A DNA stretch of 64,000 bases. Source: Nodosilinea sp. P-1105 (GTDB taxonomy: Bacteria; Cyanobacteriota; Cyanobacteriia; Phormidesmidales; Phormidesmidaceae). The stretch spans positions 1 to 64,000 of the forward strand of contig NZ_SMDQ01000016.1 in assembly GCF_012911975.1 (NCBI RefSeq). Direction: 5' to 3'. Shown piece after piece: positions 1 to 64,000 of this stretch. The number at the start of each line of letters is the position of its first letter. The stretch's first letter is position 1. The translations under genes were made by a program, and so were the position numbers. Under the pieces are notes generated by a model. It was not told the DNA's origin and searched no databases. It saw nothing but the letters and a program-made list of their open reading frames with translations.

Positions 1-130
1 AAACCCCTCTCCCAGAAGGGCGAGGGGCTTTGAAAGCTCTACTCCCCTTTCTCCCATTTTGGGAGGAAGGGGCTGGGGGATGGAGGGAAAGCCCTGCCCA
101 CAAGGGTCTCACAGGACTTATGTGTACTTA
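1..130. repeat. Interspersed repeat related to the one at 47.47-47.77 kb
   Basis: The stretch has the pattern of the common cyanobacterial interspersed repeat: CTCCCATTTTGGGAG-type palindromes inside GGGG-rich arms, followed by a 15-mer AGGACTTATGTGTAC (113-127). The exact reverse complement of that 15-mer occurs at 47496-47510, next to a similar block of CTCCC...GGGAG palindromes. Nothing here looks coding. Confidence 0.5.
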
Positions 131-560
131 GTAGGAGTAAATACCGTGCTTGGAGAACGATCCATCGATTTTGGATGCTTTCGCGCAGCGTGGCGGAGTC
201 AAACTCGGCGAGCCGCTCGTTCTGCTTCCTCAGTTCTTCGTTGCTCTTCCTCAGCGCGGCGGTCTGTTTCTCGTTGGCGAAGCCTGTCGCCAGACTTATT
301 CGACGGTCCCACGCTGCGCACGGGCTTCGCCCTACAACGCCGAAATTAACCAACGCCACCAGGAGGGCTGCCACGGTGAGCCGGTGGATTCGACAAGCTC
401 ACCACAGGTTGCTCCAGAGGCGGGCATTGGCGAGGTACCCGAAGAAGAGGAAGTCAGTTGCGTCATAGACCCTCAAAAATGCAATGCTGATCACTAACAG
501 GGTCAGGCTTGTCCCCGGCAGCAGCGACAGAAAGTTGACCCAGCGGTTTATGCAAGCGGA
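39..560 (-). pseudogene. Decayed membrane/coiled-coil protein remnant
   Basis: On the minus strand a frame open from about 560 reads as a hydrophobic protein (NRWVNFLSLL, then a TLLVISIAFL segment), meets an in-frame TGA at 399-401, and continues in the same frame with a second hydrophobic segment (AALLVALVNF) and a charged stretch with a coiled-coil look (RKSNEELRKQNERLAEF). No ATG precedes the first part, and the frame runs out into the cyanobacterial interspersed repeat at 1-130. I read it as the remnant of a two-segment membrane protein with a coiled coil. The family is not recognised. It could also be chance open frame in non-coding DNA. Confidence 0.3.
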
Positions 561-730
561 CTAGACACTTTCTATCATTATACGTTTAGCCCCCTAGGTG
601 GCGTAAAGTTCAGTAAGTTGGGTGAAACTCGGTGGAACCCAACACCGGGCAACTTTCTGCGATGGAACTTAGCCCGTACAAACTTCCGGGGTTCTAGCTG
701 GGGCTGGCTGTGATGCATCGGCATAGCATC

Positions 731-772
731 AAACGTTAATTTTCCCTGACGCCATAATGAACATTAACGTTT
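731..772. promoter_or_regulatory. Inverted repeat upstream of threonine aldolase
   Basis: The perfect 10-bp arms AAACGTTAAT (731-740) and ATTAACGTTT (763-772) are separated by 22 bp and lie 21 bp before the aldolase start. The layout fits two binding half-sites for a dimeric regulator, or an operator overlapping the promoter. The regulator is unknown. A hairpin in the leader RNA is the alternative. Confidence 0.4.
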
Positions 773-793
773 CCCAGCAGTAATGCTTGACCT

Positions 794-1864
794 ATGGCTA
801 CCATCCATCCCTCCGTTGACTTTCGCTCCGATACCGTCACCTGGCCCACGGACGAGATGCGAGCGGCGATGGCGGCGGCCACCGTGGGGGACGATGTTTA
901 TGGAGAAGACCCCACCGTCAATGCCCTGGAAGCCTTGGCCGCTGAAATGCTGGGCAAAGCCGCCGGGGTATGGGTGACCAGCGGCACCCAGGGTAACCTG
1001 ATCGCTGCCCTGACCCACGCCCAGCGGGGGGACGAGGCGATCATGGGCGAGGATGCCCACACCTTTTGTTGGGAAGCGGGTGGCATGGCGGTCTTGGGCG
1101 GCATTACCCCCCGTCCCCTGCCCACCGACCAGCGGGGGCGGATGGATCTGGCCCAGGTGCAGCGGGCGATCCGGGGGGATGACCCGCACCTGCCCACCAG
1201 TCGGCTGATTTTGCTGGAAAACAGTTCGGGCGGTAACCATGGGGCCGCGATCGCCCCTGACTATTTCGCTGCCATCCACGGGATCGCCCAGGCCCACGGA
1301 CTCAGCACCCATCTGGATGGGGCTCGCCTGTTCAATGCCACCACGGCCCTGGGGTTGCCTCCTACCGCCATCACCCAATGGGTTGACTCAGCCAGCATTT
1401 GCCTCAGTAAGGGGCTGTGTGCCCCCGTCGGCTCGGTACTGGTGGGCTCCGAAGATTTCATTCGCCAGGCCCGCCGCCAGCGCAAGCTGTTAGGGGGCGG
1501 CATGCGCCAGGCGGGGGTGCTGGCCGCAGCCGGCATCATCGCCTTAAAAACCATGACCCAGCGGCTGCAGGCCGATCACCACCTGGCCCAACGATTGGCC
1601 CAGGGGCTAGCCACCATCCCCGGAATTCAGATTGACCCGACTGTGGTAGAAACCAATATGGTGTTCTTTGCCCTGGCAGATACTGTGGCGATTACCCCCG
1701 CCGAGCTGGTGACCAGGTTGAGCCATAATTACGGCTTGCACATCGGCGGCTATGGCGATCGCACCCTGCGCGCCGTCACCCACTACTGGATTCAGCCCCA
1801 GCAGGTAGATCGCCTGGTGGAGGCGATCAGTACTTTGGTGTTAGCAGGCAGAAGTCATCACTAA
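794..1864 (+). CDS. ltaE: Low-specificity L-threonine aldolase
   Basis: A 356-residue PLP enzyme of fold type I that splits threonine or allo-threonine into glycine and acetaldehyde in the cytoplasm. The N-terminus has the family signature DFRSDTVT with the following DDVYGEDPTVNALE. The substrate/cofactor segment HLDGARLFNA lies near residue 175, and the PLP lysine is K206 in SICLSKGLCAPVGS. Length matches the family. The start is the ATG at 794; the 10-bp inverted repeat at 731-772 lies just upstream and may regulate it. The next gene follows on the same strand after a 254-bp repeat-filled gap, so an operon is unlikely. Gene symbol is by family; the substrate range within beta-hydroxy amino acids cannot be told from sequence. 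Confidence 0.93.
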   Translation: MATIHPSVDFRSDTVTWPTDEMRAAMAAATVGDDVYGEDPTVNALEALAAEMLGKAAGVWVTSGTQGNLIAALTHAQRGDEAIMGEDAHTFCWEAGGMAVLGGITPRPLPTDQRGRMDLAQVQRAIRGDDPHLPTSRLILLENSSGGNHGAAIAPDYFAAIHGIAQAHGLSTHLDGARLFNATTALGLPPTAITQWVDSASICLSKGLCAPVGSVLVGSEDFIRQARRQRKLLGGGMRQAGVLAAAGIIALKTMTQRLQADHHLAQRLAQGLATIPGIQIDPTVVETNMVFFALADTVAITPAELVTRLSHNYGLHIGGYGDRTLRAVTHYWIQPQQVDRLVEAISTLVLAGRSHH

Positions 1865-2031
1865 AGGGGACAGGTTTCAGGGGACAGGTTTCAGCCATGG
1901 TTGGCCGACATGTACCGCCGTGCAAGCGTACCCAAGGGACATCAACCGAAAAGCGAAAAGGGAAGAACGTAGGGTGTAGCCCGTGCGCAGCAGAGGGAAG
2001 AATTCAAAGTCCAAAATCCAAAATCCAAAAT

Positions 2032-2118
2032 TCCCCACCTCCCCACCTCCCCATCCTCCCCATCTCCCCATCCTCCCCCACTCCCCCACTTCCCCACTCT
2101 CCCACTCCCCCACTCCCC
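2032..2118. repeat. Pyrimidine-rich minisatellite abutting the rarA start
   Basis: The array consists of CCCCACCT, CCCCATCC and CCCCCACT units and runs directly into the rarA ATG. It is preceded by the spacer motif TCCAAAATCCAAAATCC, which also flanks the arrays near 6.2 and 54.6 kb. It is the reverse complement of the GGGGAGGT family found elsewhere in the window. It occupies the place where a ribosome binding site would be. Confidence 0.75.
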
Positions 2119-4368
2119 ATGGACCTGTTCGACCACAACCGCCAGACCCAACTCGCCCAAGACGCCCCCCTGGCGGCGCGGTTGCGGCCTCGCACCCTGG
2201 ACGAATTTATCGGTCAAGATGCGGTGGTGGGGCCGGGGCGACTGTTGCGGCGAGCGATCCAGGCGGACCAGTTATCATCGTTGATTTTCTTTGGGCCACC
2301 GGGTACGGGCAAAACTACCCTGGCTCAGATTATTGCCAATACCACCAGTGCCCACTTCATTGCCCTCAATGCGGTGCTGGCGGGGGTCAAAGATATTCGA
2401 GAGGCGATCGCCACGGCCCAGGATCTGCGGGGACAGTATGGACGCCGCACAATTTTGTTTATTGATGAAGTGCATCGGTTCAACAAGGCCCAGCAGGATG
2501 CCCTGCTGCCCTGGGTGGAAAACGGCACCGTGGTGCTGATTGGGGCCACCACCGAAAACCCATTTTTTGAGGTGAACAAGGCCCTGGTCAGCCGCTCCCG
2601 GATTTTTCAGCTGAAGTCCCTGGAGCCGGTGGATTTATATCGGGTGGTTGAGCAGGCATTGGCAGATCGAGAACGGGGTTATGGCGATCGCCCCATTCGA
2701 CTAGAGCCTGACGCCCTAGACCACCTGGTCAATGTGGCCAATGGCGACGCTCGGGCCTTGCTCAACGCCCTGGAGTTGGCGGTGGAAACCACGGACCCCG
2801 ATGCCCAGGGGCAGATCCCCATCACTCTGGCGGTGGCGGAAGAGTCGATCCAGCAACGGGCTGTCCTTTACGACAAGGAAGGGGACGCCCACTTTGACAC
2901 CATCAGCGCCTTTATCAAAAGTGTGCGCGGCTCCGACCCGGATGCTGCCCTCTACTGGTTGGCCCGCATGGTCTATGCTGGCGAAGACCCCCGGTTTATC
3001 TTTCGCCGGTTGATTATTCTGGCCAGCGAAGACGTTGGCCTTGGGGACCCCCAGGCGGTGACGGTGGTGACCAGTTGTGCCGAGGCCTTTGACCGGGTGG
3101 GCATGCCTGAGGGGCGCTATCCCCTGGCCCAGGCCACCCTGTACCTGGCCACGGCCCCCAAATCCAACAGTACCATGGGCTTTTTTGACGCCCTGGCCCG
3201 GGTTGAGCAAGAGCAGGAAGCCGAGGTACCCAGCCCCCTGCGAGATGCCAACCGTGACAAGCAGGGGTTTGGCCATGGCCAGGGCTACCTGTACCCCCAT
3301 GCCTACCGGGACCACTGGATTGAACAGCAGTACTTACCCCAGGGGTTACAGGGCAAAGTGTTCTACCAGCCCTCGAACCAGGGCTATGAAGCCACCATCC
3401 AGGCCCAGGTGGCCCGGCGGCGAGAGGCCCAACTGGCGGCCATGGTGGATGGAGGCGGGGCCTTGCCGGAGGCCTTGACCTATAGCCCTGAGGATCCCGC
3501 CCGCGATCGCTGGTTGCAGCGCACCCTCAGCCAAGCGGGGGATCAGTTGGGAGCGCTGCGCGATCGCCTATTTGCCCTGGCTCCGCCCCAACGCCATCAC
3601 CGCATTCTGGACTTGAATGCCCGCACTGGGCTGCTCACTTGGGAGGCGGTGCGCCGGGTGCCAGAGGGGGGTGTTTTTGCCCGCACCCACACCGCCCAGG
3701 ACCAGGCGGCCCTAACAGAACAAGCGGCCCAGCTGCCCGCCCTGACTCGGCCGATCATCGTTCACTGTCACCTAGAGGCGATCGCGACCACCCTAGAGGC
3801 CCATACCCCAGGCCTACGCTGCGATCGGATTATTGGTCGCAATGCCTTTGCCCAGGCCCAGGACCGCCACAGGTTTGGTGCCCTGCTGACAGCGCTGCTG
3901 GCCGTAGGGGGAACCATTGCCCTAGGGGAGACCATTCCCCGCCATAGCCAACCAATTATTGATTTGGTGGATACCACAGCCCTCAACCCAGGATTAGTCC
4001 GTCGCTGGCGGCAGGCAGAGGCCGCCTTAGTCAGCCCCGCCGCCCAGGGTCCGCCGTCAGCCACCAGCGATCCTCGCTTCGACTGGGATGAAAACACCCT
4101 CGCCAGCAGTTTGGACCTGGCAGGGTTAACGGTGGACATGGCCGTCGAGGCTACGATTAGCCAGATCTACATTTCCCCGGCCCTGCTGCAACGCTGGTTC
4201 GCCGTGGATAGCCCCTTACCCAGCTACCGCGATCGGCTGGCGCTACACCTGGCTGAGGCAGACCTGGCTACGATTCAGCAAACCTGCCAGCGTCAGTTAC
4301 AGGGGCAGACCGTACGATGGCAAACGGCGATCGCGTTTGTGGTCGCCAGGGACAGCTGTTCGGTCTAA
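2119..4368 (+). CDS. rarA: RarA (MgsA) AAA+ ATPase fused to a C-terminal methyltransferase-like domain
   Basis: A replication-associated recombination protein that acts at stalled forks; 749 residues from the ATG at 2119. Walker A GPPGTGKT is at residues 59-66, Walker B ILFIDE at 112-117 and the sensor IGATTEN at 141-147. The family C-terminal domain (AVLYDKEGDAHFDTISAF, then ASEDVGLGDPQA) ends near residue 435, the usual RarA length. About 300 more residues follow, including a motif like SAM-binding motif I (RILDLNARTG, residues 495-504). This is a degenerate class I methyltransferase fold by appearance; such fusions are known in cyanobacteria. An upstream in-frame GTG/ATG extension exists but encodes only repeat sequence, so I reject it. 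The C-terminal function is inferred. Confidence 0.9.
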   Translation: MDLFDHNRQTQLAQDAPLAARLRPRTLDEFIGQDAVVGPGRLLRRAIQADQLSSLIFFGPPGTGKTTLAQIIANTTSAHFIALNAVLAGVKDIREAIATAQDLRGQYGRRTILFIDEVHRFNKAQQDALLPWVENGTVVLIGATTENPFFEVNKALVSRSRIFQLKSLEPVDLYRVVEQALADRERGYGDRPIRLEPDALDHLVNVANGDARALLNALELAVETTDPDAQGQIPITLAVAEESIQQRAVLYDKEGDAHFDTISAFIKSVRGSDPDAALYWLARMVYAGEDPRFIFRRLIILASEDVGLGDPQAVTVVTSCAEAFDRVGMPEGRYPLAQATLYLATAPKSNSTMGFFDALARVEQEQEAEVPSPLRDANRDKQGFGHGQGYLYPHAYRDHWIEQQYLPQGLQGKVFYQPSNQGYEATIQAQVARRREAQLAAMVDGGGALPEALTYSPEDPARDRWLQRTLSQAGDQLGALRDRLFALAPPQRHHRILDLNARTGLLTWEAVRRVPEGGVFARTHTAQDQAALTEQAAQLPALTRPIIVHCHLEAIATTLEAHTPGLRCDRIIGRNAFAQAQDRHRFGALLTALLAVGGTIALGETIPRHSQPIIDLVDTTALNPGLVRRWRQAEAALVSPAAQGPPSATSDPRFDWDENTLASSLDLAGLTVDMAVEATISQIYISPALLQRWFAVDSPLPSYRDRLALHLAEADLATIQQTCQRQLQGQTVRWQTAIAFVVARDSCSV

Positions 4369-4402
4369 CTTTCGGGTGCTAACTTTCGGGTCTAACTTTC
4401 AG
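4362..4402. repeat. Threefold direct repeat at the rarA stop codon
   Basis: CTAACTTTCGGGT occurs twice and CTAACTTTCAGGG once in tandem. The copies include the rarA stop codon and reach the stop of the convergent holin-like gene, so both ends of transcription units lie in the repeat. Confidence 0.6.
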
Positions 4403-4781
4403 GGGTGTTAGCTGTGTCCTGGATGGCCCTGGCACCGGCTTGGCCCACAAACAGATTATTCAAAAAGGTGGATGCCACCGACAGCACAATTGGGCCGACG
4501 ATAAACGTCCAAAACCCATGGACCGAAAAACCGGGGGTAATCACCGAGGCCAGCCAGAAACAAATGCCATTTACCACCAGGGAAAACAGCCCCAGGGTCA
4601 AGATGGTGATGGGCAGCGACAGAATAAACAGAACCGGCTTGATCACCCCATTCACAATGCCGATAGCGATGGCCGCCAGCATAGCTGCTGGAAAGTTAGC
4701 CAGCATCATCCCAGGGAAAATGGCATCCACCAGAACCAGGGATAGGGCCGTGGCTAAGATACTTAAGATATACAGCACCAT
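4392..4781 (-). CDS. Phage holin family protein with four membrane segments
   Basis: A 129-residue, strongly hydrophobic protein with four predicted membrane segments (starting at LYILSILATALSLVLV, then AAMLAAIAIGIVNGVIKPVLF, LPITILTLGLFSLVVNGICF and WTFIVGPIVLSVASTFL). The GIVNGVIKP and LPITILTLGLF motifs are typical of the mycobacterial-type four-segment holin family (PF04020), which is widespread in bacteria outside phages. The role there is not established, and nothing nearby suggests a prophage. It is convergent with rarA, separated by 23 bp of direct repeats. Confidence 0.85.
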   Translation of the reverse strand: MVLYILSILATALSLVLVDAIFPGMMLANFPAAMLAAIAIGIVNGVIKPVLFILSLPITILTLGLFSLVVNGICFWLASVITPGFSVHGFWTFIVGPIVLSVASTFLNNLFVGQAGARAIQDTANTPES

Positions 4782-4882
4782 ACAACCATCTCCTTTAGCG
4801 ACGGAATAACAATTCTTCTATGGTCGCCCATGGCGCTGGTTTTGATATCTGCCTTAAGATGAGTTGATGAGTTAACGATGAG

Positions 4883-5860
4883 TTATGCCGAATCCTGGGT
4901 ACTTACCCCCGATGCAAAGGTTGGTGCCGCTTTAATGGCGCGAAACATGCCGAATCGGCAGAGGCCAGTGCCAAAGGCCAGGCGCATCAGCAACAGGGTC
5001 GGCACCTCCCGCAGAGACTTGATTAATCCTGACGGCCCAAACTTAATCATCCCTTGGGGTCGCACAATGCCCTGCCAAATCGAGTCCAGCCACGAGGGCA
5101 AGGTCTGTTGCGACCAATCGGCGGTTGTCACCTGACCCTGGACCATGCCCGTAGCCTCCAACAGTTCGGCAAACCCTTCAATGCTGGCAAAAGCGGGGTG
5201 AGACCACTGGTCTAGCAATTGTTGCATGACTGGCTTCTCCCAGGCATTGAGCGGCTGGCGGCGAACGTCCCGCTGGTTCCAGTCGGCCACTACCAACACT
5301 CCACCGGGCTTCAGCACCCGCAGCAGCTCTTTGGCAAAGATCGCCTTATCAGGCATGTGGGGGCCAGCTTCAATGGACCACACCACGTCAAAACTGGCAT
5401 CAGGAAACGACAGGGCCATGGCGTCATCGACTAAAAACTGGGCCGTCACCCCCTCTGGGGTCAACTGCCGCGCCCGCTCCACCTGGCCAGGGCTAATGGT
5501 AATCCCCGTAACCGCAAATCCATAGTCTTTGGCCAAGATGCGGCTGCTACCGCCAATCCCACAACCCACATCCAGCACTGTGGTGCCTGGGGGGAATCGG
5601 TCCAACCCTCCCCAACGCACCATTTCATGCACAAAGTCAGCTTTGGCGGCTAAAAAATCTTTACGACACGGCGGGGAGCCGTAGTGCCCCAGGTGAATAT
5701 GTTCACCCCAGTAAAATTCCAAAATGCCATCGTCAGTCCATTGATCATAGGCATGGGCCACCGAGGCCGAGGATTGATAGCGACGGGCCGTCACTACGTA
5801 AATGCCGATGCCGATCGCCAGCAGCACCACGAAGACTCCTAAGCCAGAAACAAATGTCAT
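4883..5860 (-). CDS. MPBQ/MSBQ methyltransferase (tocopherol and plastoquinone pathway)
   Basis: Methylates 2-methyl-6-phytyl-benzoquinol, and the solanesyl analogue, using SAM, giving the ring pattern for alpha/gamma-tocopherol and plastoquinone. It has 325 residues with one N-terminal membrane anchor (about 5-24). SAM motif I is VLDVGCGIGG at 95-104, with SIEAGPHMPD and VVADWNQRD further on. The sequence matches my memory of Synechocystis Sll0418 closely over most of its length (AYDQWTDDGILEFYWGEHIH, QWSHPAFASIEGFAE). The anchor places it at the membrane. A candidate leader RNA with hairpin lies upstream (5975-6060). The second tocopherol enzyme in this window is the cyclase at 61.3-62.4 kb. 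Confidence 0.93.
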   Translation of the reverse strand: MTFVSGLGVFVVLLAIGIGIYVVTARRYQSSASVAHAYDQWTDDGILEFYWGEHIHLGHYGSPPCRKDFLAAKADFVHEMVRWGGLDRFPPGTTVLDVGCGIGGSSRILAKDYGFAVTGITISPGQVERARQLTPEGVTAQFLVDDAMALSFPDASFDVVWSIEAGPHMPDKAIFAKELLRVLKPGGVLVVADWNQRDVRRQPLNAWEKPVMQQLLDQWSHPAFASIEGFAELLEATGMVQGQVTTADWSQQTLPSWLDSIWQGIVRPQGMIKFGPSGLIKSLREVPTLLLMRLAFGTGLCRFGMFRAIKAAPTFASGVSTQDSA

Positions 5861-5974
5861 GCGATTAAGCCTATGAACAGTCAGTTTACCTTTCGCAACC
5901 TAGACTATTGTGACAAGCTTCTGAGCCCCCAGCAATCAGGCCGACCTGATCCCCAAAAAATTACCAAATAAAAT

Positions 5975-5995
5975 CCCCTGGCCAAAGACCAGGGG
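5975..5995 (-). terminator. Hairpin terminator-like element upstream of MPBQ methyltransferase
   Basis: The arms CCCCTGG (5975-5981) and CCAGGGG (5989-5995) form a 7-bp stem with a 7-nt loop. Read on the minus strand the stem is followed by ATTTTATTT, a fair U-tract. It sits 115 bp before the methyltransferase start and far from any upstream gene end. It may therefore end a small RNA or act as an attenuator in that gene's leader. Confidence 0.45.
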
Positions 5996-6195
5996 AAACC
6001 CCATCAGGAGACGCCTAGCTGACGTTCAAGTTAAGTTTCAAATCGCCTTTAAGCGCTTGTTAATAGAATATCCAATCCCCCTTGACCTTGGCAGGGCAAA
6101 CCTGGGGATTTTACCTAAACCTTACGGTCACCTTTACAGTTTACTCACGAAAGTCGCTGGCTGATCTCAGGGGAAGTACGGGACTTGGGGGAGGT

Positions 6196-6331
6196 GGGTG
6201 GATGGGTGGATGGGTGGATGGGTGGATGGGTGGATGGGTGGATGGGTGGATGGGTGGATGGGGAGATGGGGAGGTGGGGAGGTGGGGAGGTGGGGAGGTG
6301 GGGAGTGGGGGAGTGGGGGAGTGGGGGAGGT
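6196..6331. repeat. Purine-rich minisatellite (GGGTGGAT then GGGGAGGT units)
   Basis: Eight perfect copies of GGGTGGAT span 6196-6259. They are followed by GGGGAGAT, four GGGGAGGT copies and GGGGGAGT variants to 6331, then the spacer motif TTTTGGATTTTGGATTTTT. All reading frames across it give meaningless Gly/Trp/Asp-rich peptides. The run of G4 tracts could form G-quadruplexes. Confidence 0.85.
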
Positions 6332-6391
6332 GGTGGATTTTGGATTTTGGATTTTTCCCGTTTCGTTCTTCTTTTTTCGTTCTTCAAATGC

Positions 6392-6419
6392 GTAGGGGCG
6401 GACCTGTGTGTCCGTCCTG
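6392..6419. repeat. Short palindromic dispersed element (GTAGGGGCGGACC type)
   Basis: The arms GGGCGGAC and GTCCGTCC flank a short loop. The same 28-bp module occurs at 54812-54839, 54926-54953 and, more diverged, 58443-58470. Confidence 0.7.
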
Positions 6420-6466
6420 GCGGGGGAATGGGGGAGGTGGCTTTGGATTTGGGATTGAAATCGTAG

Positions 6467-6524
6467 GGTGCATTAGCGGTCAGGGTTCTGGGTATTGGCG
6501 GTCAACCTGGGGCCGCAATGCACC
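6467..6524. repeat. 58-bp palindromic element bounded by GGTGCATT / AATGCACC
   Basis: It begins GGTGCATT and ends with its reverse complement AATGCACC. The inside carries TCAACCTGGGGCCGC. A 56-bp relative lies at 54721-54776. The stretch 5861-6686 has no gene; it holds this element, the 6392 palindrome, the minisatellite and the 5975 hairpin. Confidence 0.65.
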
Positions 6525-6686
6525 GGCCAGAAAGGTGGGGAATGGGGGTGGTGGGGAATTTTGAATTCTCTCCTTATTCGTTCTTCTATTTTCGTTTTTC
6601 CTTTTCTTCTTAGGCAACCGGAGATAGGGCGATCGCCAGGCCATCTGGCACCCGCCATAACCTACGGCTAAGCAACTTATGGTGAC

Positions 6687-8888
6687 TTATAAAGAACTGC
6701 GATCGCCGTGATTTAAGAGTTGCTCAATGGTGGTTAAGCGATGTTGCCAGGACTGGAGGCGATAGCTACTGTTGGCCGTGTTCACCAGGGCCCCACGACT
6801 AATGGGGGCACGCACCTGGGCTAAGTCAGCTTTTGCCGCCTCTAACCGGCGCAAAGAGGGGGATGCTGCCAAGGCCTGCAATTCCGCTTCTAAACGATTG
6901 GCGGCTTCAACCCATTGAGTCAACCGATCGCGGTCCATCCACAGTTTTTGTTGAGCCAGTAGCCAGTGCCATTCTCGCTGGAGGGTCTGATAGCGGCTAA
7001 AGGCCATTTGATAGGGGGTTTGAGGGGTTGGGGAGGGGTTCCCTGGGGTGGGGGCAGAGAGGGTGTGGAAATCAGCCCCGAAATCGGCTGCGGCAAACAG
7101 GGCGTAACCGGGGGTGGGCAGGTCCCGGGACACCTGGATTTGATCGAGGGCTGCCCGGTTGGAGAGGGACAGGAGGCGAATGCCGGGAATCACTAAGGTG
7201 GACCCAAAGGTTTGGTTGATTAACCAGGGGCGCACCAGGCGATCAAAACGGCTGGTGTCGGCGGCGTAGCTCATCAACACAATCCAGTCTAAGTAGCCTG
7301 CCTGGGCCCAGGTGCCCCAGTCTTGCTGAATTCGTTGTTGGCGATCGTGCTCCCCATTGGCAAATACTGCCGCTGACATCACCAGCCTAGGTCGTTGGCG
7401 CTTCAGGGTACTGGCGATGGTCTCGACAAACGAATTGACCTGCTGAATGCGGTAGTCGGTCCAACGATCCCACAGCGCCTGTTGCTGAATTTGCTGGCTG
7501 CGGGGTATGGTCTGGTCAGGGCGAGGACTGAGATTAATTGGGTCTATCCCGGTCAGGCTCTGAAATTGCCAGCGGGCGACCTCACCATAGCCATAGGTGC
7601 GGTTGGCCCCAGGGTCTTGAAAGGGGTAGCGAATATAGTCCAGATGAACCCCATCTACCGCGTATTCGCTGACAATTTCAGTCAACAACTCGGTTAAATA
7701 GCGGCGTACCCGAGGGTTAGCCGGATCTAAAAAAGGCTTATCTTGGCCCCGGGGAATCAGGTTGCCGTGGTTGTCATAGGCGGCCCAATCCGGGTGGCGA
7801 GCCAGGAGCGGGCCGGGGTAGTCGATGGGCAAATTTAGCAGTTGATTGTGCCGCTGATTGCCCGCCGCAAACACCCACACCCAGGCGTGCAAGGTCATCT
7901 GGCGCTGGTGGGCTAAGGTCACTGCCGCCGCCAGTGGATCCCACTCGCGGGTGAGGGGGTTTTGCTCTGGGGCTACCCGACTGGGGTAAATTGGGTAACC
8001 GGCGTTCACGGTTTCAAAGAAAACTGTGGTAATGCCAGCAGCAGCCAACCGGTCAAACACCTGGGCCAATCCAGCGGGCGATCGCGCCGCGACAATGGTG
8101 CCCCGATCGAGCCAGACCGCTCGAATCTCGGCCTGGTCGACGATCGGATTCTGGGGAAAGCTGGCCCACAGTTGATCGCGCACGGCAACCCAGCGATCGC
8201 GCAAGGTATTGTGCTGCCCCGCTGCCAGCAGTTCGTCCCATTGTGCCAACAGTTGCTGGGCCTCCGTCAAGGCAGGATGCAAAATCAGTGGGGCTGTGCC
8301 GCTGCCCTTGATCGACTCAGCGGTGGCTAGCCCGCCGCCCTCCGTGGGTAGGGTCAAGGTGGTTGGCATCTCCTGGGAGTTAACCATCAACAGCGCGCTT
8401 TCTAGTCGGCCCACCAGATTTTTTAGCTCTTGCTGCATGGCTAAAAAGACCACCAGGCTGGGGGGGCGGCCGCTGGGGGGCAGGTCAATCACCGCTGGAG
8501 CGGTTTGGTCCGCCGGATCGCTCAGGCTAGGGGCGGGGTCAGCGTCAGGGGCGGGTTGAGGGGGCCGCGATCGCTGACTCGGTGGCGGTAGCGGGGGACT
8601 GACTGGGTTACTGGGTCGCCGTCCTGGGCGGGGCGGCGGCGGCTGAGGGGCAACTGGGGCCAGGATGTCGGGGAGCAGTTGATCCAGGACATCTTCGGGT
8701 GCCCCATGGACGGGTGAGTCAGCGATCGCCTGGGTTGTCGGGTAAGCGGACTGGGCATAGGCCAGAAGACAGCCGTTCCATCCCATGCCTAAACTGAGCC
8801 CCAGCAATGCTGTACCCAAGAGGGGAGCCTGTTCCCAACTCGCCTTAACCATGCCCAAACCCGATCGATACGGCGCCCATTGTGGCAT
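6687..8888 (-). CDS. Secreted family 10-like glycosyl hydrolase (GHL10, DUF187 type)
   Basis: A 733-residue protein with a signal peptide (hydrophobic core LLGTALLGLSLGMGW, cleavage after AYAQ), then a Pro-rich linker (about 60-150), then a long barrel domain of the GHL10 family (PF02638). Visible family features are AVWLDRGTIVAA, GITTVFFETVNAGYPIYPS, LHAWVWVFAAGNQRHN and DGVHLDYIRYPFQDPGANRTYGYG. The last holds acidic residues likely to act in catalysis. The C-terminus (after residue 600) is helical. Family members are thought to act on envelope or extracellular polysaccharides, but the substrate is unknown. The start may be M1 or M13 (MVKASWEQ), both compatible with the signal peptide. It is divergent from trmFO. 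Confidence 0.88.
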   Translation of the reverse strand: MPQWAPYRSGLGMVKASWEQAPLLGTALLGLSLGMGWNGCLLAYAQSAYPTTQAIADSPVHGAPEDVLDQLLPDILAPVAPQPPPPRPGRRPSNPVSPPLPPPSQRSRPPQPAPDADPAPSLSDPADQTAPAVIDLPPSGRPPSLVVFLAMQQELKNLVGRLESALLMVNSQEMPTTLTLPTEGGGLATAESIKGSGTAPLILHPALTEAQQLLAQWDELLAAGQHNTLRDRWVAVRDQLWASFPQNPIVDQAEIRAVWLDRGTIVAARSPAGLAQVFDRLAAAGITTVFFETVNAGYPIYPSRVAPEQNPLTREWDPLAAAVTLAHQRQMTLHAWVWVFAAGNQRHNQLLNLPIDYPGPLLARHPDWAAYDNHGNLIPRGQDKPFLDPANPRVRRYLTELLTEIVSEYAVDGVHLDYIRYPFQDPGANRTYGYGEVARWQFQSLTGIDPINLSPRPDQTIPRSQQIQQQALWDRWTDYRIQQVNSFVETIASTLKRQRPRLVMSAAVFANGEHDRQQRIQQDWGTWAQAGYLDWIVLMSYAADTSRFDRLVRPWLINQTFGSTLVIPGIRLLSLSNRAALDQIQVSRDLPTPGYALFAAADFGADFHTLSAPTPGNPSPTPQTPYQMAFSRYQTLQREWHWLLAQQKLWMDRDRLTQWVEAANRLEAELQALAASPSLRRLEAAKADLAQVRAPISRGALVNTANSSYRLQSWQHRLTTIEQLLNHGDRSSL

Positions 8889-8974
8889 AGGTGCCTGGCT
8901 TTGGCATCGGCAAAGTCCGCAGGCCGAGGATTAACCTCAGTCGAAACTCGATTGGGTTTAGGGACTTCAGGAGC

Positions 8975-9072
8975 CAGGGGACAGGAGACAGGGGACAGGA
9001 GACAGGGGACAGGAGACAGGAGACAGGGGACAGGGGACAGGGGACAGGGGACAGGGGACAGGGGACAGGGGA
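8975..9072. repeat. 14 x 7-bp tandem repeat (CAGGGGA / CAGGAGA)
   Basis: Fourteen contiguous 7-mers: the first seven alternate between CAGGGGA and CAGGAGA and the last seven are all CAGGGGA. The array lies in the divergent gap between the GHL10 gene and trmFO, ending 63 bp before the trmFO start. It looks like a variable-number repeat. Confidence 0.9.
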
Positions 9073-9135
9073 GTTGATCCCTCCTACTCATTACAATAGT
9101 TAGGAGTACTCATAAGCAGGTAAGCAGGAGTTCCC

Positions 9136-10521
9136 TTGAGCACCATTAACCCCATCCATGTGATTGGCGGCGGCCTAGCGGGCACCGAGGCGACCTGGCA
9201 AATTGCCCAGGCCGGGGTACCGGTAGTGCTCCATGAAATGCGACCTCACCGGCAATCCCCCGCCCACCACAGCGAGCATGTGGCCGAACTGGTGTGCAGC
9301 AATTCCTTTGGAGCCCAGGCGACAGACCGGGCTTCGGGGCTGTTGCACGAAGAACTGCGGCAACTGGGGTCGGTGGTCATCGCCAAGGCCGACCAGCACC
9401 AGGTGCCCGCTGGCGGGGCCCTGGCTGTGGATCGGGCGCTCTTCAGTCGCGACCTGACCGAAACCCTAGAACAGCACCCCTTAATTGAGTTACGGCGAGA
9501 CGAAGTCAGCCAAATTCCCCCCGCCGGGATTGTGGTGCTGACCACAGGTCCCCTGACTAGCCCAGCCCTATCCCAAGACCTCCAGCGGTTTACGGGGCAG
9601 GCCTACATGAGCTTTTTTGATGCCGCCAGCCCGATTGTGGTGGGCGACAGCATCGATCAGTCGGTGGCGTTTATGGCCTCCCGCTATGACCGGGGAGAGG
9701 CAGCTTACCTCAACTGCCCGATGACCAAGGCCCAGTACCTACACTTTTGGACAGCCCTTTGTCAGGCGGAACAGGCGGAACTGAAAGACTTTGAGCGGGA
9801 GACCGCCAAGTTTTTTGAGGCCTGTCTACCGATCGAAGAAATGGCCCGTCGTGGGGAAGACACCATGCGCTATGGGCCGCTAAAGCCGGTGGGTCTGTTC
9901 GATGCCCGCCTGGGGGACTTCAAGGATCCAGCTAACAAGGCCAAAAAGCCTTATGCCGTGGTGCAACTCCGCCAGGAGGACAAAGGGGGGCAACTGTGGA
10001 ACATGGTGGGCTTTCAGACGAATTTGCGCTGGGGGGAACAAAAGCGCGTGTTTCGTCTAATTCCAGGCTTAGAGCAGGCGGAGTTTGTGCGCATGGGGGT
10101 GATGCACCGCAACACCTTTGTCAATTCCCCAGAACTGCTGCACCCTACCCTGCAATTTAAGATCCGCCCCACCCTGTTGGCCGCCGGGCAGTTAGTGGGT
10201 ACCGAAGGCTACACCGCAGCGTCTGCTGGCGGTTGGTTGGCAGGCACCAATGCCGCCCGTCTGGCCCTGGGCAAAGCTCCCCTGGCCCTACCGGTGACAA
10301 CAATGCTAGGAGCACTGGTAGACTTTATTAGTACTGCCGAGCCCAAGCATTTTCAGCCCATGCCCCCCAACTTTGGCATCTTACCCCCCTTGCCAATCAA
10401 GGTGCGCAATAAGCGAGAACGCTATGGGCAATATCGCGATCGCGGCCTCAGCGACCTGCAAACCTGGTGCCATAACCATCAGATTGCCGCGGGAACTAGC
10501 GCCTGGGTGACCAGTGCCTAA
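9136..10521 (+). CDS. trmFO: Methylenetetrahydrofolate-tRNA-(uracil-54-C5)-methyltransferase
   Basis: A flavoprotein that makes ribothymidine at position 54 of tRNA, taking carbon from methylene-tetrahydrofolate. It has 461 residues, the usual length. The FAD-binding GGGLAGTEA motif is near residue 11, followed by [15 protein letters not shown] and LVCSNSFGA with the conserved cysteine. [15 protein letters not shown] and the C-terminal [22 protein letters not shown] are family hallmarks. The start codon is TTG, preceded by GCAGGAG at 9124-9130. The 7-bp tandem repeat lies in its upstream region. It is transcribed alone. Confidence 0.96.
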
Positions 10522-10535
10522 GCTATCTATCCCAG

Positions 10536-10586
10536 GTCCAGCTCAGGATCTGGAGTTCTGCCTGTGGCAAAACTCCAGGTCTGGAC
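10536..10586 (+). terminator. Nested hairpin downstream of trmFO
   Basis: The outer arms are GTCCAG (10536-10541) and CTGGAC (10581-10586); the inner arms are CTGGAGTT (10550-10557) and AACTCCAG (10571-10578). There is no clear U-run, so it may be a weak terminator or an mRNA-stabilising 3' structure. The rest of the 10522-10837 gap shows no gene. Confidence 0.4.
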
Positions 10587-10837
10587 TTGGCTCTGGTTTA
10601 TTTCTGCAAGGCAGTCCTAGTGCCGAGTCAAGACTAAAAATCAGGGTCCCGCAGGTTGGGTTCCACTGCGTTTTACCCAGCCTACAAGTTTACGATTGAC
10701 AGACCACTAGCCTTGTCCATATTTTTCCTCTCCATAGAATTGTGTTGGGGGGTAGGCATTCCAGCGGTCTTCTCTATAATTAAGGGGAGATTAAGAGAAA
10801 CATTAAAGAGCTGTTAAGAAAAGCTAACCTATGCCCT

Positions 10838-11083
10838 ATGACTTATTCCAATTCCTCGAATCGCCGTGAGCTAGACAATTTCCTCTATCCCCGCAGCCGC
10901 TACTACGGGGAGTTTTCGCCTCAGCAGCTCACCTTCAATGCTAATTTGCAAGAGTTTGCCCAGCGGGTAGGGTATATTTCGGGCTTGCAAACAGGGGGTA
11001 AGCTTTCCCCAGACGAGGCCTACCAACAGATTAAAGGGCTCTATAAACAGCTCAAGGCCAGCAAAAAAGGGCTGGGTCTATAA
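10838..11083 (+). CDS. Conserved cyanobacterial small protein (DUF7219-like)
   Basis: An 81-residue soluble protein. The block DNFLYPRSRYYGEFSPQQLTF followed by NANLQEFAQRVGYISGLQTGGKLSPDEAY and a basic tail (KQLKASKK) matches a small family I know only from cyanobacteria; no function is established. AT-rich DNA with ATTAAGGGGAGATTAAG upstream probably holds its promoter. Its stop codon overlaps the end of the convergent lipoprotein gene by six bases. Confidence 0.8.
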   Translation: MTYSNSSNRRELDNFLYPRSRYYGEFSPQQLTFNANLQEFAQRVGYISGLQTGGKLSPDEAYQQIKGLYKQLKASKKGLGL

Positions 11084-12442
11084 GGCCTCCGGTCCAGGGC
11101 TGTTTTCCAGGTCAGTATCGGTGTCTGCCTGGGGCGGTTGGTCAGCTTCCGGCCAGGGGATGCGCTCGTCTTCAGCCAACAGACGAGCTATTTCCCGGGC
11201 GCCATAGCGATTGATATGGCTCGGATCAGCAAACAGGTGGGATTGCCATCGCCAGACATCTAGCAGGTCAACCAGGGTCATGGCCTCGGCGCGTGCTTGC
11301 AGAAATTGCTGAAACTGCCGCTCATAGCCAATTCTGACGGGGTCTAAGTAATCATTACTGAGGGGCAGATTGACAAAGACCAGGGGAATGTTTTCTGCCC
11401 TGAGAAAATCAATCACCGCCTCAAATGACATGGCTTGCACCCCACCTTCTAAACGAAAAGGACGGTAGGCATTGTCATACTGCCCCCTTACCCGAGGAAA
11501 GGTTTGATAGTAAACCGCCGGATTGAACTGGTCATTCACCGCCAAGAACCCCTGGCTGTTAATCGGGCTGGCGGGTACTGTGCCATCCGCTTTGGCAGCC
11601 GGGTCAGCGTCTGTCTCAGGGCCTTGGTCTGTCTCTGCCTGGGGTTGACTGGCTTCAGTATCTGCCTGATCGGTATCTTGCACAGTCAGCCGGGCTCCCG
11701 TCTGTACAGCCGCATAGCCTGGGGACGCTAATACTTCCGCAAACGTACGATCAAACCGCCCACTATTTAACCCCCGAGAGCCCTCAGCCCAAATCACCAG
11801 GCGGGGATACATATCCGGTGCTAACAATTGCCGGGTAATAAAGCTTACAACCTGGGCGGTAGCCCCGTTCACGCTAAAGTTATAGACCCGCAGGCCAGGA
11901 TAGCCCTGTACCGCCAGAGCCTGTTGCAACACTACCGGGTCAATCCCTTGAAGGGCACGGGAGCTACCCAGGATGAGAATATCTGGCGGCCCCAGGGTCG
12001 CCACATAGGAATGGTAGAGGCTCACCTGCTCATCAAAGACATCTGTACCCAGGGGTGGGAACACCCGTGAAACTCCGGCTTGGCGAGCCTGTTGTTGGGC
12101 CACCTGCAAATTGCTGAGGTAATCCTGGGCCTTGCGCTGGCTAAACACCTGGCGCGGGTCATCGGCTGGGATAGCCTTGAGTAGCCCCACTGACTGGCTC
12201 CAAGCTTGAGCCACCTGGTTCCACTCAGCGGCAGTGGAGGCCTCCTGAGCCAGCTGGGCGGCCCGATTTGCCTCCCCAGCCGCCTGGTACCAGAGGGTAG
12301 CGCCGTCCATTGGCGGGGAGGCGGCATTAGCGGTCAATGGCTGACGCGGTTCTGAGGTAGACGAGGGGCCATTGAGGCAGCCCGTCACTACCAAAGCCAG
12401 GGGCACTAGCCATCGTCTGGGACCAAAGTTCAATCGTGTCAT
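11078..12442 (-). CDS. Lipoprotein with DUF1574/SGNH-like domain
   Basis: A 454-residue protein with a lipoprotein signal (LALVVTGC lipobox, Cys at about 22), so exported and probably membrane-anchored. A helical region (about 45-130) precedes a hydrolase-like domain with ILILGSSRALQGIDP, resembling the Ser-containing first block of SGNH-type esterases, and a late ADPSHINRYG block that could carry the Asp-x-x-His pair. Between them is an acidic, Gln-rich insertion (around 265-300). Cyanobacterial proteins of this type are usually labelled DUF1574. Acyl-ester chemistry on an envelope substrate is an inference. Confidence 0.75.
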   Translation of the reverse strand: MTRLNFGPRRWLVPLALVVTGCLNGPSSTSEPRQPLTANAASPPMDGATLWYQAAGEANRAAQLAQEASTAAEWNQVAQAWSQSVGLLKAIPADDPRQVFSQRKAQDYLSNLQVAQQQARQAGVSRVFPPLGTDVFDEQVSLYHSYVATLGPPDILILGSSRALQGIDPVVLQQALAVQGYPGLRVYNFSVNGATAQVVSFITRQLLAPDMYPRLVIWAEGSRGLNSGRFDRTFAEVLASPGYAAVQTGARLTVQDTDQADTEASQPQAETDQGPETDADPAAKADGTVPASPINSQGFLAVNDQFNPAVYYQTFPRVRGQYDNAYRPFRLEGGVQAMSFEAVIDFLRAENIPLVFVNLPLSNDYLDPVRIGYERQFQQFLQARAEAMTLVDLLDVWRWQSHLFADPSHINRYGAREIARLLAEDERIPWPEADQPPQADTDTDLENSPGPEAL

Positions 12443-12741
12443 TGCTCTAGCACTCGACAGCGGAAATAGCCCTGTTATGCTTAAAAGGCATAACTCCTGG
12501 AATATGGACAGATCCCTTGTCTGCCTTTTGCCTTCTTACCTTTGCCTTCCTGTACTAGCCAGTCCAGACTGGATGTTCAGCAGGCTGGTCCTGAGGGTGC
12601 AATGCTATTCTACCGTGCCAAGCCGGGGGGCTGGGGACCCAGTCTGACCTTTCGCGACGGCGGAACAGCCTTGGGAAAGATTTGCTTTTAGGAAACTCTC
12701 TGCGATAGTTGAGACTATGCCGAACGTCCATGAGGTAATCT

Positions 12742-13479
12742 GTGGTTCCCCTGAAAGACTACAACCCGGTACGCACAACCCCCTATGTGACCTATGGGTT
12801 AATTGTGCTGAATGTGGCCATTTTCCTCTACGAACTCAGTTTGCCCTCCACTGGGCTAACCAGCTTTTTCCAGGCCTGGGCAGTAGTCCCCCAGGAGTTA
12901 TCCCATAGTTTGGATACCGGGGTCTCGGTGGTTAACGCTGAGGAGTGGCTAACCCTGATCACCAGCCAGTTCCTCCATGGCGGCTTTTTACATTTGGCTG
13001 GCAATATGCTTTATCTGTGGATCTTCGGCAACAATGTCGAAGACCAGATGGGGTCTTTCAGATTTTTGCTGTTTTACCTGCTGTGCGGGGTGCTGGCTAA
13101 CCTGGCCCAGTGGTTTTTTGCCATGGGGTCTGATATTCCATCGTTAGGGGCTAGCGGCGCGATCGCTGGAGTGATGGGAGCCTATATTTTCCGGTTTCCA
13201 AATGTGCGAATTTTGACCCTGGTGCCCTTGGGCCCATTCCCCTTACCGCTGCAAATTCCAGCCATTTTCTATCTGGGTATTTGGTTTTTGCAGCAGGCCT
13301 TTTACGGCCTAGCCAGCCTCGAAGCCCCGACGATGATTGGGATGGAAGGAGGCGGCATTGCCTACATGGCCCACGCGGGTGGCTTCGTGATTGGAGCTTT
13401 AGTGGGTCCCCTATTTGGGCTGTTTGAGGACCAGGATGCCCTAGATGAAGCGGATGCTGAGGCCCCATCGGTGGATTAG
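12742..13479 (+). CDS. Rhomboid-family intramembrane serine protease
   Basis: A 245-residue membrane protein with at least six hydrophobic segments. The catalytic serine is S139 in GASGAIAGVMG and the histidine H211 in MAHAGGFVIG. The loop SQFLHGGFLHLAGNMLYLW carries the conserved His and Asn of the oxyanion region. It cuts membrane-spanning substrates within or near the membrane; the substrate is unknown. The start is GTG at 12742, placing the first membrane segment at about 17-33. It is transcribed alone. The preceding gap 12443-12741 shows no gene. Confidence 0.93.
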   Translation: MVPLKDYNPVRTTPYVTYGLIVLNVAIFLYELSLPSTGLTSFFQAWAVVPQELSHSLDTGVSVVNAEEWLTLITSQFLHGGFLHLAGNMLYLWIFGNNVEDQMGSFRFLLFYLLCGVLANLAQWFFAMGSDIPSLGASGAIAGVMGAYIFRFPNVRILTLVPLGPFPLPLQIPAIFYLGIWFLQQAFYGLASLEAPTMIGMEGGGIAYMAHAGGFVIGALVGPLFGLFEDQDALDEADAEAPSVD

Positions 13480-13489
13480 GACAGCTTCG

Positions 13490-14476
13490 CTAAAATGTGG
13501 CGCTGACTCGCAGCGGTTGCAGGTAGTCGTAGTAGCAGGCCGCTTCGTCTACCGAAACCACCGAGTCAAGCTGGGCCAGTAAATTTTGTAGAGCGTTCAC
13601 CTGGTTGCCAATCATATTGTTCACATCCAGGGTAAGGTCCAGGCTTACAGGGGCCTGGTTCCCAGCTAGCCGTCGGGTCACCAATTGTTGCCATTCCAGT
13701 TCATAGGGTAGCCAGGCATGGTCAGCGGGCTTAAACCGTTGAGCCACAGGCTGCGAGGAACGGGCATACCGTAGTACTTGGGGCGCCGAGTGGGCGGCAG
13801 CTGGCCCCAGGGGGGTGATTTCGATTTGAGTCGCCCCCAAACACTCCAGTAAATACACCAGGGCCTGTTGCCGTTCGTCTAACAGTTCGGCAAAAAAGGT
13901 GGCCACCGGCAGATACACATGCCGGTAAGCCGGCAGAGGATGCTGGCGGTAATATCGCTGGACAATGGGGTGACCGGGTAAAAATCGCATGGTTGCAGGC
14001 AATGCTGTCACGGGTGCCTTATCAACCACCATGTCATACCAATCGTTTAGGTTCACACGGGTTAAGGCCTGGTATAGCAACCGCGAGTCATGGTTTCGCC
14101 TGCGGATGGGGCTATCGTCACTGAGTTTGGCCGGCAGTTGGTCTTTGAGCAGTAGGCGTACAGTCCAGAAAAGGGCGGCCGTGCTACCAGGCAACTGCAA
14201 TGCCGTTAACAGCTCTAGGGAGTTAACTAAAGAGTGGGTATACAGCATCAACTGCTGCATAGCCCGCCGCAGATCCAATTCGGCCCGGGCAATGACCACA
14301 TCCTGGTCTGGCAAACTTTGCTCAATTGGATCTTGAAAATCTCGGGAGCTTTGTCCAGGACCCAGCACATGGAGCACTGACCGCTGACCTACAGGGGGAG
14401 TGTGAGGCGACCGTTGTCGACCAAAAGACCGGTGGCGAAACATGGTGGGACTAGCGAGAGAGCAGCAGAGCATCAC
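13490..14476 (-). CDS. Hypothetical protein, helical
   Basis: I do not recognise the family. It is a 328-residue soluble protein. The first 30 or so residues are low-complexity and basic, and the likelier start is M12 (MFRHRSFGRQRSP, 14443). The remainder is mostly helical, with AELDLRRAMQQLMLYTHSLVNSL and a C-terminal NNMIGNQVNALQNLLAQLDSV segment. There is no signal peptide or membrane segment. It is convergent with the rhomboid gene (10-bp gap) and has no obvious operon partner. Codon use matches its neighbours, which supports a real gene. Confidence 0.6.
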   Translation of the reverse strand: MMLCCSLASPTMFRHRSFGRQRSPHTPPVGQRSVLHVLGPGQSSRDFQDPIEQSLPDQDVVIARAELDLRRAMQQLMLYTHSLVNSLELLTALQLPGSTAALFWTVRLLLKDQLPAKLSDDSPIRRRNHDSRLLYQALTRVNLNDWYDMVVDKAPVTALPATMRFLPGHPIVQRYYRQHPLPAYRHVYLPVATFFAELLDERQQALVYLLECLGATQIEITPLGPAAAHSAPQVLRYARSSQPVAQRFKPADHAWLPYELEWQQLVTRRLAGNQAPVSLDLTLDVNNMIGNQVNALQNLLAQLDSVVSVDEAACYYDYLQPLRVSATF

Positions 14477-14702
14477 CTAATCTCCCCTATGATGCATTAC
14501 CCAGGCGATTTGTGAAACCGCAGATGGCTCTCTTAATCACACTTAGTCAAAGCCTTGTCTGGTTTAGCCTGCTCGATTCCAACGCCTGTCCAGGACAAGG
14601 GTGGATTGGGGGGTAGGCGATATCCATGGCCAGCTTTTGGGGATGCATTGCAACCTCCCTGAGTAATTGTTACATTACTTAACAAAAGCAGGCTGATGGT
14701 GA

Positions 14703-15314
14703 GTGCTTAACCGACCCCTAAGGTCTGTGGTGTTGCAGATAGAAAAGGTAAAGCAAGTGGCAGATCTAAGATCAACCAGAACAGACCTGATGCAGGTTTT
14801 AGATCTCTATGCTGGGGGGAGGCGCAATTTCAGTCACCTGGACTTTCATGAAGCGTGGATGCCTGGCATTGCCGTGCCGGGGATAAATTTGAGTCAAACG
14901 AACTTGGCCTCTGCTAACTTTTTTGGTGCTGTGCTAGAAGCCGCTTGCCTGAATGGGTCTAACCTGTGGCGGGCCAATTTGGGCGAAGCTAACTTAGTGC
15001 GGGTGAGTTTTCAGCGAGCCATTTTGATTCGGGCATTCCTGGGGCGAGCGGATCTATCGGCTGCGGACTTACGGTGCAGTGACTTGCGTTTGGCTGATAT
15101 CAGTCAAGGCAGGTTGTGCCAGGCTAATTTGCAAAACGCTGATTTAAGCTACACCAACTTGTCTGGCGCCAACTTGACAGAGGCGGACTTGCGCGGAGCG
15201 GATTTGCGCGGAGCGGATTTGCGTGGGGCCGATTTGGCCGGGGCCATCCTGGAAGGGGCCAATCTGGATCGGGCCTTGTGGGACCAGGAAAAGCTGCCCT
15301 TGGCTAAGCGATAG
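14703..15314 (+). CDS. Pentapeptide-repeat protein
   Basis: A 203-residue protein, if the GTG at 14703 is used; the ATG at 14790 (MQVLDLYAGGRRNFSHLDF) is an equally good start. From about residue 40 it consists of A(D/N)LXX pentapeptides, which fold as a four-sided right-handed beta-helix. The C-terminal repeats (ADLRGADLRGADLRGADL) are nearly identical at DNA level, a sign of recent unit duplication at 15184-15232. There is no signal peptide. The role is unknown; some family members bind gyrase or regulatory partners, but nothing here points to either. Confidence 0.85.
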   Translation: MLNRPLRSVVLQIEKVKQVADLRSTRTDLMQVLDLYAGGRRNFSHLDFHEAWMPGIAVPGINLSQTNLASANFFGAVLEAACLNGSNLWRANLGEANLVRVSFQRAILIRAFLGRADLSAADLRCSDLRLADISQGRLCQANLQNADLSYTNLSGANLTEADLRGADLRGADLRGADLAGAILEGANLDRALWDQEKLPLAKR

Positions 15315-15399
15315 TGCCCCTTCGGCAGTACTTTATGAATCGGGCGTTGTGTTGCTGTGAAATCTAAAATCAAGCAACTAGGGTCATAGACAATCTTTC

Positions 15400-16323
15400 C
15401 TAGAAACCGCCTAAAGCCTGACGTAAATGACCTTGGTGCTGTTTGAGGCGGGCTGCAGCGGTGATCATGTCTATCTGTCCCCAGTGCATGAGCAGGGCTA
15501 GCTTCACCTGCTGGCCACTGCGCTCGAGTAGGTCGGCCGCTGCGGTGCGATCTAGGTCGGTTAGATCACAGAGCATGCGCAGGGCGCGATCGCATAACTT
15601 AGTATTCGTCACGGCCACATCGACCATGCGGTTGCCGTAGACCTTACCCAGGCGCACCATGGTGCCAGTGGACAAAATGTTAAGCGCCATTTTAGTCACT
15701 GTCCCGGCTTTGAGGCGGGTAGACCCGGCCAGCAGCTCTGGCCCGACCACCAGCCGAATATCAATGTCTGCCACCCTGGGCACCTGCTCGACGGGCACAC
15801 AAGCGATGAAGATCGTGGTTGCTCCCCGCTGGTGGGCGGCCCCCAAGGCCCCATGGACATAGGGGGTGGTACCGCCAGCGGTAATGCCCACCACCACATC
15901 TTGGGCCCGAATCTGGTGCTGGGCGATCGCCAGGGCGCCATCTTCAGCTCTATCTTCCAGAGCCTCAGAACTTTTCACCAGCGCATCGGCCCCACCAGCA
16001 ATAATCCCCTGCACCAATTCCGGGGGAGTACAAAAGGTAGGGGGGCATTCCGCCGCATCCAGTACCCCCAGGCGACCGCTAGTGCCAGCCCCCACATAAA
16101 ATAATCGCCCCCCCTGGCCGAGGGCGGCGGTGGTGGCCTCAATCGCCTGGGCCAGGGATGACCGGGCCGCCGCGATCGCCTCTAGGGTACGCTGATCTTC
16201 CTGGTTGAACAGGTCCACCAGTTCCAGAGCACTGAGTTGATCTAGTTGGGCACTGCGAGGATTCGCCTGTTCCGTCAGCAGGTGCCCCCGATCAGCCGGA
16301 GCGATAAACGGGTCAGACATCAC
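15400..16323 (-). CDS. murQ: N-acetylmuramic acid 6-phosphate etherase
   Basis: Cleaves the lactyl ether of MurNAc-6-phosphate to give GlcNAc-6-phosphate and lactate during cell-wall sugar recycling. It has 307 residues, the normal length. The SIS-domain sugar-phosphate site GRLFYVGAGTSGRLGVLDAAECPPTF and the downstream GVITAGGTTPYVHGAL-like block are plain, as is LKAGTVTKMALNILSTG. It sits 52 bp downstream of the DUF3110 gene on the same strand, with a 15-bp triple repeat in the gap. No amino-sugar kinase is in the window. Confidence 0.95.
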   Translation of the reverse strand: MMSDPFIAPADRGHLLTEQANPRSAQLDQLSALELVDLFNQEDQRTLEAIAAARSSLAQAIEATTAALGQGGRLFYVGAGTSGRLGVLDAAECPPTFCTPPELVQGIIAGGADALVKSSEALEDRAEDGALAIAQHQIRAQDVVVGITAGGTTPYVHGALGAAHQRGATTIFIACVPVEQVPRVADIDIRLVVGPELLAGSTRLKAGTVTKMALNILSTGTMVRLGKVYGNRMVDVAVTNTKLCDRALRMLCDLTDLDRTAAADLLERSGQQVKLALLMHWGQIDMITAAARLKQHQGHLRQALGGF

Positions 16324-16336
16324 GGATTAACTCATT

Positions 16337-16381
16337 AACTACAACTACAGAAACTACAACTACAGAAACTACAACTACAGA
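16337..16381. repeat. Three perfect 15-bp tandem repeats (AACTACAACTACAGA)
   Basis: The copies lie at 16337-16351, 16352-16366 and 16367-16381. The last overlaps the stop codon (16375-16377) of the DUF3110 gene and the first ends 14 bp before the murQ start, so copy number sets the spacing between the two genes. Confidence 0.9.
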
Positions 16382-16767
16382 AGCTTTTCAAACTGTTGTC
16401 GCAGCCGATCCAGTTCCTGCTGAGAGAGGGTGTTGGCTGCCTCCTTCTCAGCGGTTGGCTGGGGCTCGGGGGGGGCATCAGGGTTCCAGTCAGTGGCCTC
16501 TACGCTCCGATCAGGGGGGACGGCCAAAGCCCCTTCCGGCACCAGCTTGCAGTCGTAGCCTGCATCTTGACAAAACTCTTCAATCTCGGCTTGATCAATG
16601 GCTTCTACGGTGGCTTCTGGGAAGTCCTGAGCCTCTAGCATCAGCCCAAAGCGGGTGGCATCATCCTCGTTTTCAAACATGAGCACGACATCGTGATCAT
16701 CCACCTTTAAGGTATGAATCCCTTCGTTTTCGGTGCGGGCGTTAAACAGCAAGACATACACCACCAT
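16375..16767 (-). CDS. DUF3110 protein
   Basis: A 130-residue acidic protein. The N-terminal 75 residues (VYVLLFNARTENEGIHTL, LMFENEDDATRFGLMLEAQDFP, EEFCQDAGYDCKLVPEG) match DUF3110, a family found in cyanobacteria and plastid lineages with no known function. The C-terminus is a disordered Pro/Glu-rich tail ending in a short helix (DRLRQQFEKLL). The start is the first ATG. The stop lies within the 15-bp repeats, and murQ follows downstream on the same strand. Confidence 0.88.
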   Translation of the reverse strand: MVVYVLLFNARTENEGIHTLKVDDHDVVLMFENEDDATRFGLMLEAQDFPEATVEAIDQAEIEEFCQDAGYDCKLVPEGALAVPPDRSVEATDWNPDAPPEPQPTAEKEAANTLSQQELDRLRQQFEKLL

Positions 16768-16914
16768 AGCTAGAGTCCATCAACAGGGTTGCTTCTGTCT
16801 ATTCTACTGGTCTGCCTATACAGAAAGAACCTTAACGTTTTGGTCTCTGCCCGTAGGCATAACGCCAAGCCGTTAACTACTATAGGTGGGTGTTCCGTGG
16901 CAGTGTGAAAGTGC

Positions 16915-19900
16915 ATGTCCCCTTCTCAAGAACCAGAGTCAGAACGACAGCCTAGGCAAGGTCGGCCTTGGCTAACCCTAGGGCTAATGGCGGGTTCAGT
17001 ATTATTGATCGTTGGCGCTGGTACTGGCTGGCGAGGGTGGGTGTTTGCCCGACGTCATCTGACTCCCTGGCTGTCAGCACAGCTGAGCGAAACCTTAAAT
17101 CGACCGGTGGAACTGGGAGATTTAGAGCACATTGGGTTTACCCGGGTGCGGGTGGGGCCATCCCAGATTCCCCCCACCGCCACTGATCCAGATACTGTTT
17201 CCCTGAACGCCATTGAGGTGCGCTTCAACCCTCTCAATCTTTGGCGGCGGGAGTTACGTTTGGATGTGGTGCTAGAGCAAGCCGACATTTATCTTGAACA
17301 GTCGGCTAGTCGGGACTGGGTGGAGGTCGAGATTGATTTACCCGATCCAGATGAGCGCTTGGATCAATGGGTTGACATTCGACCCGGGCGAATTTCGATC
17401 AGGGACAGTAGCTTGACGCTGGTGCCCTATCAGCCCTCGGCCGCCTATCCAGAGCAGGTGGCGATCGCCGATGTACAGGGCCAGTTGCGCTTTCGAGACA
17501 TCCGGGTCGCGCCCTCAGCCGAGACCGCCCAGTCTCTCCCGGCCCAACAGATTGACCTAACCCTGAGGGGCGAGTCCCTGCAAGCGGGGAGTGTCGAGTT
17601 GCAGGGGGCGGTGCTGTTCCCCGGTGACCCAGACGCAGACGGACCAAACGATAACGCCGATGCCTTGGGCTGGCTGGCTGGCTTCGGCCCGGATACCTTC
17701 GGCCCTGCTGTGGCTTGGGCCCAGCCACATGACGATGCCCCACGGCCCCAGACCCAGCTCAACCTCCGTGCCCAGGAGGTGCGAGCCACCGACATCATGC
17801 CCATCGTTGATTCGTTCTTAGCCAACCCCTTGGTGGTGCAGTTTCCCACCGGGTTGGTCAGTGGCAATGTGGACATGGCCTTTGGGGGCGTGCCCTTTAC
17901 CATTACCGGCACCGCCCGAGTCGATGAGGGGACGGTGGTGCCTCCGGGCCTTCCAGAACCCCTGGAAAATTTGCAGGGGGATGTACGTTTTCGGGGGCGC
18001 GAGTTTGAGTTTGAGGATGTCACCGCTACCCTCGGTGACCTGAGCGCCCGAGCCGAAGGTACCCTCAGCTTAGATACTGGCTATGACCTAACGGGTCAAG
18101 TGACCTCCTTCACCCTGGCCCAGATGGCCGACCTATTCAATCTGGAGGTACCGGTGGCTACAGCCGGGGACTTCATCGCCGATGTGGTGATGACAGGGGC
18201 CCTCAGTCGTCCGCGGGTGGTGACTGACGTTGCCTCCCAGGGAATAGTCACCATTGATCAAGTGGCGTTTGTGGATGTGGGGGGCAAGGGCACATTCGAG
18301 CGGCCTAGCCTGGTTTTTGATGGGTTCCGGGCGATTCCCCAGGCGGGTGGGTCCATCACTGGCACTGGCCAGTTTACCTTTGGTACCCCAGGCCATCTGT
18401 CCCTTTCCCTGACCGGCGATCGCCTGCCAGCGGATGCCCTGGGTCAACCCTACGGTCTACCCGACACCCTTACCCTCGGCCCCCTGTTTGTGCAGGCGGA
18501 TGTCTCTGGCCCCTTGCAGCAACTGACGGGCCAGGCCAGTTGGCGAGCCCCGGCTGGCACCTATCCCGCCCGGGGAGATCTGCGCCTGGCGGATGACGTG
18601 CTGCGGTTTACCAATACTTTCGTACAGGTGGCTGGCGGCACAGTAGCCGCTGAAGGGGTGCTGGCTAATCGCCAGTGGCAAGCGGACCTGCGAGGGCAAG
18701 GGCTACAGCTGGCCCAGTTAGGTGCTGGGGTGGCGGGTGAGGTGAATGGCAACGCCCAATTGAGCGGCACCTTAGCGGACCTCAGCCTGGCTGGCATTCA
18801 GGGCCAGGGGACAGCCCAGGTCGCCCTGGCTGGAGGGACAGTGGCTAGCCAAGCTAACCTGGCTGGGGGGCGGTGGACGGCTGATGTGCGGGGGGATGGC
18901 CTGCAAATGGCCGCCTTTTCCCCCAACTTTCAGGGTACCGGGGGGGGCAATTTCCGCTTTTCTGGCACAACCGATAATTTGACCGTGGCGGGGGTGCGGG
19001 GTCAAGGACAGCTGGTGCTGTCTGACGGTCTGGCCACAGCCGCCCCGATCAATCCACAACTTTCACTGCTCCAGGAGCCCCTAGCGGCTGACTTAGCTTG
19101 GGATGGTCAGGCTGTCGTCGTGCAGCAGGCCAGTACCGCTGGTATTCGCGCCGATGGGGTGATTACCCCGCGTCTCAGCGGTCCGGGGGCACCCGCGATC
19201 GCCAACCTCGATCTGAATTTGCTGGCCGACCGGGTCAACCTGGCGACCTTGCCGGTGCCCCTGGGGATTCCGGTACAGGGGGTGGGCTCTTTTGCTGGTC
19301 GCCTCACGGGTCGCCCTGGTACCCTGGCCCTCTCGGGCTATAGCACCCTGGCGGGTCTCGCAGTCAGCGACTTGGCCTTTGCCTCCCCCCTCACCGGGCC
19401 GGTGGACTATTCCCAGGTGGCCGGGGTAAATGTGGATTTGCAGGGGGGCGGCGATCGCATTTGGGTGACTACCCAGCGGGGCGATCGCGATTTAGAGTTT
19501 CTAGTGCGCGGGGGGGATGCCCTGGCCCAGGGATATACCCAGGGAGCTGACTACTTTGCTCGCCTAGAAAATCTGCCCCTGGATGGGCTGAACCTGCCCC
19601 CTGGCGGACAAGAAGGGCTGGGTACCGTGAGTGGCACCGTGACCGAGGCTACCCTGGCGGGTAACTGGCAAACCCCCACCCTGCGGGCCAGTTTTGATAT
19701 TGAAGATCCTGGCTTTGGCTATATTCAACTGCAAACCGCTGAGGTCGAAACAGCCCCCCCTGGCCAACCAGAAATCCTGGAAACCCAGTATGGTAACCTG
19801 CGGGGCACCGTCATCTACGCCGACGATGTGGTGAGTTTAATCGGCGTTGGGTTAGAGTCGGCGTCTGGGTCTAGTCGCTATCTGGCCAGTGGCACCTACG

Positions 19901-22425
19901 CCCTGAATACCCAGCAACTGAATGGCGAGTTGGTGGTAGACAACGGTCAGATTAACGATATCTTGACCACGTTAAAGATTTTTGAGCTGGCTGATTTCCG
20001 GCCCAATCTGCTGCAACCTCCCGAGTGGTTCAGGCGGCCCACCCCGGAGGAATTTGCTACCCTTACCACCACCAAAGTTGGCGATCGCGAGGCTTCCCTG
20101 TTAGACCAACTGCGGCGGCTGGCAGAAGTCCTAGAACTACAAGATGCCTTGGTGGCCCAAGCCGAGGCGGCCCCCCTGCCTCCCCTAGAAGAGCTGCGGG
20201 GTAGATTTTCCGGCACCGTTGTGGCCAGTGGGGCGGTGCCCCAAGATCTCACGGTCGATGTTGACCTGGCCGGCAGAAACTGGCTCTGGGGCGACCCCAC
20301 CCAGCCGAATGGAACAGTCTACCGGATTGATGACATCGTCGCCAGGGGGACTTATGCAGACGATGTGATTCAGGTGAGCCCGGTCAGCCTGCGATCGCGC
20401 TTCCTGCGTAACGGGGCTGGTCCTGGGGGCGAGCCCCTGGCTGATGTGGCCCTGGCCGAGCTCAATGGAGCGATTAGTCTAGACCCCGAGACCCTCAGCC
20501 CCAGCACCCTGCGGCTGAACGTGTCCAATGTGCCCGTCCATGGGGTGCGACATGCCTTACGACTACCTGACAACCTAGACGGCTTGATTAATGTGGGTGC
20601 CTCCCTCACTGGCCCCCTGCGCAATCCTCAAATTCGCGGCCTGCTGACGGTGGATGAGGCCACCATTAACCGCAACCCAGTAGAACAAATTGCCTCTTCC
20701 TTTAACTATCAAGATGCCCGGCTTAACCTGATTGGCAGTATGACCCTAGCCGACCAAACCAGACCCCTGCGCCTGGATGCTAGCCTGCCCTATCAACTGC
20801 CGGGGGTGCAGGAAAGACCCGCCAGCGATCGCCTCAACGTCAGGCTGCAGGTCGAAGATGAAGGCTTTTCCCTGGTGAACTTGTTGACCCAGGCGTTCGC
20901 CTGGGAATCGGGCCAGGGGGAATTGGATCTTGCCCTAACAGGCCGTTGGCCGATCGATCAACCCTTCCAAGATGCCCTGGCCTCCATTCAGGTCAGAGGG
21001 GGTGCCAGTTTCGATAATGTTACCCTCACCGCCAACGCCCTGCCAGGCCCCCTGACCAATGTGCGGGGCGACATCCAGGTGGTCGAAGCTCCCCCTGACA
21101 GCCCCGATAACTCTGTCTACGTCAATGGTCTGGTGCTGGACGTCCAAAATCTGCGAGGCGACTTTAGCAACGGGGAAGTGGTCGCCCAGGGTAACCTGAA
21201 ACTGTTACCGTCCATTGAAGATATCCTGCCCGGTTTGCTAGACAACGGTACTCCCACCGCTTTCTCTGCAGATGACCTGATAGATATCTCAGTGGATCGC
21301 CCCTTTGAATTAACCCTGGATAACATTGCCCTCAACTTGAGAAACCCAGCGGGCAATTATCAGGGTCGCGTCGATGGCGAGATTACTGTAGCAGGCAGTC
21401 TGTTCTTACTCGAACCGCTGTTGCAGGGGGAAATCAGGTTGTCTAACGGGGTTCTCACCCTGCCAGAAACTAACGGAGATGGCCCAGCTCCCGTCACCCC
21501 TGTGGCCACAGCTCCCCCTACCATTTATCAACCGCTGCCCCCTGTCTTCGAAGACTTCCAGCTGACCCTAGCCAATAACGTGCGCCTAGCCATTCCTGGC
21601 TTTGTAGATGTCAGGGCCGAGGGTAGCTTAGACCTGGTGGGCAGTGGTACCGATGTTAGGCCTGACGGTCGAATCAACTTGCCATCGGGGCAGATCAACT
21701 TACTCACCACCAATTTCCGGCTCACGGGGGATGAAAACTATGCCGAGTTCGATGCCCTGGATGAGACGATCGATCCCTATCTCGTGGCTAACCTATCGGC
21801 GGTGGTGGCTGACTCATCGGGCGGCAGTGGGACTCTGGCGGTGGCGACCCCCTTTCCTCGCATCGAAATTAGCGATGCTGAATTGAACCAACTGGGGTTA
21901 ACCCAAAGTGGGGTGCAAACTATTCGGATTCGAGCCCGAGTCGATGGCCGAGCCAGCCGGGTGGTCACCCAGCTACAGGGGGTAGAACTGACCAGCACTC
22001 CCCCCCGCTCGGAAGGGCAAATTGTCTCGCTGATTAGTGGGGGTCTGTTAACGGCACTCGAGTCGACCCTCGGCAGTGTTTCTGGGGGCGGTGACAGCTT
22101 CCAAGGGCTGATTGCTTTTGCTGGTTCGGCTCTCCTCGCCAATCTGCAATCCCTGCTCGACGCTAGCCTTGACAATGTGGAGCTCCGGCTGTTTTCGGCG
22201 TCGCCGCCAAGTTCTCAGGGGGCTAGTGAGCTTGATGTGGGTGGTGAAGTGGGCTTTAACATTTCCCCCGCCATCTCTGTATCCGTGCAAAAAGTATTTA
22301 CCAACATCACCCCCGCCGTCTTTAATGTCAGGTATCGCATTAACGATCGCATGACCTTGCGGGGCACCACCAGCTTCGAGCAATTTAATGAAAATACAGG
22401 CGCTATTTTAGAGTTTCAATTCTAG
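16915..22425 (+). CDS. tamB: TamB-like translocation/assembly module protein (DUF490)
   Basis: A 1836-residue protein, among the largest in the window. An N-terminal membrane anchor (about 22-42, LGLMAGSVLLIVGAGTGW) is followed by many repeats of beta-rich segments of the AsmA/TamB type. The C-terminal DUF490 domain (about 1500-1836) contains SGQINLLTTNFRLTGDENYAEF, SLISGGLLT and a final SVQKVFTNITPAVFNVRYRI block. TamB-like proteins bridge the two membranes and carry lipids or help insert outer-membrane proteins. Chloroplast TIC236 is the plant relative. It is followed after 108 bp by lepB, also an export function. Start ATG at 16915. Confidence 0.92.
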   Translation: MSPSQEPESERQPRQGRPWLTLGLMAGSVLLIVGAGTGWRGWVFARRHLTPWLSAQLSETLNRPVELGDLEHIGFTRVRVGPSQIPPTATDPDTVSLNAIEVRFNPLNLWRRELRLDVVLEQADIYLEQSASRDWVEVEIDLPDPDERLDQWVDIRPGRISIRDSSLTLVPYQPSAAYPEQVAIADVQGQLRFRDIRVAPSAETAQSLPAQQIDLTLRGESLQAGSVELQGAVLFPGDPDADGPNDNADALGWLAGFGPDTFGPAVAWAQPHDDAPRPQTQLNLRAQEVRATDIMPIVDSFLANPLVVQFPTGLVSGNVDMAFGGVPFTITGTARVDEGTVVPPGLPEPLENLQGDVRFRGREFEFEDVTATLGDLSARAEGTLSLDTGYDLTGQVTSFTLAQMADLFNLEVPVATAGDFIADVVMTGALSRPRVVTDVASQGIVTIDQVAFVDVGGKGTFERPSLVFDGFRAIPQAGGSITGTGQFTFGTPGHLSLSLTGDRLPADALGQPYGLPDTLTLGPLFVQADVSGPLQQLTGQASWRAPAGTYPARGDLRLADDVLRFTNTFVQVAGGTVAAEGVLANRQWQADLRGQGLQLAQLGAGVAGEVNGNAQLSGTLADLSLAGIQGQGTAQVALAGGTVASQANLAGGRWTADVRGDGLQMAAFSPNFQGTGGGNFRFSGTTDNLTVAGVRGQGQLVLSDGLATAAPINPQLSLLQEPLAADLAWDGQAVVVQQASTAGIRADGVITPRLSGPGAPAIANLDLNLLADRVNLATLPVPLGIPVQGVGSFAGRLTGRPGTLALSGYSTLAGLAVSDLAFASPLTGPVDYSQVAGVNVDLQGGGDRIWVTTQRGDRDLEFLVRGGDALAQGYTQGADYFARLENLPLDGLNLPPGGQEGLGTVSGTVTEATLAGNWQTPTLRASFDIEDPGFGYIQLQTAEVETAPPGQPEILETQYGNLRGTVIYADDVVSLIGVGLESASGSSRYLASGTYALNTQQLNGELVVDNGQINDILTTLKIFELADFRPNLLQPPEWFRRPTPEEFATLTTTKVGDREASLLDQLRRLAEVLELQDALVAQAEAAPLPPLEELRGRFSGTVVASGAVPQDLTVDVDLAGRNWLWGDPTQPNGTVYRIDDIVARGTYADDVIQVSPVSLRSRFLRNGAGPGGEPLADVALAELNGAISLDPETLSPSTLRLNVSNVPVHGVRHALRLPDNLDGLINVGASLTGPLRNPQIRGLLTVDEATINRNPVEQIASSFNYQDARLNLIGSMTLADQTRPLRLDASLPYQLPGVQERPASDRLNVRLQVEDEGFSLVNLLTQAFAWESGQGELDLALTGRWPIDQPFQDALASIQVRGGASFDNVTLTANALPGPLTNVRGDIQVVEAPPDSPDNSVYVNGLVLDVQNLRGDFSNGEVVAQGNLKLLPSIEDILPGLLDNGTPTAFSADDLIDISVDRPFELTLDNIALNLRNPAGNYQGRVDGEITVAGSLFLLEPLLQGEIRLSNGVLTLPETNGDGPAPVTPVATAPPTIYQPLPPVFEDFQLTLANNVRLAIPGFVDVRAEGSLDLVGSGTDVRPDGRINLPSGQINLLTTNFRLTGDENYAEFDALDETIDPYLVANLSAVVADSSGGSGTLAVATPFPRIEISDAELNQLGLTQSGVQTIRIRARVDGRASRVVTQLQGVELTSTPPRSEGQIVSLISGGLLTALESTLGSVSGGGDSFQGLIAFAGSALLANLQSLLDASLDNVELRLFSASPPSSQGASELDVGGEVGFNISPAISVSVQKVFTNITPAVFNVRYRINDRMTLRGTTSFEQFNENTGAILEFQF

Positions 22426-22533
22426 GATCCCTGTTGATGGTCATGGCCAGTGGTGGGCCTCATCCCCCTTCGTTGACCGTCATCAATGTCCTGTCCTTGG
22501 CTGTTTCCGCGTCTTGTCCCCCTATGAAATTCC

Positions 22534-23136
22534 ATGAAAACTAAGCCGCCATCATCCACCGAGTCTACCTCCCCCGAGACAGATTCCCCCCCCTCCCGCT
22601 GGAAAACTCTCTGGGCTAGCCAAGGCAGCAATATCAGGGTGTTGGCCATTGCCCTAGTGGTGGCCCTGACGGTGCGGTTAGTTATCGCCGAACCTCGGTA
22701 TATTCCCTCCAATTCGATGGATCCGACCCTGCACATCGGCGATCGCCTGATCGTCGATAAAATCAGCTATCGTTGGCAATCTCCTCATCGGGGAGACATT
22801 ATCGTATTTAGGCCCCCTTCTCAGTTGACGAAGTTGGGCTATGGCAATGGTCAAGCCTTCATTAAGCGGGTGATTGGGGAACCCGGGCAAACCATCCAGG
22901 TAACCCATGGCCAAGTGCTGGTCAACCGCAACCCCTTAACCGAACCCTACCTGCTAGAACCCCCTTCCTACGAGATGGGAGCCGTTACCATTCCCCCCGG
23001 CTATGTGTTTGTGATGGGAGACAACCGCAACGACAGTAACGATTCCCACATTTGGGGGGTGCTACCCCAAACCAACATCATTGGCCGCGCTTGGCTGCGC
23101 TTTTGGCCTTTAGACCGTTTGGGACCAGTGGGGTAA
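22534..23136 (+). CDS. lepB: Signal peptidase I
   Basis: Removes signal peptides from exported proteins at the outer face of the membrane. It has 200 residues, with one membrane segment (about 33-50). The catalytic serine is S61 in PSNSMDPTL and the general-base lysine K111 in FIKRVIGEPGQ; the third box MGDNRNDSNDSHIWG follows near 162-175. Length and layout match cyanobacterial/thylakoid type I peptidases. It lies 108 bp after tamB on the same strand. Cyanobacteria often have two lepB genes; which one this is cannot be told. Confidence 0.95.
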   Translation: MKTKPPSSTESTSPETDSPPSRWKTLWASQGSNIRVLAIALVVALTVRLVIAEPRYIPSNSMDPTLHIGDRLIVDKISYRWQSPHRGDIIVFRPPSQLTKLGYGNGQAFIKRVIGEPGQTIQVTHGQVLVNRNPLTEPYLLEPPSYEMGAVTIPPGYVFVMGDNRNDSNDSHIWGVLPQTNIIGRAWLRFWPLDRLGPVG

Positions 23137-23276
23137 TACGACTCATCTATTTAGTGGTGACTGGTCAGTAATGGCGACTGGTTAGTGGCCTACTGGGGCA
23201 TGAATGGCATCGTGCCATACGGTCACCGCTTCAGGCCTTTCGGTAGGATGACAATAACGCTTAGGTAAGGAGGCAT

Positions 23277-23894
23277 ATGCTAGTACAGCTTGTTCGTCCC
23301 CTGGTGCGTACCCAGGTACAAATGCTAGCCCAGGCCCAGTCTGCTGGGGCCAAGCTCATGGGCATGGTTTCCCAATGGCTGGGGTATCTGGGCATTCAGG
23401 CAGAAGTGACCCAGTTACAAACCAACGGCAACAAAATTCAGGTGTCCCTCTGTGTGGGCAAGCCCGACCAGTGCACCGAAGCCGAATGGCAGCAAATTCT
23501 CGACAACCTGAACCGGGATAACGGTACCGCAGCCGCTGACCCAATGCTCACTTACAATGCCATGTCGGCGGCCCAGCGAAATAAGGTACACCGCCTGCTA
23601 GCCTCTGTCTTGCAAGCCAGTGGCGAAGACTCCCTCGCGGAGTGGCCAACGCTGCGATCGCGGTTGGCGGCCTTTGGCATGGAAGAAGCCATGCTCCAAG
23701 GGATTCAGTCTGCCCTGAAAGCCCCCATACCGATGGATCTGCTGGTGGAACAGTTAGAACCGGATGTCGCTGCCTTTGTGCTTTCTAAAGCGATTAACAT
23801 TGCCCTAATCGATCGCCAGATCAACCAGGCAGAAGACACGGCTCTCAAAGCACTGCTGAAGGTTCTAGACCAAAAAACAGTACCCCAGACATAG
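23277..23894 (+). CDS. Hypothetical protein
   Basis: A 205-residue soluble protein that I do not assign. A short N-terminal amphipathic helix leads into a segment IQVSLCVGKPDQCTEAEWQQIL, then helices to the end (ALIDRQINQAEDTALKALLKVL), loosely like a TerB fold. A strong ribosome binding site (AAGGAGG) at about 23267-23273 sits right before the ATG, which supports the start and expression. It is followed 46 bp later by a VOC-family gene on the same strand. Confidence 0.65.
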   Translation: MLVQLVRPLVRTQVQMLAQAQSAGAKLMGMVSQWLGYLGIQAEVTQLQTNGNKIQVSLCVGKPDQCTEAEWQQILDNLNRDNGTAAADPMLTYNAMSAAQRNKVHRLLASVLQASGEDSLAEWPTLRSRLAAFGMEEAMLQGIQSALKAPIPMDLLVEQLEPDVAAFVLSKAINIALIDRQINQAEDTALKALLKVLDQKTVPQT

Positions 23895-23940
23895 CCGATG
23901 GCGATCTACCCTAAAGGTAGTTGTGTTTGGGGAGATAGCA

Positions 23941-24369
23941 ATGGGCTCGCCTGCTGTTTTGTTTCATTTGGCCTTCCCAGTGGTGGATCTAGCCATAACA
24001 AAAGACTTTTATGTCGCTGGTCTGGGGTGCCAACCCGGGCGCGAAACCCCTAACTCTTTGATTCTTGAACTTTATGGTCATCAACTGGTGGCCCACCTAA
24101 CCTCAGAGGTACCCCCCCAAGTCGGCATCTACCCGCGACACTTTGGCCTGGTCTTTTTGTCTGAATCAGACTGGGAAACTTTACTGCATCGGGCCAAGCA
24201 GCATCAGTTGGCCTTTTATCAAGCCGAAAAGCGCCGGTTTCCCGGTTCCCCCCTCGAGCATCGCACCTTTTTCCTGCAAGACCCCTCCCATAACCTGCTG
24301 GAATTTAAGTACTACTGTTCCCCCAGTGCCATCTTTGGGGAAGTGGAGCACAGCCAAGTGGGTGATTAA
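23941..24369 (+). CDS. VOC-superfamily (glyoxalase-fold) protein
   Basis: 142 residues from the ATG at 23941; an in-frame upstream start at 23923 would add six residues. The vicinal-oxygen-chelate fold is seen in FHLAFPVVDLAITKDFYVAGLGC, GIYPRHFGLVF, LEHRTFFLQDPSHNLLEFKYY. Metal ligands are likely the His in FHLAF, a central His in HFGLVF and the Glu in LLEFKYY. Such single-module proteins act on small oxygenated substrates or bind them; the substrate is unknown. Confidence 0.85.
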   Translation: MGSPAVLFHLAFPVVDLAITKDFYVAGLGCQPGRETPNSLILELYGHQLVAHLTSEVPPQVGIYPRHFGLVFLSESDWETLLHRAKQHQLAFYQAEKRRFPGSPLEHRTFFLQDPSHNLLEFKYYCSPSAIFGEVEHSQVGD

Positions 24370-24911
24370 GAATTGCCTGGCATGAGTTGGCAGAACTATG
24401 AGAACCCTTACTAAGGGTGTCAGGTGTCAGGAGCAGTTGGCCGACTTATGCCGCAGGGCCCTAGTACTCGACAGGGGTTAACTAAAACTTCACAGACTTA
24501 TAGACATTTGATTAAGAGGTTCTAAAATGTCCGATTACCGAAAGGTTTCGGTGGCTGAATAAAGGTATTCTCAATAGCTTTTGTCGCACACCATTAGCTA
24601 TTTATAGGGCTTGAACAGAGAAAATTATTGACATTCATCCCATCCTATACTGGGAAGCTGGCATCGGTTTTATCCGTAGTTCTGCCATTGTGACGGCCCA
24701 CTTTTGCCCTTAGGCTAATGTCATGAGCACACGACGACCTCCCCGGATTGATACCGCCAACAAATCGACCGGTGGTCAAGAATTGAACGGGAGTACAAGG
24801 CTTTTAGCCTCCCCCTGACTAGGGGTAGCAAAGTCTTGGATATTGTTCAGTATTTGCTTGTCACACCTTAAATGTAGCTCCCTGGGTAGATTTAACCTTT
24901 CCTGAATCGCC

Positions 24912-25697
24912 ATGCTAATTTCCTCAGACACTCCAACCAAAGGCAAAACTCTCGATCTGCTGCGGATCTACCAAACCGCCCCCTCCTATGAGGTGCGCAA
25001 TCAGCTCGTGAGCCTCAACATTGGCTTAGTGCGTCAAGAAGCTTATCGCTGGCTGCACCAGTCTACTGAAACCTTTGACGACCTGATGCAGGTGGGTAGC
25101 TTAGGCTTGATTCGAGCCATCGAGCGCTTTGATATTGCCAAGGGCTGTGCCTTCAGTTCTTTCGCCATTCCCTACATTCGGGGAGAAATTCAGCATTATC
25201 TGCGAGACAAAAGCGCCTCCATGCGCATTCCCCGTCGCTGGCAGGCGCTACAAACCCAGGCGAATCGAGCCATTCGACAGCTACAGACAGAATTGGGGCG
25301 TCACCCGAGCGATCAGGAAATTGCAACGGTTTTAGACATTTCTGAGGCGGAGTGGCAAGATGTGAAGCTAGCTCAACGTAATCGGTCTTTGCTCAGCTTA
25401 GATGCCCCGATGCAGGATGAAGACGCCGCTTCCGCTTGCTTAGGGGAAATGTTGCCAGACCTGAAGTATAAAAGCTTTCAATTAGCTCAAGAGGATCAGA
25501 TTCGTCTACAGCAAGCCTTGCACCAACTGGAGAAGCGCACCCGTGAAGTGCTGGAGTTTGTATTTCTTTACGACCTCACCCAAAAAGAAACCGCCGAGCG
25601 TATGGGAATTAGTGCGGTGACTGTATCCCGCCGTGTCAAGCAGGGCATCAAACACCTGCGGATGCTGATGACCGCCCCAGACGATGAAATTGCCTAG
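24912..25697 (+). CDS. sigF: Group 3 RNA polymerase sigma factor SigF
   Basis: A 261-residue alternative sigma factor of the SigF/SigB-like group. Region 2 is visible as LVRQEAYRW, DDLMQVGSLGLIRAIERFD and CAFSSFAIPYIRGEIQHYLRD; region 3 as ELGRHPSDQEIATVLDISEAEW; region 4 as LEKRTREVLEFVFLYDLTQKETAERMGISAVTVSRRVKQGI. In Synechocystis the ortholog governs pilin and surface gene expression. The gap 24370-24911 before it shows no gene and a modest -10-like TATACT at 24646; a short inverted repeat follows its stop. The next gene may have a pilus-related fold. Confidence 0.92.
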   Translation: MLISSDTPTKGKTLDLLRIYQTAPSYEVRNQLVSLNIGLVRQEAYRWLHQSTETFDDLMQVGSLGLIRAIERFDIAKGCAFSSFAIPYIRGEIQHYLRDKSASMRIPRRWQALQTQANRAIRQLQTELGRHPSDQEIATVLDISEAEWQDVKLAQRNRSLLSLDAPMQDEDAASACLGEMLPDLKYKSFQLAQEDQIRLQQALHQLEKRTREVLEFVFLYDLTQKETAERMGISAVTVSRRVKQGIKHLRMLMTAPDDEIA

Positions 25698-25704
25698 CCC
25701 ACGC

Positions 25705-25737
25705 TCTACAACCAGGGAATTGAGCTATCGTTGTAGA
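25705..25737 (+). terminator. Inverted repeat after sigF
   Basis: TCTACAAC (25705-25712) and GTTGTAGA (25730-25737) can form an 8-bp stem with a 17-nt loop between sigF and the next gene. There is no U-run, so attenuation or processing is as likely as termination. Confidence 0.35.
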
Positions 25738-25768
25738 ACAAGGGTTCAGGAACTATGGAGGCCTAGCT

Positions 25769-26719
25769 ATGGGCGCTGTGGCATTTTTACTTTTATTTTT
25801 GGTAGGGGTTTTGTTAGCCACTGTCGGTGGCCTAATCGGCATCATTGATGCCTTTCGAGTCAATGCGGTATGGGGGCTGCTGTCCCTGTTTATTCCTTTT
25901 GCCCTGCTGGTCTTCTGCATCAAGTTTTGGAACCAACGCAAGTGGGCTCGCAATAGCCTGATTGCCACCCTAGCCGGCTTGGCCTCGATGTTGGCGGCAC
26001 TGCCCTTTTTAGGCCCAGTCATCCAGGAACAGATAGCGCGCCAGCAAGAAGATGCCTTGCCCATGGAAGACGTTCCCCTGGACGATGTCCCCATTCCCTT
26101 GCCAGATGCCACCATAGACGATGAAGAGTTTGCTGAACCTTTGGTGCCTGCGGCCCCTCAACTAGCAGCGATCGCCCGGGCTGATTTAATCCAATCTACT
26201 GATCCAGACGAGCGAGTCCAGCAGGTCACCAGCAGCCGTACTGATCCCTTTGCGACAGTGGCTGTACCGCCACCGCCACAGGTTACACCGCCCCCCCCCG
26301 CCCCTGATACGCCCACAGCTGTGGGACCTGGGGCTCCCGGAGCCGCCCCTCAACAACCCGCCCCTGGTGCCCCTGCCCCTGGGACAACTCCGCCCACCGC
26401 CACTGCCCCTGGCACTCCGGCACCCCCGGCAACTCCCCCAAGAGCCCCTGGCGAGGCGGCTCCGCCCTTGGCTCCTCTACCTGATTTACCCACCGCCACC
26501 CTGGCCCAAGAGGTGACTGTGACAGGGGTGATCAATATTGGGGGCGAGAATTTTGCCATTGTGCAATCCCCTGATGAGGGCACTAGTCGTTATGTGCGGG
26601 TTGGGCAACGATTGGCTAATGGAGTCCTAGTAAAACGGATTGATACCCGGGGCAGTGACCCTGTTGTCGTCCTAGAAGAGAACGGTATTGAGGTTTCTCG
26701 ACCGGTGGGGGCCGCTTAG
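25769..26719 (+). CDS. Membrane protein with Pro-rich linker and pilus/secretion-type C-terminal domain
   Basis: A 316-residue protein. Two or three N-terminal membrane segments (about 1-30, 35-52 and 66-84) precede an acidic stretch, a long Pro/Ala/Gly linker (about 168-240) and a compact C-terminal domain (about 245-316; TVTGVINIGGENFAIVQSPD, SRYVRVGQRLANGVLVKRID). That domain resembles the small beta-domains of PilP and GspC (loop GVIxxGGxxxAIV, then a G-(Q/E)-x-L step). It lies downstream of sigF on the same strand, and SigF is known to control pilus genes. A link to the cell surface is thus plausible but inferred; the family is not securely recognised. Confidence 0.65.
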   Translation: MGAVAFLLLFLVGVLLATVGGLIGIIDAFRVNAVWGLLSLFIPFALLVFCIKFWNQRKWARNSLIATLAGLASMLAALPFLGPVIQEQIARQQEDALPMEDVPLDDVPIPLPDATIDDEEFAEPLVPAAPQLAAIARADLIQSTDPDERVQQVTSSRTDPFATVAVPPPPQVTPPPPAPDTPTAVGPGAPGAAPQQPAPGAPAPGTTPPTATAPGTPAPPATPPRAPGEAAPPLAPLPDLPTATLAQEVTVTGVINIGGENFAIVQSPDEGTSRYVRVGQRLANGVLVKRIDTRGSDPVVVLEENGIEVSRPVGAA

Positions 26720-26740
26720 GGATTCGCAAGGTAATCGAGT

Positions 26741-26780
26741 CCCAATGAATTCCCGCCTGCACGGGAGGGAATTCATTGGG
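26741..26780. terminator. 14-bp perfect hairpin after the 25769 gene
   Basis: CCCAATGAATTCCC (26741-26754) and its exact reverse complement (26767-26780) flank a 12-nt loop, 22 bp after the stop codon. There is no U-tract. It is probably the transcript end. The following gap to 27210 holds the 42-bp repeat (26844-26885) and the degenerate MITE copy (26888-26975) and no gene. Confidence 0.5.
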
Positions 26781-26887
26781 GGGTAATTGTGCTAGCGGAT
26801 AATCTATCTACGGCAAACCTAAATCCAATACCTTGACAAGGATGGGTGCTGCCCACCACTCGGTAGAGCGCTTTTTAGAAATCACGC

Positions 26888-26975
26888 AAGGGTTGTGTGA
26901 AAAAGGTGATCCCAGGTGGTGATCCCAGGTATAGTGTGCCGCCAACAAACCGTAAACTCCCTGAAGAATGCTGGC
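26888..26975 (+). repeat. Degenerate copy of the psbQ-upstream MITE
   Basis: It shares GTGTGAAAAAGGTGATCCC, then CCCAGGTATAG, GCCGCCAA, CCGTAAAC and CTGAAG with 58594-58660 in the same order. It carries an extra 13-bp tandem duplication GGTGATCCCAGGT (26905-26917 and 26918-26930). No matching right terminal inverted repeat is visible. Confidence 0.6.
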
Positions 26976-27210
26976 ATGTAGCCTGTATGGGTTTACCGCT
27001 GGTGTCAAGGCTGAAGATTCATCAGCAACGCAAGGACTGAATTCAGTCATTGAATTGTAGAGCTTCAAGTTTTACCCAGGCCAACTCATGTCAGAATACG
27101 TGAGAGCATTTTGCAGAATCAACATTTACGGTCTAGGGATTGAGTCAGTCAGGTGATTGGGGCCAGTTCGCTAGTTCGGATATCGGAGTTGTTGAAGTGC
27201 TGTCAACTTG

Positions 27211-28410
27211 ATGTGGGTGAGGCTGTCTGGTATGCCGTGGCAAACGGTTTTTTTACAAGCAGTGTGGGGGCTAGCCTCGATTGTTTTCGCTGAAGTCATC
27301 CGGGATGGGTATCACGTTATTAGCCATTACTGGCCGCCGCTGATGCGGCTGCACAATTGGCACCACCGAACCTATAAAAAAGACTTTAGTCTGGTGAGCG
27401 AGACTTTATATCGGCAGGCTCAGCTCTACAATGACGTACCCGAAGCTTTGGTCCTGGTCGGGATGGTTGCTATGGTGGCTCTAGTTGTAGGGCAGCCGGG
27501 GCTCTGGCTAGGCTGTATCTATAGCGCTGGTTTTCTGGTATCAGCGGTGGCTCGGTCTCAGGGGTGGCTGATGGCTACCGATCTCACCCATAAGCCGGGG
27601 GAATTAACCACTACCCCGAGTAATTGGCTGGTCAACCGGACCTATCACTGGCGACATCACTTCGATGACACGAATGCCTATTTTTCTGGCTATTTTACTG
27701 TTACCGATAAACTTATGGGTACAGCCGTATCTCTCAAGGGCAAAACGGTAGCTGTCACGGGGGCTTCAGGCACCCTGGGGCGGGCACTGCTGAATGAATT
27801 GGCTCAGCAAAAAGCTAAGCCCATCGCTCTGACCACCTCCCCCAATTCCGTCTTTCCAGAGGGCATTGGCTGCTGGCACTGGCAGCCGGGGGGCGAGGCC
27901 GATTTATGGGATGCCCTCCAAAAAGTCGATATTTTGGTGATTAATCACGGGGTGAACGTGTACGGGGACCGCAGTGCCCCAGCGGTACAAACCTCATTGG
28001 AGGTAAATGCCCTGTCCGGTTGGCGACTCATGGAAGTGTTTTTTAGCACGGTGAATACGTCAGCTCAGCGAGCGAATAAAGAGGTGTGGGTAAACACATC
28101 GGAAGCCGAGGTCAGCCCTGCCTTTGGCCCACTCTACGAAATCTCTAAACGGCTGATGGGCGAGTTGGTCACCCTCCGCCGCCTGGATGCCCCTTGCGTC
28201 GTGCGCAAGATTGTCTTGGGGCCGTTTAAGAGCGACCTCAATCCTTATGGGGTGATGTCAGCTACTTGGGTCGCCTGGGCCGTGGTTGCCCTGGCTAAGC
28301 GCAATGTGCGTAATATCGTGGTCACAATCAACCCCCTCACCTATGTGACATTTCCCCTGAAGGAATTTAGCCACTGGCTCTATTTCAAGTTGTTTTCTCA
28401 TCCCTCTTAG
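27211..28410 (+). CDS. Bifunctional sterol desaturase/fatty acid hydroxylase and short-chain dehydrogenase
   Basis: 399 residues from the ATG at 27211 (a TTG lies just before). The N-terminal half (about 1-170) is a membrane di-iron domain with His clusters: HNWHHR near 49, and THKPGE and YHWRHHFDD in the second half. Two or three membrane segments lie between. From about 178 a Rossmann SDR domain begins (VAVTGASGTLGRALL). The usual YxxxK is replaced near residue 310 by YEISK, which keeps the Tyr and Lys. This fused arrangement is known in cyanobacteria; the lipid substrate is not established. It is convergent with DUF1028. Confidence 0.88.
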   Translation: MWVRLSGMPWQTVFLQAVWGLASIVFAEVIRDGYHVISHYWPPLMRLHNWHHRTYKKDFSLVSETLYRQAQLYNDVPEALVLVGMVAMVALVVGQPGLWLGCIYSAGFLVSAVARSQGWLMATDLTHKPGELTTTPSNWLVNRTYHWRHHFDDTNAYFSGYFTVTDKLMGTAVSLKGKTVAVTGASGTLGRALLNELAQQKAKPIALTTSPNSVFPEGIGCWHWQPGGEADLWDALQKVDILVINHGVNVYGDRSAPAVQTSLEVNALSGWRLMEVFFSTVNTSAQRANKEVWVNTSEAEVSPAFGPLYEISKRLMGELVTLRRLDAPCVVRKIVLGPFKSDLNPYGVMSATWVAWAVVALAKRNVRNIVVTINPLTYVTFPLKEFSHWLYFKLFSHPS

Positions 28411-28417
28411 GTACCCC

Positions 28418-29134
28418 TCAAACTGCCCTGGGCAACCAAACTGGTTCTGGCTGCTGAGGCATGGCGAGTTGGGTGGGCATGGCCTGACGGAAGGATTGGT
28501 AATAGTCCTGGTGGGCTTCGTCGTTGAGGGCCCGCAAAACAGCGATCGGGTCTGGGTGGTGGTCAACCCGTAGATCAAGGTAGGGATAGGGGGTTTTGTC
28601 GACTACGTAAAGGGCGGCAGATTGACGGCCCCGCTTGTCACCCCCAGCCTGTTCGCCAGCCTCTAGGGCCAACAGCAGACGATCGCTAAAGCTCATCTGG
28701 TCATGCTGTTGATAGGTCTTGGCCATTGCTTCCAGCACCGCTGGGCCGGTTAGCATGTTGCCCGCTACCGAGACATAGGGGAAGGCCCGATGCCCAGCCC
28801 AGCCAGTGCAGTCGCGGCCAGTCCAGGCGGCCGTATGGCCGTTATGATCCACCAGATGCACCTGGCGCTGATGGCGATCGCAGTCGTTTTCTAGTAACCA
28901 ATCCAGCACCACCTCCGCGGACGCTTCGCTGAAAGGGCTCTCGGTGGCCTGGCGACGCTCCAGCAGATCTAATCCCCAAATGCCGAGGAGGGGGTTGGTT
29001 TGGGCTTGGGTGGCGATCGCCCCGACCCCCGCCCGAGCATGGGGCACTAATGCCCCCACCGCCAAGTGCTTGGTGGCTACGGCCACCCCAGTCATACCTG
29101 TTTTTGGATCCCAAGCAACAATAGAAAACGTCAT
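28418..29134 (-). CDS. DUF1028 protein (Ntn-hydrolase fold)
   Basis: A 238-residue protein. The N-terminus TFSIVAWDPKTGMTGVAVATKH matches DUF1028, whose fold belongs to the N-terminal nucleophile hydrolases, so Thr2 would be the candidate nucleophile after methionine removal. Other family blocks are GAIATQAQTNPLLGIWGLDLL, GNMLTGPAVLEAMA and GDKRGRQSAALYVV. No substrate is established. A palindrome TGTGTA-N5-TACACA (29157-29173) lies just before the start and may be an operator. Confidence 0.9.
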   Translation of the reverse strand: MTFSIVAWDPKTGMTGVAVATKHLAVGALVPHARAGVGAIATQAQTNPLLGIWGLDLLERRQATESPFSEASAEVVLDWLLENDCDRHQRQVHLVDHNGHTAAWTGRDCTGWAGHRAFPYVSVAGNMLTGPAVLEAMAKTYQQHDQMSFSDRLLLALEAGEQAGGDKRGRQSAALYVVDKTPYPYLDLRVDHHPDPIAVLRALNDEAHQDYYQSFRQAMPTQLAMPQQPEPVWLPRAV

Positions 29135-29156
29135 AGTGAAACCAGATTTAAAAAAA

Positions 29157-29173
29157 TGTGTATTCAGTACACA
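29157..29173. promoter_or_regulatory. Palindrome TGTGTA-N5-TACACA upstream of DUF1028
   Basis: The two 6-bp arms are perfect. The site lies 22 bp upstream of the DUF1028 start in an AT-rich block and about 370 bp upstream of asnB, which runs divergently. A dimeric regulator site is possible. The rest of the 29135-29539 gap shows no gene. Confidence 0.35.
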
Positions 29174-29539
29174 GAATGATGTAATTGTTAATGAATTCTA
29201 AACTAAAGACTGTGGCCAATATTACGATTCCCCATAAGGCTGAGGCGTTTTTTCCTGGCTTGGGGTATTTCCATGCAAAAACTGCATAGGTCGAAGCTTG
29301 GCTTAACCCTTGAGTTTTTGTGAAAAAGCTTAAGCAGAGCCGGATTCCCCTATAGGATCACGGTTCTGGGGGTTAACAGTTAAGCAATCAGTAATGGACA
29401 GCAGCCTTTGGGGTGGGAGCTACCGCCCAAATGGACAAAATCTATTGATAGTTCTAGTTTAGTTGAGAAAAAACCTCTCTGTCCCTAGAGATCCGTTAAC
29501 TTTCGAGCAACGACCTGTCGAACAACGAGGAAAAAGCCT

Positions 29540-31567
29540 ATGTGTGGTATTGGTGGCGTGATGTATGCCGATCCGGCCCACCCTGTCGATCCCCAAGTTT
29601 TGGTGGGGATGGCCGCCATCCAGTATCATCGAGGCCCCGATGGGTTTGGTTATGAAATTGTAGAGAATCGCGGCGTTGGCTTTACCCATGCCCGCCTATC
29701 CATTATTGACTTGAACCCAGAACGGGGACGGCAACCCTTCCGCTCTGAAAATGGTCAGTTTTTGATTGCCCACAACGGTGAGTTTTATGACTACAAACGG
29801 TTGCGGGCCGATTTGACCTCCCGGGGATACACCTTTCGCACCAAGAGTGATACTGAACTGCTGCTGCACCTCAGCGATCGCTTTGGTTTAGACGGTACCC
29901 TGGCCCATTTACGGGGAGAATTTGCTTTTGCGGTGTACGAGCAGCAACAGGACCGACTCACCCTGGTGCGGGATCGGTTTGGGGTGAAGCCCCTGTTCTG
30001 GAGCCTGACCCCGGAAGGGTTTGTCTTTGGCTCTGAAATTAAGGTGGTGATGGCCCACCCGGCGGTGCCGGGCCGGTTTTCGTCTGAGGGGCTGTATCAC
30101 CAGTTGATGCAGACGATGGTACCGGGGACCACGGGATTTGAGGGAATCTATGCGGTAGAACCTGGGCAAAAAGTGGTGGTGCAGCGCCGTGACGGCCAAC
30201 TCACCATCCACAAAGAGCAGTACTGGGATTTGAATTTTCCCCTGCTGGGGACCCGACCTCAGCGGTCTGACCAAGACTATATGGAAGAGCTGCGGCAGCG
30301 ATTTGTAGAGGCGATTCAGCTACGGCTAGAGGCGGACGTGCCCGTGGCCTGCTACCTGTCTGGGGGGATCGACTCTTGCACCATTTTGGGGGTGGCGGCG
30401 GCCTGTCAACAGTCGCCGGTTAAAGCCTTTACCATCGGCTTTGACGATGCCGATTACGACGAAACGGCGATCGCTCGGGAAATGGCGGCGGCAGTGGGGG
30501 CTGACCAGGACATTTTGATGGTCGATGGCACCCAACTGTACGACCACTTTGCCCGCACCCTATGGCATACGGAACGCAGCATCTATAACACCTTTACGGT
30601 GGCCAAGTTGCTGATGAGCGAGCATGTGCATCGGGCTGGCTACAAAGTGGTGGTGACCGGGGAAGGGTCAGACGAGTTGTTTGCAGGCTATCCCCAACTG
30701 CGGCTGGATATGATTCGCCATGGCATGGACCATGCCACCCCGGAAGAACGGGCTGATCTAGAGGCTTGGCTGGCGGAGAGTAACAAACTGTTTAAGGGGA
30801 ATTTACTGGCTGAAGCTCCCCTGGAGGATTCGGCCCTGGCGGCGGTGGTCGGGTTTACCCCCAGTTGCTTACAGTCGTGGCTCAGTTCTGCTACCCACGT
30901 GCCCGCCCTGCTCCATCCCCAGCATCGCGCGGCTGTCGCTGACTATGGACCGGGTGGCGCGATCGCAGCGGCCTTGGATGCTCAACAACTGCGGGATCGC
31001 CATCCCCTGGACAAAGCTCAGTATGTGTGGATTAAGACCCAATTTGAGTCCCAGGTGCTAGGCTGGGCCGGGGACCGGGTGGATATGGCCAATTCCCTGG
31101 AAGCCCGACCTGCGTTTTTGGACCATCCCCTGGTAGAGTTTGCCGTCACCTTGCCTCCCAATCTCCGTTTTCGGGGCTACCAGGACAAGTTCATTCTGCG
31201 GGAAACCATGCGAGAACTACTGCCCGAAACCCTCTACAAACGGCAAAAATTTGCCTTCATGGCCCCCCCTTCCCACACGGATGTGGTCAAACAACGGGCG
31301 CTGCAAAACCTGGCCGATACCTATCTCAGCCGTGATGCCGTGGACGCAGCAGCGCTGCTGGATTATGGGGCGGTGCAGGCGGTACTGAAGCGGCATCAGG
31401 ATGAGGCTACCCCGGTGGCGGAACGGGTGCAACTGGATGCGGTGATTAACCATTTGCTGAGTGTGCAGATTTTGCATCAGCAATTTGTCGCCCAGGATGT
31501 CACCCAACTGGCCCAAGCCAAAGCCCAGGAGGTGGGATGGTCAGCCCCCCAGACCAGCCTGGTCTAA
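29540..31567 (+). CDS. asnB: Asparagine synthase (glutamine-hydrolysing)
   Basis: Makes asparagine from aspartate, ATP and glutamine. It has 675 residues. The glutaminase half starts with the nucleophile Cys2 (MCGIGGV), with RGPDGFG and AHNGEFYDYKRLR following. The synthetase half has the PP-loop SGGIDS at 274-279 and VVVTGEGSDELFAGYP. The C-terminal LEARPAFLDHPLVEFA and LPETLYKRQKFAFMAPP blocks complete the family. It could instead amidate another acid, as some paralogues do, but all core motifs fit AsnB. It has its own long upstream region and is convergent with chrA. Confidence 0.94.
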   Translation: MCGIGGVMYADPAHPVDPQVLVGMAAIQYHRGPDGFGYEIVENRGVGFTHARLSIIDLNPERGRQPFRSENGQFLIAHNGEFYDYKRLRADLTSRGYTFRTKSDTELLLHLSDRFGLDGTLAHLRGEFAFAVYEQQQDRLTLVRDRFGVKPLFWSLTPEGFVFGSEIKVVMAHPAVPGRFSSEGLYHQLMQTMVPGTTGFEGIYAVEPGQKVVVQRRDGQLTIHKEQYWDLNFPLLGTRPQRSDQDYMEELRQRFVEAIQLRLEADVPVACYLSGGIDSCTILGVAAACQQSPVKAFTIGFDDADYDETAIAREMAAAVGADQDILMVDGTQLYDHFARTLWHTERSIYNTFTVAKLLMSEHVHRAGYKVVVTGEGSDELFAGYPQLRLDMIRHGMDHATPEERADLEAWLAESNKLFKGNLLAEAPLEDSALAAVVGFTPSCLQSWLSSATHVPALLHPQHRAAVADYGPGGAIAAALDAQQLRDRHPLDKAQYVWIKTQFESQVLGWAGDRVDMANSLEARPAFLDHPLVEFAVTLPPNLRFRGYQDKFILRETMRELLPETLYKRQKFAFMAPPSHTDVVKQRALQNLADTYLSRDAVDAAALLDYGAVQAVLKRHQDEATPVAERVQLDAVINHLLSVQILHQQFVAQDVTQLAQAKAQEVGWSAPQTSLV

Positions 31568-31627
31568 GCTCTGGAACGTCTAGCCCTGGAACGATCGGCT
31601 GCGGTCTAGAACGCCGGTACAGATCCT

Positions 31628-32881
31628 CTAGACAACCACCCCCATCACCAGCCCCGCCAGGGCCCCGACTGGGATCAACTGCCAGGTGGGGCGACGAAAG
31701 CGCACCAGGGCGACGAGGGTCGCCAAGCTCAGGGCGATCGCAACTGCCGTCAGTGGCCACTGGTCTTGCCATAGGGCAGCTTGGGCTAGGGGCAGGGTAG
31801 CGGCCGCGATCGCCCCCAGGACCGCTGGCATCACCCCTTTTAGAAAACGCTTCACCCAGGGGTTCTGCCGTAGGCGCAGTAAAAAGGGGGATGTAAACAT
31901 AATGAAAAAAAACGACGGCAAGAAAATTGCCACGGTGGCCACTAGGGCCCCTAGTACCCCGGCTACCTTGTAGCCCACAAAGGCGGCGGTAATCACCACT
32001 GGACCAGGGGTCAGTTCGCCCAGGGCCACTCCATCCAGAAACTGACTCCGGCTCATCCACTGAAAGTCATCCACTACTGCCGATTCCAGCAGGGGAATAA
32101 TCACCAGGCCACCGCCAAAGATAAAGGCACCGACCTGGACAAAAAATAACCCTAGGGGCAGGGCGTATGCTTGAATGCGCTCTAAGCCCCAAAAGCTAGA
32201 CATGACCGACGTCTCGGCAGGAACCGTTGCCAACCAGGATAGCCAAGGGACGATCCAGACACGGAGACGGGGCGATGGTCCTGGTGGGGGTAGTTGGGTG
32301 GGCCGATAGACCACTAGCCCCACTAATCCGGACAAGATAAACAGCAGCAAGACATTGGGGCGAAAGAGTAACGATATGAGCAGGACTGTCAGGGCGATCG
32401 CCACCCCGGTCCGGTCCTTAATCGCCTTTTTGGCTAGCTTCCAACAAAAGCCAAAAATAATCGCAATTACCACTGGCGAAATGCCTAAAAACAGGTGTTC
32501 AATCTGGGGTACCCCCTGAAACCGAAAGTAGGCCCAGGACAACACCACCATGATCAAAAAAGCGGGCAGGATGAAGCTGGCGCCTGCCACCAGCGCCCCC
32601 CACTGTCCGGCTCGCAGATAGCCCGTGTACATGCCCGTTTGGGTCGAGGCCGGGCCAGGCAGCATTTCGCAAATGGCCACCCCCTCCAGGAACTGCTCCT
32701 CCTGGAACCAACCCCGCCGCACCACCGCCTCGTCGTGAATCATGGCAATGTGGGCCTGGGGGCCACCAAAGCCAATTGCCCCCAGCCGTAAAAAGAGCTT
32801 TGCCAATTCCTTAAGACGAATCGACAAAGGGATCGAGTTTCGATTCAAATGTTGGGTTTCAGGTTCAGTAGAGTGACCCAT
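31628..32881 (-). CDS. chrA: Chromate efflux transporter, long (two-domain) CHR family
   Basis: About 417 residues from the preferred ATG at 32881 (MGHSTEPE); an upstream in-frame ATG at 32926 overlaps the transposase-fragment frame and is less likely. Each half carries the CHR signature: FLRLGAIGFGGPQAHIAMIHD with MLPGPASTQTGMYTGYL in the first, and FVQVGAFIFGGGLVIIPLLES with LTPGPVVITAAFVGYKVAG in the second. There are ten or more membrane segments. It exports chromate, probably against sulfate-like uptake. It lies directly downstream of a broken IS element. Confidence 0.9.
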   Translation of the reverse strand: MGHSTEPETQHLNRNSIPLSIRLKELAKLFLRLGAIGFGGPQAHIAMIHDEAVVRRGWFQEEQFLEGVAICEMLPGPASTQTGMYTGYLRAGQWGALVAGASFILPAFLIMVVLSWAYFRFQGVPQIEHLFLGISPVVIAIIFGFCWKLAKKAIKDRTGVAIALTVLLISLLFRPNVLLLFILSGLVGLVVYRPTQLPPPGPSPRLRVWIVPWLSWLATVPAETSVMSSFWGLERIQAYALPLGLFFVQVGAFIFGGGLVIIPLLESAVVDDFQWMSRSQFLDGVALGELTPGPVVITAAFVGYKVAGVLGALVATVAIFLPSFFFIMFTSPFLLRLRQNPWVKRFLKGVMPAVLGAIAAATLPLAQAALWQDQWPLTAVAIALSLATLVALVRFRRPTWQLIPVGALAGLVMGVVV

Positions 32882-32904
32882 AGCCTCACAGTTACTTGCT
32901 GAGG

Positions 32905-33291
32905 CTACTGTATCGAAACCGAACATGAAAATCCTATCGCATGGACGACATTTAGCCTGGGTGGATGCATTTCACTCACCCCAGTCTGATAGAGTTGGTC
33001 TAAGCCGCGACCCAGACGGTCATCGTTGAAATGCTCCGCCTCTAGCCCCTCGCCAAGCAAATGCTCGGTCGCCTTACCCACGAAAAATTGCTCGAATAAG
33101 TACAACGGTGCGCTGACAAAGCCTAGTCCATTCAAAATCATCGCTTTGACCACCACGCCGATGCTGATGGTCTCGCGAGGGTCGACCCCGATCCGCTCGT
33201 TGAGATAGTCCACCAAGCCCAGTTCGTCCACCAAACCCGCCACGATTCCCAGGTGATCTAAGTTCTTGACCGTCAGGTTGGAGTCACTCAT
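32905..33291 (-). pseudogene. Truncated IS1634-family transposase (DUF4277 N-terminus)
   Basis: From the ATG at 33291 it reads VKNLDHLGIVAGLVDELGLV, VVVKAMILNGLGFVSAPLYLFEQFF and KATEHLLGEGLEAEHFNDDRLGR, the DUF4277 region that starts IS1634-type transposases. The match fades after LDQLYQTG (about 32975) and the frame then ends in unrelated sequence. The DDE catalytic core is missing, so it cannot be active. A 21-bp tandem repeat lies upstream at 33337-33378, possibly from the same insertion. Confidence 0.8.
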
Positions 33292-33336
33292 CACAACGTT
33301 GCCTCCGTTGCACCACTGATGAAAGTATGTCGCCTT

Positions 33337-33378
33337 ATTCTTGATGTGACAATTCAAATTCTTGATGTGACAATTCAA
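33337..33378. repeat. 21-bp tandem duplication (two exact copies)
   Basis: Two exact copies of a unit beginning ATTCTTGATGTGACAATTC lie at 33337-33357 and 33358-33378, 46 bp upstream of the transposase fragment start. They are AT-rich compared with surrounding sequence. Confidence 0.85.
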
Positions 33379-33487
33379 AGGCCGGAATGTAGGGTTCAAC
33401 AGCCACAGTCACCTGAGCAAACAGTTTCGTCAGGCGACGGGCTTAACCCCCAGTGCTTACAGAAGTCGTTAACAAGCTTCTGCAATA

Positions 33488-36400
33488 CTATTCAGCTCGC
33501 TGTAGCGCAGTAATTTTGGGATCAACGATTTTGCGACCCTGCCCTTGGAACTGAATCGCCAAGCAGATCTTGTTACCTGCCCCAAAAATGTGGGTCACCT
33601 GCCCGGCTCCATAGGCTTTATGCACCACCACATCCCCCACGGTCCAGTCGGCTTCGTGGGCACCGCTGCCCGGTTTGGCGTCGGTCTCTCGTTGTTTACG
33701 GGCTTCCCGCAGGGGGGTGCTCCAGCGTTGGGGCAGGCTAGCGGAACTATCACCGCTCACCAGTTCCGCCGGTAGCTCACTCAAAAACAAAGACGGGCTG
33801 GCGGGTTCGCGGTTGCCGTACAGGCGGCGGGCGCGAGCGTGGGAAATGAACAGCCGCTCCTGGGCCCGGGTAATGCCCACATAGCAGAGACGGCGCTCTT
33901 CTTCGGTGGCGGCGGGGTCTTCTAAGGACCGATGGTTGGGGAACAGACCCTGCTCTAACCCCACCAGGAACACTACTGGAAACTCTAACCCCTTCGACGA
34001 GTGCAGGGTCATCAGGGATACCGCGTTGGGCCCTTCGGCGCTGTCATCGAGATCCGAAGCCAAGGAGGCATTGGCTAAAAAAGCCAGCAGTGATGGATCT
34101 TCGCTTTCCTCTTCAAATTGCAGTACAGCGTTATAGAGTTCTTGCACGTTGCTAAAGCGATCGTCCGCTTCGTCGGTACCTTCGGCCTTGAGGGCAGCCA
34201 GGTAGCCACTGTCTTCCAGCACTCCTTGGATAATCTCGGACCCCTTTTGGTTGTCGATGTCCTGACGGTATTTCTTGATCAGGTCGGTAAAGGCCAGCAC
34301 CCCTTTGGCCGACCGCCCGGCTAAGGTTTTGACGGAGGTTTCATCGGCCAGAATTTCCCATAGGGGAATATTGCCCAGGGTTTGGCTGGCTTGATCGAGT
34401 TTGTCCAGGGTGCCTTTGCCCACCCCCCGCCGGGGCACGTTGATCACTCGCTTCAGACTAACGGTGTCGAAGGGGTTGGCGATCGCCCGCAGGTAAGCCA
34501 GCACATCTTTAATTTCCCGGCGATCGTAGAACCGCAGCCCCCCCACCACCTTGTAGGGAATGCTATAGCGGGTCAGCACCTCCTCAAAGGCGCGGGACTG
34601 GGCGTTGGTGCGATAGAGAATGGCAAAGTCCCCCCAGCGCAACTCGGGATGTTGGGTTTCCAGGTTACGAATCTGGCGGACCACAAAATCGGCTTCAGTG
34701 GTTTCGTCGTCCGCCCGATACAGATAAATGCTCTCCCCTTCCCCTCGGGTAGCCCGCAGCACCTTGTCAATGCGTTCAGTGTTGTTTTCAATCAGGTAGT
34801 TGGCCACCTCCAAAATATTGGAGGTAGAACGATAGTTTTCCTCCAGCTTCACCATGGTGCGGGTGTCGTCATCGGCCAGCCCGTCGCCAAAGTCATCCTG
34901 AAAGTTCATCAGAATGGTAAAATCCGCAGCCCGGAAGGAATAGATGGAGTTATGAACAAGCACCCCCTCCGCGATGTAGCTATGGCTATGATCAACCTCT
35001 AAATCGTAGACCTCGCCGTCATAATCTTCCTGCCAAACGTCGATAACATTACGCTCCTCTAGTTGTCCGTCGATGTCTAGCAGGACCTGCATACCTGGAT
35101 GCAGGTGAGACAGGGGTAAAAAGTTATAGATTTCACTGTCAATCTGGGCGCGACGACGAATATCTAACCCTCCCGCCGCCGCCGCGGCTTTAACGATGGA
35201 GACAGCCTCAGGATAAGAGGTTCGGGCCGTTTCGTAGCGGTAGGTACCCGGTAGCTTCCCTGGACATATAGGGTAGCCCGCTTCAGCAAAGTTAGCGGCA
35301 ATGTCAGCTCGATTGGACGACCACTGAATGCGATGATCAGCCTTGGGGTGAACTCGTTCCTTACGGACGTTGCCAAACATGGTCAAATTAATCGTTTGAC
35401 GACGCAAGCCATTTTGTGGTCGATAGTGGGGAAAATCGGGATGCAGCTCCAAGTCCTGCATCAGGGCCTCGGCCTTCGTAAACGTATCTAGCTCAGAAAA
35501 TAGCTTGAAAATTGTCTCATCTGAAATACTTAACTTCCGGCCTTTGGCATGGAACACCATGGTCGGCAAACCATATTTGGCGGCGAAATAGGCCTCATAG
35601 TAAGCGGCTTCTTCGTAACTATTGGTTGCTTTTAGCACCCAGAGCTTATCGGCATTCTCCTGGGCAACTCGCACCTTAAACCCAATCTCTTTCTTGCCAT
35701 GGTCATTAGCGCGCTGTCCGGTGGTTAGGCCGATGCGATAGCCACGGTCGGCCCGAAACATCAGGTAAACATAGTAGCGATCGAGCAGCGGCACCATACG
35801 GGCCATGAGAATGTGGTGGGGGGTGCCCCTAAGGATGCGGTCGCCCGCTTTGATGCACCACAACTTTCCCTTAAACTGCCCTCGCTGAATGTGGGTAATC
35901 TTGGCGGGATATAGTGTCGTTTGCCCTAGGGTAGAAAGTACTTCGTCCCCCACTTCCAGGGACTGAATCGGCACCTCTCCCTGGGGCGTTAACACGGCTG
36001 TGTTGGGGGGCAAACACTGGTCGGCATCGCCCACTACAAATACCGAGCGGTGATTCCAATCTTTGTAAGTGGCAATGGACTCCCCATTGGTGGCTAATAG
36101 CCGAATCAACTCGTACTGGGTACGGTTGGTGTCCTGGTATTCATCCACCAAAATGTGGCGGAAGCGCTTGTGCCAGTAGGCCAGCACCTGTTCGTTTTGC
36201 TGAAACAGGTACACAGGCATCAAAATCAGGTCATCAAAATCCAGGGCGTTATTTTCCGCCAGAGCCTTTTGGTAATGGCGATACACGTCGGCAATCACCC
36301 GACCTCGATAGTTGGGCTGCTCCTGTTCTAACTCATCAGGGGATAGCTTTTGGTTTTTGGCATTGCTGATGGCAAACCGCACCGATCGCGGATTGAACTT

Positions 36401-36907
36401 TTTATCATCCAGGTTCAGGGTCTGGGTGACGATGGTTTTAACCAGGCCCTGGGCGTCTGACTCATCAAAAATTGAGAAGTTCTTGGTCCAGCGGTAGCCC
36501 GCCGGATGCTGATACTTTTCGATATCAAACCGCAACATGCGGGCACACAGGGCATGGAAGGTGCCAATCCACAGGTATTTGGTGATGTTTTTGTATACCT
36601 GGGACTTCAGTTTGATTTGCTGGGCTTCTGACAGGGTCGATAGGGGCTTGCCGTAGTGGGCCTGGGCGTCCTGCTCGGCAAACAGGGCCTCAATCCGGGC
36701 CTTCATTTCTTTGGCCGCTTTGTTGGTGAATGTGACTGCCAGAATGTTGTCTGGGTCTGTTTTGTGGGTCAGTACCAGGTTGGCGATGCGGAATGTGAGG
36801 GCGCGGGTTTTGCCCGAGCCCGCCCCCGCCACCACCAACAGCGGGCCGCAGTAGTGTTCGACGGCTTGGCGTTGGGCAGGGTTGAGGGCAGCTAGGAAAT
36901 CAGTCAT
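33488..36907 (-). CDS. pcrA: DNA helicase PcrA/UvrD with an intein
   Basis: A superfamily 1 3'-5' helicase for repair and replication restart. The precursor is 1139 residues; removing the intein (residues 298-653) leaves 783, the usual PcrA length. Walker A GAGSGKT is at 28-34, TFHALCARML and VDEYQDTN (Walker B) follow, and motif III GDADQ/SIYSFRAAD is split by the intein between Gln297 and Ser654. After the intein come RTNAQSRAFEEVLTR, VINVPRRGVGKGT, MTLHSSKGLEFPVVFLVG and YVGITRAQERLF. The C-terminal 60 residues match the PcrA RNA-polymerase-binding Tudor-like tail (VVHKAYGAGQVTHIFG). Splicing is needed for a complete motif III. It is transcribed alone. Confidence 0.96.
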   Translation of the reverse strand: MTDFLAALNPAQRQAVEHYCGPLLVVAGAGSGKTRALTFRIANLVLTHKTDPDNILAVTFTNKAAKEMKARIEALFAEQDAQAHYGKPLSTLSEAQQIKLKSQVYKNITKYLWIGTFHALCARMLRFDIEKYQHPAGYRWTKNFSIFDESDAQGLVKTIVTQTLNLDDKKFNPRSVRFAISNAKNQKLSPDELEQEQPNYRGRVIADVYRHYQKALAENNALDFDDLILMPVYLFQQNEQVLAYWHKRFRHILVDEYQDTNRTQYELIRLLATNGESIATYKDWNHRSVFVVGDADQCLPPNTAVLTPQGEVPIQSLEVGDEVLSTLGQTTLYPAKITHIQRGQFKGKLWCIKAGDRILRGTPHHILMARMVPLLDRYYVYLMFRADRGYRIGLTTGQRANDHGKKEIGFKVRVAQENADKLWVLKATNSYEEAAYYEAYFAAKYGLPTMVFHAKGRKLSISDETIFKLFSELDTFTKAEALMQDLELHPDFPHYRPQNGLRRQTINLTMFGNVRKERVHPKADHRIQWSSNRADIAANFAEAGYPICPGKLPGTYRYETARTSYPEAVSIVKAAAAAGGLDIRRRAQIDSEIYNFLPLSHLHPGMQVLLDIDGQLEERNVIDVWQEDYDGEVYDLEVDHSHSYIAEGVLVHNSIYSFRAADFTILMNFQDDFGDGLADDDTRTMVKLEENYRSTSNILEVANYLIENNTERIDKVLRATRGEGESIYLYRADDETTEADFVVRQIRNLETQHPELRWGDFAILYRTNAQSRAFEEVLTRYSIPYKVVGGLRFYDRREIKDVLAYLRAIANPFDTVSLKRVINVPRRGVGKGTLDKLDQASQTLGNIPLWEILADETSVKTLAGRSAKGVLAFTDLIKKYRQDIDNQKGSEIIQGVLEDSGYLAALKAEGTDEADDRFSNVQELYNAVLQFEEESEDPSLLAFLANASLASDLDDSAEGPNAVSLMTLHSSKGLEFPVVFLVGLEQGLFPNHRSLEDPAATEEERRLCYVGITRAQERLFISHARARRLYGNREPASPSLFLSELPAELVSGDSSASLPQRWSTPLREARKQRETDAKPGSGAHEADWTVGDVVVHKAYGAGQVTHIFGAGNKICLAIQFQGQGRKIVDPKITALQRAE
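34949..36016 (-). other. Intein in PcrA, 356 residues, with a GIY-YIG-like insert
   Basis: It begins with Cys (CLPPNTAVLTPQGEVPI, block A), has GTPHHI as block B (T65, H68), and ends VYDLEVDHSHSYIAEGVLVHN with the penultimate His and terminal Asn; the next extein residue is Ser. These are the residues required for standard protein splicing. Between the splicing halves is about 200 residues without a visible LAGLIDADG pair. It contains YYVYLMFRADRGYRIGLTTGQR at intein residues 81-102 and EEAAYYEAYFAAKYG from 135, which resemble the GIY-YIG core and its downstream Glu helix. The insertion site is the invariant Q/S of helicase motif III. Nuclease assignment is inference. Confidence 0.92.
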
Positions 36908-37089
36908 TAGAGCAGGTTGGGGTTTCGCCTATTCAGTATGACATTGGACGTGAGGGGTAGGGAGGCTGGATGGGGGGGATCTGTACCGGCACCTGGCAAA
37001 TTGCGCCCATATCCAGCTCAAAGCTGGAGCTTTCCCACAAAGAAAACCCCAGCTCTGAACTTGGATTGGGTACTGAATTTGACTTTAGG

Positions 37090-38049
37090 TTAAATCAGTT
37101 TCAGCTCAGGGTATTCGGCCACCATCTCATCAGCGGTCAGGGTTTCCCCCGCCTGTTGCGGCGTCCACAGCACTTCTATAGCCAGTAAGTTGTCGCTGGA
37201 GATGGCACCAATTTGGCTCAGGGCTTGCTTCAGATCGGCGGTGGAGCGCACCTCTGGCAAGTCTAGGCGGCCCTGGGTGGCTACCACCAGGGTGGCCAGG
37301 ATGTACTCCCCTGGGGCTTCAGTGCCGTCGCCAGGCAGGGACTTGGCCTCTTTCTGGCTAATCTGACTGTTGACGTTGGACAGGGTTTCGGCCGTGAACT
37401 TGCTGCGGGCCGATAGGGTATAGCGGTTAAACGCTTGCTCGGCGCTCAGTAGACGGGTTTGCTTATCGTCGCTAGCTGCATAGACCCAGTAATCGGGATG
37501 GCGCAGTAGGGCCAGCGTGGTTTCTTGTAGCAGCTTGGCTAACCCTGCGGTGGTGCCGGTATCGGCGGTGGCCGCCAGTTGGTTCAGGTCTTCTTGCAAG
37601 CCTCGAGCTTCAGCCAGCAGGCCCACTTGCAGCTTTGCCACAGCCACTGGTGGATTGGCCGACGAGGCCATGGTGCCATAACCGTCACCGCCCCCAGCAT
37701 TGCGGAAGCTGCGTACCAGGAAATTAGCGATCGCGATAAAAATCAGCAGGGTAAATAACCCGCCAAAACCACCGCCAATGCCAAAGAAGGGAAACAGAAA
37801 GGGAAAGCCAAAGCCCCCGCCTGGGTAATACCCACCGCCCCCAGGTCCAGGGGCATAGGAACGCGGTGACGGGGTCATCGGCCGGGCGGGAGCCCGAAAG
37901 CTGCCGCCGCCAATCCGGCCACCGGCCCTGGCGGCCCAGGCCCCATCGGCATGACCGAGCACTAAAACGAGAACCAAACCTAGGGCTACCAGAGGCTTAA
38001 CCCAAGGTTTCAAAAGGGGCTTAATACGCCGAAACAGTCGTTGAAACAT
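37090..38049 (-). CDS. DUF1517 membrane protein
   Basis: A 319-residue protein with an N-terminal signal anchor (VALGLVLVLVLGHADGAWA), a Gly/Pro-rich segment (GGGSFRAPARPM, GPGGGGYYPGGG), a second hydrophobic segment (GGLFTLLIFIAIANFLV, around 110) and a conserved soluble domain (about 130-319; VAVAKLQVGLLAEARGLQEDL, LRHPDYWVYAASD, TADEMVAEYPELKLI). DUF1517 proteins occur in cyanobacteria and chloroplasts; no function is established. Position downstream of pcrA's divergent side gives no functional hint. It is not in an obvious operon. Confidence 0.9.
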   Translation of the reverse strand: MFQRLFRRIKPLLKPWVKPLVALGLVLVLVLGHADGAWAARAGGRIGGGSFRAPARPMTPSPRSYAPGPGGGGYYPGGGFGFPFLFPFFGIGGGFGGLFTLLIFIAIANFLVRSFRNAGGGDGYGTMASSANPPVAVAKLQVGLLAEARGLQEDLNQLAATADTGTTAGLAKLLQETTLALLRHPDYWVYAASDDKQTRLLSAEQAFNRYTLSARSKFTAETLSNVNSQISQKEAKSLPGDGTEAPGEYILATLVVATQGRLDLPEVRSTADLKQALSQIGAISSDNLLAIEVLWTPQQAGETLTADEMVAEYPELKLI

Positions 38050-38154
38050 TGCTGTAAAAACAGGGTTTAAATAACGCTATGTATACTTTAACGCGAAGTC
38101 TTTCGGCCGCTAAACCTACCCTACTGCGATCGCAGTGGGTGATCCGCCCTTGTC

Positions 38155-38379
38155 TTAGCCGCCACCGACAATGGTGACAATTTCCAGGCGATCGTGGGGA
38201 TGCAGGTAGGTAGTTTCCCACAGCTGGCGGTGCAGAATTTCGCCATTGTACTCCACCGCTACCAAGCGAGGGTTCAAGCCCAGGGATTCTAAAAAGGTCG
38301 GCAATGGGGTACCGGGGGGGCAGGTTTGGGTTTCGCCGTTGACCTGCAGATAGATGGAGTCGGAATCAGGGGTGGGCAT
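38155..38379 (-). CDS. thiS: Sulfur carrier protein ThiS
   Basis: A 74-residue ubiquitin-fold protein that carries sulfur as a C-terminal thiocarboxylate for thiazole synthesis in the thiamin pathway. It ends LEIVTIVGGG; the GG terminus is the activation site. YLQVNGETQTCPPGTPLPTFL and NPRLVAVEYNGEILHRQLW are typical. It lies 152 bp downstream of thiE on the same strand, so the two probably share a transcript. No thiazole synthase gene is in the window. Confidence 0.95.
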   Translation of the reverse strand: MPTPDSDSIYLQVNGETQTCPPGTPLPTFLESLGLNPRLVAVEYNGEILHRQLWETTYLHPHDRLEIVTIVGGG

Positions 38380-38437
38380 GGGGGAAGGACGAAAAACGAA
38401 GAGGGTAGGGCGGAGCCAGTGAGTAGCAGCTTTCGTA

Positions 38438-38479
38438 GGGCACTGCCCACTACTCGGTAGAAAGTTTTCTAGAGGTCAC
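38438..38479. repeat. 42-bp dispersed repeat, second copy at 26844-26885
   Basis: The shared pattern is GGGCACTGCCCACTACTCGG followed by TAGA, then (A/C)TTTT, TAGA and TCAC; the second copy (26844-26885) keeps the same order with scattered changes. It lies in the thiE-thiS gap. A shorter relative (GGGCATTGCCCACC) is at about 49502. Confidence 0.55.
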
Positions 38480-38531
38480 CTTATTTAAGTCTAAATTTAA
38501 GTCTAATTCCTGACGTCAGCTCCCCAGATAA

Positions 38532-39620
38532 CTATCTTACCAGTACCGTCTGGAACCTTTGGCGGTGGCTGGTTTGGGCCACCAAGTACTGGGCAATCAG
38601 GGTGGGATTTTCCGCTTCAATCAGGGCTCGCACCACGGCCACCCGCTCGGCCCCGGCTTGCAGCACCTCCGTCAGGTTGTCGGGGTTGATGCCACCGATG
38701 GCATACCAGGGCACCGTCGCTTGCTCGGCGGCGTAGCGCACATAGTCTAGGCCAGCAGCGGCCTTATCGGGCTTGGTGGGGGTGCTATATACCGGCCCCA
38801 CCCCAATGTAGTCGGCCCCTGCGGCGATCGCCCGCTGCATTTCCTCTGGGTTGGTGGTCGATCGACCAATGATGCGCTGGTGTCCCAGCAACTGGCGAGC
38901 GGTGGATATTGGTAAGTCCGTTTGGCCCAGGTGGACGCCGTCGGCCTCGACGGCCAGGGCCAGATCGACTCGGTCGTTGACCAGAAACAGCGCCCCATAG
39001 CGATGGCAGAGATCCTTTAGCTTTTGGGCCAGTTCCAGACGTAGGCAGTCGTCAGTGTGTTTGTCACGGTACTGCACCAGGGCGATGCCCCCTTGCAGGG
39101 CCGCTTCTACAATCGGCAATAGGCGATCGCAGGGGGACGTGACCAGATAGGTCAGGGCCTGGTGCAGTTGCTGGCGGCGATGCCCCCCCATCAGCTCGCT
39201 TTCTAGGGTGTACACCTGGTAGCGCATGGTTTTGCAGGCAGCAGCGAAGTCACCCCGGTAGAGCTTGCCATATTCCTCTAGCACCCGCAGAGCTTCCTGT
39301 ACCCGGCAGAGATTCGCCTGTAGCACCGCTGTGACGCTGGCCCGCTCCGCCTCTTGGGCATGGGTCAGGTCAGTGCCAGGGTCGCCGGGGGTGTCGCGGG
39401 CCAGTCGTAGTTCTGGGGCATGCCACTGGGCCAGGGTTTGGCGCAGGTGCTTCAGGTGTTCGGTTTGGGTGGGGTTATTGAGGCCAAACCGGCACCAATC
39501 TTCAATGATGCGTAGCCCTTCCCGGGCGCGGTCCAGATTGGCGTCTAGGATGCGGTAGACGGCTCCCTTGCTGCCGCTGGGCTGACGAGGAATGGATGAC
39601 CCCAAGGGCTGATCCGGCAT
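38532..39620 (-). CDS. thiE: Thiamin phosphate synthase, long cyanobacterial form
   Basis: Joins the pyrimidine and thiazole parts to give thiamin phosphate. It has 362 residues. The C-terminal half (about 155-355) is the ThiE TIM barrel: VQYRDKHTDD, FLVNDRVDLALAVEADGVHLGQTDLP, YIGVGPVYSTPTKPDK, WYAIGGINPDN. The first 150 residues are a helical domain (RILDANLDRAREGLRIIEDWCRF, NLCRVQEALRVLEEYGK) common to cyanobacterial ThiE and of unclear role. thiS follows downstream. No TPP riboswitch was recognised upstream. Confidence 0.94.
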   Translation of the reverse strand: MPDQPLGSSIPRQPSGSKGAVYRILDANLDRAREGLRIIEDWCRFGLNNPTQTEHLKHLRQTLAQWHAPELRLARDTPGDPGTDLTHAQEAERASVTAVLQANLCRVQEALRVLEEYGKLYRGDFAAACKTMRYQVYTLESELMGGHRRQQLHQALTYLVTSPCDRLLPIVEAALQGGIALVQYRDKHTDDCLRLELAQKLKDLCHRYGALFLVNDRVDLALAVEADGVHLGQTDLPISTARQLLGHQRIIGRSTTNPEEMQRAIAAGADYIGVGPVYSTPTKPDKAAAGLDYVRYAAEQATVPWYAIGGINPDNLTEVLQAGAERVAVVRALIEAENPTLIAQYLVAQTSHRQRFQTVLVR

Positions 39621-39748
39621 GGATTAAACGACGGGTGATGAACGTGTTTCATCCTAACAGATATGAACTTTAGTAAACGGAGTGGCGAATATACCGTAAC
39701 CTGAGCTATCAGTTTGTCGTCTTCGCTCATTTAACCCTCACCCTGGCT

Positions 39749-41689
39749 ATGGCTATTCGTCTTCAACCAGCCTGTATCGTCGCGATCGCCGCTCTGGTTG
39801 CCTGGGGGCATGGCCCCGCTTTAGGGCAGTCATCTCCGTCCCCGTCAGCGGCTCCCCCTGGCCCGATCGAACGGGGCCATAATCAGCGGCTGGTCCATGT
39901 CAACCCTGTCTCCGGCAGTGATGGCAACGGCGATGGCAGCCAACTGCGACCCTATCAAACCATCACCCAGGCCTTAGCGGCAGCACCGCCCCAGTCAATT
40001 GTGGTGCTGGCCTCAGGGGAATACAGTGCCGATTCGGGGGAAACCTTCCCCCTGCGCCTAAAGCCAGGGGTCACGGTCCAGGGCGCACCCGGCGTCGATC
40101 GCCCCCCAGCGGTGATTCGCGGTAGTGGGCTGTGGACCAGCCGTAACCAGGGCAGCCTGCATGTCACGGTGATCGGCGTCGATGGGGCTGGCTTAGGAAA
40201 CGTCACCCTGACTAACCCCCACACCGCTGGCTACGGGATGGTGGTAGAAGCTGGACGCCCGGTGATTCGAGACAACCTGTTTGTCAGTAGTGGCTATGGG
40301 GGTGCCCTGGTGACCGGCGATAGTGCCCCGTTGCTAGAAGGCAACCGGTTTACTCACAATGGTGTCGTCGGACTGGCGATCGCCGGGCAGTCTACCGCCC
40401 AGGTACAGGGCAACCAGTTTGATAACACGGGCATCGGGATTCGGGTCGCCCCCGGTGCCCAACCCGAAATCCACAACAACCGCATTGTGCAAAACCAGGA
40501 TGGCATTATTTTGGACGGCAGCGCCCAACCCTACCTGCACAACAACCACATTGCCCACAACCGTCGCAACGGGGTGGTGGAGTTTCAGGTGGCGGCTAAA
40601 GCCGATGAGTCTGGTCCGGCGATCGCCGCTCCACCTGTTCTTCATAGCCCAGCCCCAACCAGCACCCCAACTGCACCGCCAGTGGTGTCCGAGCCGTCTC
40701 CCCCTGACTCGTCTTCAGCCCCTGCCCCAGCAGGCCCCCAGGGCTTAGCCCCAACAGCATCGGCTACAGAGCCCTTACCCCCAAGCCCTCAGCCCCGCCC
40801 GGCCCAAGCCACAGCTCCGCTAGCAGAGCCGATCACCCACGCCCCAGATCCAGATGACACTGCCCTAGCCAGGGTGGCGGCGGAACCGCCTACCGCCCCC
40901 AGTCCCCCAGCCCCCGAGCCATCGACAGCAGCCCAGGGAGACGATGCTGCCACCCTGGCGATCGCGCCGCCTGCGGCTGAGCCCAACGATTCAGAACCCT
41001 TGACGGCGGCTGCCCCTGCTTCCATCCCGGAGTCACTGCCCCTATCTGCCACAGGTGAGGCCCCCGAGGTCACAGCCCCAGAGCCCCCGCAGCAGCAACC
41101 ATCAGTCAGTCAGAACGCCACTGCCAACCGCGATCGCTTGGCGGCCATCCACCATCGCCTGCGCCAGCAACGGCAAAACTCCCCCAACCAGGCCACTGCT
41201 GCTTCAGAACCAGAACCAGAGCCAGAGTCTGTGCCCCTCCAGGTAATTCCGCCCCCTGCCGAGCCCGTAGTCGTGGCTGCTAATTCGGAGGTCAAGCCCG
41301 AGACGAACTCAAGTTCATCCCCCCAGGAGGCCGACAATCCTCAACTCTTGCGGGTGCCGTCGGGTTCGATTCCATCCAACTACAGTGGCGATGCGCCCAC
41401 CCCGCGCTCGACCCCTGGTCAAGTTGCCGCCCCCAGTCAAGGAGGGCCGCCGCCGCCGCCGCCCTCCTTGGCTGGGTTGCTAGGACTGCACTATAAGGTG
41501 TTGGTCCCCGCCGCCGATCAGGCCGTTCAGGACCAGGTGCGGGCCCTGGTATCCGATGCCTTTCGGGTGCGGATGAACGGCCAGTGGATGATGCAGGCAG
41601 GCGCCTACCCTGATTCAGACACCGCCGCCGCCACCGCCGATCGGCTCAGAGCCCAGGGGTTACCGGCGCAGGTGGATTATGTGCCCTAG
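39749..41689 (+). CDS. Exported beta-helix (DUF1565) protein with Pro/Ala linker and SPOR-like C-terminus
   Basis: 646 residues. The signal peptide ends near residue 27 (ALGQSS). Residues 45-280 form a right-handed beta-helix of DUF1565 type: NPVSGSDGNGDGSQLRPYQTI, RNQGSLHVTVIGVDGA, then repeats such as NLFVSSGYGGALV, NRFTHNGVVGLAI, NQFDNTGIGIRV, NRIVQNQDGIIL. About 290 residues of Pro/Ala/Glu-rich linker follow. The last 70 residues (YKVLVPA...QAGAYPDSDTAAATADRLRAQGLPAQV) look like a SPOR peptidoglycan-binding module. This points to a cell-wall-bound surface protein. Polysaccharide or adhesion function is inferred. Confidence 0.82.
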   Translation: MAIRLQPACIVAIAALVAWGHGPALGQSSPSPSAAPPGPIERGHNQRLVHVNPVSGSDGNGDGSQLRPYQTITQALAAAPPQSIVVLASGEYSADSGETFPLRLKPGVTVQGAPGVDRPPAVIRGSGLWTSRNQGSLHVTVIGVDGAGLGNVTLTNPHTAGYGMVVEAGRPVIRDNLFVSSGYGGALVTGDSAPLLEGNRFTHNGVVGLAIAGQSTAQVQGNQFDNTGIGIRVAPGAQPEIHNNRIVQNQDGIILDGSAQPYLHNNHIAHNRRNGVVEFQVAAKADESGPAIAAPPVLHSPAPTSTPTAPPVVSEPSPPDSSSAPAPAGPQGLAPTASATEPLPPSPQPRPAQATAPLAEPITHAPDPDDTALARVAAEPPTAPSPPAPEPSTAAQGDDAATLAIAPPAAEPNDSEPLTAAAPASIPESLPLSATGEAPEVTAPEPPQQQPSVSQNATANRDRLAAIHHRLRQQRQNSPNQATAASEPEPEPESVPLQVIPPPAEPVVVAANSEVKPETNSSSSPQEADNPQLLRVPSGSIPSNYSGDAPTPRSTPGQVAAPSQGGPPPPPPSLAGLLGLHYKVLVPAADQAVQDQVRALVSDAFRVRMNGQWMMQAGAYPDSDTAAATADRLRAQGLPAQVDYVP

Positions 41690-41834
41690 GGCAGAAGGCA
41701 GAAAATGAAGTCCCTTGCACAAAAAGGTTTCAGCAGGGTTTCAGCGTTAGCAGGAAGGGGGCTGAAATAAGTTGGCCAGGGTGTATCCAGAACTTTGTAG
41801 GATAGGCATCCTGCCTGTCCCCTGTCCCCCTCCG

Positions 41835-42377
41835 TTAACTCTTATCCGACGTCGCCACCAGGCGCTTGCGCAGAGAATCGGCCCGGCGCTTGGCAGTTGA
41901 ATTTTGGGGCTCTGCGGCCAAGGCACTTTCGTAGACCTCCAGGGCTTGGTTCATCAGTTGCTTGCGCTCGTAGCTATGGCCCAGGTTGTTGAGGGCCGTG
42001 ACATAGGCTGGTGTGATTTTTAGCGCTTCCTTGTAGTTACGAATGGCCAGGTCATACTGCTCTTGGGCAAAGTAGGCATAGCCCAGAGCATTGTGCACGA
42101 CAGCAGCATTTTCGCTGTCATCGTCGCCCAGCTGCTTCAAAGCTTGCTGAAGATACAGCACCGCTTGGGTATAGAGTTTTTTATCTAATAACAGGCTGCC
42201 CAGTTCGTAGTATTCCTGGGCGGTGCCCTTTTCTTTCGTTAGCTTTGATTGCAAGCGGGATAGGGTGCTTTCAATACGACGGGTCTTAATCACCTGGCGA
42301 ACCACAAAAAAGGCGGCAATGCTGAGCAGGCCAAGCAAAATGGCCAGGTAAATTAAGAGCAGATTGCTGTTCTCCAT
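41835..42377 (-). CDS. ycf37: Ycf37-type TPR protein (photosystem I assembly)
   Basis: A 180-residue protein. One N-terminal membrane segment (about 7-27) is followed by a short charged linker and three TPR units (EYYELGSLLLDKKLYTQAVLYLQQAL, VVHNALGYAYFAQEQYDLAIRNYKEAL, VTALNNLGHSYERKQLMNQALEVYESAL). Length and layout match Ycf37, which helps assemble or stabilise photosystem I in thylakoids. A generic TPR protein is the alternative. It is transcribed alone. Confidence 0.85.
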   Translation of the reverse strand: MENSNLLLIYLAILLGLLSIAAFFVVRQVIKTRRIESTLSRLQSKLTKEKGTAQEYYELGSLLLDKKLYTQAVLYLQQALKQLGDDDSENAAVVHNALGYAYFAQEQYDLAIRNYKEALKITPAYVTALNNLGHSYERKQLMNQALEVYESALAAEPQNSTAKRRADSLRKRLVATSDKS

Positions 42378-42512
42378 TGGTTTTTAAGACCTATTCCTAT
42401 AGCGCTAAACAATCAGGATCCTAGCGGTGAGCCTGTTTATTGGAATTTCCATGGCTGCCCCCGGGCCAAGTTGCCCGTTGGCAGCCTCACAATATCATTA
42501 TCTTGCCACGAG

Positions 42513-43328
42513 TTAGGGTAGTCCCCAGAAGGTGGCGCGCTCGTCCAACCAGCCGTCTTCCAGCCAGGTGGTGACAGCGGTATTCACTTGCGATCGCAGG
42601 CTGGTGTACTGCGTCCCCTTGGGTAAAGCCACCCCCAGGGGGTCTACCGATAGGGCCGTCGGCAAAAGGGTGTAGCCGTCATGGGTCTGCTGCCAACCAG
42701 TCAGCACGGTCAAATCGGCGGCGAAGGCGTCAACCCGACCGGTGCTGAGGTGCTCCAGGGCTTGTTGGTAACTGTCTAGGGGAGCCAACACGGCAAAAGG
42801 TAGGGTATAGCGTAAATACCCGATCGCGCTTGAGCCCTGCAACACCCCTACCCGCTGTCGCTGCACAGCTTGCAGAGTCTGGTACTGCCCCTGGCGCACC
42901 AATACCCCAGTGCCATCTAGATAGTAGGGAGGACTAAAGTCGACCACCCGCATCCGTGCTGGGGTGATAGTTAATCCGGCGATCGCAAAATCCACCCGAT
43001 CCTCCAGTACTGCCGGTAACCGCTGCACATTGGCTACGGGTTCAAACACCACCGCCTCAGGGCTGCCCACAATTTCTGCCGCCAATCGCCTGGCCAAGTC
43101 AATTTCCAGGCCCATCCAGTCTCCCTCTGGGCTGCGAAAGCTGAGGGGACGCCACTGCTCCCGCACGGCTACTACGACATGCCCCCGCCGTCGAATAGTC
43201 TCCAGCTCAGCAGCAACAGAAATTGGGGACACAGCCCACTGCGCCCCCAACCCTATGCCAAAACTCAGCAGCCCTAGGCTAGCCCTTGCTGGCCACTTCA
43301 ACCACTTTGGTAAAACCATCGGGATCAA
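42513..43328 (-). CDS. Amino-acid-type periplasmic binding protein
   Basis: A 271-residue family 3 solute-binding protein (PBP2 fold). A signal peptide lies at about 13-40. The mature part has [53 protein letters not shown] and [12 protein letters not shown]. There is no permease or ATPase nearby, so its transporter partner is elsewhere or it acts alone as a sensor. The start (43328, or M4 at 43319) lies inside the end of rplT on the same strand, a 41-50 bp overlap. This suggests coupled expression, unless a later non-ATG start is used. Confidence 0.85.
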
Positions 43329-43629
43329 GCACCGCCATTTGAGCCAGCATTTTGCGATTAATGTCGATATTGGCCTTTTTCAGTTGGCCAGTGAGCTGAC
43401 TGTAGCTGATGCCATGTAGGCGAGCCGCCGCGTTGATCCGGGTGATCCACAGACGGCGGAAGTCGCGCTTGCGGTTGCGGCGATCGCGATAGGCATAACG
43501 CAGGGCTTTCATCACCTGCTGGTTAGCCGTACGAAACAGCTTAGAGTGAGATCCTCTAAACCCTTTTGCCAGTTTTAATACTTTGTTGCGGCGCTTTCGG
43601 GCAACATTGCCGCGCTTAACACGTGCCAT
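43279..43629 (-). CDS. rplT: Ribosomal protein L20
   Basis: A 116-residue protein of the large ribosomal subunit, needed early in 50S assembly; basic N-terminus ([25 protein letters not shown]) and conserved [19 protein letters not shown]. Normal length. It is 94 bp downstream of rpmI, the usual rpmI-rplT order; infC is not adjacent here. In bacteria L20 can repress its own operon, but no leader structure is obvious. Confidence 0.98.
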
Positions 43630-43723
43630 GACTCTCTAAATCCTCAATGGTAAATGAAACGGTCAACCAAAAATCTTGTCACCAGTCGACAAAACTGGTC
43701 ATCCTAAAGCAAGCATCCTTACC

Positions 43724-43921
43724 TTAGAGGTAGGGCAGCATCAACTCCACATTGGGGGCATCTGCTTCAGATACCACAGCAATCTTAGACAGGCGAGAGC
43801 GGCGATCGGCACCCTTGTGCTGTAACAGGTGATTTTTAAAGGCCTTGCGACGCATAATTTTGCCGCTCCCGCTACGACGGAAGCGCTTAGCGGCGGCCTT
43901 GCGAGACTTTAGCTTCGGCAT
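43724..43921 (-). CDS. rpmI: Ribosomal protein L35
   Basis: A 65-residue basic protein, [20 protein letters not shown] and [10 protein letters not shown], a complete L35 of the 50S subunit. First gene of the rpmI-rplT pair. A TATGAT -10-like box lies 31 nt before the start codon. Confidence 0.97.
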
Positions 43922-43951
43922 AGTTCATACATGGTTTCGACACAGTCTCTT

Positions 43952-43957
43952 ATCATA
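43952..43957 (-). promoter_or_regulatory. Candidate -10 box for rpmI-rplT
   Basis: TATGAT on the minus strand, 31 nt upstream of the rpmI ATG. No convincing -35 is seen. Confidence 0.35.
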
Positions 43958-44058
43958 CCATGGCGATCGCAGATGTCCTGGGCGAAATAGACTTCATCTC
44001 AGCCAAGGTGGTCATACTTTTGCCAGCCAATAACCGTCAGCCATCTTTAGCTTCTTGG

Positions 44059-44064
44059 TATGAT
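44059..44064 (+). promoter_or_regulatory. Candidate -10 box for rpoZ
   Basis: TATGAT, 29 nt upstream of the rpoZ start codon. It mirrors the box in front of rpmI on the other strand, so the two transcription units appear to diverge from this gap. Confidence 0.35.
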
Positions 44065-44092
44065 AGGAGCCTAACCGTTATACAGGTCTTCT

Positions 44093-44320
44093 ATGCTGAA
44101 GCGTTCTCCCTTTGATAGCACCCAAGTTATGCGCCGTACCGAAGATTTGATTCAGGCCGCTTCCAATCGCTATCGCATCACAGTACAGGTGGCCAACCGG
44201 GCCCAGCGGCGACGCTTCGAAGATTTTGAGAACTACGAAGACCCCAAGATGAAGCCGGTGCTGCGGGCGATTATTGAAATGTCTGACGAGCTTACCCAGC
44301 CTGAGATTATTGGCGAATAG
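44093..44320 (+). CDS. rpoZ: RNA polymerase omega subunit
   Basis: A 75-residue subunit aiding core enzyme assembly. [27 protein letters not shown] carries the conserved omega region, and the tail [20 protein letters not shown] matches cyanobacterial versions. The next gene (DUF1818) starts 28 bp on, so the two likely form an operon. Confidence 0.93.
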
Positions 44321-44347
44321 CAGGGAGGCTTTCTCCCTGTCCTGGCT

Positions 44348-44716
44348 ATGGACCAACGGTTTGTGAAAGAAGGCCCTGGCTGGCGCATTGGTTGGGATCA
44401 AGCCGCGTCCACTTACCAGGGTATGGTGGCAGGCGACACCTGGGCGCTTGAGCTGACAGGCCAAGAATTCCAGGATTTCTGTCGCCTCGCCCAGCAACTG
44501 GTTGACACTCTCCAGGCTATGGCCGCTGAATTGATGGATCAGGAACGGATTACCTGCGAAGCCGAGTCCGACCTGCTCTGGGTCGAGGCAGATGGGTTCC
44601 CCGATCAGTACTCCCTACGCTTCATTCTCAGTAACGGTCGCCGTTGTGAGGGGCAATGGGCCAGCGAGGCTACTCAGGGGTTGATGCAAGCTTTATGCCG
44701 CTTGGACTCGGTTTAA
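44348..44716 (+). CDS. DUF1818 protein
   Basis: A 122-residue protein of a family restricted to cyanobacteria and relatives. Typical are the start EGPGWRIGWDQAASTYQGMV, the middle ALELTGQEFQDFCRLAQQL and the end RRCEGQWASEATQGLMQAL. No enzyme motif is seen and its function is unknown. Conserved pairing with rpoZ hints at a role tied to transcription, but that is only context. Confidence 0.9.
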   Translation: MDQRFVKEGPGWRIGWDQAASTYQGMVAGDTWALELTGQEFQDFCRLAQQLVDTLQAMAAELMDQERITCEAESDLLWVEADGFPDQYSLRFILSNGRRCEGQWASEATQGLMQALCRLDSV

Positions 44717-44890
44717 GTTGGTTGGACTGACTGGATTAACGTCAATCCAGCGAAATCCCATAGGGCCGAAAAGTCCGCCCCATTCCCCTTGGTCTGTTGC
44801 AGCCCCACAAGAAACCACAAAAAAATATCTAGGGATCGATCTGAGAATGCTGACCTGTCTGTGTTATTGTGGTTAAGCACGATTTTTGAC

Positions 44891-44964
44891 CGGGGCGTAG
44901 CGCAGCTTGGTAGCGCACCACTTTGGGGTAGTGGGGGTCGTGGGTTCAAATCCCGCCGCTCCGA
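44891..44964 (+). tRNA. tRNA-Pro (anticodon GGG)
   Basis: A complete cloverleaf: acceptor CGGGGCG / CGCTCCG, D-arm GCGC...GCGC, anticodon stem CCACT / AGTGG with loop TTGGGGT (anticodon GGG at its third to fifth bases), T-arm GTGGG-TTCAAAT-CCCGC. The discriminator is A; CCA is not encoded. It reads CCC and CCU, and CCC is very common in this window's genes. A U-tract terminator follows. Confidence 0.95.
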
Positions 44965-44974
44965 TTGACTGAAA

Positions 44975-44997
44975 CCTCGCCATTTGGCGGGGTTTTG
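44975..44997 (+). terminator. Terminator of tRNA-Pro
   Basis: CCTCGCC (44975-44981), loop ATTT, GGCGGGG (44986-44992), then TTTTG. The stem is lengthened by AA/TT pairs. It starts 11 bp after the tRNA. Confidence 0.8.
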
Positions 44998-45219
44998 TCG
45001 TTTCTAGGATGAGTCCCTACGTCAAGACCCTAGAGGATGGGGTGCGGAATCCCTCAGTTTATCGATCGCCTCGGTTAAACGGCAGGCGTTCAATGAGCAT
45101 CTTCTAGACCTATTTACGGCCATGTTCGACTTGGGGCCAGCTTTGATTAAAGCTCACCCCAACTACCAGAATCTCCTGAATTACGGGGCTATAGCCGCTT
45201 AAGCTGGAGCCATGCCCAC

Positions 45220-45510
45220 CTAAATTTGTTTGGAGTGTTGTAATAAGTAAGTGATGGTCAGCGCTTCCATAGCCAGCACTGGCCATTGATTGAACTGAAG
45301 CGCACAACCTCGATAGCAATAGAGTAAGGTGTTGTCTGAGCCTTCTGCATAGGTAAATTGCCTATCCTTGAAAAAGTTTCTTACCTGATGGTCAAAAATT
45401 TGGCAAATCCGATATTGATCGGATCTTTGGAGTAGATAGGTGTCTGAGAACTGTTGCCAGACACTACAAATCATGTCGGTTTTTAGCTGGGGTAGATCCC
45501 GCTCAGGCAT
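45220..45510 (-). CDS. Hypothetical small protein
   Basis: 96 residues from the ATG at 45510 (MPERDLPQLKTDMICSVW); an earlier ATG at 45573 would overlap the divergent cyanophycinase gene. The composition is protein-like: VWQQFSDTYLLQRSDQYRIC, DHQVRNFFKDRQFTYAE, YCYRGCALQFNQWPVLAMEAL. There is no signal or membrane segment. I do not recognise it. Its position head to head with the cyanophycinase gene suggests shared control. Confidence 0.5.
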   Translation of the reverse strand: MPERDLPQLKTDMICSVWQQFSDTYLLQRSDQYRICQIFDHQVRNFFKDRQFTYAEGSDNTLLYCYRGCALQFNQWPVLAMEALTITYLLQHSKQI

Positions 45511-45540
45511 GCTATCTGTAGGTAACCATGAGGTACTCCT

Positions 45541-46560
45541 ATGGGTCAGCAGCATCGAGACTTTGACTACCACCGGGTTTGTCGCAACCGAGAAATTGAG
45601 ACTAGAGTTCCACGAGCCGCTATGTTGCTGATCGGTGGGGCGGAAGGGGATACGTCTGGAGAGGATGCCGCCACTCGCTGGTTTTTAGAGCGAGCTCGGG
45701 GGGGAAATTATTTGGTGCTGCGGGTGGGCGGTGTCGGAACGCAAGCCAAGTGGATTTGCGATCGCTACAAAGACACCATTAGCTCAGCCGCCGAACTATC
45801 CATTGACAGTCGGGAGGCAGCTGATAATCCGGATGTGGTTGACTACATTCGGGAAGCAGATGCCCTGTTCATTGCTGGGGGAGACCAGAATGATTACCAG
45901 AAATTCTGGGAAGGGACGGCCACCGAAACCGCCATCAATTATTTAATCCACGAAAAAAAGATACCGATAGCGGGTACCAGTGCCGGCATGGCCATCTTAG
46001 GTGACCACTACTACGCCCCTGATCACCAGGGGGTGATTAGTTCTGAAATTCTCGATGATCCGTTCCATTACAATACCCAGACCATTCACCGGAGCCGGTT
46101 TATCCAACCGCCCTATCTCGAGCAAGTGATTATGGACACCCATCTGGATCGGGTGAATCGCCAGAACCCAGAGACCCGTTATGGGCGTATTCTAGGGTTG
46201 CTGGCCCGGGTTATTTATGACGATGACAATAACCTGGACCACTACGCCATTGGCCTGGAAGAGGGGGCTTTTGTGGCGATTGACGAACAGGGCATCGCCC
46301 ACGTGTTTGGCAATGGTACCGAGATTGGCCAAGATGCTTACTTCTTGCAGCCCAATGGAGCCCTACCCGAACAAATGTGGCCAGGTTGGCCCCTGGTTTG
46401 GGACCATGGCGGGCAGGCGGTAAAAGTTTATCGGATTGCTGGCGATCCAGAGGGCAGTGGTTATTTTGACTTAAAGGATTGGACTACCGCTGGGGGTGGT
46501 ACTTGGGAATATTGGTACACCAAGGGTGGCAAGTCGGGGCTACGCAAAACGGTCATATAA
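45541..46560 (+). CDS. Cyanophycinase-family serine peptidase (S51)
   Basis: 339 residues from the ATG at 45541; a later ATG at 45622 (MLLIGGAEGD) would drop the less conserved first 27. The nucleophile is Ser147 in AGTSAGMAILG; other S51 blocks are FIAGGDQNDYQKFW, IAGTSAGM, QTIHRSRFIQPPYLEQVI and GRILGLLARVIYDDD. Cyanophycinase hydrolyses the Arg/Asp storage polymer to dipeptides. The N-terminal extension and the missing neighbours cphA/iaaA leave open that it acts on another peptide. Confidence 0.82.
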   Translation: MGQQHRDFDYHRVCRNREIETRVPRAAMLLIGGAEGDTSGEDAATRWFLERARGGNYLVLRVGGVGTQAKWICDRYKDTISSAAELSIDSREAADNPDVVDYIREADALFIAGGDQNDYQKFWEGTATETAINYLIHEKKIPIAGTSAGMAILGDHYYAPDHQGVISSEILDDPFHYNTQTIHRSRFIQPPYLEQVIMDTHLDRVNRQNPETRYGRILGLLARVIYDDDNNLDHYAIGLEEGAFVAIDEQGIAHVFGNGTEIGQDAYFLQPNGALPEQMWPGWPLVWDHGGQAVKVYRIAGDPEGSGYFDLKDWTTAGGGTWEYWYTKGGKSGLRKTVI

Positions 46561-47001
46561 CTTACTGATAAATGACTGCGGTCTGCCTGAAGGCAGAGGA
46601 CTTAGGGCTAAATTTCTACCTTTCGATTCCTTACAGAATGGGGGATTTAGCTCCGCAGGCGATAAAAATATGGCATGATCTAAAGCGTAGTTCAATTGTC
46701 AAGCGACATCTACCGCTTATTGTTCAGGTAAATGAAAGCTTGTCCTGATGTTTTGGGGATTGTCCTAAGTTAAGCTTAATTTCCCCTAATTTCCAGGATG
46801 ACACTTAGCGGGTAGCTGCGATCGCTCCCCCCACCACTCGCTACCGCTGCAGTTGGTTGCTTTCTCAGTTGACCCTTAACCGATAGCTGACGCTTACACC
46901 CGTGATGTTCACGCTGGTGCTGGTTTGCAAGCAGTCAATTGGGCTACCTTGGCTAGCCCTATGGTTGCTAGCCCTGCCCAGTGAAGCACGGAGGAAACCC
47001 C

Positions 47002-47433
47002 ATGAAACTATCAACATTAGCGGGTGCAGCCGTAGCCGTTCCGATCATGTTTGCCGCACCTGTGCAGGCCGAAAATCTGGCCCATGTGCAGCAACTGCTT
47101 GAAACTAACCTTTGCCAAGGTTGCGATTTGTCAGGGGCTGACCTCACCCAGGCCCACTTGATTGGAGCTGACTTGCGCGAGGCCGATTTGACCGGTGCCA
47201 TCCTGCACGAGGCCAACTTAGAAGGGGCCGACCTAACCGGCGCTGATTTAACCGGTGCCAACCTGACCCAGGCCTTTTTAACCAATGCCGTATTGGATGG
47301 AGCTGTGTTAGACAACGCCAACCTGACCCAGGCTCAGATTTATTTTGCTGAGGCCGCAGGGGCATCATTTTTGGACGCTAACCTGACCCAGGCTGAAATT
47401 GTCGGCACTCCTATCAGCATCGGTGGCGATTAA
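47002..47433 (+). CDS. Exported pentapeptide-repeat protein
   Basis: 143 residues from the ATG at 47002, with GGAGGAAA at 46990-46997 as ribosome binding site, which decides against the upstream in-frame start at 46981. A signal peptide (LAGAAVAVPIMFAAPVQA) is followed by LETNLCQGCDLSGADL and then A(D/N)L pentapeptides to the end, so an exported right-handed beta-helix. A CxxC pair near the mature N-terminus (CQGC) is typical of small exported cyanobacterial pentapeptide proteins. The gap 46561-47001 shows a short hairpin near 46580 but no gene. Role unknown. Confidence 0.85.
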   Translation: MKLSTLAGAAVAVPIMFAAPVQAENLAHVQQLLETNLCQGCDLSGADLTQAHLIGADLREADLTGAILHEANLEGADLTGADLTGANLTQAFLTNAVLDGAVLDNANLTQAQIYFAEAAGASFLDANLTQAEIVGTPISIGGD

Positions 47434-47469
47434 GTCGGTCTGGCTGCACTATGCCCCCCGCTGCTGGGG

Positions 47470-47775
47470 GTCGGCATCCCCTCCTGGGCTACTGTGTACA
47501 CATAAGTCCTAAAGGCCTTGGCTGCAGGACTTTTCCCACCCTGCGGGAAGAGCAAGCTCTACATCCCCCAACCCCTTCTCCCGTTCTGGGAGAAGGGGAG
47601 CCGGAAAGCCCTGTCTGGCCTCCCCCACTCTGCGAGAAGCAAGCTACGCCCATTTTTGGGAGAGGGGGACCGTTGGCGAAGCTTGCCCAGAGGGCTTGGG
47701 GGAGAGGGCCAAGATGTGTATACACGGCATCCCCTCCTGGGAGGGGCAAGGGTGGGTTACACAGGTATAGGGAGG
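47470..47775. repeat. Compound interspersed repeat region
   Basis: CTCCC...GGGAG palindromes and CCCCTTCTCCC-type units fill this gap. GGCATCCCCTCCTGGG occurs twice (about 47473 and 47726). The 15-mer at 47496-47510 is the reverse complement of one at 113-127. The open frames across it have no protein-like pattern. 47434-47944 holds no gene. Confidence 0.65.
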
Positions 47776-47944
47776 GGTAGCTGATGCCGCAGCGTAGTAC
47801 TAATGCTCATTAGTCAAAAAAATGATGCCGGAAAATGTGCCTTAGGGTTCACGGTCTACGGCTCGCCTTAAACCGCTTACCGTGAACCGTATACCGTATA
47901 CCGTAGATCCTGCTGACCCGTCACGGCTGACCTGTCACGGCTCC

Positions 47945-49372
47945 CTAAGCCGCTACGGCCACTGCATCGGTGGCGGCCACGTCTGACAGTTGGTTCAAGA
48001 CCCCGTTGACATTGGCCTTGGCGTCGCCGAACAGCATCAGGGTGTTGTCGTGGTAGAACAGCGGGTTGTCAACCCCGGCATAGCCCGGTGACAAACTGCG
48101 CTTCAGAACTACCACAGTATCTGCCTGCCACACCTGCATCACTGGCATACCGGCAATGGGACTGGTGGGATCACTCTGGGCACTGGGGTTAACGGTGTCG
48201 TTGGCACCAATCACCAGCACCACATCCGTATTGGCGAAGTCGTCATTGATTTCATCCATTTCCAGAACAATGTCGTAGGGCACGTTGGCTTCGGCGAGCA
48301 GCACATTCATGTGACCCGGCATCCGCCCGGCGACGGGGTGAATGCCAAATTGGACCTGTTTGCCCTGGCGGCGCAAAATTTGGGTAATTTCCGCTACGGC
48401 GTGCTGGGCTTGGGCTACGGCCATGCCATAGCCGGGTACAATCACAACGCTATTGGCGGCTTCTAAAATATCCACCACATCCGCTGGATTGGTGGCTGTG
48501 GCATCTCCCGCCTGGCCAGCCCCCTGGCTGGAGCCAGCACTGGTGGCCCCAAAGCCACCCAAAACCACATTCAAAAACGAGCGGTTCATCCCTTTGCACA
48601 TGATGTAGCTGAGGATAGCGCCGCTGCTGCCCACCAGGGCACCGGTAATAATCAACAGGTCGTTGTTGAGCATAAAGCCCGCCGCTGCCGAGGCCAGCCC
48701 CGAATAACTGTTGAGCAAGGAAATAACAACGGCCATATCGGCTCCGCCGATGGCCATGACGATCACAATGCCAAATACGGCTGAAATGGCGGTCATGATC
48801 CCCAGGGGAACGAGGCCAGCAGTGCCGGTTGCTGAGAGAAAGGGGGCTCCTAGAGCCGCGATCGCAATCAGCATGGCAATGGTCAACCCATGGCGAGCCG
48901 GTAGTAGCACCGAGCGGCTGGGCAAAATGCCTTGCAGCTTACCGACCGCCACCATCGACCCGGTAAAGGTGACCACCCCGATGAACACACCAGCATAGAT
49001 TTCAATCCGGTGGATGGTTTCTTCGATGCCCACTAGGGTCGAACTGGGTTGTAGATACTCAGCAAAGCCAACTAACACAGCGGCCAGACCCACAAAACTG
49101 TTCAAAAATGCCACCATTTCGGGCATAGAGGTCATCGCGACCCGGCTGGCCGCCACAACCCCCACCAGCACCCCCAGCCCAATGGAGCTGGCTTGAACAG
49201 AGTAGCCCTGGCTGATAAAGGCGGTGGCGGCAAAGGCAATGGCCATACCGATGATGCCTAGCCAGTTGCCCCGCTTGGCGGTTTCCGTCTGTGACAGCCC
49301 ACTCAAACTGAGAATGAAGAGGGCGCTGGCGGCGATATAGGCCGTGGTTACAAGATTGTTAGACATAAACAA
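47945..49372 (-). CDS. pntB: NAD(P) transhydrogenase subunit beta
   Basis: Moves hydride between NADH and NADP+ using the proton gradient. It has 475 residues: eight or more membrane segments (dII, about 5-270), then the NADP-binding dIII domain with [40 protein letters not shown] and [16 protein letters not shown]. It lies 179 bp downstream of pntA on the same strand; together they make the complete enzyme. It probably supplies NADPH or balances it against photosynthesis. Confidence 0.96.
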
Positions 49373-49551
49373 AGAGAAAGTAGGGAATGGAGTGTTGAAT
49401 TTTGGATTTTGGATTTTAGAGCGGCATGTCGCCCTTGACCTTCAAAATTCTCTAAGCTACTTGGCTGCAGGGGGCCGCTGGTAAATGTTCTCCCCAGGGG
49501 TGGGCATTGCCCACCATCCGGTGGCTGTGATTGGTTTGATGCAGCTTGGGC

Positions 49552-51159
49552 TTACTTGTGAAACATGTTCAACATTCGCTGGGAGACCATGAAGCCCCCA
49601 GCAATATTGACTGTGCCCAGGAACAGGGCGATCGCCCCTAGAATCGTCATCGGTGAGGTGATATCGCTAGAGATTTGCAACATGCCGCCGATGATGATGA
49701 TGCCGCTAATGGCATTGGTAACGCTCATCAGGGGGGTGTGCAAGGAGGGGGACACATCCCAAATCACCTTCCAGCCCAAGAAACTGGCCAGCACAAACAC
49801 CGTAAAGTGAGACATAAACGACTCTGGAGCCCAGAGGCCAATAGCCACAAAGGCCAGGCCAATCACTGCAGGCCAGAAAAGCTGACCCACTAGCCCTTTC
49901 TGCTTAGGCTCGGGGGCAACAGCTACGGGGGTGGCGGCTGGTTTAACGGGGGCCGAGGCCGGGGTCTCAGGCTTCGGTGGGGGCCAGATCACTTGCCCTC
50001 CCTGGACGACGGTGGTGGCCCGAATCACTTCATCGTCCAGATTAATGTCAAAGTTTTCTGAGCCCCCCAGGTCACTCAGCAGGTGGTATAGGTTATTACC
50101 ATAGAGCTGACTGGCCTGGGACGCCATCCGACTGGGTAGATCGGTCAAGCCAATGATGGTGACATTGTTGTAGGTGGTGATGTCGCCCGGCTGGGTCATT
50201 TCGCAGTTGCCCCCCTGTTCAGCGGCCAAGTCCACGACTACCGAGCCAGGGGTCATGCTTTCGACCATGTCTCGGGTAATTAACAGGGGAGCCTTTTTGC
50301 CGGGCACCAGAGCTGTCGTGATAATAATGTCCACTTCTTGAGCCTGTTGGGCAAAGAGGGCCATTTCGGCGGCAATAAAGGCCTGGCTCATCACCTTGGC
50401 ATAGCCCCCTTCCCCACTGCCGTCTTCTTGAAAGTGCAGCTCCAGGAACTCCGCCCCCATACTCTGCACCTGCTCTTTCACCTCAGGGCGAGTATCAAAC
50501 GCTTTAACGACGGCCCCTAACCCTTTAGCGGCCCCAATGGCGGCTAACCCAGCCACCCCAGCGCCAATTACCAGCACCTTGGCGGGGGGCATTTTGCCTG
50601 CGGCGGTAATTTGGCCGGTAAAACAGCGGCCAAACTGGTTAGCCGCCTCAATCACGGCTCGATAACCCGCAATGTTAGCCATCGAACTCAAGGCATCTAG
50701 CTTTTGGGCTCGGGTAATGCGGGGCACCGCATCCATCGCCAAGACGGTTCCCCCCTGGTGCGACAACCGTTCCAAGAGTTCTGGGTTTTGGGCGGGCCAG
50801 ATAAAGCTCACCAGGGTACTATCTGGCCTTAATAAATCCGCCTCATGCCGTTCCAAGGAGGGATGCCACTGGGGGGCGCGCACCTTCAGCACCACGTCAG
50901 CGGTATTCCATAAACTGGCGGCATCGGGTAGCACCTGGCAGCCTGCTTCGGTATAGGCGCGATCGCTGAACTTAGCCCCAGCCCCGGCCTGAGTTTCAAC
51001 CAGAACCTCGAACCCTAGCTTCTGTAGCTTTTTAGCGGTATCTGGGGTGGCCGCTACCCGACATTCTCCAGGGAAGACCTCCTTTGGAATGCCTACCTTG
51101 AGGCCAGAGGGGGTAGTTGAATTTGCCACAGATATATCGTGGGGCTGTGCAATGGTCAT
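49552..51159 (-). CDS. pntA: NAD(P) transhydrogenase subunit alpha
   Basis: 535 residues. The NAD-binding dI domain (about 18-385) has VGIPKEVFPGECRVAATPDTA, VLVIGAGVAGLAAIGAAKGLGA and FDTRPEVKEQVQSMGAEFLEL. A Pro/Ala/Lys linker (about 410-445) leads to four membrane segments that normally form the separate PntAB. This is the one-chain alpha form rather than the split pntAA/pntAB arrangement. First gene of the pntA-pntB pair. The gap upstream (51160-51832) shows no convincing gene. Confidence 0.96.
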   Translation of the reverse strand: MTIAQPHDISVANSTTPSGLKVGIPKEVFPGECRVAATPDTAKKLQKLGFEVLVETQAGAGAKFSDRAYTEAGCQVLPDAASLWNTADVVLKVRAPQWHPSLERHEADLLRPDSTLVSFIWPAQNPELLERLSHQGGTVLAMDAVPRITRAQKLDALSSMANIAGYRAVIEAANQFGRCFTGQITAAGKMPPAKVLVIGAGVAGLAAIGAAKGLGAVVKAFDTRPEVKEQVQSMGAEFLELHFQEDGSGEGGYAKVMSQAFIAAEMALFAQQAQEVDIIITTALVPGKKAPLLITRDMVESMTPGSVVVDLAAEQGGNCEMTQPGDITTYNNVTIIGLTDLPSRMASQASQLYGNNLYHLLSDLGGSENFDINLDDEVIRATTVVQGGQVIWPPPKPETPASAPVKPAATPVAVAPEPKQKGLVGQLFWPAVIGLAFVAIGLWAPESFMSHFTVFVLASFLGWKVIWDVSPSLHTPLMSVTNAISGIIIIGGMLQISSDITSPMTILGAIALFLGTVNIAGGFMVSQRMLNMFHK

Positions 51160-51832
51160 AAAAGCAAAAGTTCCTACCTATAGACACCAAATCGATCCTG
51201 AAAACTGGATCGTGGGACGATGAAAATTCTAAATTGCAAAGAAAACCTTAATGTTTACACCCAGTTTCAATAAGGGACAAGCTTTGAGTTGGCAAACGTT
51301 CTCTACAATGACTCTAGCGCAATGCTCTACCCCTTCTCCTAATCGCCTTAACTCACTGGAACAAGGCTGAACAATATTTAGATTGTTTTTCGATTTGAAC
51401 AAAACTAAATAGTTGACGCCAGATTCACTGTCTGGATAGTAAGGGGATGTATCAGTAAAGGGGGGCAAACTTCAAGAATGTTTTATTTGTCTGCAAATAA
51501 TGATGTTATCTCCATCAAGTCCAGCTTGTCAGTCCAGATCGGAATCTGACGTTTTTCCACCAGCAGACTGCCACGCCTAACCTTGGCTTCGAGGTCTTTT
51601 ACCCTCAGCCATGTCTACTTACCGCCTAGGCGCCGTCAGGACTCGCCTAACCCGTTATGTCTAGGCCCGTTATGCCCCTAGGGTTGGCTTCGTGTTATAT
51701 GGCGATCGCTCTACCCACCTGGATAATGTTCCCCTTGGTAGAGAATGTTGACCCATGGCAACAGTGGAGGAGAGCAAGGGTATTCTAAGGACACATCTAC
51801 CCTTGTCGTCTGTATAAACTCAGCACGGTTCT

Positions 51833-52831
51833 ATGAGCATCCTCCAGCCCCCGGTTCAACCGGCATTTCCCCCAGAACCCCCTGCCGCTGACGAGCGTCC
51901 AGTGGTGGTGCAAACTCAGGGGTTAACCAAGGCTTACCGCACTGGTTTTTGGCTGAACCAACGGGTTACCTCCCTGCGGGACTGCTCCCTCACCATCTAC
52001 CAGGGGGAGACCTTTGGCCTACTGGGACCGAATGGGGCCGGTAAGACCACCCTGTTGAAAACCTTGCTGGGTATTGTGCGTCCCACCGCTGGGACGGCTA
52101 CCCTGCTGGGGCACCCGCTGGGGGATAGCCGCGTGAAGCAGCGGATTGGCTATTTGCCAGAGAATGCCTATTTCTACGACTTTTTGACCGGCTGGGAGTT
52201 TCTACACTATACGGCGGGGCTATTTGGCCTGTCACGGGCCGCCCAGCAGCGGCGGATTACGGAGCTATTAGATCTGGTGGGTTTGTCCCAAGCGGCGGCC
52301 AAGAAAAAGCAGTTGCGGCAATATTCCAAGGGGATGATGCAGCGGATTGGTATGGCCCAGGCCCTGATCAATGACCCAGATGTGGTGTTTTTAGATGAAC
52401 CCATGTCGGGCCTTGACCCCACGGGACGGTTTCAGGTGCGGGAAATCATTTTGACCTTGAAGCGAGAAGGCAAAACAATCTTTTTTAACAGCCACATTTT
52501 GTCGGATGTGGAGGTGATTTGCGATCGCATCGCCATCCTCGACCAGGGGGATCTGATTGCCATGGGCAGCTTGGACCAGCTACTGGGTACCGCCGATCAA
52601 TACTTCGTCAAAGGCCGGGGCGGTCACCTGCCAGATCTAGAACCTTGGTTGGATCAACTCACCGTTCAGGGGGATCTCTGGCATGGCCACATCAAAGGCA
52701 ATCCCTATGAGTTTGCCAAGCAGATCCCCCTGGCCGGAGGCCACTTGATTACCTTGCATCAGACCCGACCAACGTTGGAAGAGTTTTTTATGGACCAAAT
52801 TCGCCAGCGTCGCCGCGATCGCCAGTCCTGA
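51833..52831 (+). CDS. ABC transporter ATP-binding protein
   Basis: 332 residues; ATPase of a multi-component exporter of the ABC-2/CcmA type. Walker A GPNGAGKTT is at 65-73, Q-loop YLPENAYFYDFLTGWEFLHY, signature YSKGMMQRIGMAQAL in place of LSGGQ, Walker B VVFLDEPMSGLD and H-loop NSHILSD. The YSKGM signature suits the drug/polysaccharide-export branch with cytochrome-type CcmA relatives. No permease gene is adjacent, so the substrate is unknown. It converges on hflX with a 24-bp gap. Confidence 0.92.
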   Translation: MSILQPPVQPAFPPEPPAADERPVVVQTQGLTKAYRTGFWLNQRVTSLRDCSLTIYQGETFGLLGPNGAGKTTLLKTLLGIVRPTAGTATLLGHPLGDSRVKQRIGYLPENAYFYDFLTGWEFLHYTAGLFGLSRAAQQRRITELLDLVGLSQAAAKKKQLRQYSKGMMQRIGMAQALINDPDVVFLDEPMSGLDPTGRFQVREIILTLKREGKTIFFNSHILSDVEVICDRIAILDQGDLIAMGSLDQLLGTADQYFVKGRGGHLPDLEPWLDQLTVQGDLWHGHIKGNPYEFAKQIPLAGGHLITLHQTRPTLEEFFMDQIRQRRRDRQS

Positions 52832-52855
52832 TTCATCAGGGTGCCCCATCGATCC

Positions 52856-54358
52856 TTAAACTGCGACAGCATAATCTACCAGTTGTACTAGTCGTTGACG
52901 CAGGGTCTCGAGCCCCAAGCGCTCGGTAGCTGAGATAAACAGGGCCTGGGGATATTCTTCGCGGGCGATCGCCAGGGCTTCGCTACTGACCCGATCGGCC
53001 TTATTAAATACCAACAGCATTGGCCCCGGCACAATCGGCATATCCTTTAAAATCCGCATCACCCAGTGGATTTGGTCTTGCCAGGCAGGGTGGGAAATAT
53101 CCACCACATGCAGCAGGGCATCGGCTTCGGTCACTTCTTCCAGGGTGGCCCGAAAGGCATCCATCAGGGACGTAGGCAGTTCCTCGATAAAGCCAACGGT
53201 ATCCGTCAGCACCAGTTGGGTGATCTGGTGGGTTTGGTCTGTGGTGATGGCCAGACGGCGAGTGGTGGGGTCGAGGGTGGCAAACAGTTGGTCGGCGGCG
53301 TATACCTCTGAGTTGGTCAAGGTATTCACTAACGTCGACTTACCAGCGTTGGTGTAGCCCACTACGGCCACTGACGGTAAGTTGTCATCTTGGCGACGGT
53401 GCCGCAGTCGTCCCCGGTGGGCCTGGAGTTGGTTGACCTCCTGTTGCAGCTTGGTAATCCGCCGTTGAATAGCCCGGCGCTCAGTTTCGAGTTTGGTTTC
53501 CCCAGGACCTCGGGTACCAATGCCGCCCCCCAACCGTGACATGGCTCGCCCCCGCCCAGTCAGCCGAGGCATTTGGTATTCCAGTTGGGCGAGCTCAACC
53601 TGCAATTTCCCAGCGGCAGTTTGGGCCCGTTGGGCAAAGATATCCAAAATCAATTCGGTGCGATCGACCACCCGCATGCCCACCTGGTTTTCAAGGTTCC
53701 GCACCTGGACTGGGGACAGATCCCGATCAAAGACAATCAAGTTAGCCCCTACGGTTTGGGCCGCCAAGGCAACTTCCTGCACCTTCCCGGATCCCAAAAC
53801 CGTTTGAGGATGGGGTCGAGGCCGCTTTTGCACCATCGCTTCCAGCACCTCTCCTCCGGCGCTTTCCACCAGCCGCTCTAGCTCCTCTAAGCGATGCAGA
53901 AATTGTTCAGAGGATTGATTCTGGGTTTGCAGACCAACGACTACGACGCGATCGTGGTCGGTATCCACCTGGCGAGCAGTAAAGGCACGGCGAAAGTCAG
54001 CCTCTAGCTCTTCAGTGAACTCTAAAAAGTGTTGGCTCGCCAGGTCATCCAGGGCTGTGGGATCTGACACCACCCAGCGTTGTTCAGGGTGGGGCACCAG
54101 GTGAGCTAGGTACGTGGATTGGATGTAGCCAGTGGCGCCGCCGCCCCGGCGGGTAAAGCCACTACCCGTTAGGGTCAATACTGCAAGCACATCCAGTCGC
54201 TGCAACGCCATGGTGGTCAAGATGGCTTCACTGGGAGGTTCACCATCAAACTGAGTAGCAATACAGCGAATCCCACAGAGGCGCTCATCCCCGTAGCGGG
54301 GCAGTTCTACTGGCGGAATTTGGGTTTGCCGCAAGCTACCTACCCCGACACGAATCAC
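52856..54358 (-). CDS. hflX: GTPase HflX (start uncertain)
   Basis: A ribosome-associated GTPase thought to split or rescue stalled 70S ribosomes. From the GTG at 54358 it has 500 residues. The N-terminal HflX domain holds RPRPHPQTVLGSGKVQEVAL and DRDLSPVQVRNLENQVGMRVVDRTELILDIFAQRA. A helical GTPase-activating stretch with SRLGGGIGTRGPGETKLETE follows. The G-domain has G1 GYTNAGKSTL, G3 DTVGFI and G4 NKAD. The reading frame and the family similarity continue upstream past this GTG, to a point with no canonical start codon; see 54359-54541. The true product is probably about 561 residues. Confidence 0.93.
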   Translation of the reverse strand: MIRVGVGSLRQTQIPPVELPRYGDERLCGIRCIATQFDGEPPSEAILTTMALQRLDVLAVLTLTGSGFTRRGGGATGYIQSTYLAHLVPHPEQRWVVSDPTALDDLASQHFLEFTEELEADFRRAFTARQVDTDHDRVVVVGLQTQNQSSEQFLHRLEELERLVESAGGEVLEAMVQKRPRPHPQTVLGSGKVQEVALAAQTVGANLIVFDRDLSPVQVRNLENQVGMRVVDRTELILDIFAQRAQTAAGKLQVELAQLEYQMPRLTGRGRAMSRLGGGIGTRGPGETKLETERRAIQRRITKLQQEVNQLQAHRGRLRHRRQDDNLPSVAVVGYTNAGKSTLVNTLTNSEVYAADQLFATLDPTTRRLAITTDQTHQITQLVLTDTVGFIEELPTSLMDAFRATLEEVTEADALLHVVDISHPAWQDQIHWVMRILKDMPIVPGPMLLVFNKADRVSSEALAIAREEYPQALFISATERLGLETLRQRLVQLVDYAVAV

Positions 54359-54541
54359 CTGGCCTCGGCGGTTCAGGTAAGCGCAGAGGGGGGAACCCAG
54401 GTCGGTACTAACCGCCGCCAGCCGCTGGGCAAACTCAGGAGTAATAATGCAATTCCCTGGCAGTCGCTGGTGATAGAGCTTTTGTAGCTGCTTGAGCTGA
54501 CTGGGTTTGAGGCCTTTTAGGTTGCCGTAGATGGTGTCGAT
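54359..54541 (-). other. In-frame N-terminal extension of hflX beginning at an ATC
   Basis: The upstream frame reads DTIYGNLKGLKPSQLKQL, then YHQRLPGNCIITPEFAQRLAA, STDLGSPLCAYLNRRGQVIRVG, which is how cyanobacterial HflX proteins begin. Directly before DTIYG the codon is ATC (54541-54539) where ATG is expected. An AGGAG lies 11 nt upstream of it. An in-frame TGA closes the frame 33 nt further up. No ATG, GTG or TTG lies between that stop and 54358. Confidence 0.6.
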
Positions 54542-54582
54542 AGGGTCGATGTCTCCTGCGCTGGGGTGGGATCAATTATATC

Positions 54583-54674
54583 GGGGAGGTGGGGAGGTGG
54601 GGAGGTGGGGAAGTGAAGAGGTGGGGAGGTGGGGAAGTGAAGAGGTGGGAAAGTGAAGAGGTGGGGAGGTGGGG
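54583..54674. repeat. Purine-rich minisatellite (GGGGAGGT / GGGGAAGTGAAGAGGT units)
   Basis: An array of GGGGAGGT units with longer GGGGAAGTGAAGAGGT variants lies just upstream of hflX. It is followed by TTTTGGATTTTGGAC, as in the related arrays. Confidence 0.8.
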
Positions 54675-54720
54675 GAATTTTGGATTTTGGACTTTGGATT
54701 TTGAATTGTTGAAATCGTGG

Positions 54721-54776
54721 GGTGCATTCGCGGTCGGGGCTTGGCGTTGGTAGCCAACCTGGGGCCGCAATGCACC
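54721..54776. repeat. 56-bp palindromic element, second copy
   Basis: Bounded by GGTGCATT and AATGCACC and sharing CAACCTGGGGCCGC with the copy at 6467-6524. The gap 54542-55003 also holds the palindromes at 54812-54839 and 54926-54953 and poly TTTTGAATTTTGAA tracts; it has no gene. Confidence 0.65.
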
Positions 54777-54925
54777 GATGGGAATGGGTGATGGGGTGGA
54801 TGGGTGGATGCGTAGGGGCGAACCGATGTGTCCGCCCTGGCGGGGGAATGGGAGGGGTGGGGAATTTTGAATTTTGAATTTTGAATTTTGGATTCTTCCC
54901 TTTTCGTTTTTCGTTCTTCAGAAGC

Positions 54926-54953
54926 GTAGGGGCGGACCTATGTGTCCGCCCTG
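54926..54953. repeat. Short palindromic element (GTAGGGGCGGACC type)
   Basis: GGGCGGAC, CTATGT, GTCCGCCC: an 8-bp perfect stem. The copy at 54812-54839 is 86 bp away. Confidence 0.7.
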
Positions 54954-55003
54954 AGGGGGGAATGGGTCACGGGAGGAATGCATCTGTTGTGGCTTGCAGG
55001 CTG

Positions 55004-56326
55004 CTAAAGATTGCGATCGCGCAGGAGTTTTTGCCATTCAGCATCCAACTTATCTTTCTGCTCGATCTCTTGATCCACCAGGTCTGTCTCGGTGGTGTAG
55101 GCCAGGTCGTCAGTCCCGACTACGGTTTGACCGGCTAGGGTTTGGGCGAAGGAGAGCTTTTCCTTCACCTCGGGAGCGGGTTGTAGCAGCTGTTCGGCTC
55201 GTTGTTCCCTGGCCTGGTTGCGGGCTTCAATCTTTTTATTTTGCCACTGCACCCAGAAATAGCGCCCCAGGGGAATAGCCAAGAAGGCGGTGCCGTAAGC
55301 TAGTAGCCCCCAGTACAGGGTATTGGCCAGGGCTACAACGCCCCCTAACTCGGCTACCAGAGCCTGGTCTTGTAACAGGTTACCCAGCACCAGCCCTCCA
55401 ATCAGGTTGGCACCACCCAGGCCAATGGCTAGCATAATCTGGCTGGAGCTGGCCTGGCTAAACTGGCGGGGCAACTCTTGCAGAAACTTAGGAATTGACC
55501 GTGTCCGCCCGGCGGCGGCTGTGACTTGTAGCTCGGGAAACTGGTAGACAATCCCCCCCTCTGGGCTCACCTGGGGACGACCATCGAATCGACTTAACAC
55601 TGGCAGCATAAAATCTTCTAGTTCCTGGTCCCAACCCTGGCCTAAATCGCCTAAAAAGGGAGCGATTTGCTCGGCTACGACAGCGCCATCATTGGCTCGA
55701 ATTACCGCTGCGATCGCCTGCCAACGGCGATCGTCTAAATCGGCATTGGGGTTACCATCCCCAAACAAGAAAGAAAACACCGCTTCTAAAAAGTTCAAGT
55801 CGCTGTCAGACCCACCCTGGGCTCTTACCTGACGGCGGGGAGCACGGCGGCGAGGGTTAGGGGAAAACCACCAAAAAATATTGGGGCCAAACCACACCCG
55901 CGGCAGCATCACCATGCCGCCGCCGCCATAGCCACGGTTACGATTATTCCCCTGGCTGCTGGCTGAATTGGCCGCCACCACCAGCGCAATGATGGCCACC
56001 GCAATCAGCACCAACGACAAAATCAGGGCAATGCCAAACGAAACCCGAATCAGGTAAAACAGTACTTGCCAGACTTTCTGCCAAGCGGCTTGCCACCGCA
56101 AACGCCATGATTTACTGAGCAGCACAGCCCGCAGGTTTTTGGGAAAGACATAGGCGATCTCCCCGGCCTCGGATACTTGTAGATGAGCCTGCACATCCGT
56201 CGCCAGGGCCAACACCCCTTGCTGGGCCTCCTGTAGCGATAGGCCCGCCTGGGCGGCCACATCCCCTATGGTGACCCGATAGTCTAAGCGCTCAATGGCC
56301 TGGGTGATCGTTTTAGAATGAGCCAT
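55004..56326 (-). CDS. Conserved cyanobacterial membrane protein, function unknown
   Basis: 440 residues. The first 75 residues form a small winged-helix-like region (DYRVTIGDVAAQAGLSLQEAQQ, then QVSEAGEIAYVFPKNLRA). A membrane segment (about 90-122) and a Gly/Arg-rich stretch follow, then a soluble helical domain (about 175-275) and two membrane segments (about 300-355). The tail is coiled-coil rich. I recall related proteins in plant plastids (Arabidopsis At5g03900 type), but no function is established. Transcribed in the same direction as the CAAD gene 115 bp upstream, so possibly together. Confidence 0.75.
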   Translation of the reverse strand: MAHSKTITQAIERLDYRVTIGDVAAQAGLSLQEAQQGVLALATDVQAHLQVSEAGEIAYVFPKNLRAVLLSKSWRLRWQAAWQKVWQVLFYLIRVSFGIALILSLVLIAVAIIALVVAANSASSQGNNRNRGYGGGGMVMLPRVWFGPNIFWWFSPNPRRRAPRRQVRAQGGSDSDLNFLEAVFSFLFGDGNPNADLDDRRWQAIAAVIRANDGAVVAEQIAPFLGDLGQGWDQELEDFMLPVLSRFDGRPQVSPEGGIVYQFPELQVTAAAGRTRSIPKFLQELPRQFSQASSSQIMLAIGLGGANLIGGLVLGNLLQDQALVAELGGVVALANTLYWGLLAYGTAFLAIPLGRYFWVQWQNKKIEARNQAREQRAEQLLQPAPEVKEKLSFAQTLAGQTVVGTDDLAYTTETDLVDQEIEQKDKLDAEWQKLLRDRNL

Positions 56327-56441
56327 ATACGAGTCCCCTGGTTCCAGGGCTTCCCTCTAATACCTACTGATTAGTATAAAGAGGGAATTCCTAGAACACA
56401 GGGGACGGTAACCGAACACGGCCCAGGTACGTGGTTAGAGA

Positions 56442-56867
56442 TTAGCTTTTACCGAGCACCTGATCACGAATAGCGGCAATATCTTCCAGCAGCTCTTGCC
56501 GATTAGAGGCTTTCAGCAAGTACCGATATAAGAACCAACCGCTGTAGATCAGGCCGATTAGCTCAAAGGTAGGCGCTAGCAGCGGTACGTCGTTGACGGC
56601 TCCTAACAGCGCCAACACCAGCTTAACGGCAATAATGGCCGCAATAATTAAGCCGACGGTGACAATGGGACGCCGATACCGCTTGAAAAACTCAGAAACA
56701 TACTCGGGCAAATCGCCCAGCAGCGCAGAGATCTTTTCCCACACTTGCTTAACCTGCCGAGAGGTTTCTTCGCCGAGGGCAGAGGCGGCAGAATCTGACG
56801 TGTCAGCGGCAACCGGCGGGGTTTCTGGTTCGTTAAAACTCTGGTCTGACTGAAATTCTGTGCTCAT
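56442..56867 (-). CDS. CAAD-domain (CURT1-like) thylakoid protein
   Basis: 141 residues. An acidic disordered N-terminus (about 1-35) leads to an amphipathic helix (RQVKQVWEKISALLGDLPEYVSEFF), then two membrane helices (about 68-90 and 96-116) and a C-terminal amphipathic helix. This is the CAAD fold, related to plant CURT1, which bends thylakoid membranes. Free-standing copies lie in cyanobacterial thylakoids. No aminoacyl-tRNA synthetase domain is attached here. Confidence 0.88.
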   Translation of the reverse strand: MSTEFQSDQSFNEPETPPVAADTSDSAASALGEETSRQVKQVWEKISALLGDLPEYVSEFFKRYRRPIVTVGLIIAAIIAVKLVLALLGAVNDVPLLAPTFELIGLIYSGWFLYRYLLKASNRQELLEDIAAIRDQVLGKS

Positions 56868-57055
56868 GGCTGATGTTCCCAGGGCTTTGCTATAGGGTGG
56901 ACTGAATAATTACGAAACAAGAATACACTACTTCACCCGATTTGCTTTGCAGGTTAGGAGAGTTATAGACCGAATTCTTCCGTTTTTCAAATGTTATGTC
57001 TGTAACTCTCGCCAACCCGGCTTTGAACCCCCTGGCTCAGGGGTAAGCGGCGTGT

Positions 57056-57229
57056 TTACTCGCCAGAGAGCCCTTCCAGGGAATCTAAATAGTTGTAAAG
57101 CCGACGCTGATCGACCACGATCGCAGGATCTGGTGGTAACGATGACTGGCGATCGCGGCACCGAGCAGCCCTGGCCCAACGAATAAACCCTTGATCTTCC
57201 CGACGATCAGCGCGATAGCGTCTGGCCAT
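57056..57229 (-). CDS. Hypothetical small basic protein
   Basis: 57 residues from the ATG at 57229: basic and Arg-rich first half (ARRYRADRREDQGFIRWARA), then DPAIVVDQRRLYNYLDSLEG. The frame runs upstream through repeat sequence without support, so I take this ATG. It lies downstream of folP on the same strand. Protein-like composition and a clean stop favour a gene, but I do not recognise the family. Confidence 0.45.
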   Translation of the reverse strand: MARRYRADRREDQGFIRWARAARCRDRQSSLPPDPAIVVDQRRLYNYLDSLEGLSGE

Positions 57230-57346
57230 AGCTACTCTCAGTATCAACTCTTGTACTATAGCTAATCTTGTATACAGAACATCGCGAGGAATTACGGAGG
57301 GAAGAGGGAAGAGGGAAGAGGGAAAATTTTGAGTTTTGAGTTTTGC

Positions 57347-57435
57347 ACCTCCCCACCTCTTTACCTCCCCCACCTCCCCCATCCCATCCACCCATCCACC
57401 CATCCACCCATCCACCCATCCACTCCCCCCCTCCC
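57347..57435. repeat. Pyrimidine-rich minisatellite abutting the folP stop
   Basis: CCCCACCT-type units, then about five CATCCACC copies. The array touches the folP stop codon at 57436. It is the opposite orientation of the 6.2-kb array and is preceded by a GAGGGAA triplet tract. Confidence 0.8.
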
Positions 57436-58338
57436 CTACGATCGCCAGACCGCATCGGCAACTCGACAGACATCGTGCATTTCAGCCCCATCGTGGACCC
57501 GCAGAATATCAGCCCCATTGGCGATCGCGGCGCAGCAGGTGGCCGCTGTGCCCCAGACCCGTTGTTGTGGATCAGGGCGGTCTAGGATGCCGCCAATAAA
57601 GCTTTTGCGAGAAGGACCCACCAGCACTGGATGCCCCAGCTGGCGAAAGTCTCGCAAGCGACGGAGTAGCTCCAGGTTTTGGGCAAAGGTTTTGGCAAAG
57701 CCCAGGCCAGGGTCAATGGCAATTTGGCTAGGTTTGACCCCCACCGCGATCGCCCCCTCAATCTGGCGTTCCAAGAACTCGTAGATTTCGCCCACCAAAT
57801 CCTGGTAGTCGGTCATCTGCTGCATGGTGGCTGGGGTGCCCCGCAGATGCATCAAGACGATGGGCACGCCCAGGTCAGCCACCGTCGACAGCATGGCCCG
57901 ATCGTAGGTGCCTCCAGAAATATCATTAATCAAGTCAGCCCCAGCTCGAATCGCCGCCCGGGCTACCGCTGAGCGGGTGGTATCGACGGAAATTACCGCC
58001 TGATTTAACACCTCGTCATCATCTCGCCGAATCGCCTCAATTACGGGGATGACCCGGTCTAATTCTTCAGCACGAGAAATGGAGTCGGCTCCAGGTCGAG
58101 TGGACTGTCCGCCAATATCTAAAATGTCAGTACCGTAGTGTACCAGGTGCCGGGCCTGGGCCACAGCCCGCTCGATGGTATTGAACTGGCCGCCATCGCT
58201 AAAGCTGTCAGGCGTAACGTTGAGTATTCCCATCAGATAGGTGCGACTGCCCCAAGTAAACGTGCGATCGCGCAACGTCCAGGGGGAAGGAGCCGTAATC
58301 ACAGACATGGTGGTTGCCCCTGTAGTAACAACAGCCAA
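57436..58338 (-). CDS. folP: Dihydropteroate synthase
   Basis: Joins p-aminobenzoate and dihydropterin pyrophosphate in folate synthesis. 300 residues from the 58338 start; the ATG at 58308 (MSVITAPS) is likelier. MGILNVTPDSFSDGG, DILDIGGQSTRPGA, SVDTTRSAVARAAIRAGADLINDISGG, LMHLRGTPATMQ and PSRKSFIG are the standard blocks. It is the target of sulfonamides. Expression is leftwards, with the small basic gene behind it. Confidence 0.96.
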   Translation of the reverse strand: MAVVTTGATTMSVITAPSPWTLRDRTFTWGSRTYLMGILNVTPDSFSDGGQFNTIERAVAQARHLVHYGTDILDIGGQSTRPGADSISRAEELDRVIPVIEAIRRDDDEVLNQAVISVDTTRSAVARAAIRAGADLINDISGGTYDRAMLSTVADLGVPIVLMHLRGTPATMQQMTDYQDLVGEIYEFLERQIEGAIAVGVKPSQIAIDPGLGFAKTFAQNLELLRRLRDFRQLGHPVLVGPSRKSFIGGILDRPDPQQRVWGTAATCCAAIANGADILRVHDGAEMHDVCRVADAVWRS

Positions 58339-58393
58339 GGGACAGGGATGCCCTTAGCTTCTCTATTGTGAGGGATCGGTGGGGGGTTTTGGT

Positions 58394-58442
58394 GGGGAGG
58401 TGGGGAGGTGGGGAGATGGGGAGGTGGGGAGGTGGGGAGGTG
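58394..58442. repeat. GGGGAGGT minisatellite upstream of folP
   Basis: Six units of GGGGAGGT or GGGGAGAT, followed directly by a diverged copy of the short palindrome (GTAGGGGCAGACCC, 58443-58470). Confidence 0.8.
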
Positions 58443-58470
58443 GTAGGGGCAGACCCAAGTGTCTGCCCTG
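58443..58470. repeat. Short palindromic element, diverged copy
   Basis: GGGGCAGAC ... GTCTGCCC can pair as in the copies at 6392, 54812 and 54926, with compensating base changes that keep the stem. Confidence 0.65.
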
Positions 58471-58587
58471 TGAAGAGATCAGACAGGGGGGTATGGACAG
58501 ACTGTGGGCCAGGGAATATTGCGAGGTTTTAAGGTTTACTGCCCTAAGGGGAACGCGGGGGCTTAAAATACAGACGGTTCAGGTTAA

Positions 58588-58717
58588 GAGATTGTTTGAA
58601 AAAGGTCAGCCCAGGTATAGGTTGCCGCCAAGAGGCCGTAAACCTGCTGAAGTTTGGGGGCATTGGCCTACCCCACAGGTATAGCCTGAGACGCACTTTG
58701 GCTTTTCAAACAACCTC
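58588..58717. mobile_element. MITE-like element in front of psbQ
   Basis: 130 bp with terminal inverted repeats: GAGATTGTTTGAAAA at 58588 and, at the other end, the reverse complement GAGGTTGTTTGAAAA (14 of 15 match). It is flanked by TAA on both sides (58585-58587 and 58718-58720), a 3-bp TNA target duplication of the kind known for IS5-family IS1031-type elements, whose ends begin GAG. It has no coding capacity. It ends 46 bp upstream of the psbQ start, so it probably supplies or separates part of the promoter or leader. Confidence 0.75.
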
Positions 58718-58763
58718 TAAGAGCCCAGGCCATTTTCTAAGCTGTTTTGAGAGAACAATCGCC

Positions 58764-59216
58764 ATGATCATGGGACGAATTAGGCCTCTTTTGGGGGTTG
58801 TATTAGCCGTGATTGCCACCTGCCTAGTCGCTTGTGGCGGCCCAGCCGCTAAGGTTCCCACTACCTACACCCCCGAGGTGTTGCAGCAGGTTGAGCTGTA
58901 CACCCCTGGTGTAGCTGAGTTACGCGATCGCTTTCCGGAGCTAGAAAGCTACATTCAAGACCAGGATTGGGTTGACGTTCAAAGTTTTATCCATGGTCCA
59001 ATGGGCGAATTGCGGACGCGAGTAAACCGTTTGGCCGCTACTCTGCTACCCAAAGACCAGCCCCAAGCTCAGGCCCTGGCTAAAGAGCTGTATGGACACC
59101 TTGAACGCCTGGATGAAGCGGCAGCTAATGGCCAACAGGTGATCGCTGGACAAGAGTACCGCAACGCTCTGGATGACTTTGATAGCTTCCTGAGTTTAGT
59201 GCCCACCTTTGAGTAG
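58764..59216 (+). CDS. psbQ: Photosystem II lipoprotein PsbQ
   Basis: 150 residues from the ATG at 58764 (a second ATG lies two codons on). The lipobox LVACG gives Cys at about residue 20, so the protein is anchored at the lumenal face of photosystem II, where it stabilises the oxygen-evolving complex. The four-helix PsbQ fold is seen in YTPEVLQQVELYTPGVAELRDRF, LESYIQDQDWVDVQSFIHGPMGELRTRV and the final DDFDSFLSLVPTFE. An in-frame extension to 58596 runs through the MITE and is not credible. The MITE sits 46 bp upstream. Confidence 0.93.
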   Translation: MIMGRIRPLLGVVLAVIATCLVACGGPAAKVPTTYTPEVLQQVELYTPGVAELRDRFPELESYIQDQDWVDVQSFIHGPMGELRTRVNRLAATLLPKDQPQAQALAKELYGHLERLDEAAANGQQVIAGQEYRNALDDFDSFLSLVPTFE

Positions 59217-59224
59217 TTCAGCCC

Positions 59225-60337
59225 TTGACCCAGGTTGTGATCGTAGGCTGCGGCGTCGTGGGGGCGGCCATTGCCTACGAATTGAGTTTACACACTAAAT
59301 TTGACATTACTGTCATCGACCAAAACTCCCCGGCCCAGGGATCTACCGGGGCTGCCCTCGGGGTGTTGATGGCGGTGATTAGCCATAAGGTCAAGGGGCG
59401 TAACTGGCGATTGCGAGCCCAGAGTCTAGCCCGGTACCAGACCTTAATTCCTGAGCTAGAAGCCAAGACGGGGCAGTCGATTCCCCACAATACCCAAGGC
59501 ATTCTTAGCCTCTGCTTTGACGCTGAAGCACTACCCCGTTGGCGATCGCTGCAGACTATACGGCAGGCTCAGGGTTATGCCCTAGAGATTTGGTCACCCC
59601 AGCAGGTCATCCGTCGTTGCCCCCATCTGGAGACCTCTGGCCTGGTAGGGGGTATTTATTCGCCCCAAGATTTGCAAGTTAGCCCTACGGCTCTGACCCA
59701 GGCGCTGGTGGCTGCTGCCGCTGCCCATAGGGTCAAGTTTTGCTTGCACCAGCCGGTTACCCAGCTAGAGACTTCAGTGGCTGAGGGACGCTGTACTCGG
59801 GTTCACACCACAGCCCAAACGGTTGTGGCTGATGCGGTGGTGGTGTCGGCTGGCTTGGGGTCAGCGGCCTTATCTCAGGCGCTCAACTGTCCGTTAGCCC
59901 TAGGGCCAGTACTGGGGCAAGGGCTGAAGCTACACTGCGATCGCCCCCTGGGCCATCCTGACTTTCAGCCTGTGATCAATGGCGACGACATTCACCTGGT
60001 GCCCCTGGGTCAGGGGGATTACTGGCTGGGGGCCACCGTGGAATTTCCCCCAGATACGCCTGAGGCCGAGATTCTAGCTATGCAGCCTGAGGCAGCCCGG
60101 CTGCAAGCTATGATCGATGGGGCGATCGCCTACTGCCCAGCCCTGGCAGATGCGACGATTAGCGATCGCTGGTTTGGTTTGCGCCCCCGCCCCCAGGGCC
60201 AAGCCGCTCCGGTGATTCAACCTATGGCCGGGTACAGTAATGTTTGCTTAGCCACTGGCCACTACCGCAATGGTGTGCTCTTAGCCCCAGCCACGGCCCT
60301 AGCGGTGCGCGACTGGCTGGTTGAAAATACCGGTTGA
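59225..60337 (+). CDS. FAD-dependent amino-acid oxidase, glycine oxidase/ThiO-like
   Basis: 370 residues from a TTG start at 59225, 8 bp after psbQ, so the two may be co-transcribed. An FAD-binding GxGxxG variant opens the protein (VVIVGCGVVGAAIAYELS), with the DAO-type SPAQGSTGAALGVL. Later blocks are YSPQDLQVSPTALTQAL, DYWLGATVE, SDRWFGLRPRPQGQ and the C-terminal ATGHYRNGVLLAPATA. These fit the glycine oxidase branch that makes the iminoglycine for thiazole synthesis; thiS and thiE are elsewhere in this window. Another D-amino-acid oxidase activity cannot be excluded. Confidence 0.8.
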   Translation: MTQVVIVGCGVVGAAIAYELSLHTKFDITVIDQNSPAQGSTGAALGVLMAVISHKVKGRNWRLRAQSLARYQTLIPELEAKTGQSIPHNTQGILSLCFDAEALPRWRSLQTIRQAQGYALEIWSPQQVIRRCPHLETSGLVGGIYSPQDLQVSPTALTQALVAAAAAHRVKFCLHQPVTQLETSVAEGRCTRVHTTAQTVVADAVVVSAGLGSAALSQALNCPLALGPVLGQGLKLHCDRPLGHPDFQPVINGDDIHLVPLGQGDYWLGATVEFPPDTPEAEILAMQPEAARLQAMIDGAIAYCPALADATISDRWFGLRPRPQGQAAPVIQPMAGYSNVCLATGHYRNGVLLAPATALAVRDWLVENTG

Positions 60338-60472
60338 ACCCACTAAAGATCCGCCTCAAAATGAAGTACCCGCTAAAGCCGTTACCTCATAACGGGTTCT
60401 CACCTGCGTGGGAATGTCGTTGGGACTTGATTAACTGGCGAGTCCCTTGGCCTAAATCAACGGTTTAAATCA

Positions 60473-60502
60473 AAAGAGACGCAGCCTTAGCTACGCCTCT
60501 TT
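60473..60502. terminator. Bidirectional terminator between convergent genes
   Basis: AAAGAG (60473-60478) pairs with CTCTTT (60497-60502), with further partial pairing inside. On the minus strand it is followed by TTGATTT. It sits between the ends of the oxidase gene (60337) and the DUF2949 gene (60577). A smaller stem CCGTTA / TAACGG lies at 60379-60395. Confidence 0.5.
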
Positions 60503-60576
60503 GTGAAAGTAATACACGGTGAAAGTAATACACGAAAGAATATGAACTACATTCCGATAAGCTCACCTTAAGCAGG

Positions 60577-60768
60577 CTAAGCGGCTTCCATCCAGTCATA
60601 GATCTTCTCTAATTGCTCTAGGCTTACTAAGCCGTACTGCCAAAGAATCATAGGCAGGGGGCCAGGATCCTGTTCGCTGTGCTTTAAGGCCACCTGGAGG
60701 GAGGCCGAAGAAATCGCCAGTTCGTCTTGCAAAAACCGAATCAGATTAGGTTGTCCGTCTAGGGTCAT
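60577..60768 (-). CDS. DUF2949 protein
   Basis: 63 residues: LIRFLQDELAISSASLQVALKH, PLPMILWQYGLVSLEQLEKIYDWM. The pattern is a compact four-helix domain known from cyanobacteria, with no established function. It is similar in layout to the N-terminal domain of type IV pilus/secretion ATPases (GspE-N like). The gap upstream (60769-61320) shows no gene. Confidence 0.85.
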   Translation of the reverse strand: MTLDGQPNLIRFLQDELAISSASLQVALKHSEQDPGPLPMILWQYGLVSLEQLEKIYDWMEAA

Positions 60769-61320
60769 TGAGTCTCACCTCCTTGGGGTAAGTCGTAGGG
60801 TAAATAGGGTTTATATACAGCCAGACCGTCAGCTAGGGCTACAACACCCTAAAGTCTTAAGCTATCTCGGTATCAGGTTGAGAGATATTGCCCACGATTT
60901 TACACAAGGATGCATCCGTAGCAACATCAATTTTTTGTACGGTTTTTGCACCAATAAGCACACCCTAGCCAACTGCATAGTCTGGTAACAGCCAAGGCCT
61001 TCAGACATATAGCCTCATGACACCATTGCTGCGCTCAACCTTTTCCGGTTGACACTCGAAGTCACCCGTTGCCCGCAACCAGGCTATGGACGTAAAAAAT
61101 GATACCCAGATGGGTATCGCCCATATCAGTACTGCTTAACGGAACGTAAGACCCGTTAATAATGCGTTAACTATAACGAATCCGCCAACAGGTGTCAGAC
61201 ACGGTCAGCCATAGATTGCAGCTTAAACCGACGACTAAGCAATTTAGCCGAGGGAGAAGACGACGGACGTACCCTACCCCAAATCTGAGCGCACAGCAGT
61301 AACCCCTGGGTCAGCTCCCG

Positions 61321-63149
<1,829 letters not shown>

Positions 63150-63161
63150 ACTGGCCTAACA

Positions 63162-63605
63162 TTAAAGCACCTGCTCTATCCTACGGTGCTCTAGGAAAGA
63201 CAGCAAAATTTGTTGGTGGGGTACCCCCAGGGGGCGGACCTGATTGGCCCGGGTCGAGTAACGTTGCCCCTGGTGAATGTCCGCTACAGTCCACAGAGCT
63301 AAATCCCAACCTTCATTCAGCTGCAACTGGTCCACTGGCCGCTCCAACGGGCCGTGGAAGACGTGGCGCACTACAGATTCTGAGTCAAACCGTTGAAAGA
63401 AGGTTAACTGGGACGGCGCGTAGCCAATTTCCTCTTGCAGTTCTCGGCGAACGGCCGCATCAGGGGATTCCCCCGGGTTCAAGTGGCCGCCAAAAAAAGC
63501 CCAGTGACCCGGATAAACGATGGTGGGAATATCATCCCGCAGTTGCATTAGGTAACGATCATGGTGGTGCAGAATCGCGATCGCCACCTGTGGTATTTGC
63601 CCCAT
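63162..63605 (-). CDS. NUDIX hydrolase
   Basis: 147 residues. The Nudix box GGHLNPGESPDAAVRRELQEEIGY starts at residue 39 with all the conserved Glu and Arg. The family hydrolyses nucleoside diphosphates linked to another group; the substrate cannot be deduced. The gene lies 12 bp from the YgjP gene and probably starts the operon that includes tocopherol cyclase. A -10-like region was not resolved in the 63606-63841 gap, which has no gene. Confidence 0.88.
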   Translation of the reverse strand: MGQIPQVAIAILHHHDRYLMQLRDDIPTIVYPGHWAFFGGHLNPGESPDAAVRRELQEEIGYAPSQLTFFQRFDSESVVRHVFHGPLERPVDQLQLNEGWDLALWTVADIHQGQRYSTRANQVRPLGVPHQQILLSFLEHRRIEQVL

Positions 63606-63841
63606 GGGAACTCAGTCTGAATGGCCAACCGCAGTATAGCCGGTTTAACTCGGTCCAAGCGGGAGACTAGCGCCCAGACCCGCGTCCTTCGGGGTACTGT
63701 GAGACGCTCAAGTTTGGGGGTGGCAGGCTGTTGTAGCAATCCATTGGTGTTATGTCCTGATGGTGGATAAGGACAACTACAACAATGGGGCTTGGGATTA
63801 CGGAAACAGTTCAGATACCCTTAATCTCTAGAACCTAGCCA

Positions 63842-64000
63842 TCACCGCCCCAAGACCGCCGTGCCTTCATAAAAATAGAGGCCAGCGATGCAACCGGTCA
63901 TGAGGGTGGCTAAGGTACCCGCCCACAAAGCTTTCCAGCTTAATTCGCTGATGTCTTGACGACGGGAGGGGACAAGGCCTGACAGACCGCCGACAAAAAT
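63842..64000 (-). CDS. NupC/CNT-type nucleoside transporter, 3' end only
   Basis: 53 residues, cut by the window edge. Reading FVGGLSGLVPSRRQDISEL followed by LWAGTLATLMTGCIAGLYF, it matches the C-terminal end of concentrative nucleoside transporters (short loop with PxRR, then a final membrane helix ending in IAGL). The stop is TGA at 63842-63844. The rest of the gene lies outside the window. Confidence 0.6.
   Translation of the reverse strand: MFVGGLSGLVPSRRQDISELSWKALWAGTLATLMTGCIAGLYFYEGTAVLGR

Follow-up and report, generated by a model that had tools for sequence, protein, structure and literature searches.

A cyanobacterial PcrA intein with a probable nested GIY-YIG-type homing endonuclease and relatives in phages and plasmids

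Results

The window, a 64,000-nucleotide stretch of DNA from Nodosilinea sp. P-1105, contains a pcrA gene interrupted by a class-1-type intein in which a GIY-YIG-type homing endonuclease is very probably nested. Similar inteins were found in 49 viral contigs, in plasmids, and in phages SPO1, phi92, BASEL phages, and phages of Streptococcus suis. It is likely that they represent an unrecognized and widespread class of homing inteins with an in-frame GIY-YIG-type nuclease. Such elements would still be spreading between phages, plasmids, and the chromosomes of bacteria, with helicase motif III and adenine-methyltransferase genes as the sites that they cut. The same reading includes a phage-like source for the cyanobacterial PcrA intein and a new DNA-recognition module in the long form of the element. 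The original prediction, made from the letters of the window, had proposed a PcrA intein with a possible GIY-YIG homing domain, and this GIY-YIG reading is supported here within the limits given below.

A class-1-type intein in helicase motif III

The pcrA gene, encoding a DNA helicase of the PcrA/UvrD type, occupies positions 33488..36907 of the minus strand as an open frame of 1139 amino acids without any stop, and its product matches the PcrA model TIGR01073 at 916.5 bits (cut-off, 911.2). The 356-residue intein (34949..36016, minus strand) splits helicase motif III at the GDADQ/SIYSF junction, as delineated by the open reading frame, intein models, the Hint fold, and empty sites in related genes. 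It starts with cysteine, ends with His-Asn, and is followed by serine, the first residue of the C-extein (Ser+1, codon TCC, 34946..34948, minus strand). The predicted structure, along with sequence models, places the N-terminal half of the Hint domain at residues 1 to 74 (35795..36016, minus strand), with C1 and the block B residues T65 and H68, and the C-terminal half at residues 300 to 356 (34949..35119, minus strand), ending in H355-N356. The NCBIfam model of the intein C terminus, TIGR01443, scored 31.0 bits, over its cut-off of 15.6, and the NCBIfam N-terminal model (21.0 bits; cut-off, 24.5) and Pfam Intein_splicing (34.9 bits; cut-off, 35.8) remained slightly under theirs. The insert was modeled by AlphaFold2 with a pLDDT of 90 and a pTM of 0.85, and this predicted structure was matched by VIA to the hedgehog Hint domain (Z 21.3, 137 residues, rmsd 1.9) and to the RecA mini-intein (Z 20.5, 131 residues, rmsd 1.6). 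Among 59 aligned inteins, a set that took only rows starting with Cys, C1 was found in 59/59, and block B was conserved at T65 (53/59) and H68 (59/59). The reading as an intein, of class 1 type, is fully supported by C1, the T-x-x-H motif, His-Asn, Ser+1, the predicted Hint fold, and the intein-free gene. The 356-residue intein first proposed in motif III thus has all of its splice residues (C1, T65/H68, H355, N356, and Ser+1), and its removal leaves a PcrA of 783 residues (1139 − 356), as had been stated.

The intein-free alleles sought in other cyanobacterial pcrA genes were also found. Among the 30 best pcrA matches in the family, 23 loci read GDADQ/SIYSF with no insert between the two halves, so the insert is not a chance feature. 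Within the genus of the window, 6 of 26 genomes carried the intein, 19 had an empty site, and 1 gave no call. Such patchy presence requires at least four gains or losses on the starred branches, and clustering of the carriers did not go beyond shuffles, 101 of 500 being as low (30 rows, without L039, which the search motif had missed). Ordinary vertical inheritance of the insert, or an error of assembly, is an extremely improbable explanation. Intein and extein divergence are alike in several cyanobacterial pairs, and in none of 21 pairs are the inteins closer than the N-exteins, which speaks for vertical descent; however, the insert lies at the identical codon in assemblies from other species, with complete splice residues, and the trees disagree on the placement of L008, the host tree rejecting the intein grouping (p-AU 0.0008) and the intein tree not significantly rejecting the host grouping (p-AU 0.092).

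All 9 carriers examined encode the +1 serine by TCN, a codon type used by 12 of the 23 empty alleles (7/7 carriers against 12/23 gives p 0.029). Since it was noticed post hoc and the carriers are related, this pattern carries no weight.

Conserved residues of the nuclease-like domain

Residues 78 to 160 of the intein (35537..35785, minus strand) correspond to a GIY-YIG-like nuclease domain, as suggested by a sub-threshold PF01541 match, invariant residues, the structural model, profile comparisons, and fold neighbors. Its predicted elements are strands at residues 81 to 88 and 92 to 99, a helix at 112 to 119 bearing R116, a strand at 124 to 131, and a helix at 134 to 148 bearing E141. On the minus strand, Tyr84 (35765..35767) is the tyrosine of the first motif, where VYLM is the equivalent of GIY; R94-I95-G96 (35729..35737) takes the place of YIG; Arg116 (35669..35671), in the first helix, is the candidate catalytic arginine; and Glu141 (35594..35596) is the candidate metal-binding glutamate. 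Y84, R94, G96, R116, and E141 were invariant in 47 of 47 inteins, in an alignment whose 43 viral members are 21 to 31% identical to the intein of the window. In the wider set of 59, Y84, R94, and G96 were present in all rows, R116 in 58, and E141 in 57, position 95 being V or I. The Tyr, Arg, and Glu residues expected to line up as a catalytic set therefore do so, at Y84, R116, and E141.

The viral members come from a scan by intein alignment that returned 65 loci, 49 of them with the domain, and 43 entered the 47-row alignment. Three near copies (L068, L073, and L084), two loci with a misplaced end (L077 and L100), one without a Cys start (L097), and the second intein copy of L080 were left out. 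A viral scan with the single cyanobacterial intein L003 found none. The scan patterns span E120-V127 and H345-V354, and conservation of E120, W126, Y347, A349, and G351 is partly by construction because these residues lie inside them; Y84, R94, G96, R116, and E141 lie outside both.

The features of the GIY-YIG clan that were found are the first-motif Tyr, the I/V95-G96 of the second motif, an Arg in a helix, and a Glu in a later helix. The strict Tyr of YIG was absent, R94 standing there in 59 of 59 inteins. In 25 MUG113/T5orf172 stretches that were extracted, the same position held Lys (23) or Arg (2), so this Tyr is not common to the whole clan. No invariant or near-invariant Asn of motif E was found from E141 to N356 in the aligned inteins; according to a survey of GIY-YIG nucleases, motif E can be missing in nucleases of this kind, e.g., Slx-1 (PMC1564403).

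Relation to known GIY-YIG domains

PF01541 aligned with residues 81 to 148 of the intein at 14.0 bits against a gathering cut-off of 22.6 (E 0.063), and since this score is under the cut-off, we call the domain GIY-YIG-type and do not file it as a PF01541 member. At an E value of ≤1, the model matched 3 of the 47 inteins, including that of the window, whose value was the best; if the class is real, Pfam misses the type. No GIY-YIG family model reached its cut-off in Pfam scans of the window intein or the 47 inteins. Of the HMM matches envisaged in the original prediction, the one with PF01541 was thus obtained below threshold, and those with T5orf172 and MUG113 did not appear in the same scans.

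The profile of the central domain scored 31.5 against combined UvrC, MUG113, and GIY stretches, the maximum of 100 column shuffles being 12.9. When 30 natural sequence windows from UvrC, PcrA, and Hint were used, the top two (29.7 and 26.8) came from UvrC and covered the GIY-YIG domain of that protein or its beginning, and the best unrelated one reached 20.2. Taken singly, UvrC gave 29.8 (equaled by 0 of 100 shuffles), MUG113 gave 22.8 (shuffle maximum of 15.5, 0 of 100 equaling the score), and a YhbQ-like GIY set gave 15.8 (equaled by 1 of 100), and T5orf172 alone gave 14.0, not above its 60-shuffle maximum of 16.5. As far as sequence profiles can indicate, the relation to known GIY-YIG domains exceeds both shuffles and natural decoys. 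In the UvrC alignment, E141 falls on the UvrC Glu and R116 falls off the UvrC Arg. Membership in a named Pfam subfamily was considered and rejected, given the absence of a Pfam match and the results with T5orf172 and the YhbQ-like set.

The fold evidence for GIY-YIG, which derives from the model, appears consistent though weak. The predicted order is strand-strand-helix-strand-helices, and of the rows at ranks 4 to 27 from the viral structure library, the 11 with a named function were all endonucleases (E 0.0047 and higher), labeled as GIY-YIG, group I intron, homing, NUMOD-type, or plain endonuclease. In the PDB, the one listed VIA row covering the domain was the GIY-YIG nuclease Slx1-Slx4, with a weak Z of 4.4 (81 residues, rmsd 3.5), and no GIY-YIG structure was among the 50 matches listed of 664 obtained with Foldseek at an E value of ≤10. 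With the model of residues 76 to 300, the best Foldseek match in the PDB was a designed protein (E 0.044), and 0 matches reached an E value of ≤0.001. No sequence relative of the central profile was found in the PDB, and in PHROGs the window intein was unmatched, with at most 5 of the 47 inteins matching any single family.

It is very improbable that the domain is instead a degenerate nuclease, of the LAGLIDADG or another type, with a mere resemblance to GIY-YIG, the module of ~90 residues being a LAGLIDADG remainder. Such an origin would fit the fact that LAGLIDADG is the usual nuclease type in inteins (PMC8966425), and LAGLIDADG_3 matches occur in 57 of 194 cyanobacterial genomes. Meganucleases are among the weak PDB matches of the 76-to-300 model (E 0.086 and higher), one LAGLIDADG protein is found at rank 33 of the viral structure rows, and a phage CB7 helicase intein, which may belong to the class of the window intein, is labeled LAGLIDADG in one report (PMC7344957). 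However, as anticipated from the lack of LAGLIDADG signs in the central region, no LAGLIDADG model of Pfam matched the window intein at an E value of ≤10 or the 47 inteins at ≤1, and the Hom_end_hint matches of 4 of the 47 are to a Hint model, not a nuclease. Moreover, the central domain scored 15.2 against LAGLIDADG_3 sequences versus 31.5 for GIY-YIG, the score of the module profile against LAGLIDADG_3 was reached by 33 of 100 shuffles, and the order of the conserved residues is that of GIY-YIG.

Conservation of the domain among cyanobacteria

In 10 pairs of inteins, the nuclease-like domain showed 84 to 93% amino acid identity (dN 0.040 to 0.097), compared with 57 to 86% for the N-terminal Hint half (dN 0.079 to 0.328) and 68 to 86% for the C-terminal half. 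It was more conserved than either Hint half in 10 of 10 pairs; the helical linker was yet more conserved in 5 of 10. We regard a GIY-YIG relic without cutting activity as unlikely, whether the intein persists by splicing alone or the domain stabilizes or regulates Hint or PcrA (conditional splicing). Decay does occur in the family: two other cyanobacterial genomes have PcrA inteins with E141V (L002) or R116L and E141V (L004) in which the splice residues are kept. The cyanobacterial carriers show no sign of recent transfer, either in the 21 pairs mentioned above or at the site, where mismatch within 30 nt was 0.219 in plus/minus pairs versus 0.218 in minus/minus pairs, so there is no co-conversion signal in cyanobacteria. 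In contrast, all five residues are intact in the clade of the window, where the domain outdoes both Hint halves, and the patchy presence and the 19 empty sites in the genus also argue against a relic. Under the preferred reading of an active nuclease, the homing element in these cyanobacteria may be either young or ageing.

Helical linker and accessory module

The nuclease-like domain is followed by a helical linker (residues 161 to 204; 35405..35536, minus strand), with modeled helices at 166 to 175 and 178 to 188, which aligns in short inteins too. The accessory module (residues 205 to 292; 35141..35404, minus strand), delimited by the model and the alignment, occurs in long inteins only, and 8 of the 59 aligned inteins have >70 residues at its position. 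Its predicted order is strand-strand-helix-strand-helix, no Pfam match was found for it, and in VIA it reached a Z of about 5 at most, with microcompartment shell proteins. The module is a probable DNA-recognition part.

The idea of a LAGLIDADG origin for the module arose from its strand/helix order and from weak Foldseek matches to LAGLIDADG and MotA proteins; it was rejected on the shuffle result given above. Both the module and the spread of the class in phages go beyond the original prediction.

Mobility of related phage inteins

In phi92-like phages, genes with and without the intein are ~98% identical save for a tract of ~90 nt around the insertion site. All 16 plus/minus pairs had 24 to 26 mismatches in the near 90 nt and 10 to 33 in the other 1647, with a near zone (30+60 nt) chosen after one pair had been inspected; as the phages share ancestry, the 16 pairs are not 16 events. 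Only 1 of 12 same-state controls reached a p of 0.037 (EmilieFrey-KKE7M, 4/90). Between JohannJBalmer and Phapecoctavirus DIJ07P2, the intein is 96.2% identical, the left extein 73.2%, and the far right 84.0%, and the first 120 nt of the right flank are identical at 119 of 120 positions; for Klebsiella phage KP2025, the values are 89.9% (intein), 73.1% (left), and 79.1% (far right). The ~90-nt tract and the 96%-identical intein in a less similar gene of another genus therefore indicate homing by co-conversion, and both co-conversion and between-genus transfer have occurred in phi92-type phage relatives, whose intein is ~26% identical to that of the window. Among SPO1-like records, 13 have the intein and 6 do not. 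SPO1 and Goe9 showed no excess of mismatches near the site (4/90 near versus 85/2022 elsewhere) and thus no homing tract there. The two marks of a homing element taken together, i.e., presence/absence of the allele and co-conversion of the flank, were found in the phi92-type phages and not in the SPO1-Goe9 pair or the clade of the window.

Discussion

In the mechanism that we propose, the 1139-residue precursor would excise C1-N356 through an acyl shift at Cys1, transfer to Ser+1, and cyclization of Asn356, and the exteins would join into the 783-residue PcrA. The freed intein would then cut intein-less pcrA alleles by means of Y84, R116, E141, and a metal ion, with a predicted cut at or close to the motif III codons, and the ~90-residue module would probably assist in the choice of the DNA site. 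Recombination repair would copy the intein and a short flank into the cut gene.

If the class is real, several known phage inteins, such as those of SPO1 and phi92, would be homing inteins whose nuclease has been overlooked. They would represent an independent origin of homing inteins, comparable with LAGLIDADG inteins, and a compact fusion (about 265 to 365 amino acids) of splicing with GIY-YIG-type cutting. Relatives in laboratory phages bear traces of jumps from genome to genome, so the homing idea is directly testable; E. coli K-12 is on record as the host of both the plus and the minus sister phages, and homing could therefore be measured by a simple cross. A 2006 survey describes GIY-YIG as present in group I introns and absent from inteins (PMC1564403), and the section on intein structure of another article lists it among four homing endonuclease families with no example (PMC7765530). 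Searches of the open-licence PMC literature gave no description of a GIY-YIG domain lying in frame within an intein.

Like LAGLIDADG homing inteins of the PI-SceI and PI-PfuI type, the window intein has a Hint domain, a nuclease-like domain nested after block B, and splice residues; it differs in carrying GIY-YIG residues and no LAGLIDADG signal. I-TevI, Seg, and the group I intron GIY-YIG endonucleases likewise combine a small GIY-YIG core with further modules behind it, and I-TevI-type elements are described as homing with co-conversion of the flanks (PMC2988022). Those of the I-TevI/Seg type are intron borne or free-standing, whereas the domain of the window lies inside an intein, in frame with the host protein. 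In AceL NrdHF, a split class 3 intein, the intervening GIY-YIG ORF is a separate gene (PMC7891396); the window intein is continuous and of class 1 type, with the GIY-YIG-like domain internal. T5orf172 and MUG113 share with it the basic residue at the place of the YIG Tyr and the order of Arg then Glu.

Among phage inteins, that of SPO1 gp34.33, a UvrD-type helicase, belongs to the same intein family and sits at the identical point of motif III. It has 275 amino acids, lacks the module, and is matched by L003 but not by the intein of the window. The phi92-like helicase inteins, including those of the BASEL phages JohannJBalmer and PaulScherrer, are of this family too and have the accessory module as the window intein does, the phi92-type intein being ~26% identical to it. 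The JohannJBalmer intein likewise lies at this point of motif III. As far as listed, annotations of the SPO1 and phi92 types name an intein or a helicase and no nuclease. The SPO1 and JohannJBalmer inteins both carry Y, F, R, G, R, W, and E at positions 84, 93, 94, 96, 116, 126, and 141.

Results

The pcrA gene (33488..36907, minus strand) encodes a 1139-residue product with no internal stop that matched the PcrA model above cut-off. A 356-residue insert (34949..36016, minus strand) lies in helicase motif III, between GDADQ and SIYSF. As the original prediction had it, the insert starts with Cys, has T65 and H68 in block B, ends with His-Asn and is followed by Ser, and its removal leaves a 783-residue PcrA. 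The NCBIfam intein C-terminal model matched the insert above cut-off; Pfam Intein_splicing and the NCBIfam N-terminal intein model scored just under theirs. In an AlphaFold2 model of the insert (47-row alignment, pLDDT 90, pTM 0.85), the Hint part aligned with hedgehog and mini-intein structures (Z ~21). We regard it as near certain that the insert is an intein. Just downstream of pcrA is an ORF (32905-33399, minus strand) with a DUF4277 domain (PF14104), which occurs in IS1634-type transposases, and a chromate transporter family protein (PF02417) is encoded at 31628-32926 (minus strand).

The middle domain had been proposed to be a GIY-YIG nuclease. The Pfam GIY-YIG model did align with intein residues 81-148, but under its cut-off (E 0.063). 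A profile search of viral contigs returned 65 loci, of which 49 encode the central domain. When 47 inteins were aligned (the window's, 3 cyanobacterial and 43 viral), the invariant columns were C1, H68, Y84, M86, R94, G96, R116, W126, E141 and N356. The set was extended to 59 with the inteins of four phages (SPO1, JohannJBalmer, Vibrio phage RYC and one that infects Streptococcus suis), of Providencia and Thermobispora plasmids, and with six further cyanobacterial ones. The catalytic set of GIY-YIG nucleases is Tyr, Arg and Glu, in that order, and the candidate residues lined up as Y84 (59/59), R116 (58/59) and E141 (57/59); R94 and G96 were each present in all 59. One T5orf172 member is reported to depend on its Glu (PMC10448857). 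In the intein domain the YIG Tyr is replaced by Arg; the 25 MUG113 and T5orf172 stretches extracted for comparison carry Lys (23/25) or Arg (2/25) at that position.

In profile-profile comparison, the domain scored 31.5 against 23 aligned GIY-YIG stretches taken together (7 from UvrC, 9 from MUG113 and 7 from small GIY proteins), whereas 100 column shuffles reached a maximum of 12.9. When 30 windows of UvrC, PcrA and Hint were scored, the two best were UvrC windows holding the GIY-YIG domain or its start, and the best unrelated window reached 20.2. Adding T5orf172 lowered the combined score to 27.6 (maximum 13.6 in 60 shuffles), and T5orf172 alone failed the shuffle test. Aligned with MUG113 or with the combined set, the domain had R116 on their Arg and E141 on their Glu; in the UvrC alignment, E141 met its counterpart but R116 did not. 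A small cyanobacterial MUG113 protein (L131) contains YVYLIRVGDLYRIGKT, which bears a striking likeness to YVYLM...GYRIGLTT of the intein; this protein may be close free-standing kin of the domain.

Residues 76-300 were also modeled separately (pLDDT 80). Among viral structures, the top three rows were direct relatives (E 5.5e-12 to 5.6e-8). At ranks 4-27 (24 rows, E 0.0047 and higher), all 11 functionally named proteins were endonucleases, annotated as GIY-YIG, group I intron, homing, NUMOD-type or unspecified, and the other 13 were unnamed or uncharacterized; rows below rank 27 were mixed and included one LAGLIDADG protein. In the PDB, no GIY-YIG structure was among the 50 Foldseek matches listed, and a second comparison gave Slx1-Slx4 as the sole listed row over the domain, a weak match (Z 4.4, 81 residues). 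The assignment has good but not complete support, and we therefore call the domain GIY-YIG-type and place it outside PF01541. The nuclease class is likely; we read the insert as a homing-type intein with a GIY-YIG-like candidate nuclease.

Long inteins carry an accessory module (residues 205-292) after the nuclease-like domain and the helical linker; in short inteins, the linker runs straight into the Hint C-half. Of the 59 rows, 8 have a counterpart longer than 70 residues (the window, L007, L008, L009, L015, viral L056 and L057, and JohannJBalmer). The module had no Pfam match and no profile relation to LAGLIDADG_3. Its position resembles that of the DNA-binding parts of phage homing enzymes, which follow the nuclease cores (PMC3943268), and from this analogy we infer a putative DNA-binding role.

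Five cyanobacterial copies were compared in 10 pairs. In 10/10, the nuclease-like domain (identity 84-93%, dN 0.040-0.097) was more conserved than the N-terminal (57-86%, dN 0.079-0.328) and C-terminal (68-86%) Hint halves; the helical linker was in turn more conserved than the nuclease-like domain in 5/10 pairs, as was the accessory module in 1/10. The dN/dS of the nuclease-like domain was 0.03-0.07 in the 5/10 pairs that were computable, since many dS values were saturated. That this domain is kept better than the splicing domain fits selection for nuclease function. Two same-site PcrA inteins from other cyanobacterial genomes retain their splice residues and have lost candidate catalytic ones (L002:1330-2157, minus strand, E141V; L004:1195-1983, minus strand, R116L and E141V), apparently the decay expected after fixation.

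The intein matched in 9/63 genomes of the order and was pcrA-borne in 8: six of the window's genus (G000, G411, G413, G420, G421, G422) and two of a second genus in that family (G430, G431). In the ninth, G424, the sole match is a relative in a different helicase. A 79-residue PcrA probe matched 59/63 genomes; among the best 30 matches, taken as loci, 23 were uninterrupted at GDADQ|SIYSF and 7 held the intein, so that intein-free alleles, for which a comparison had been proposed, do exist. The window's genus (26 genomes) comprised 6 carriers, 19 empty alleles and 1 undetermined. On the N-extein tree (30 rows), the distribution of the 8 carriers implies 6 changes, of which well-supported branches force no fewer than 4. 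Cyanobacterial alleles had no excess of differences near the insertion site, and cyanobacterial inteins were never closer than their exteins. For one carrier, L008, the intein and N-extein trees disagree: the N-extein tree rejects the intein-tree grouping (p-AU 0.0008, for a group picked after tree inspection), but the host grouping is compatible with the intein tree (p-AU 0.092). An extra stretch of ~8 residues between blocks A and B occurs in L008, L010, L011 and L012 and is absent from the window; L012 is nevertheless nearly identical to the window elsewhere over the part covered. Two genomes of the window's genus also encode a second kind of same-type intein (292 aa; L020:1261-2136 and L023:1291-2166, both minus strand) in a different UvrD-like helicase. 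It too lies at motif III, and its last two residues are Cys-Asn, with Ser next.

The helicase genes of phi92-like phages form two groups. Of 119 matching records, 36 span 80% or more of the gene with its intein; among the 60 of 119 matches listed, 20 lack the intein and are 97.5-98.5% identical in the remainder. JohannJBalmer and EmilieFrey, for both of which E. coli K-12 is the recorded host, have 25 mismatches in the 90 nt surrounding the insertion site and 16 in the other 1647. Among eight such phages, all 16 plus/minus pairs showed 24-26/90 differences near the site and 10-33/1647 far from it; the 12 same-state pairs showed 0-4/90 near the site. Compared with JohannJBalmer, DIJ07P2 of another genus, Phapecoctavirus, is 96.2% identical in the intein, 73.2% in the left part of the gene and 84.0% in the far right, with 119 of the first 120 nt right of the intein matching; for Klebsiella phage KP2025, the identities are 89.9% (intein), 73.1% (left) and 79.1% (far right). 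Such patterns are the signature of an intein copied through double-strand-break repair, with co-conversion of the flanks (PMC2988022). SPO1-like phages included 13 records with and 6 without the intein, and no conversion tract was found near the site between SPO1 and Goe9.

Discussion

The GIY-YIG-like intein domain was found in only 4/386 cyanobacterial genomes, compared with LAGLIDADG_3 matches in 57/194. Among 47 viral inteins with both ends placed (one end each wrong in L100 and L111), 22 lie after the motif III GDxxQ, 5 no more than a few residues from it, 16 in genes read by eye as adenine-methyltransferase-like, a reading with which record names of Streptococcus suis phages agree, and 4 elsewhere. 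The motif III site common to PcrA and phage helicases suggests intein exchange with phages, the direction of which we infer. The 1278-residue ORF of viral locus L080 (from base 286) holds two GIY-YIG-like intein domains (aa 384-494 and 994-1111). The intein of viral L097 (ORF from base 2224) has an apparent Ala at position 1 (GDDDQ|AGVLGT) and ends in HN before Cys; an Ala start would need a different splicing start. In L085 (ORF from base 1157), the GIY-YIG-type intein is followed downstream by another Hint-like start, CLHPDALVLTESG, which suggests a further intein in the same methyltransferase-like gene.

The inteins of SPO1, CampHawk and BASEL phages were already known as such. In the open-licence literature searched, we found no intein described as carrying a GIY-YIG domain in frame. 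A separate GIY-YIG gene between the halves of a split intein has been described (PMC7891396), and the endonuclease domains that lie within genes of Jug phages were HNH and LAGLIDADG, the others, including GIY-YIG, being stand-alone (PMC12363816).
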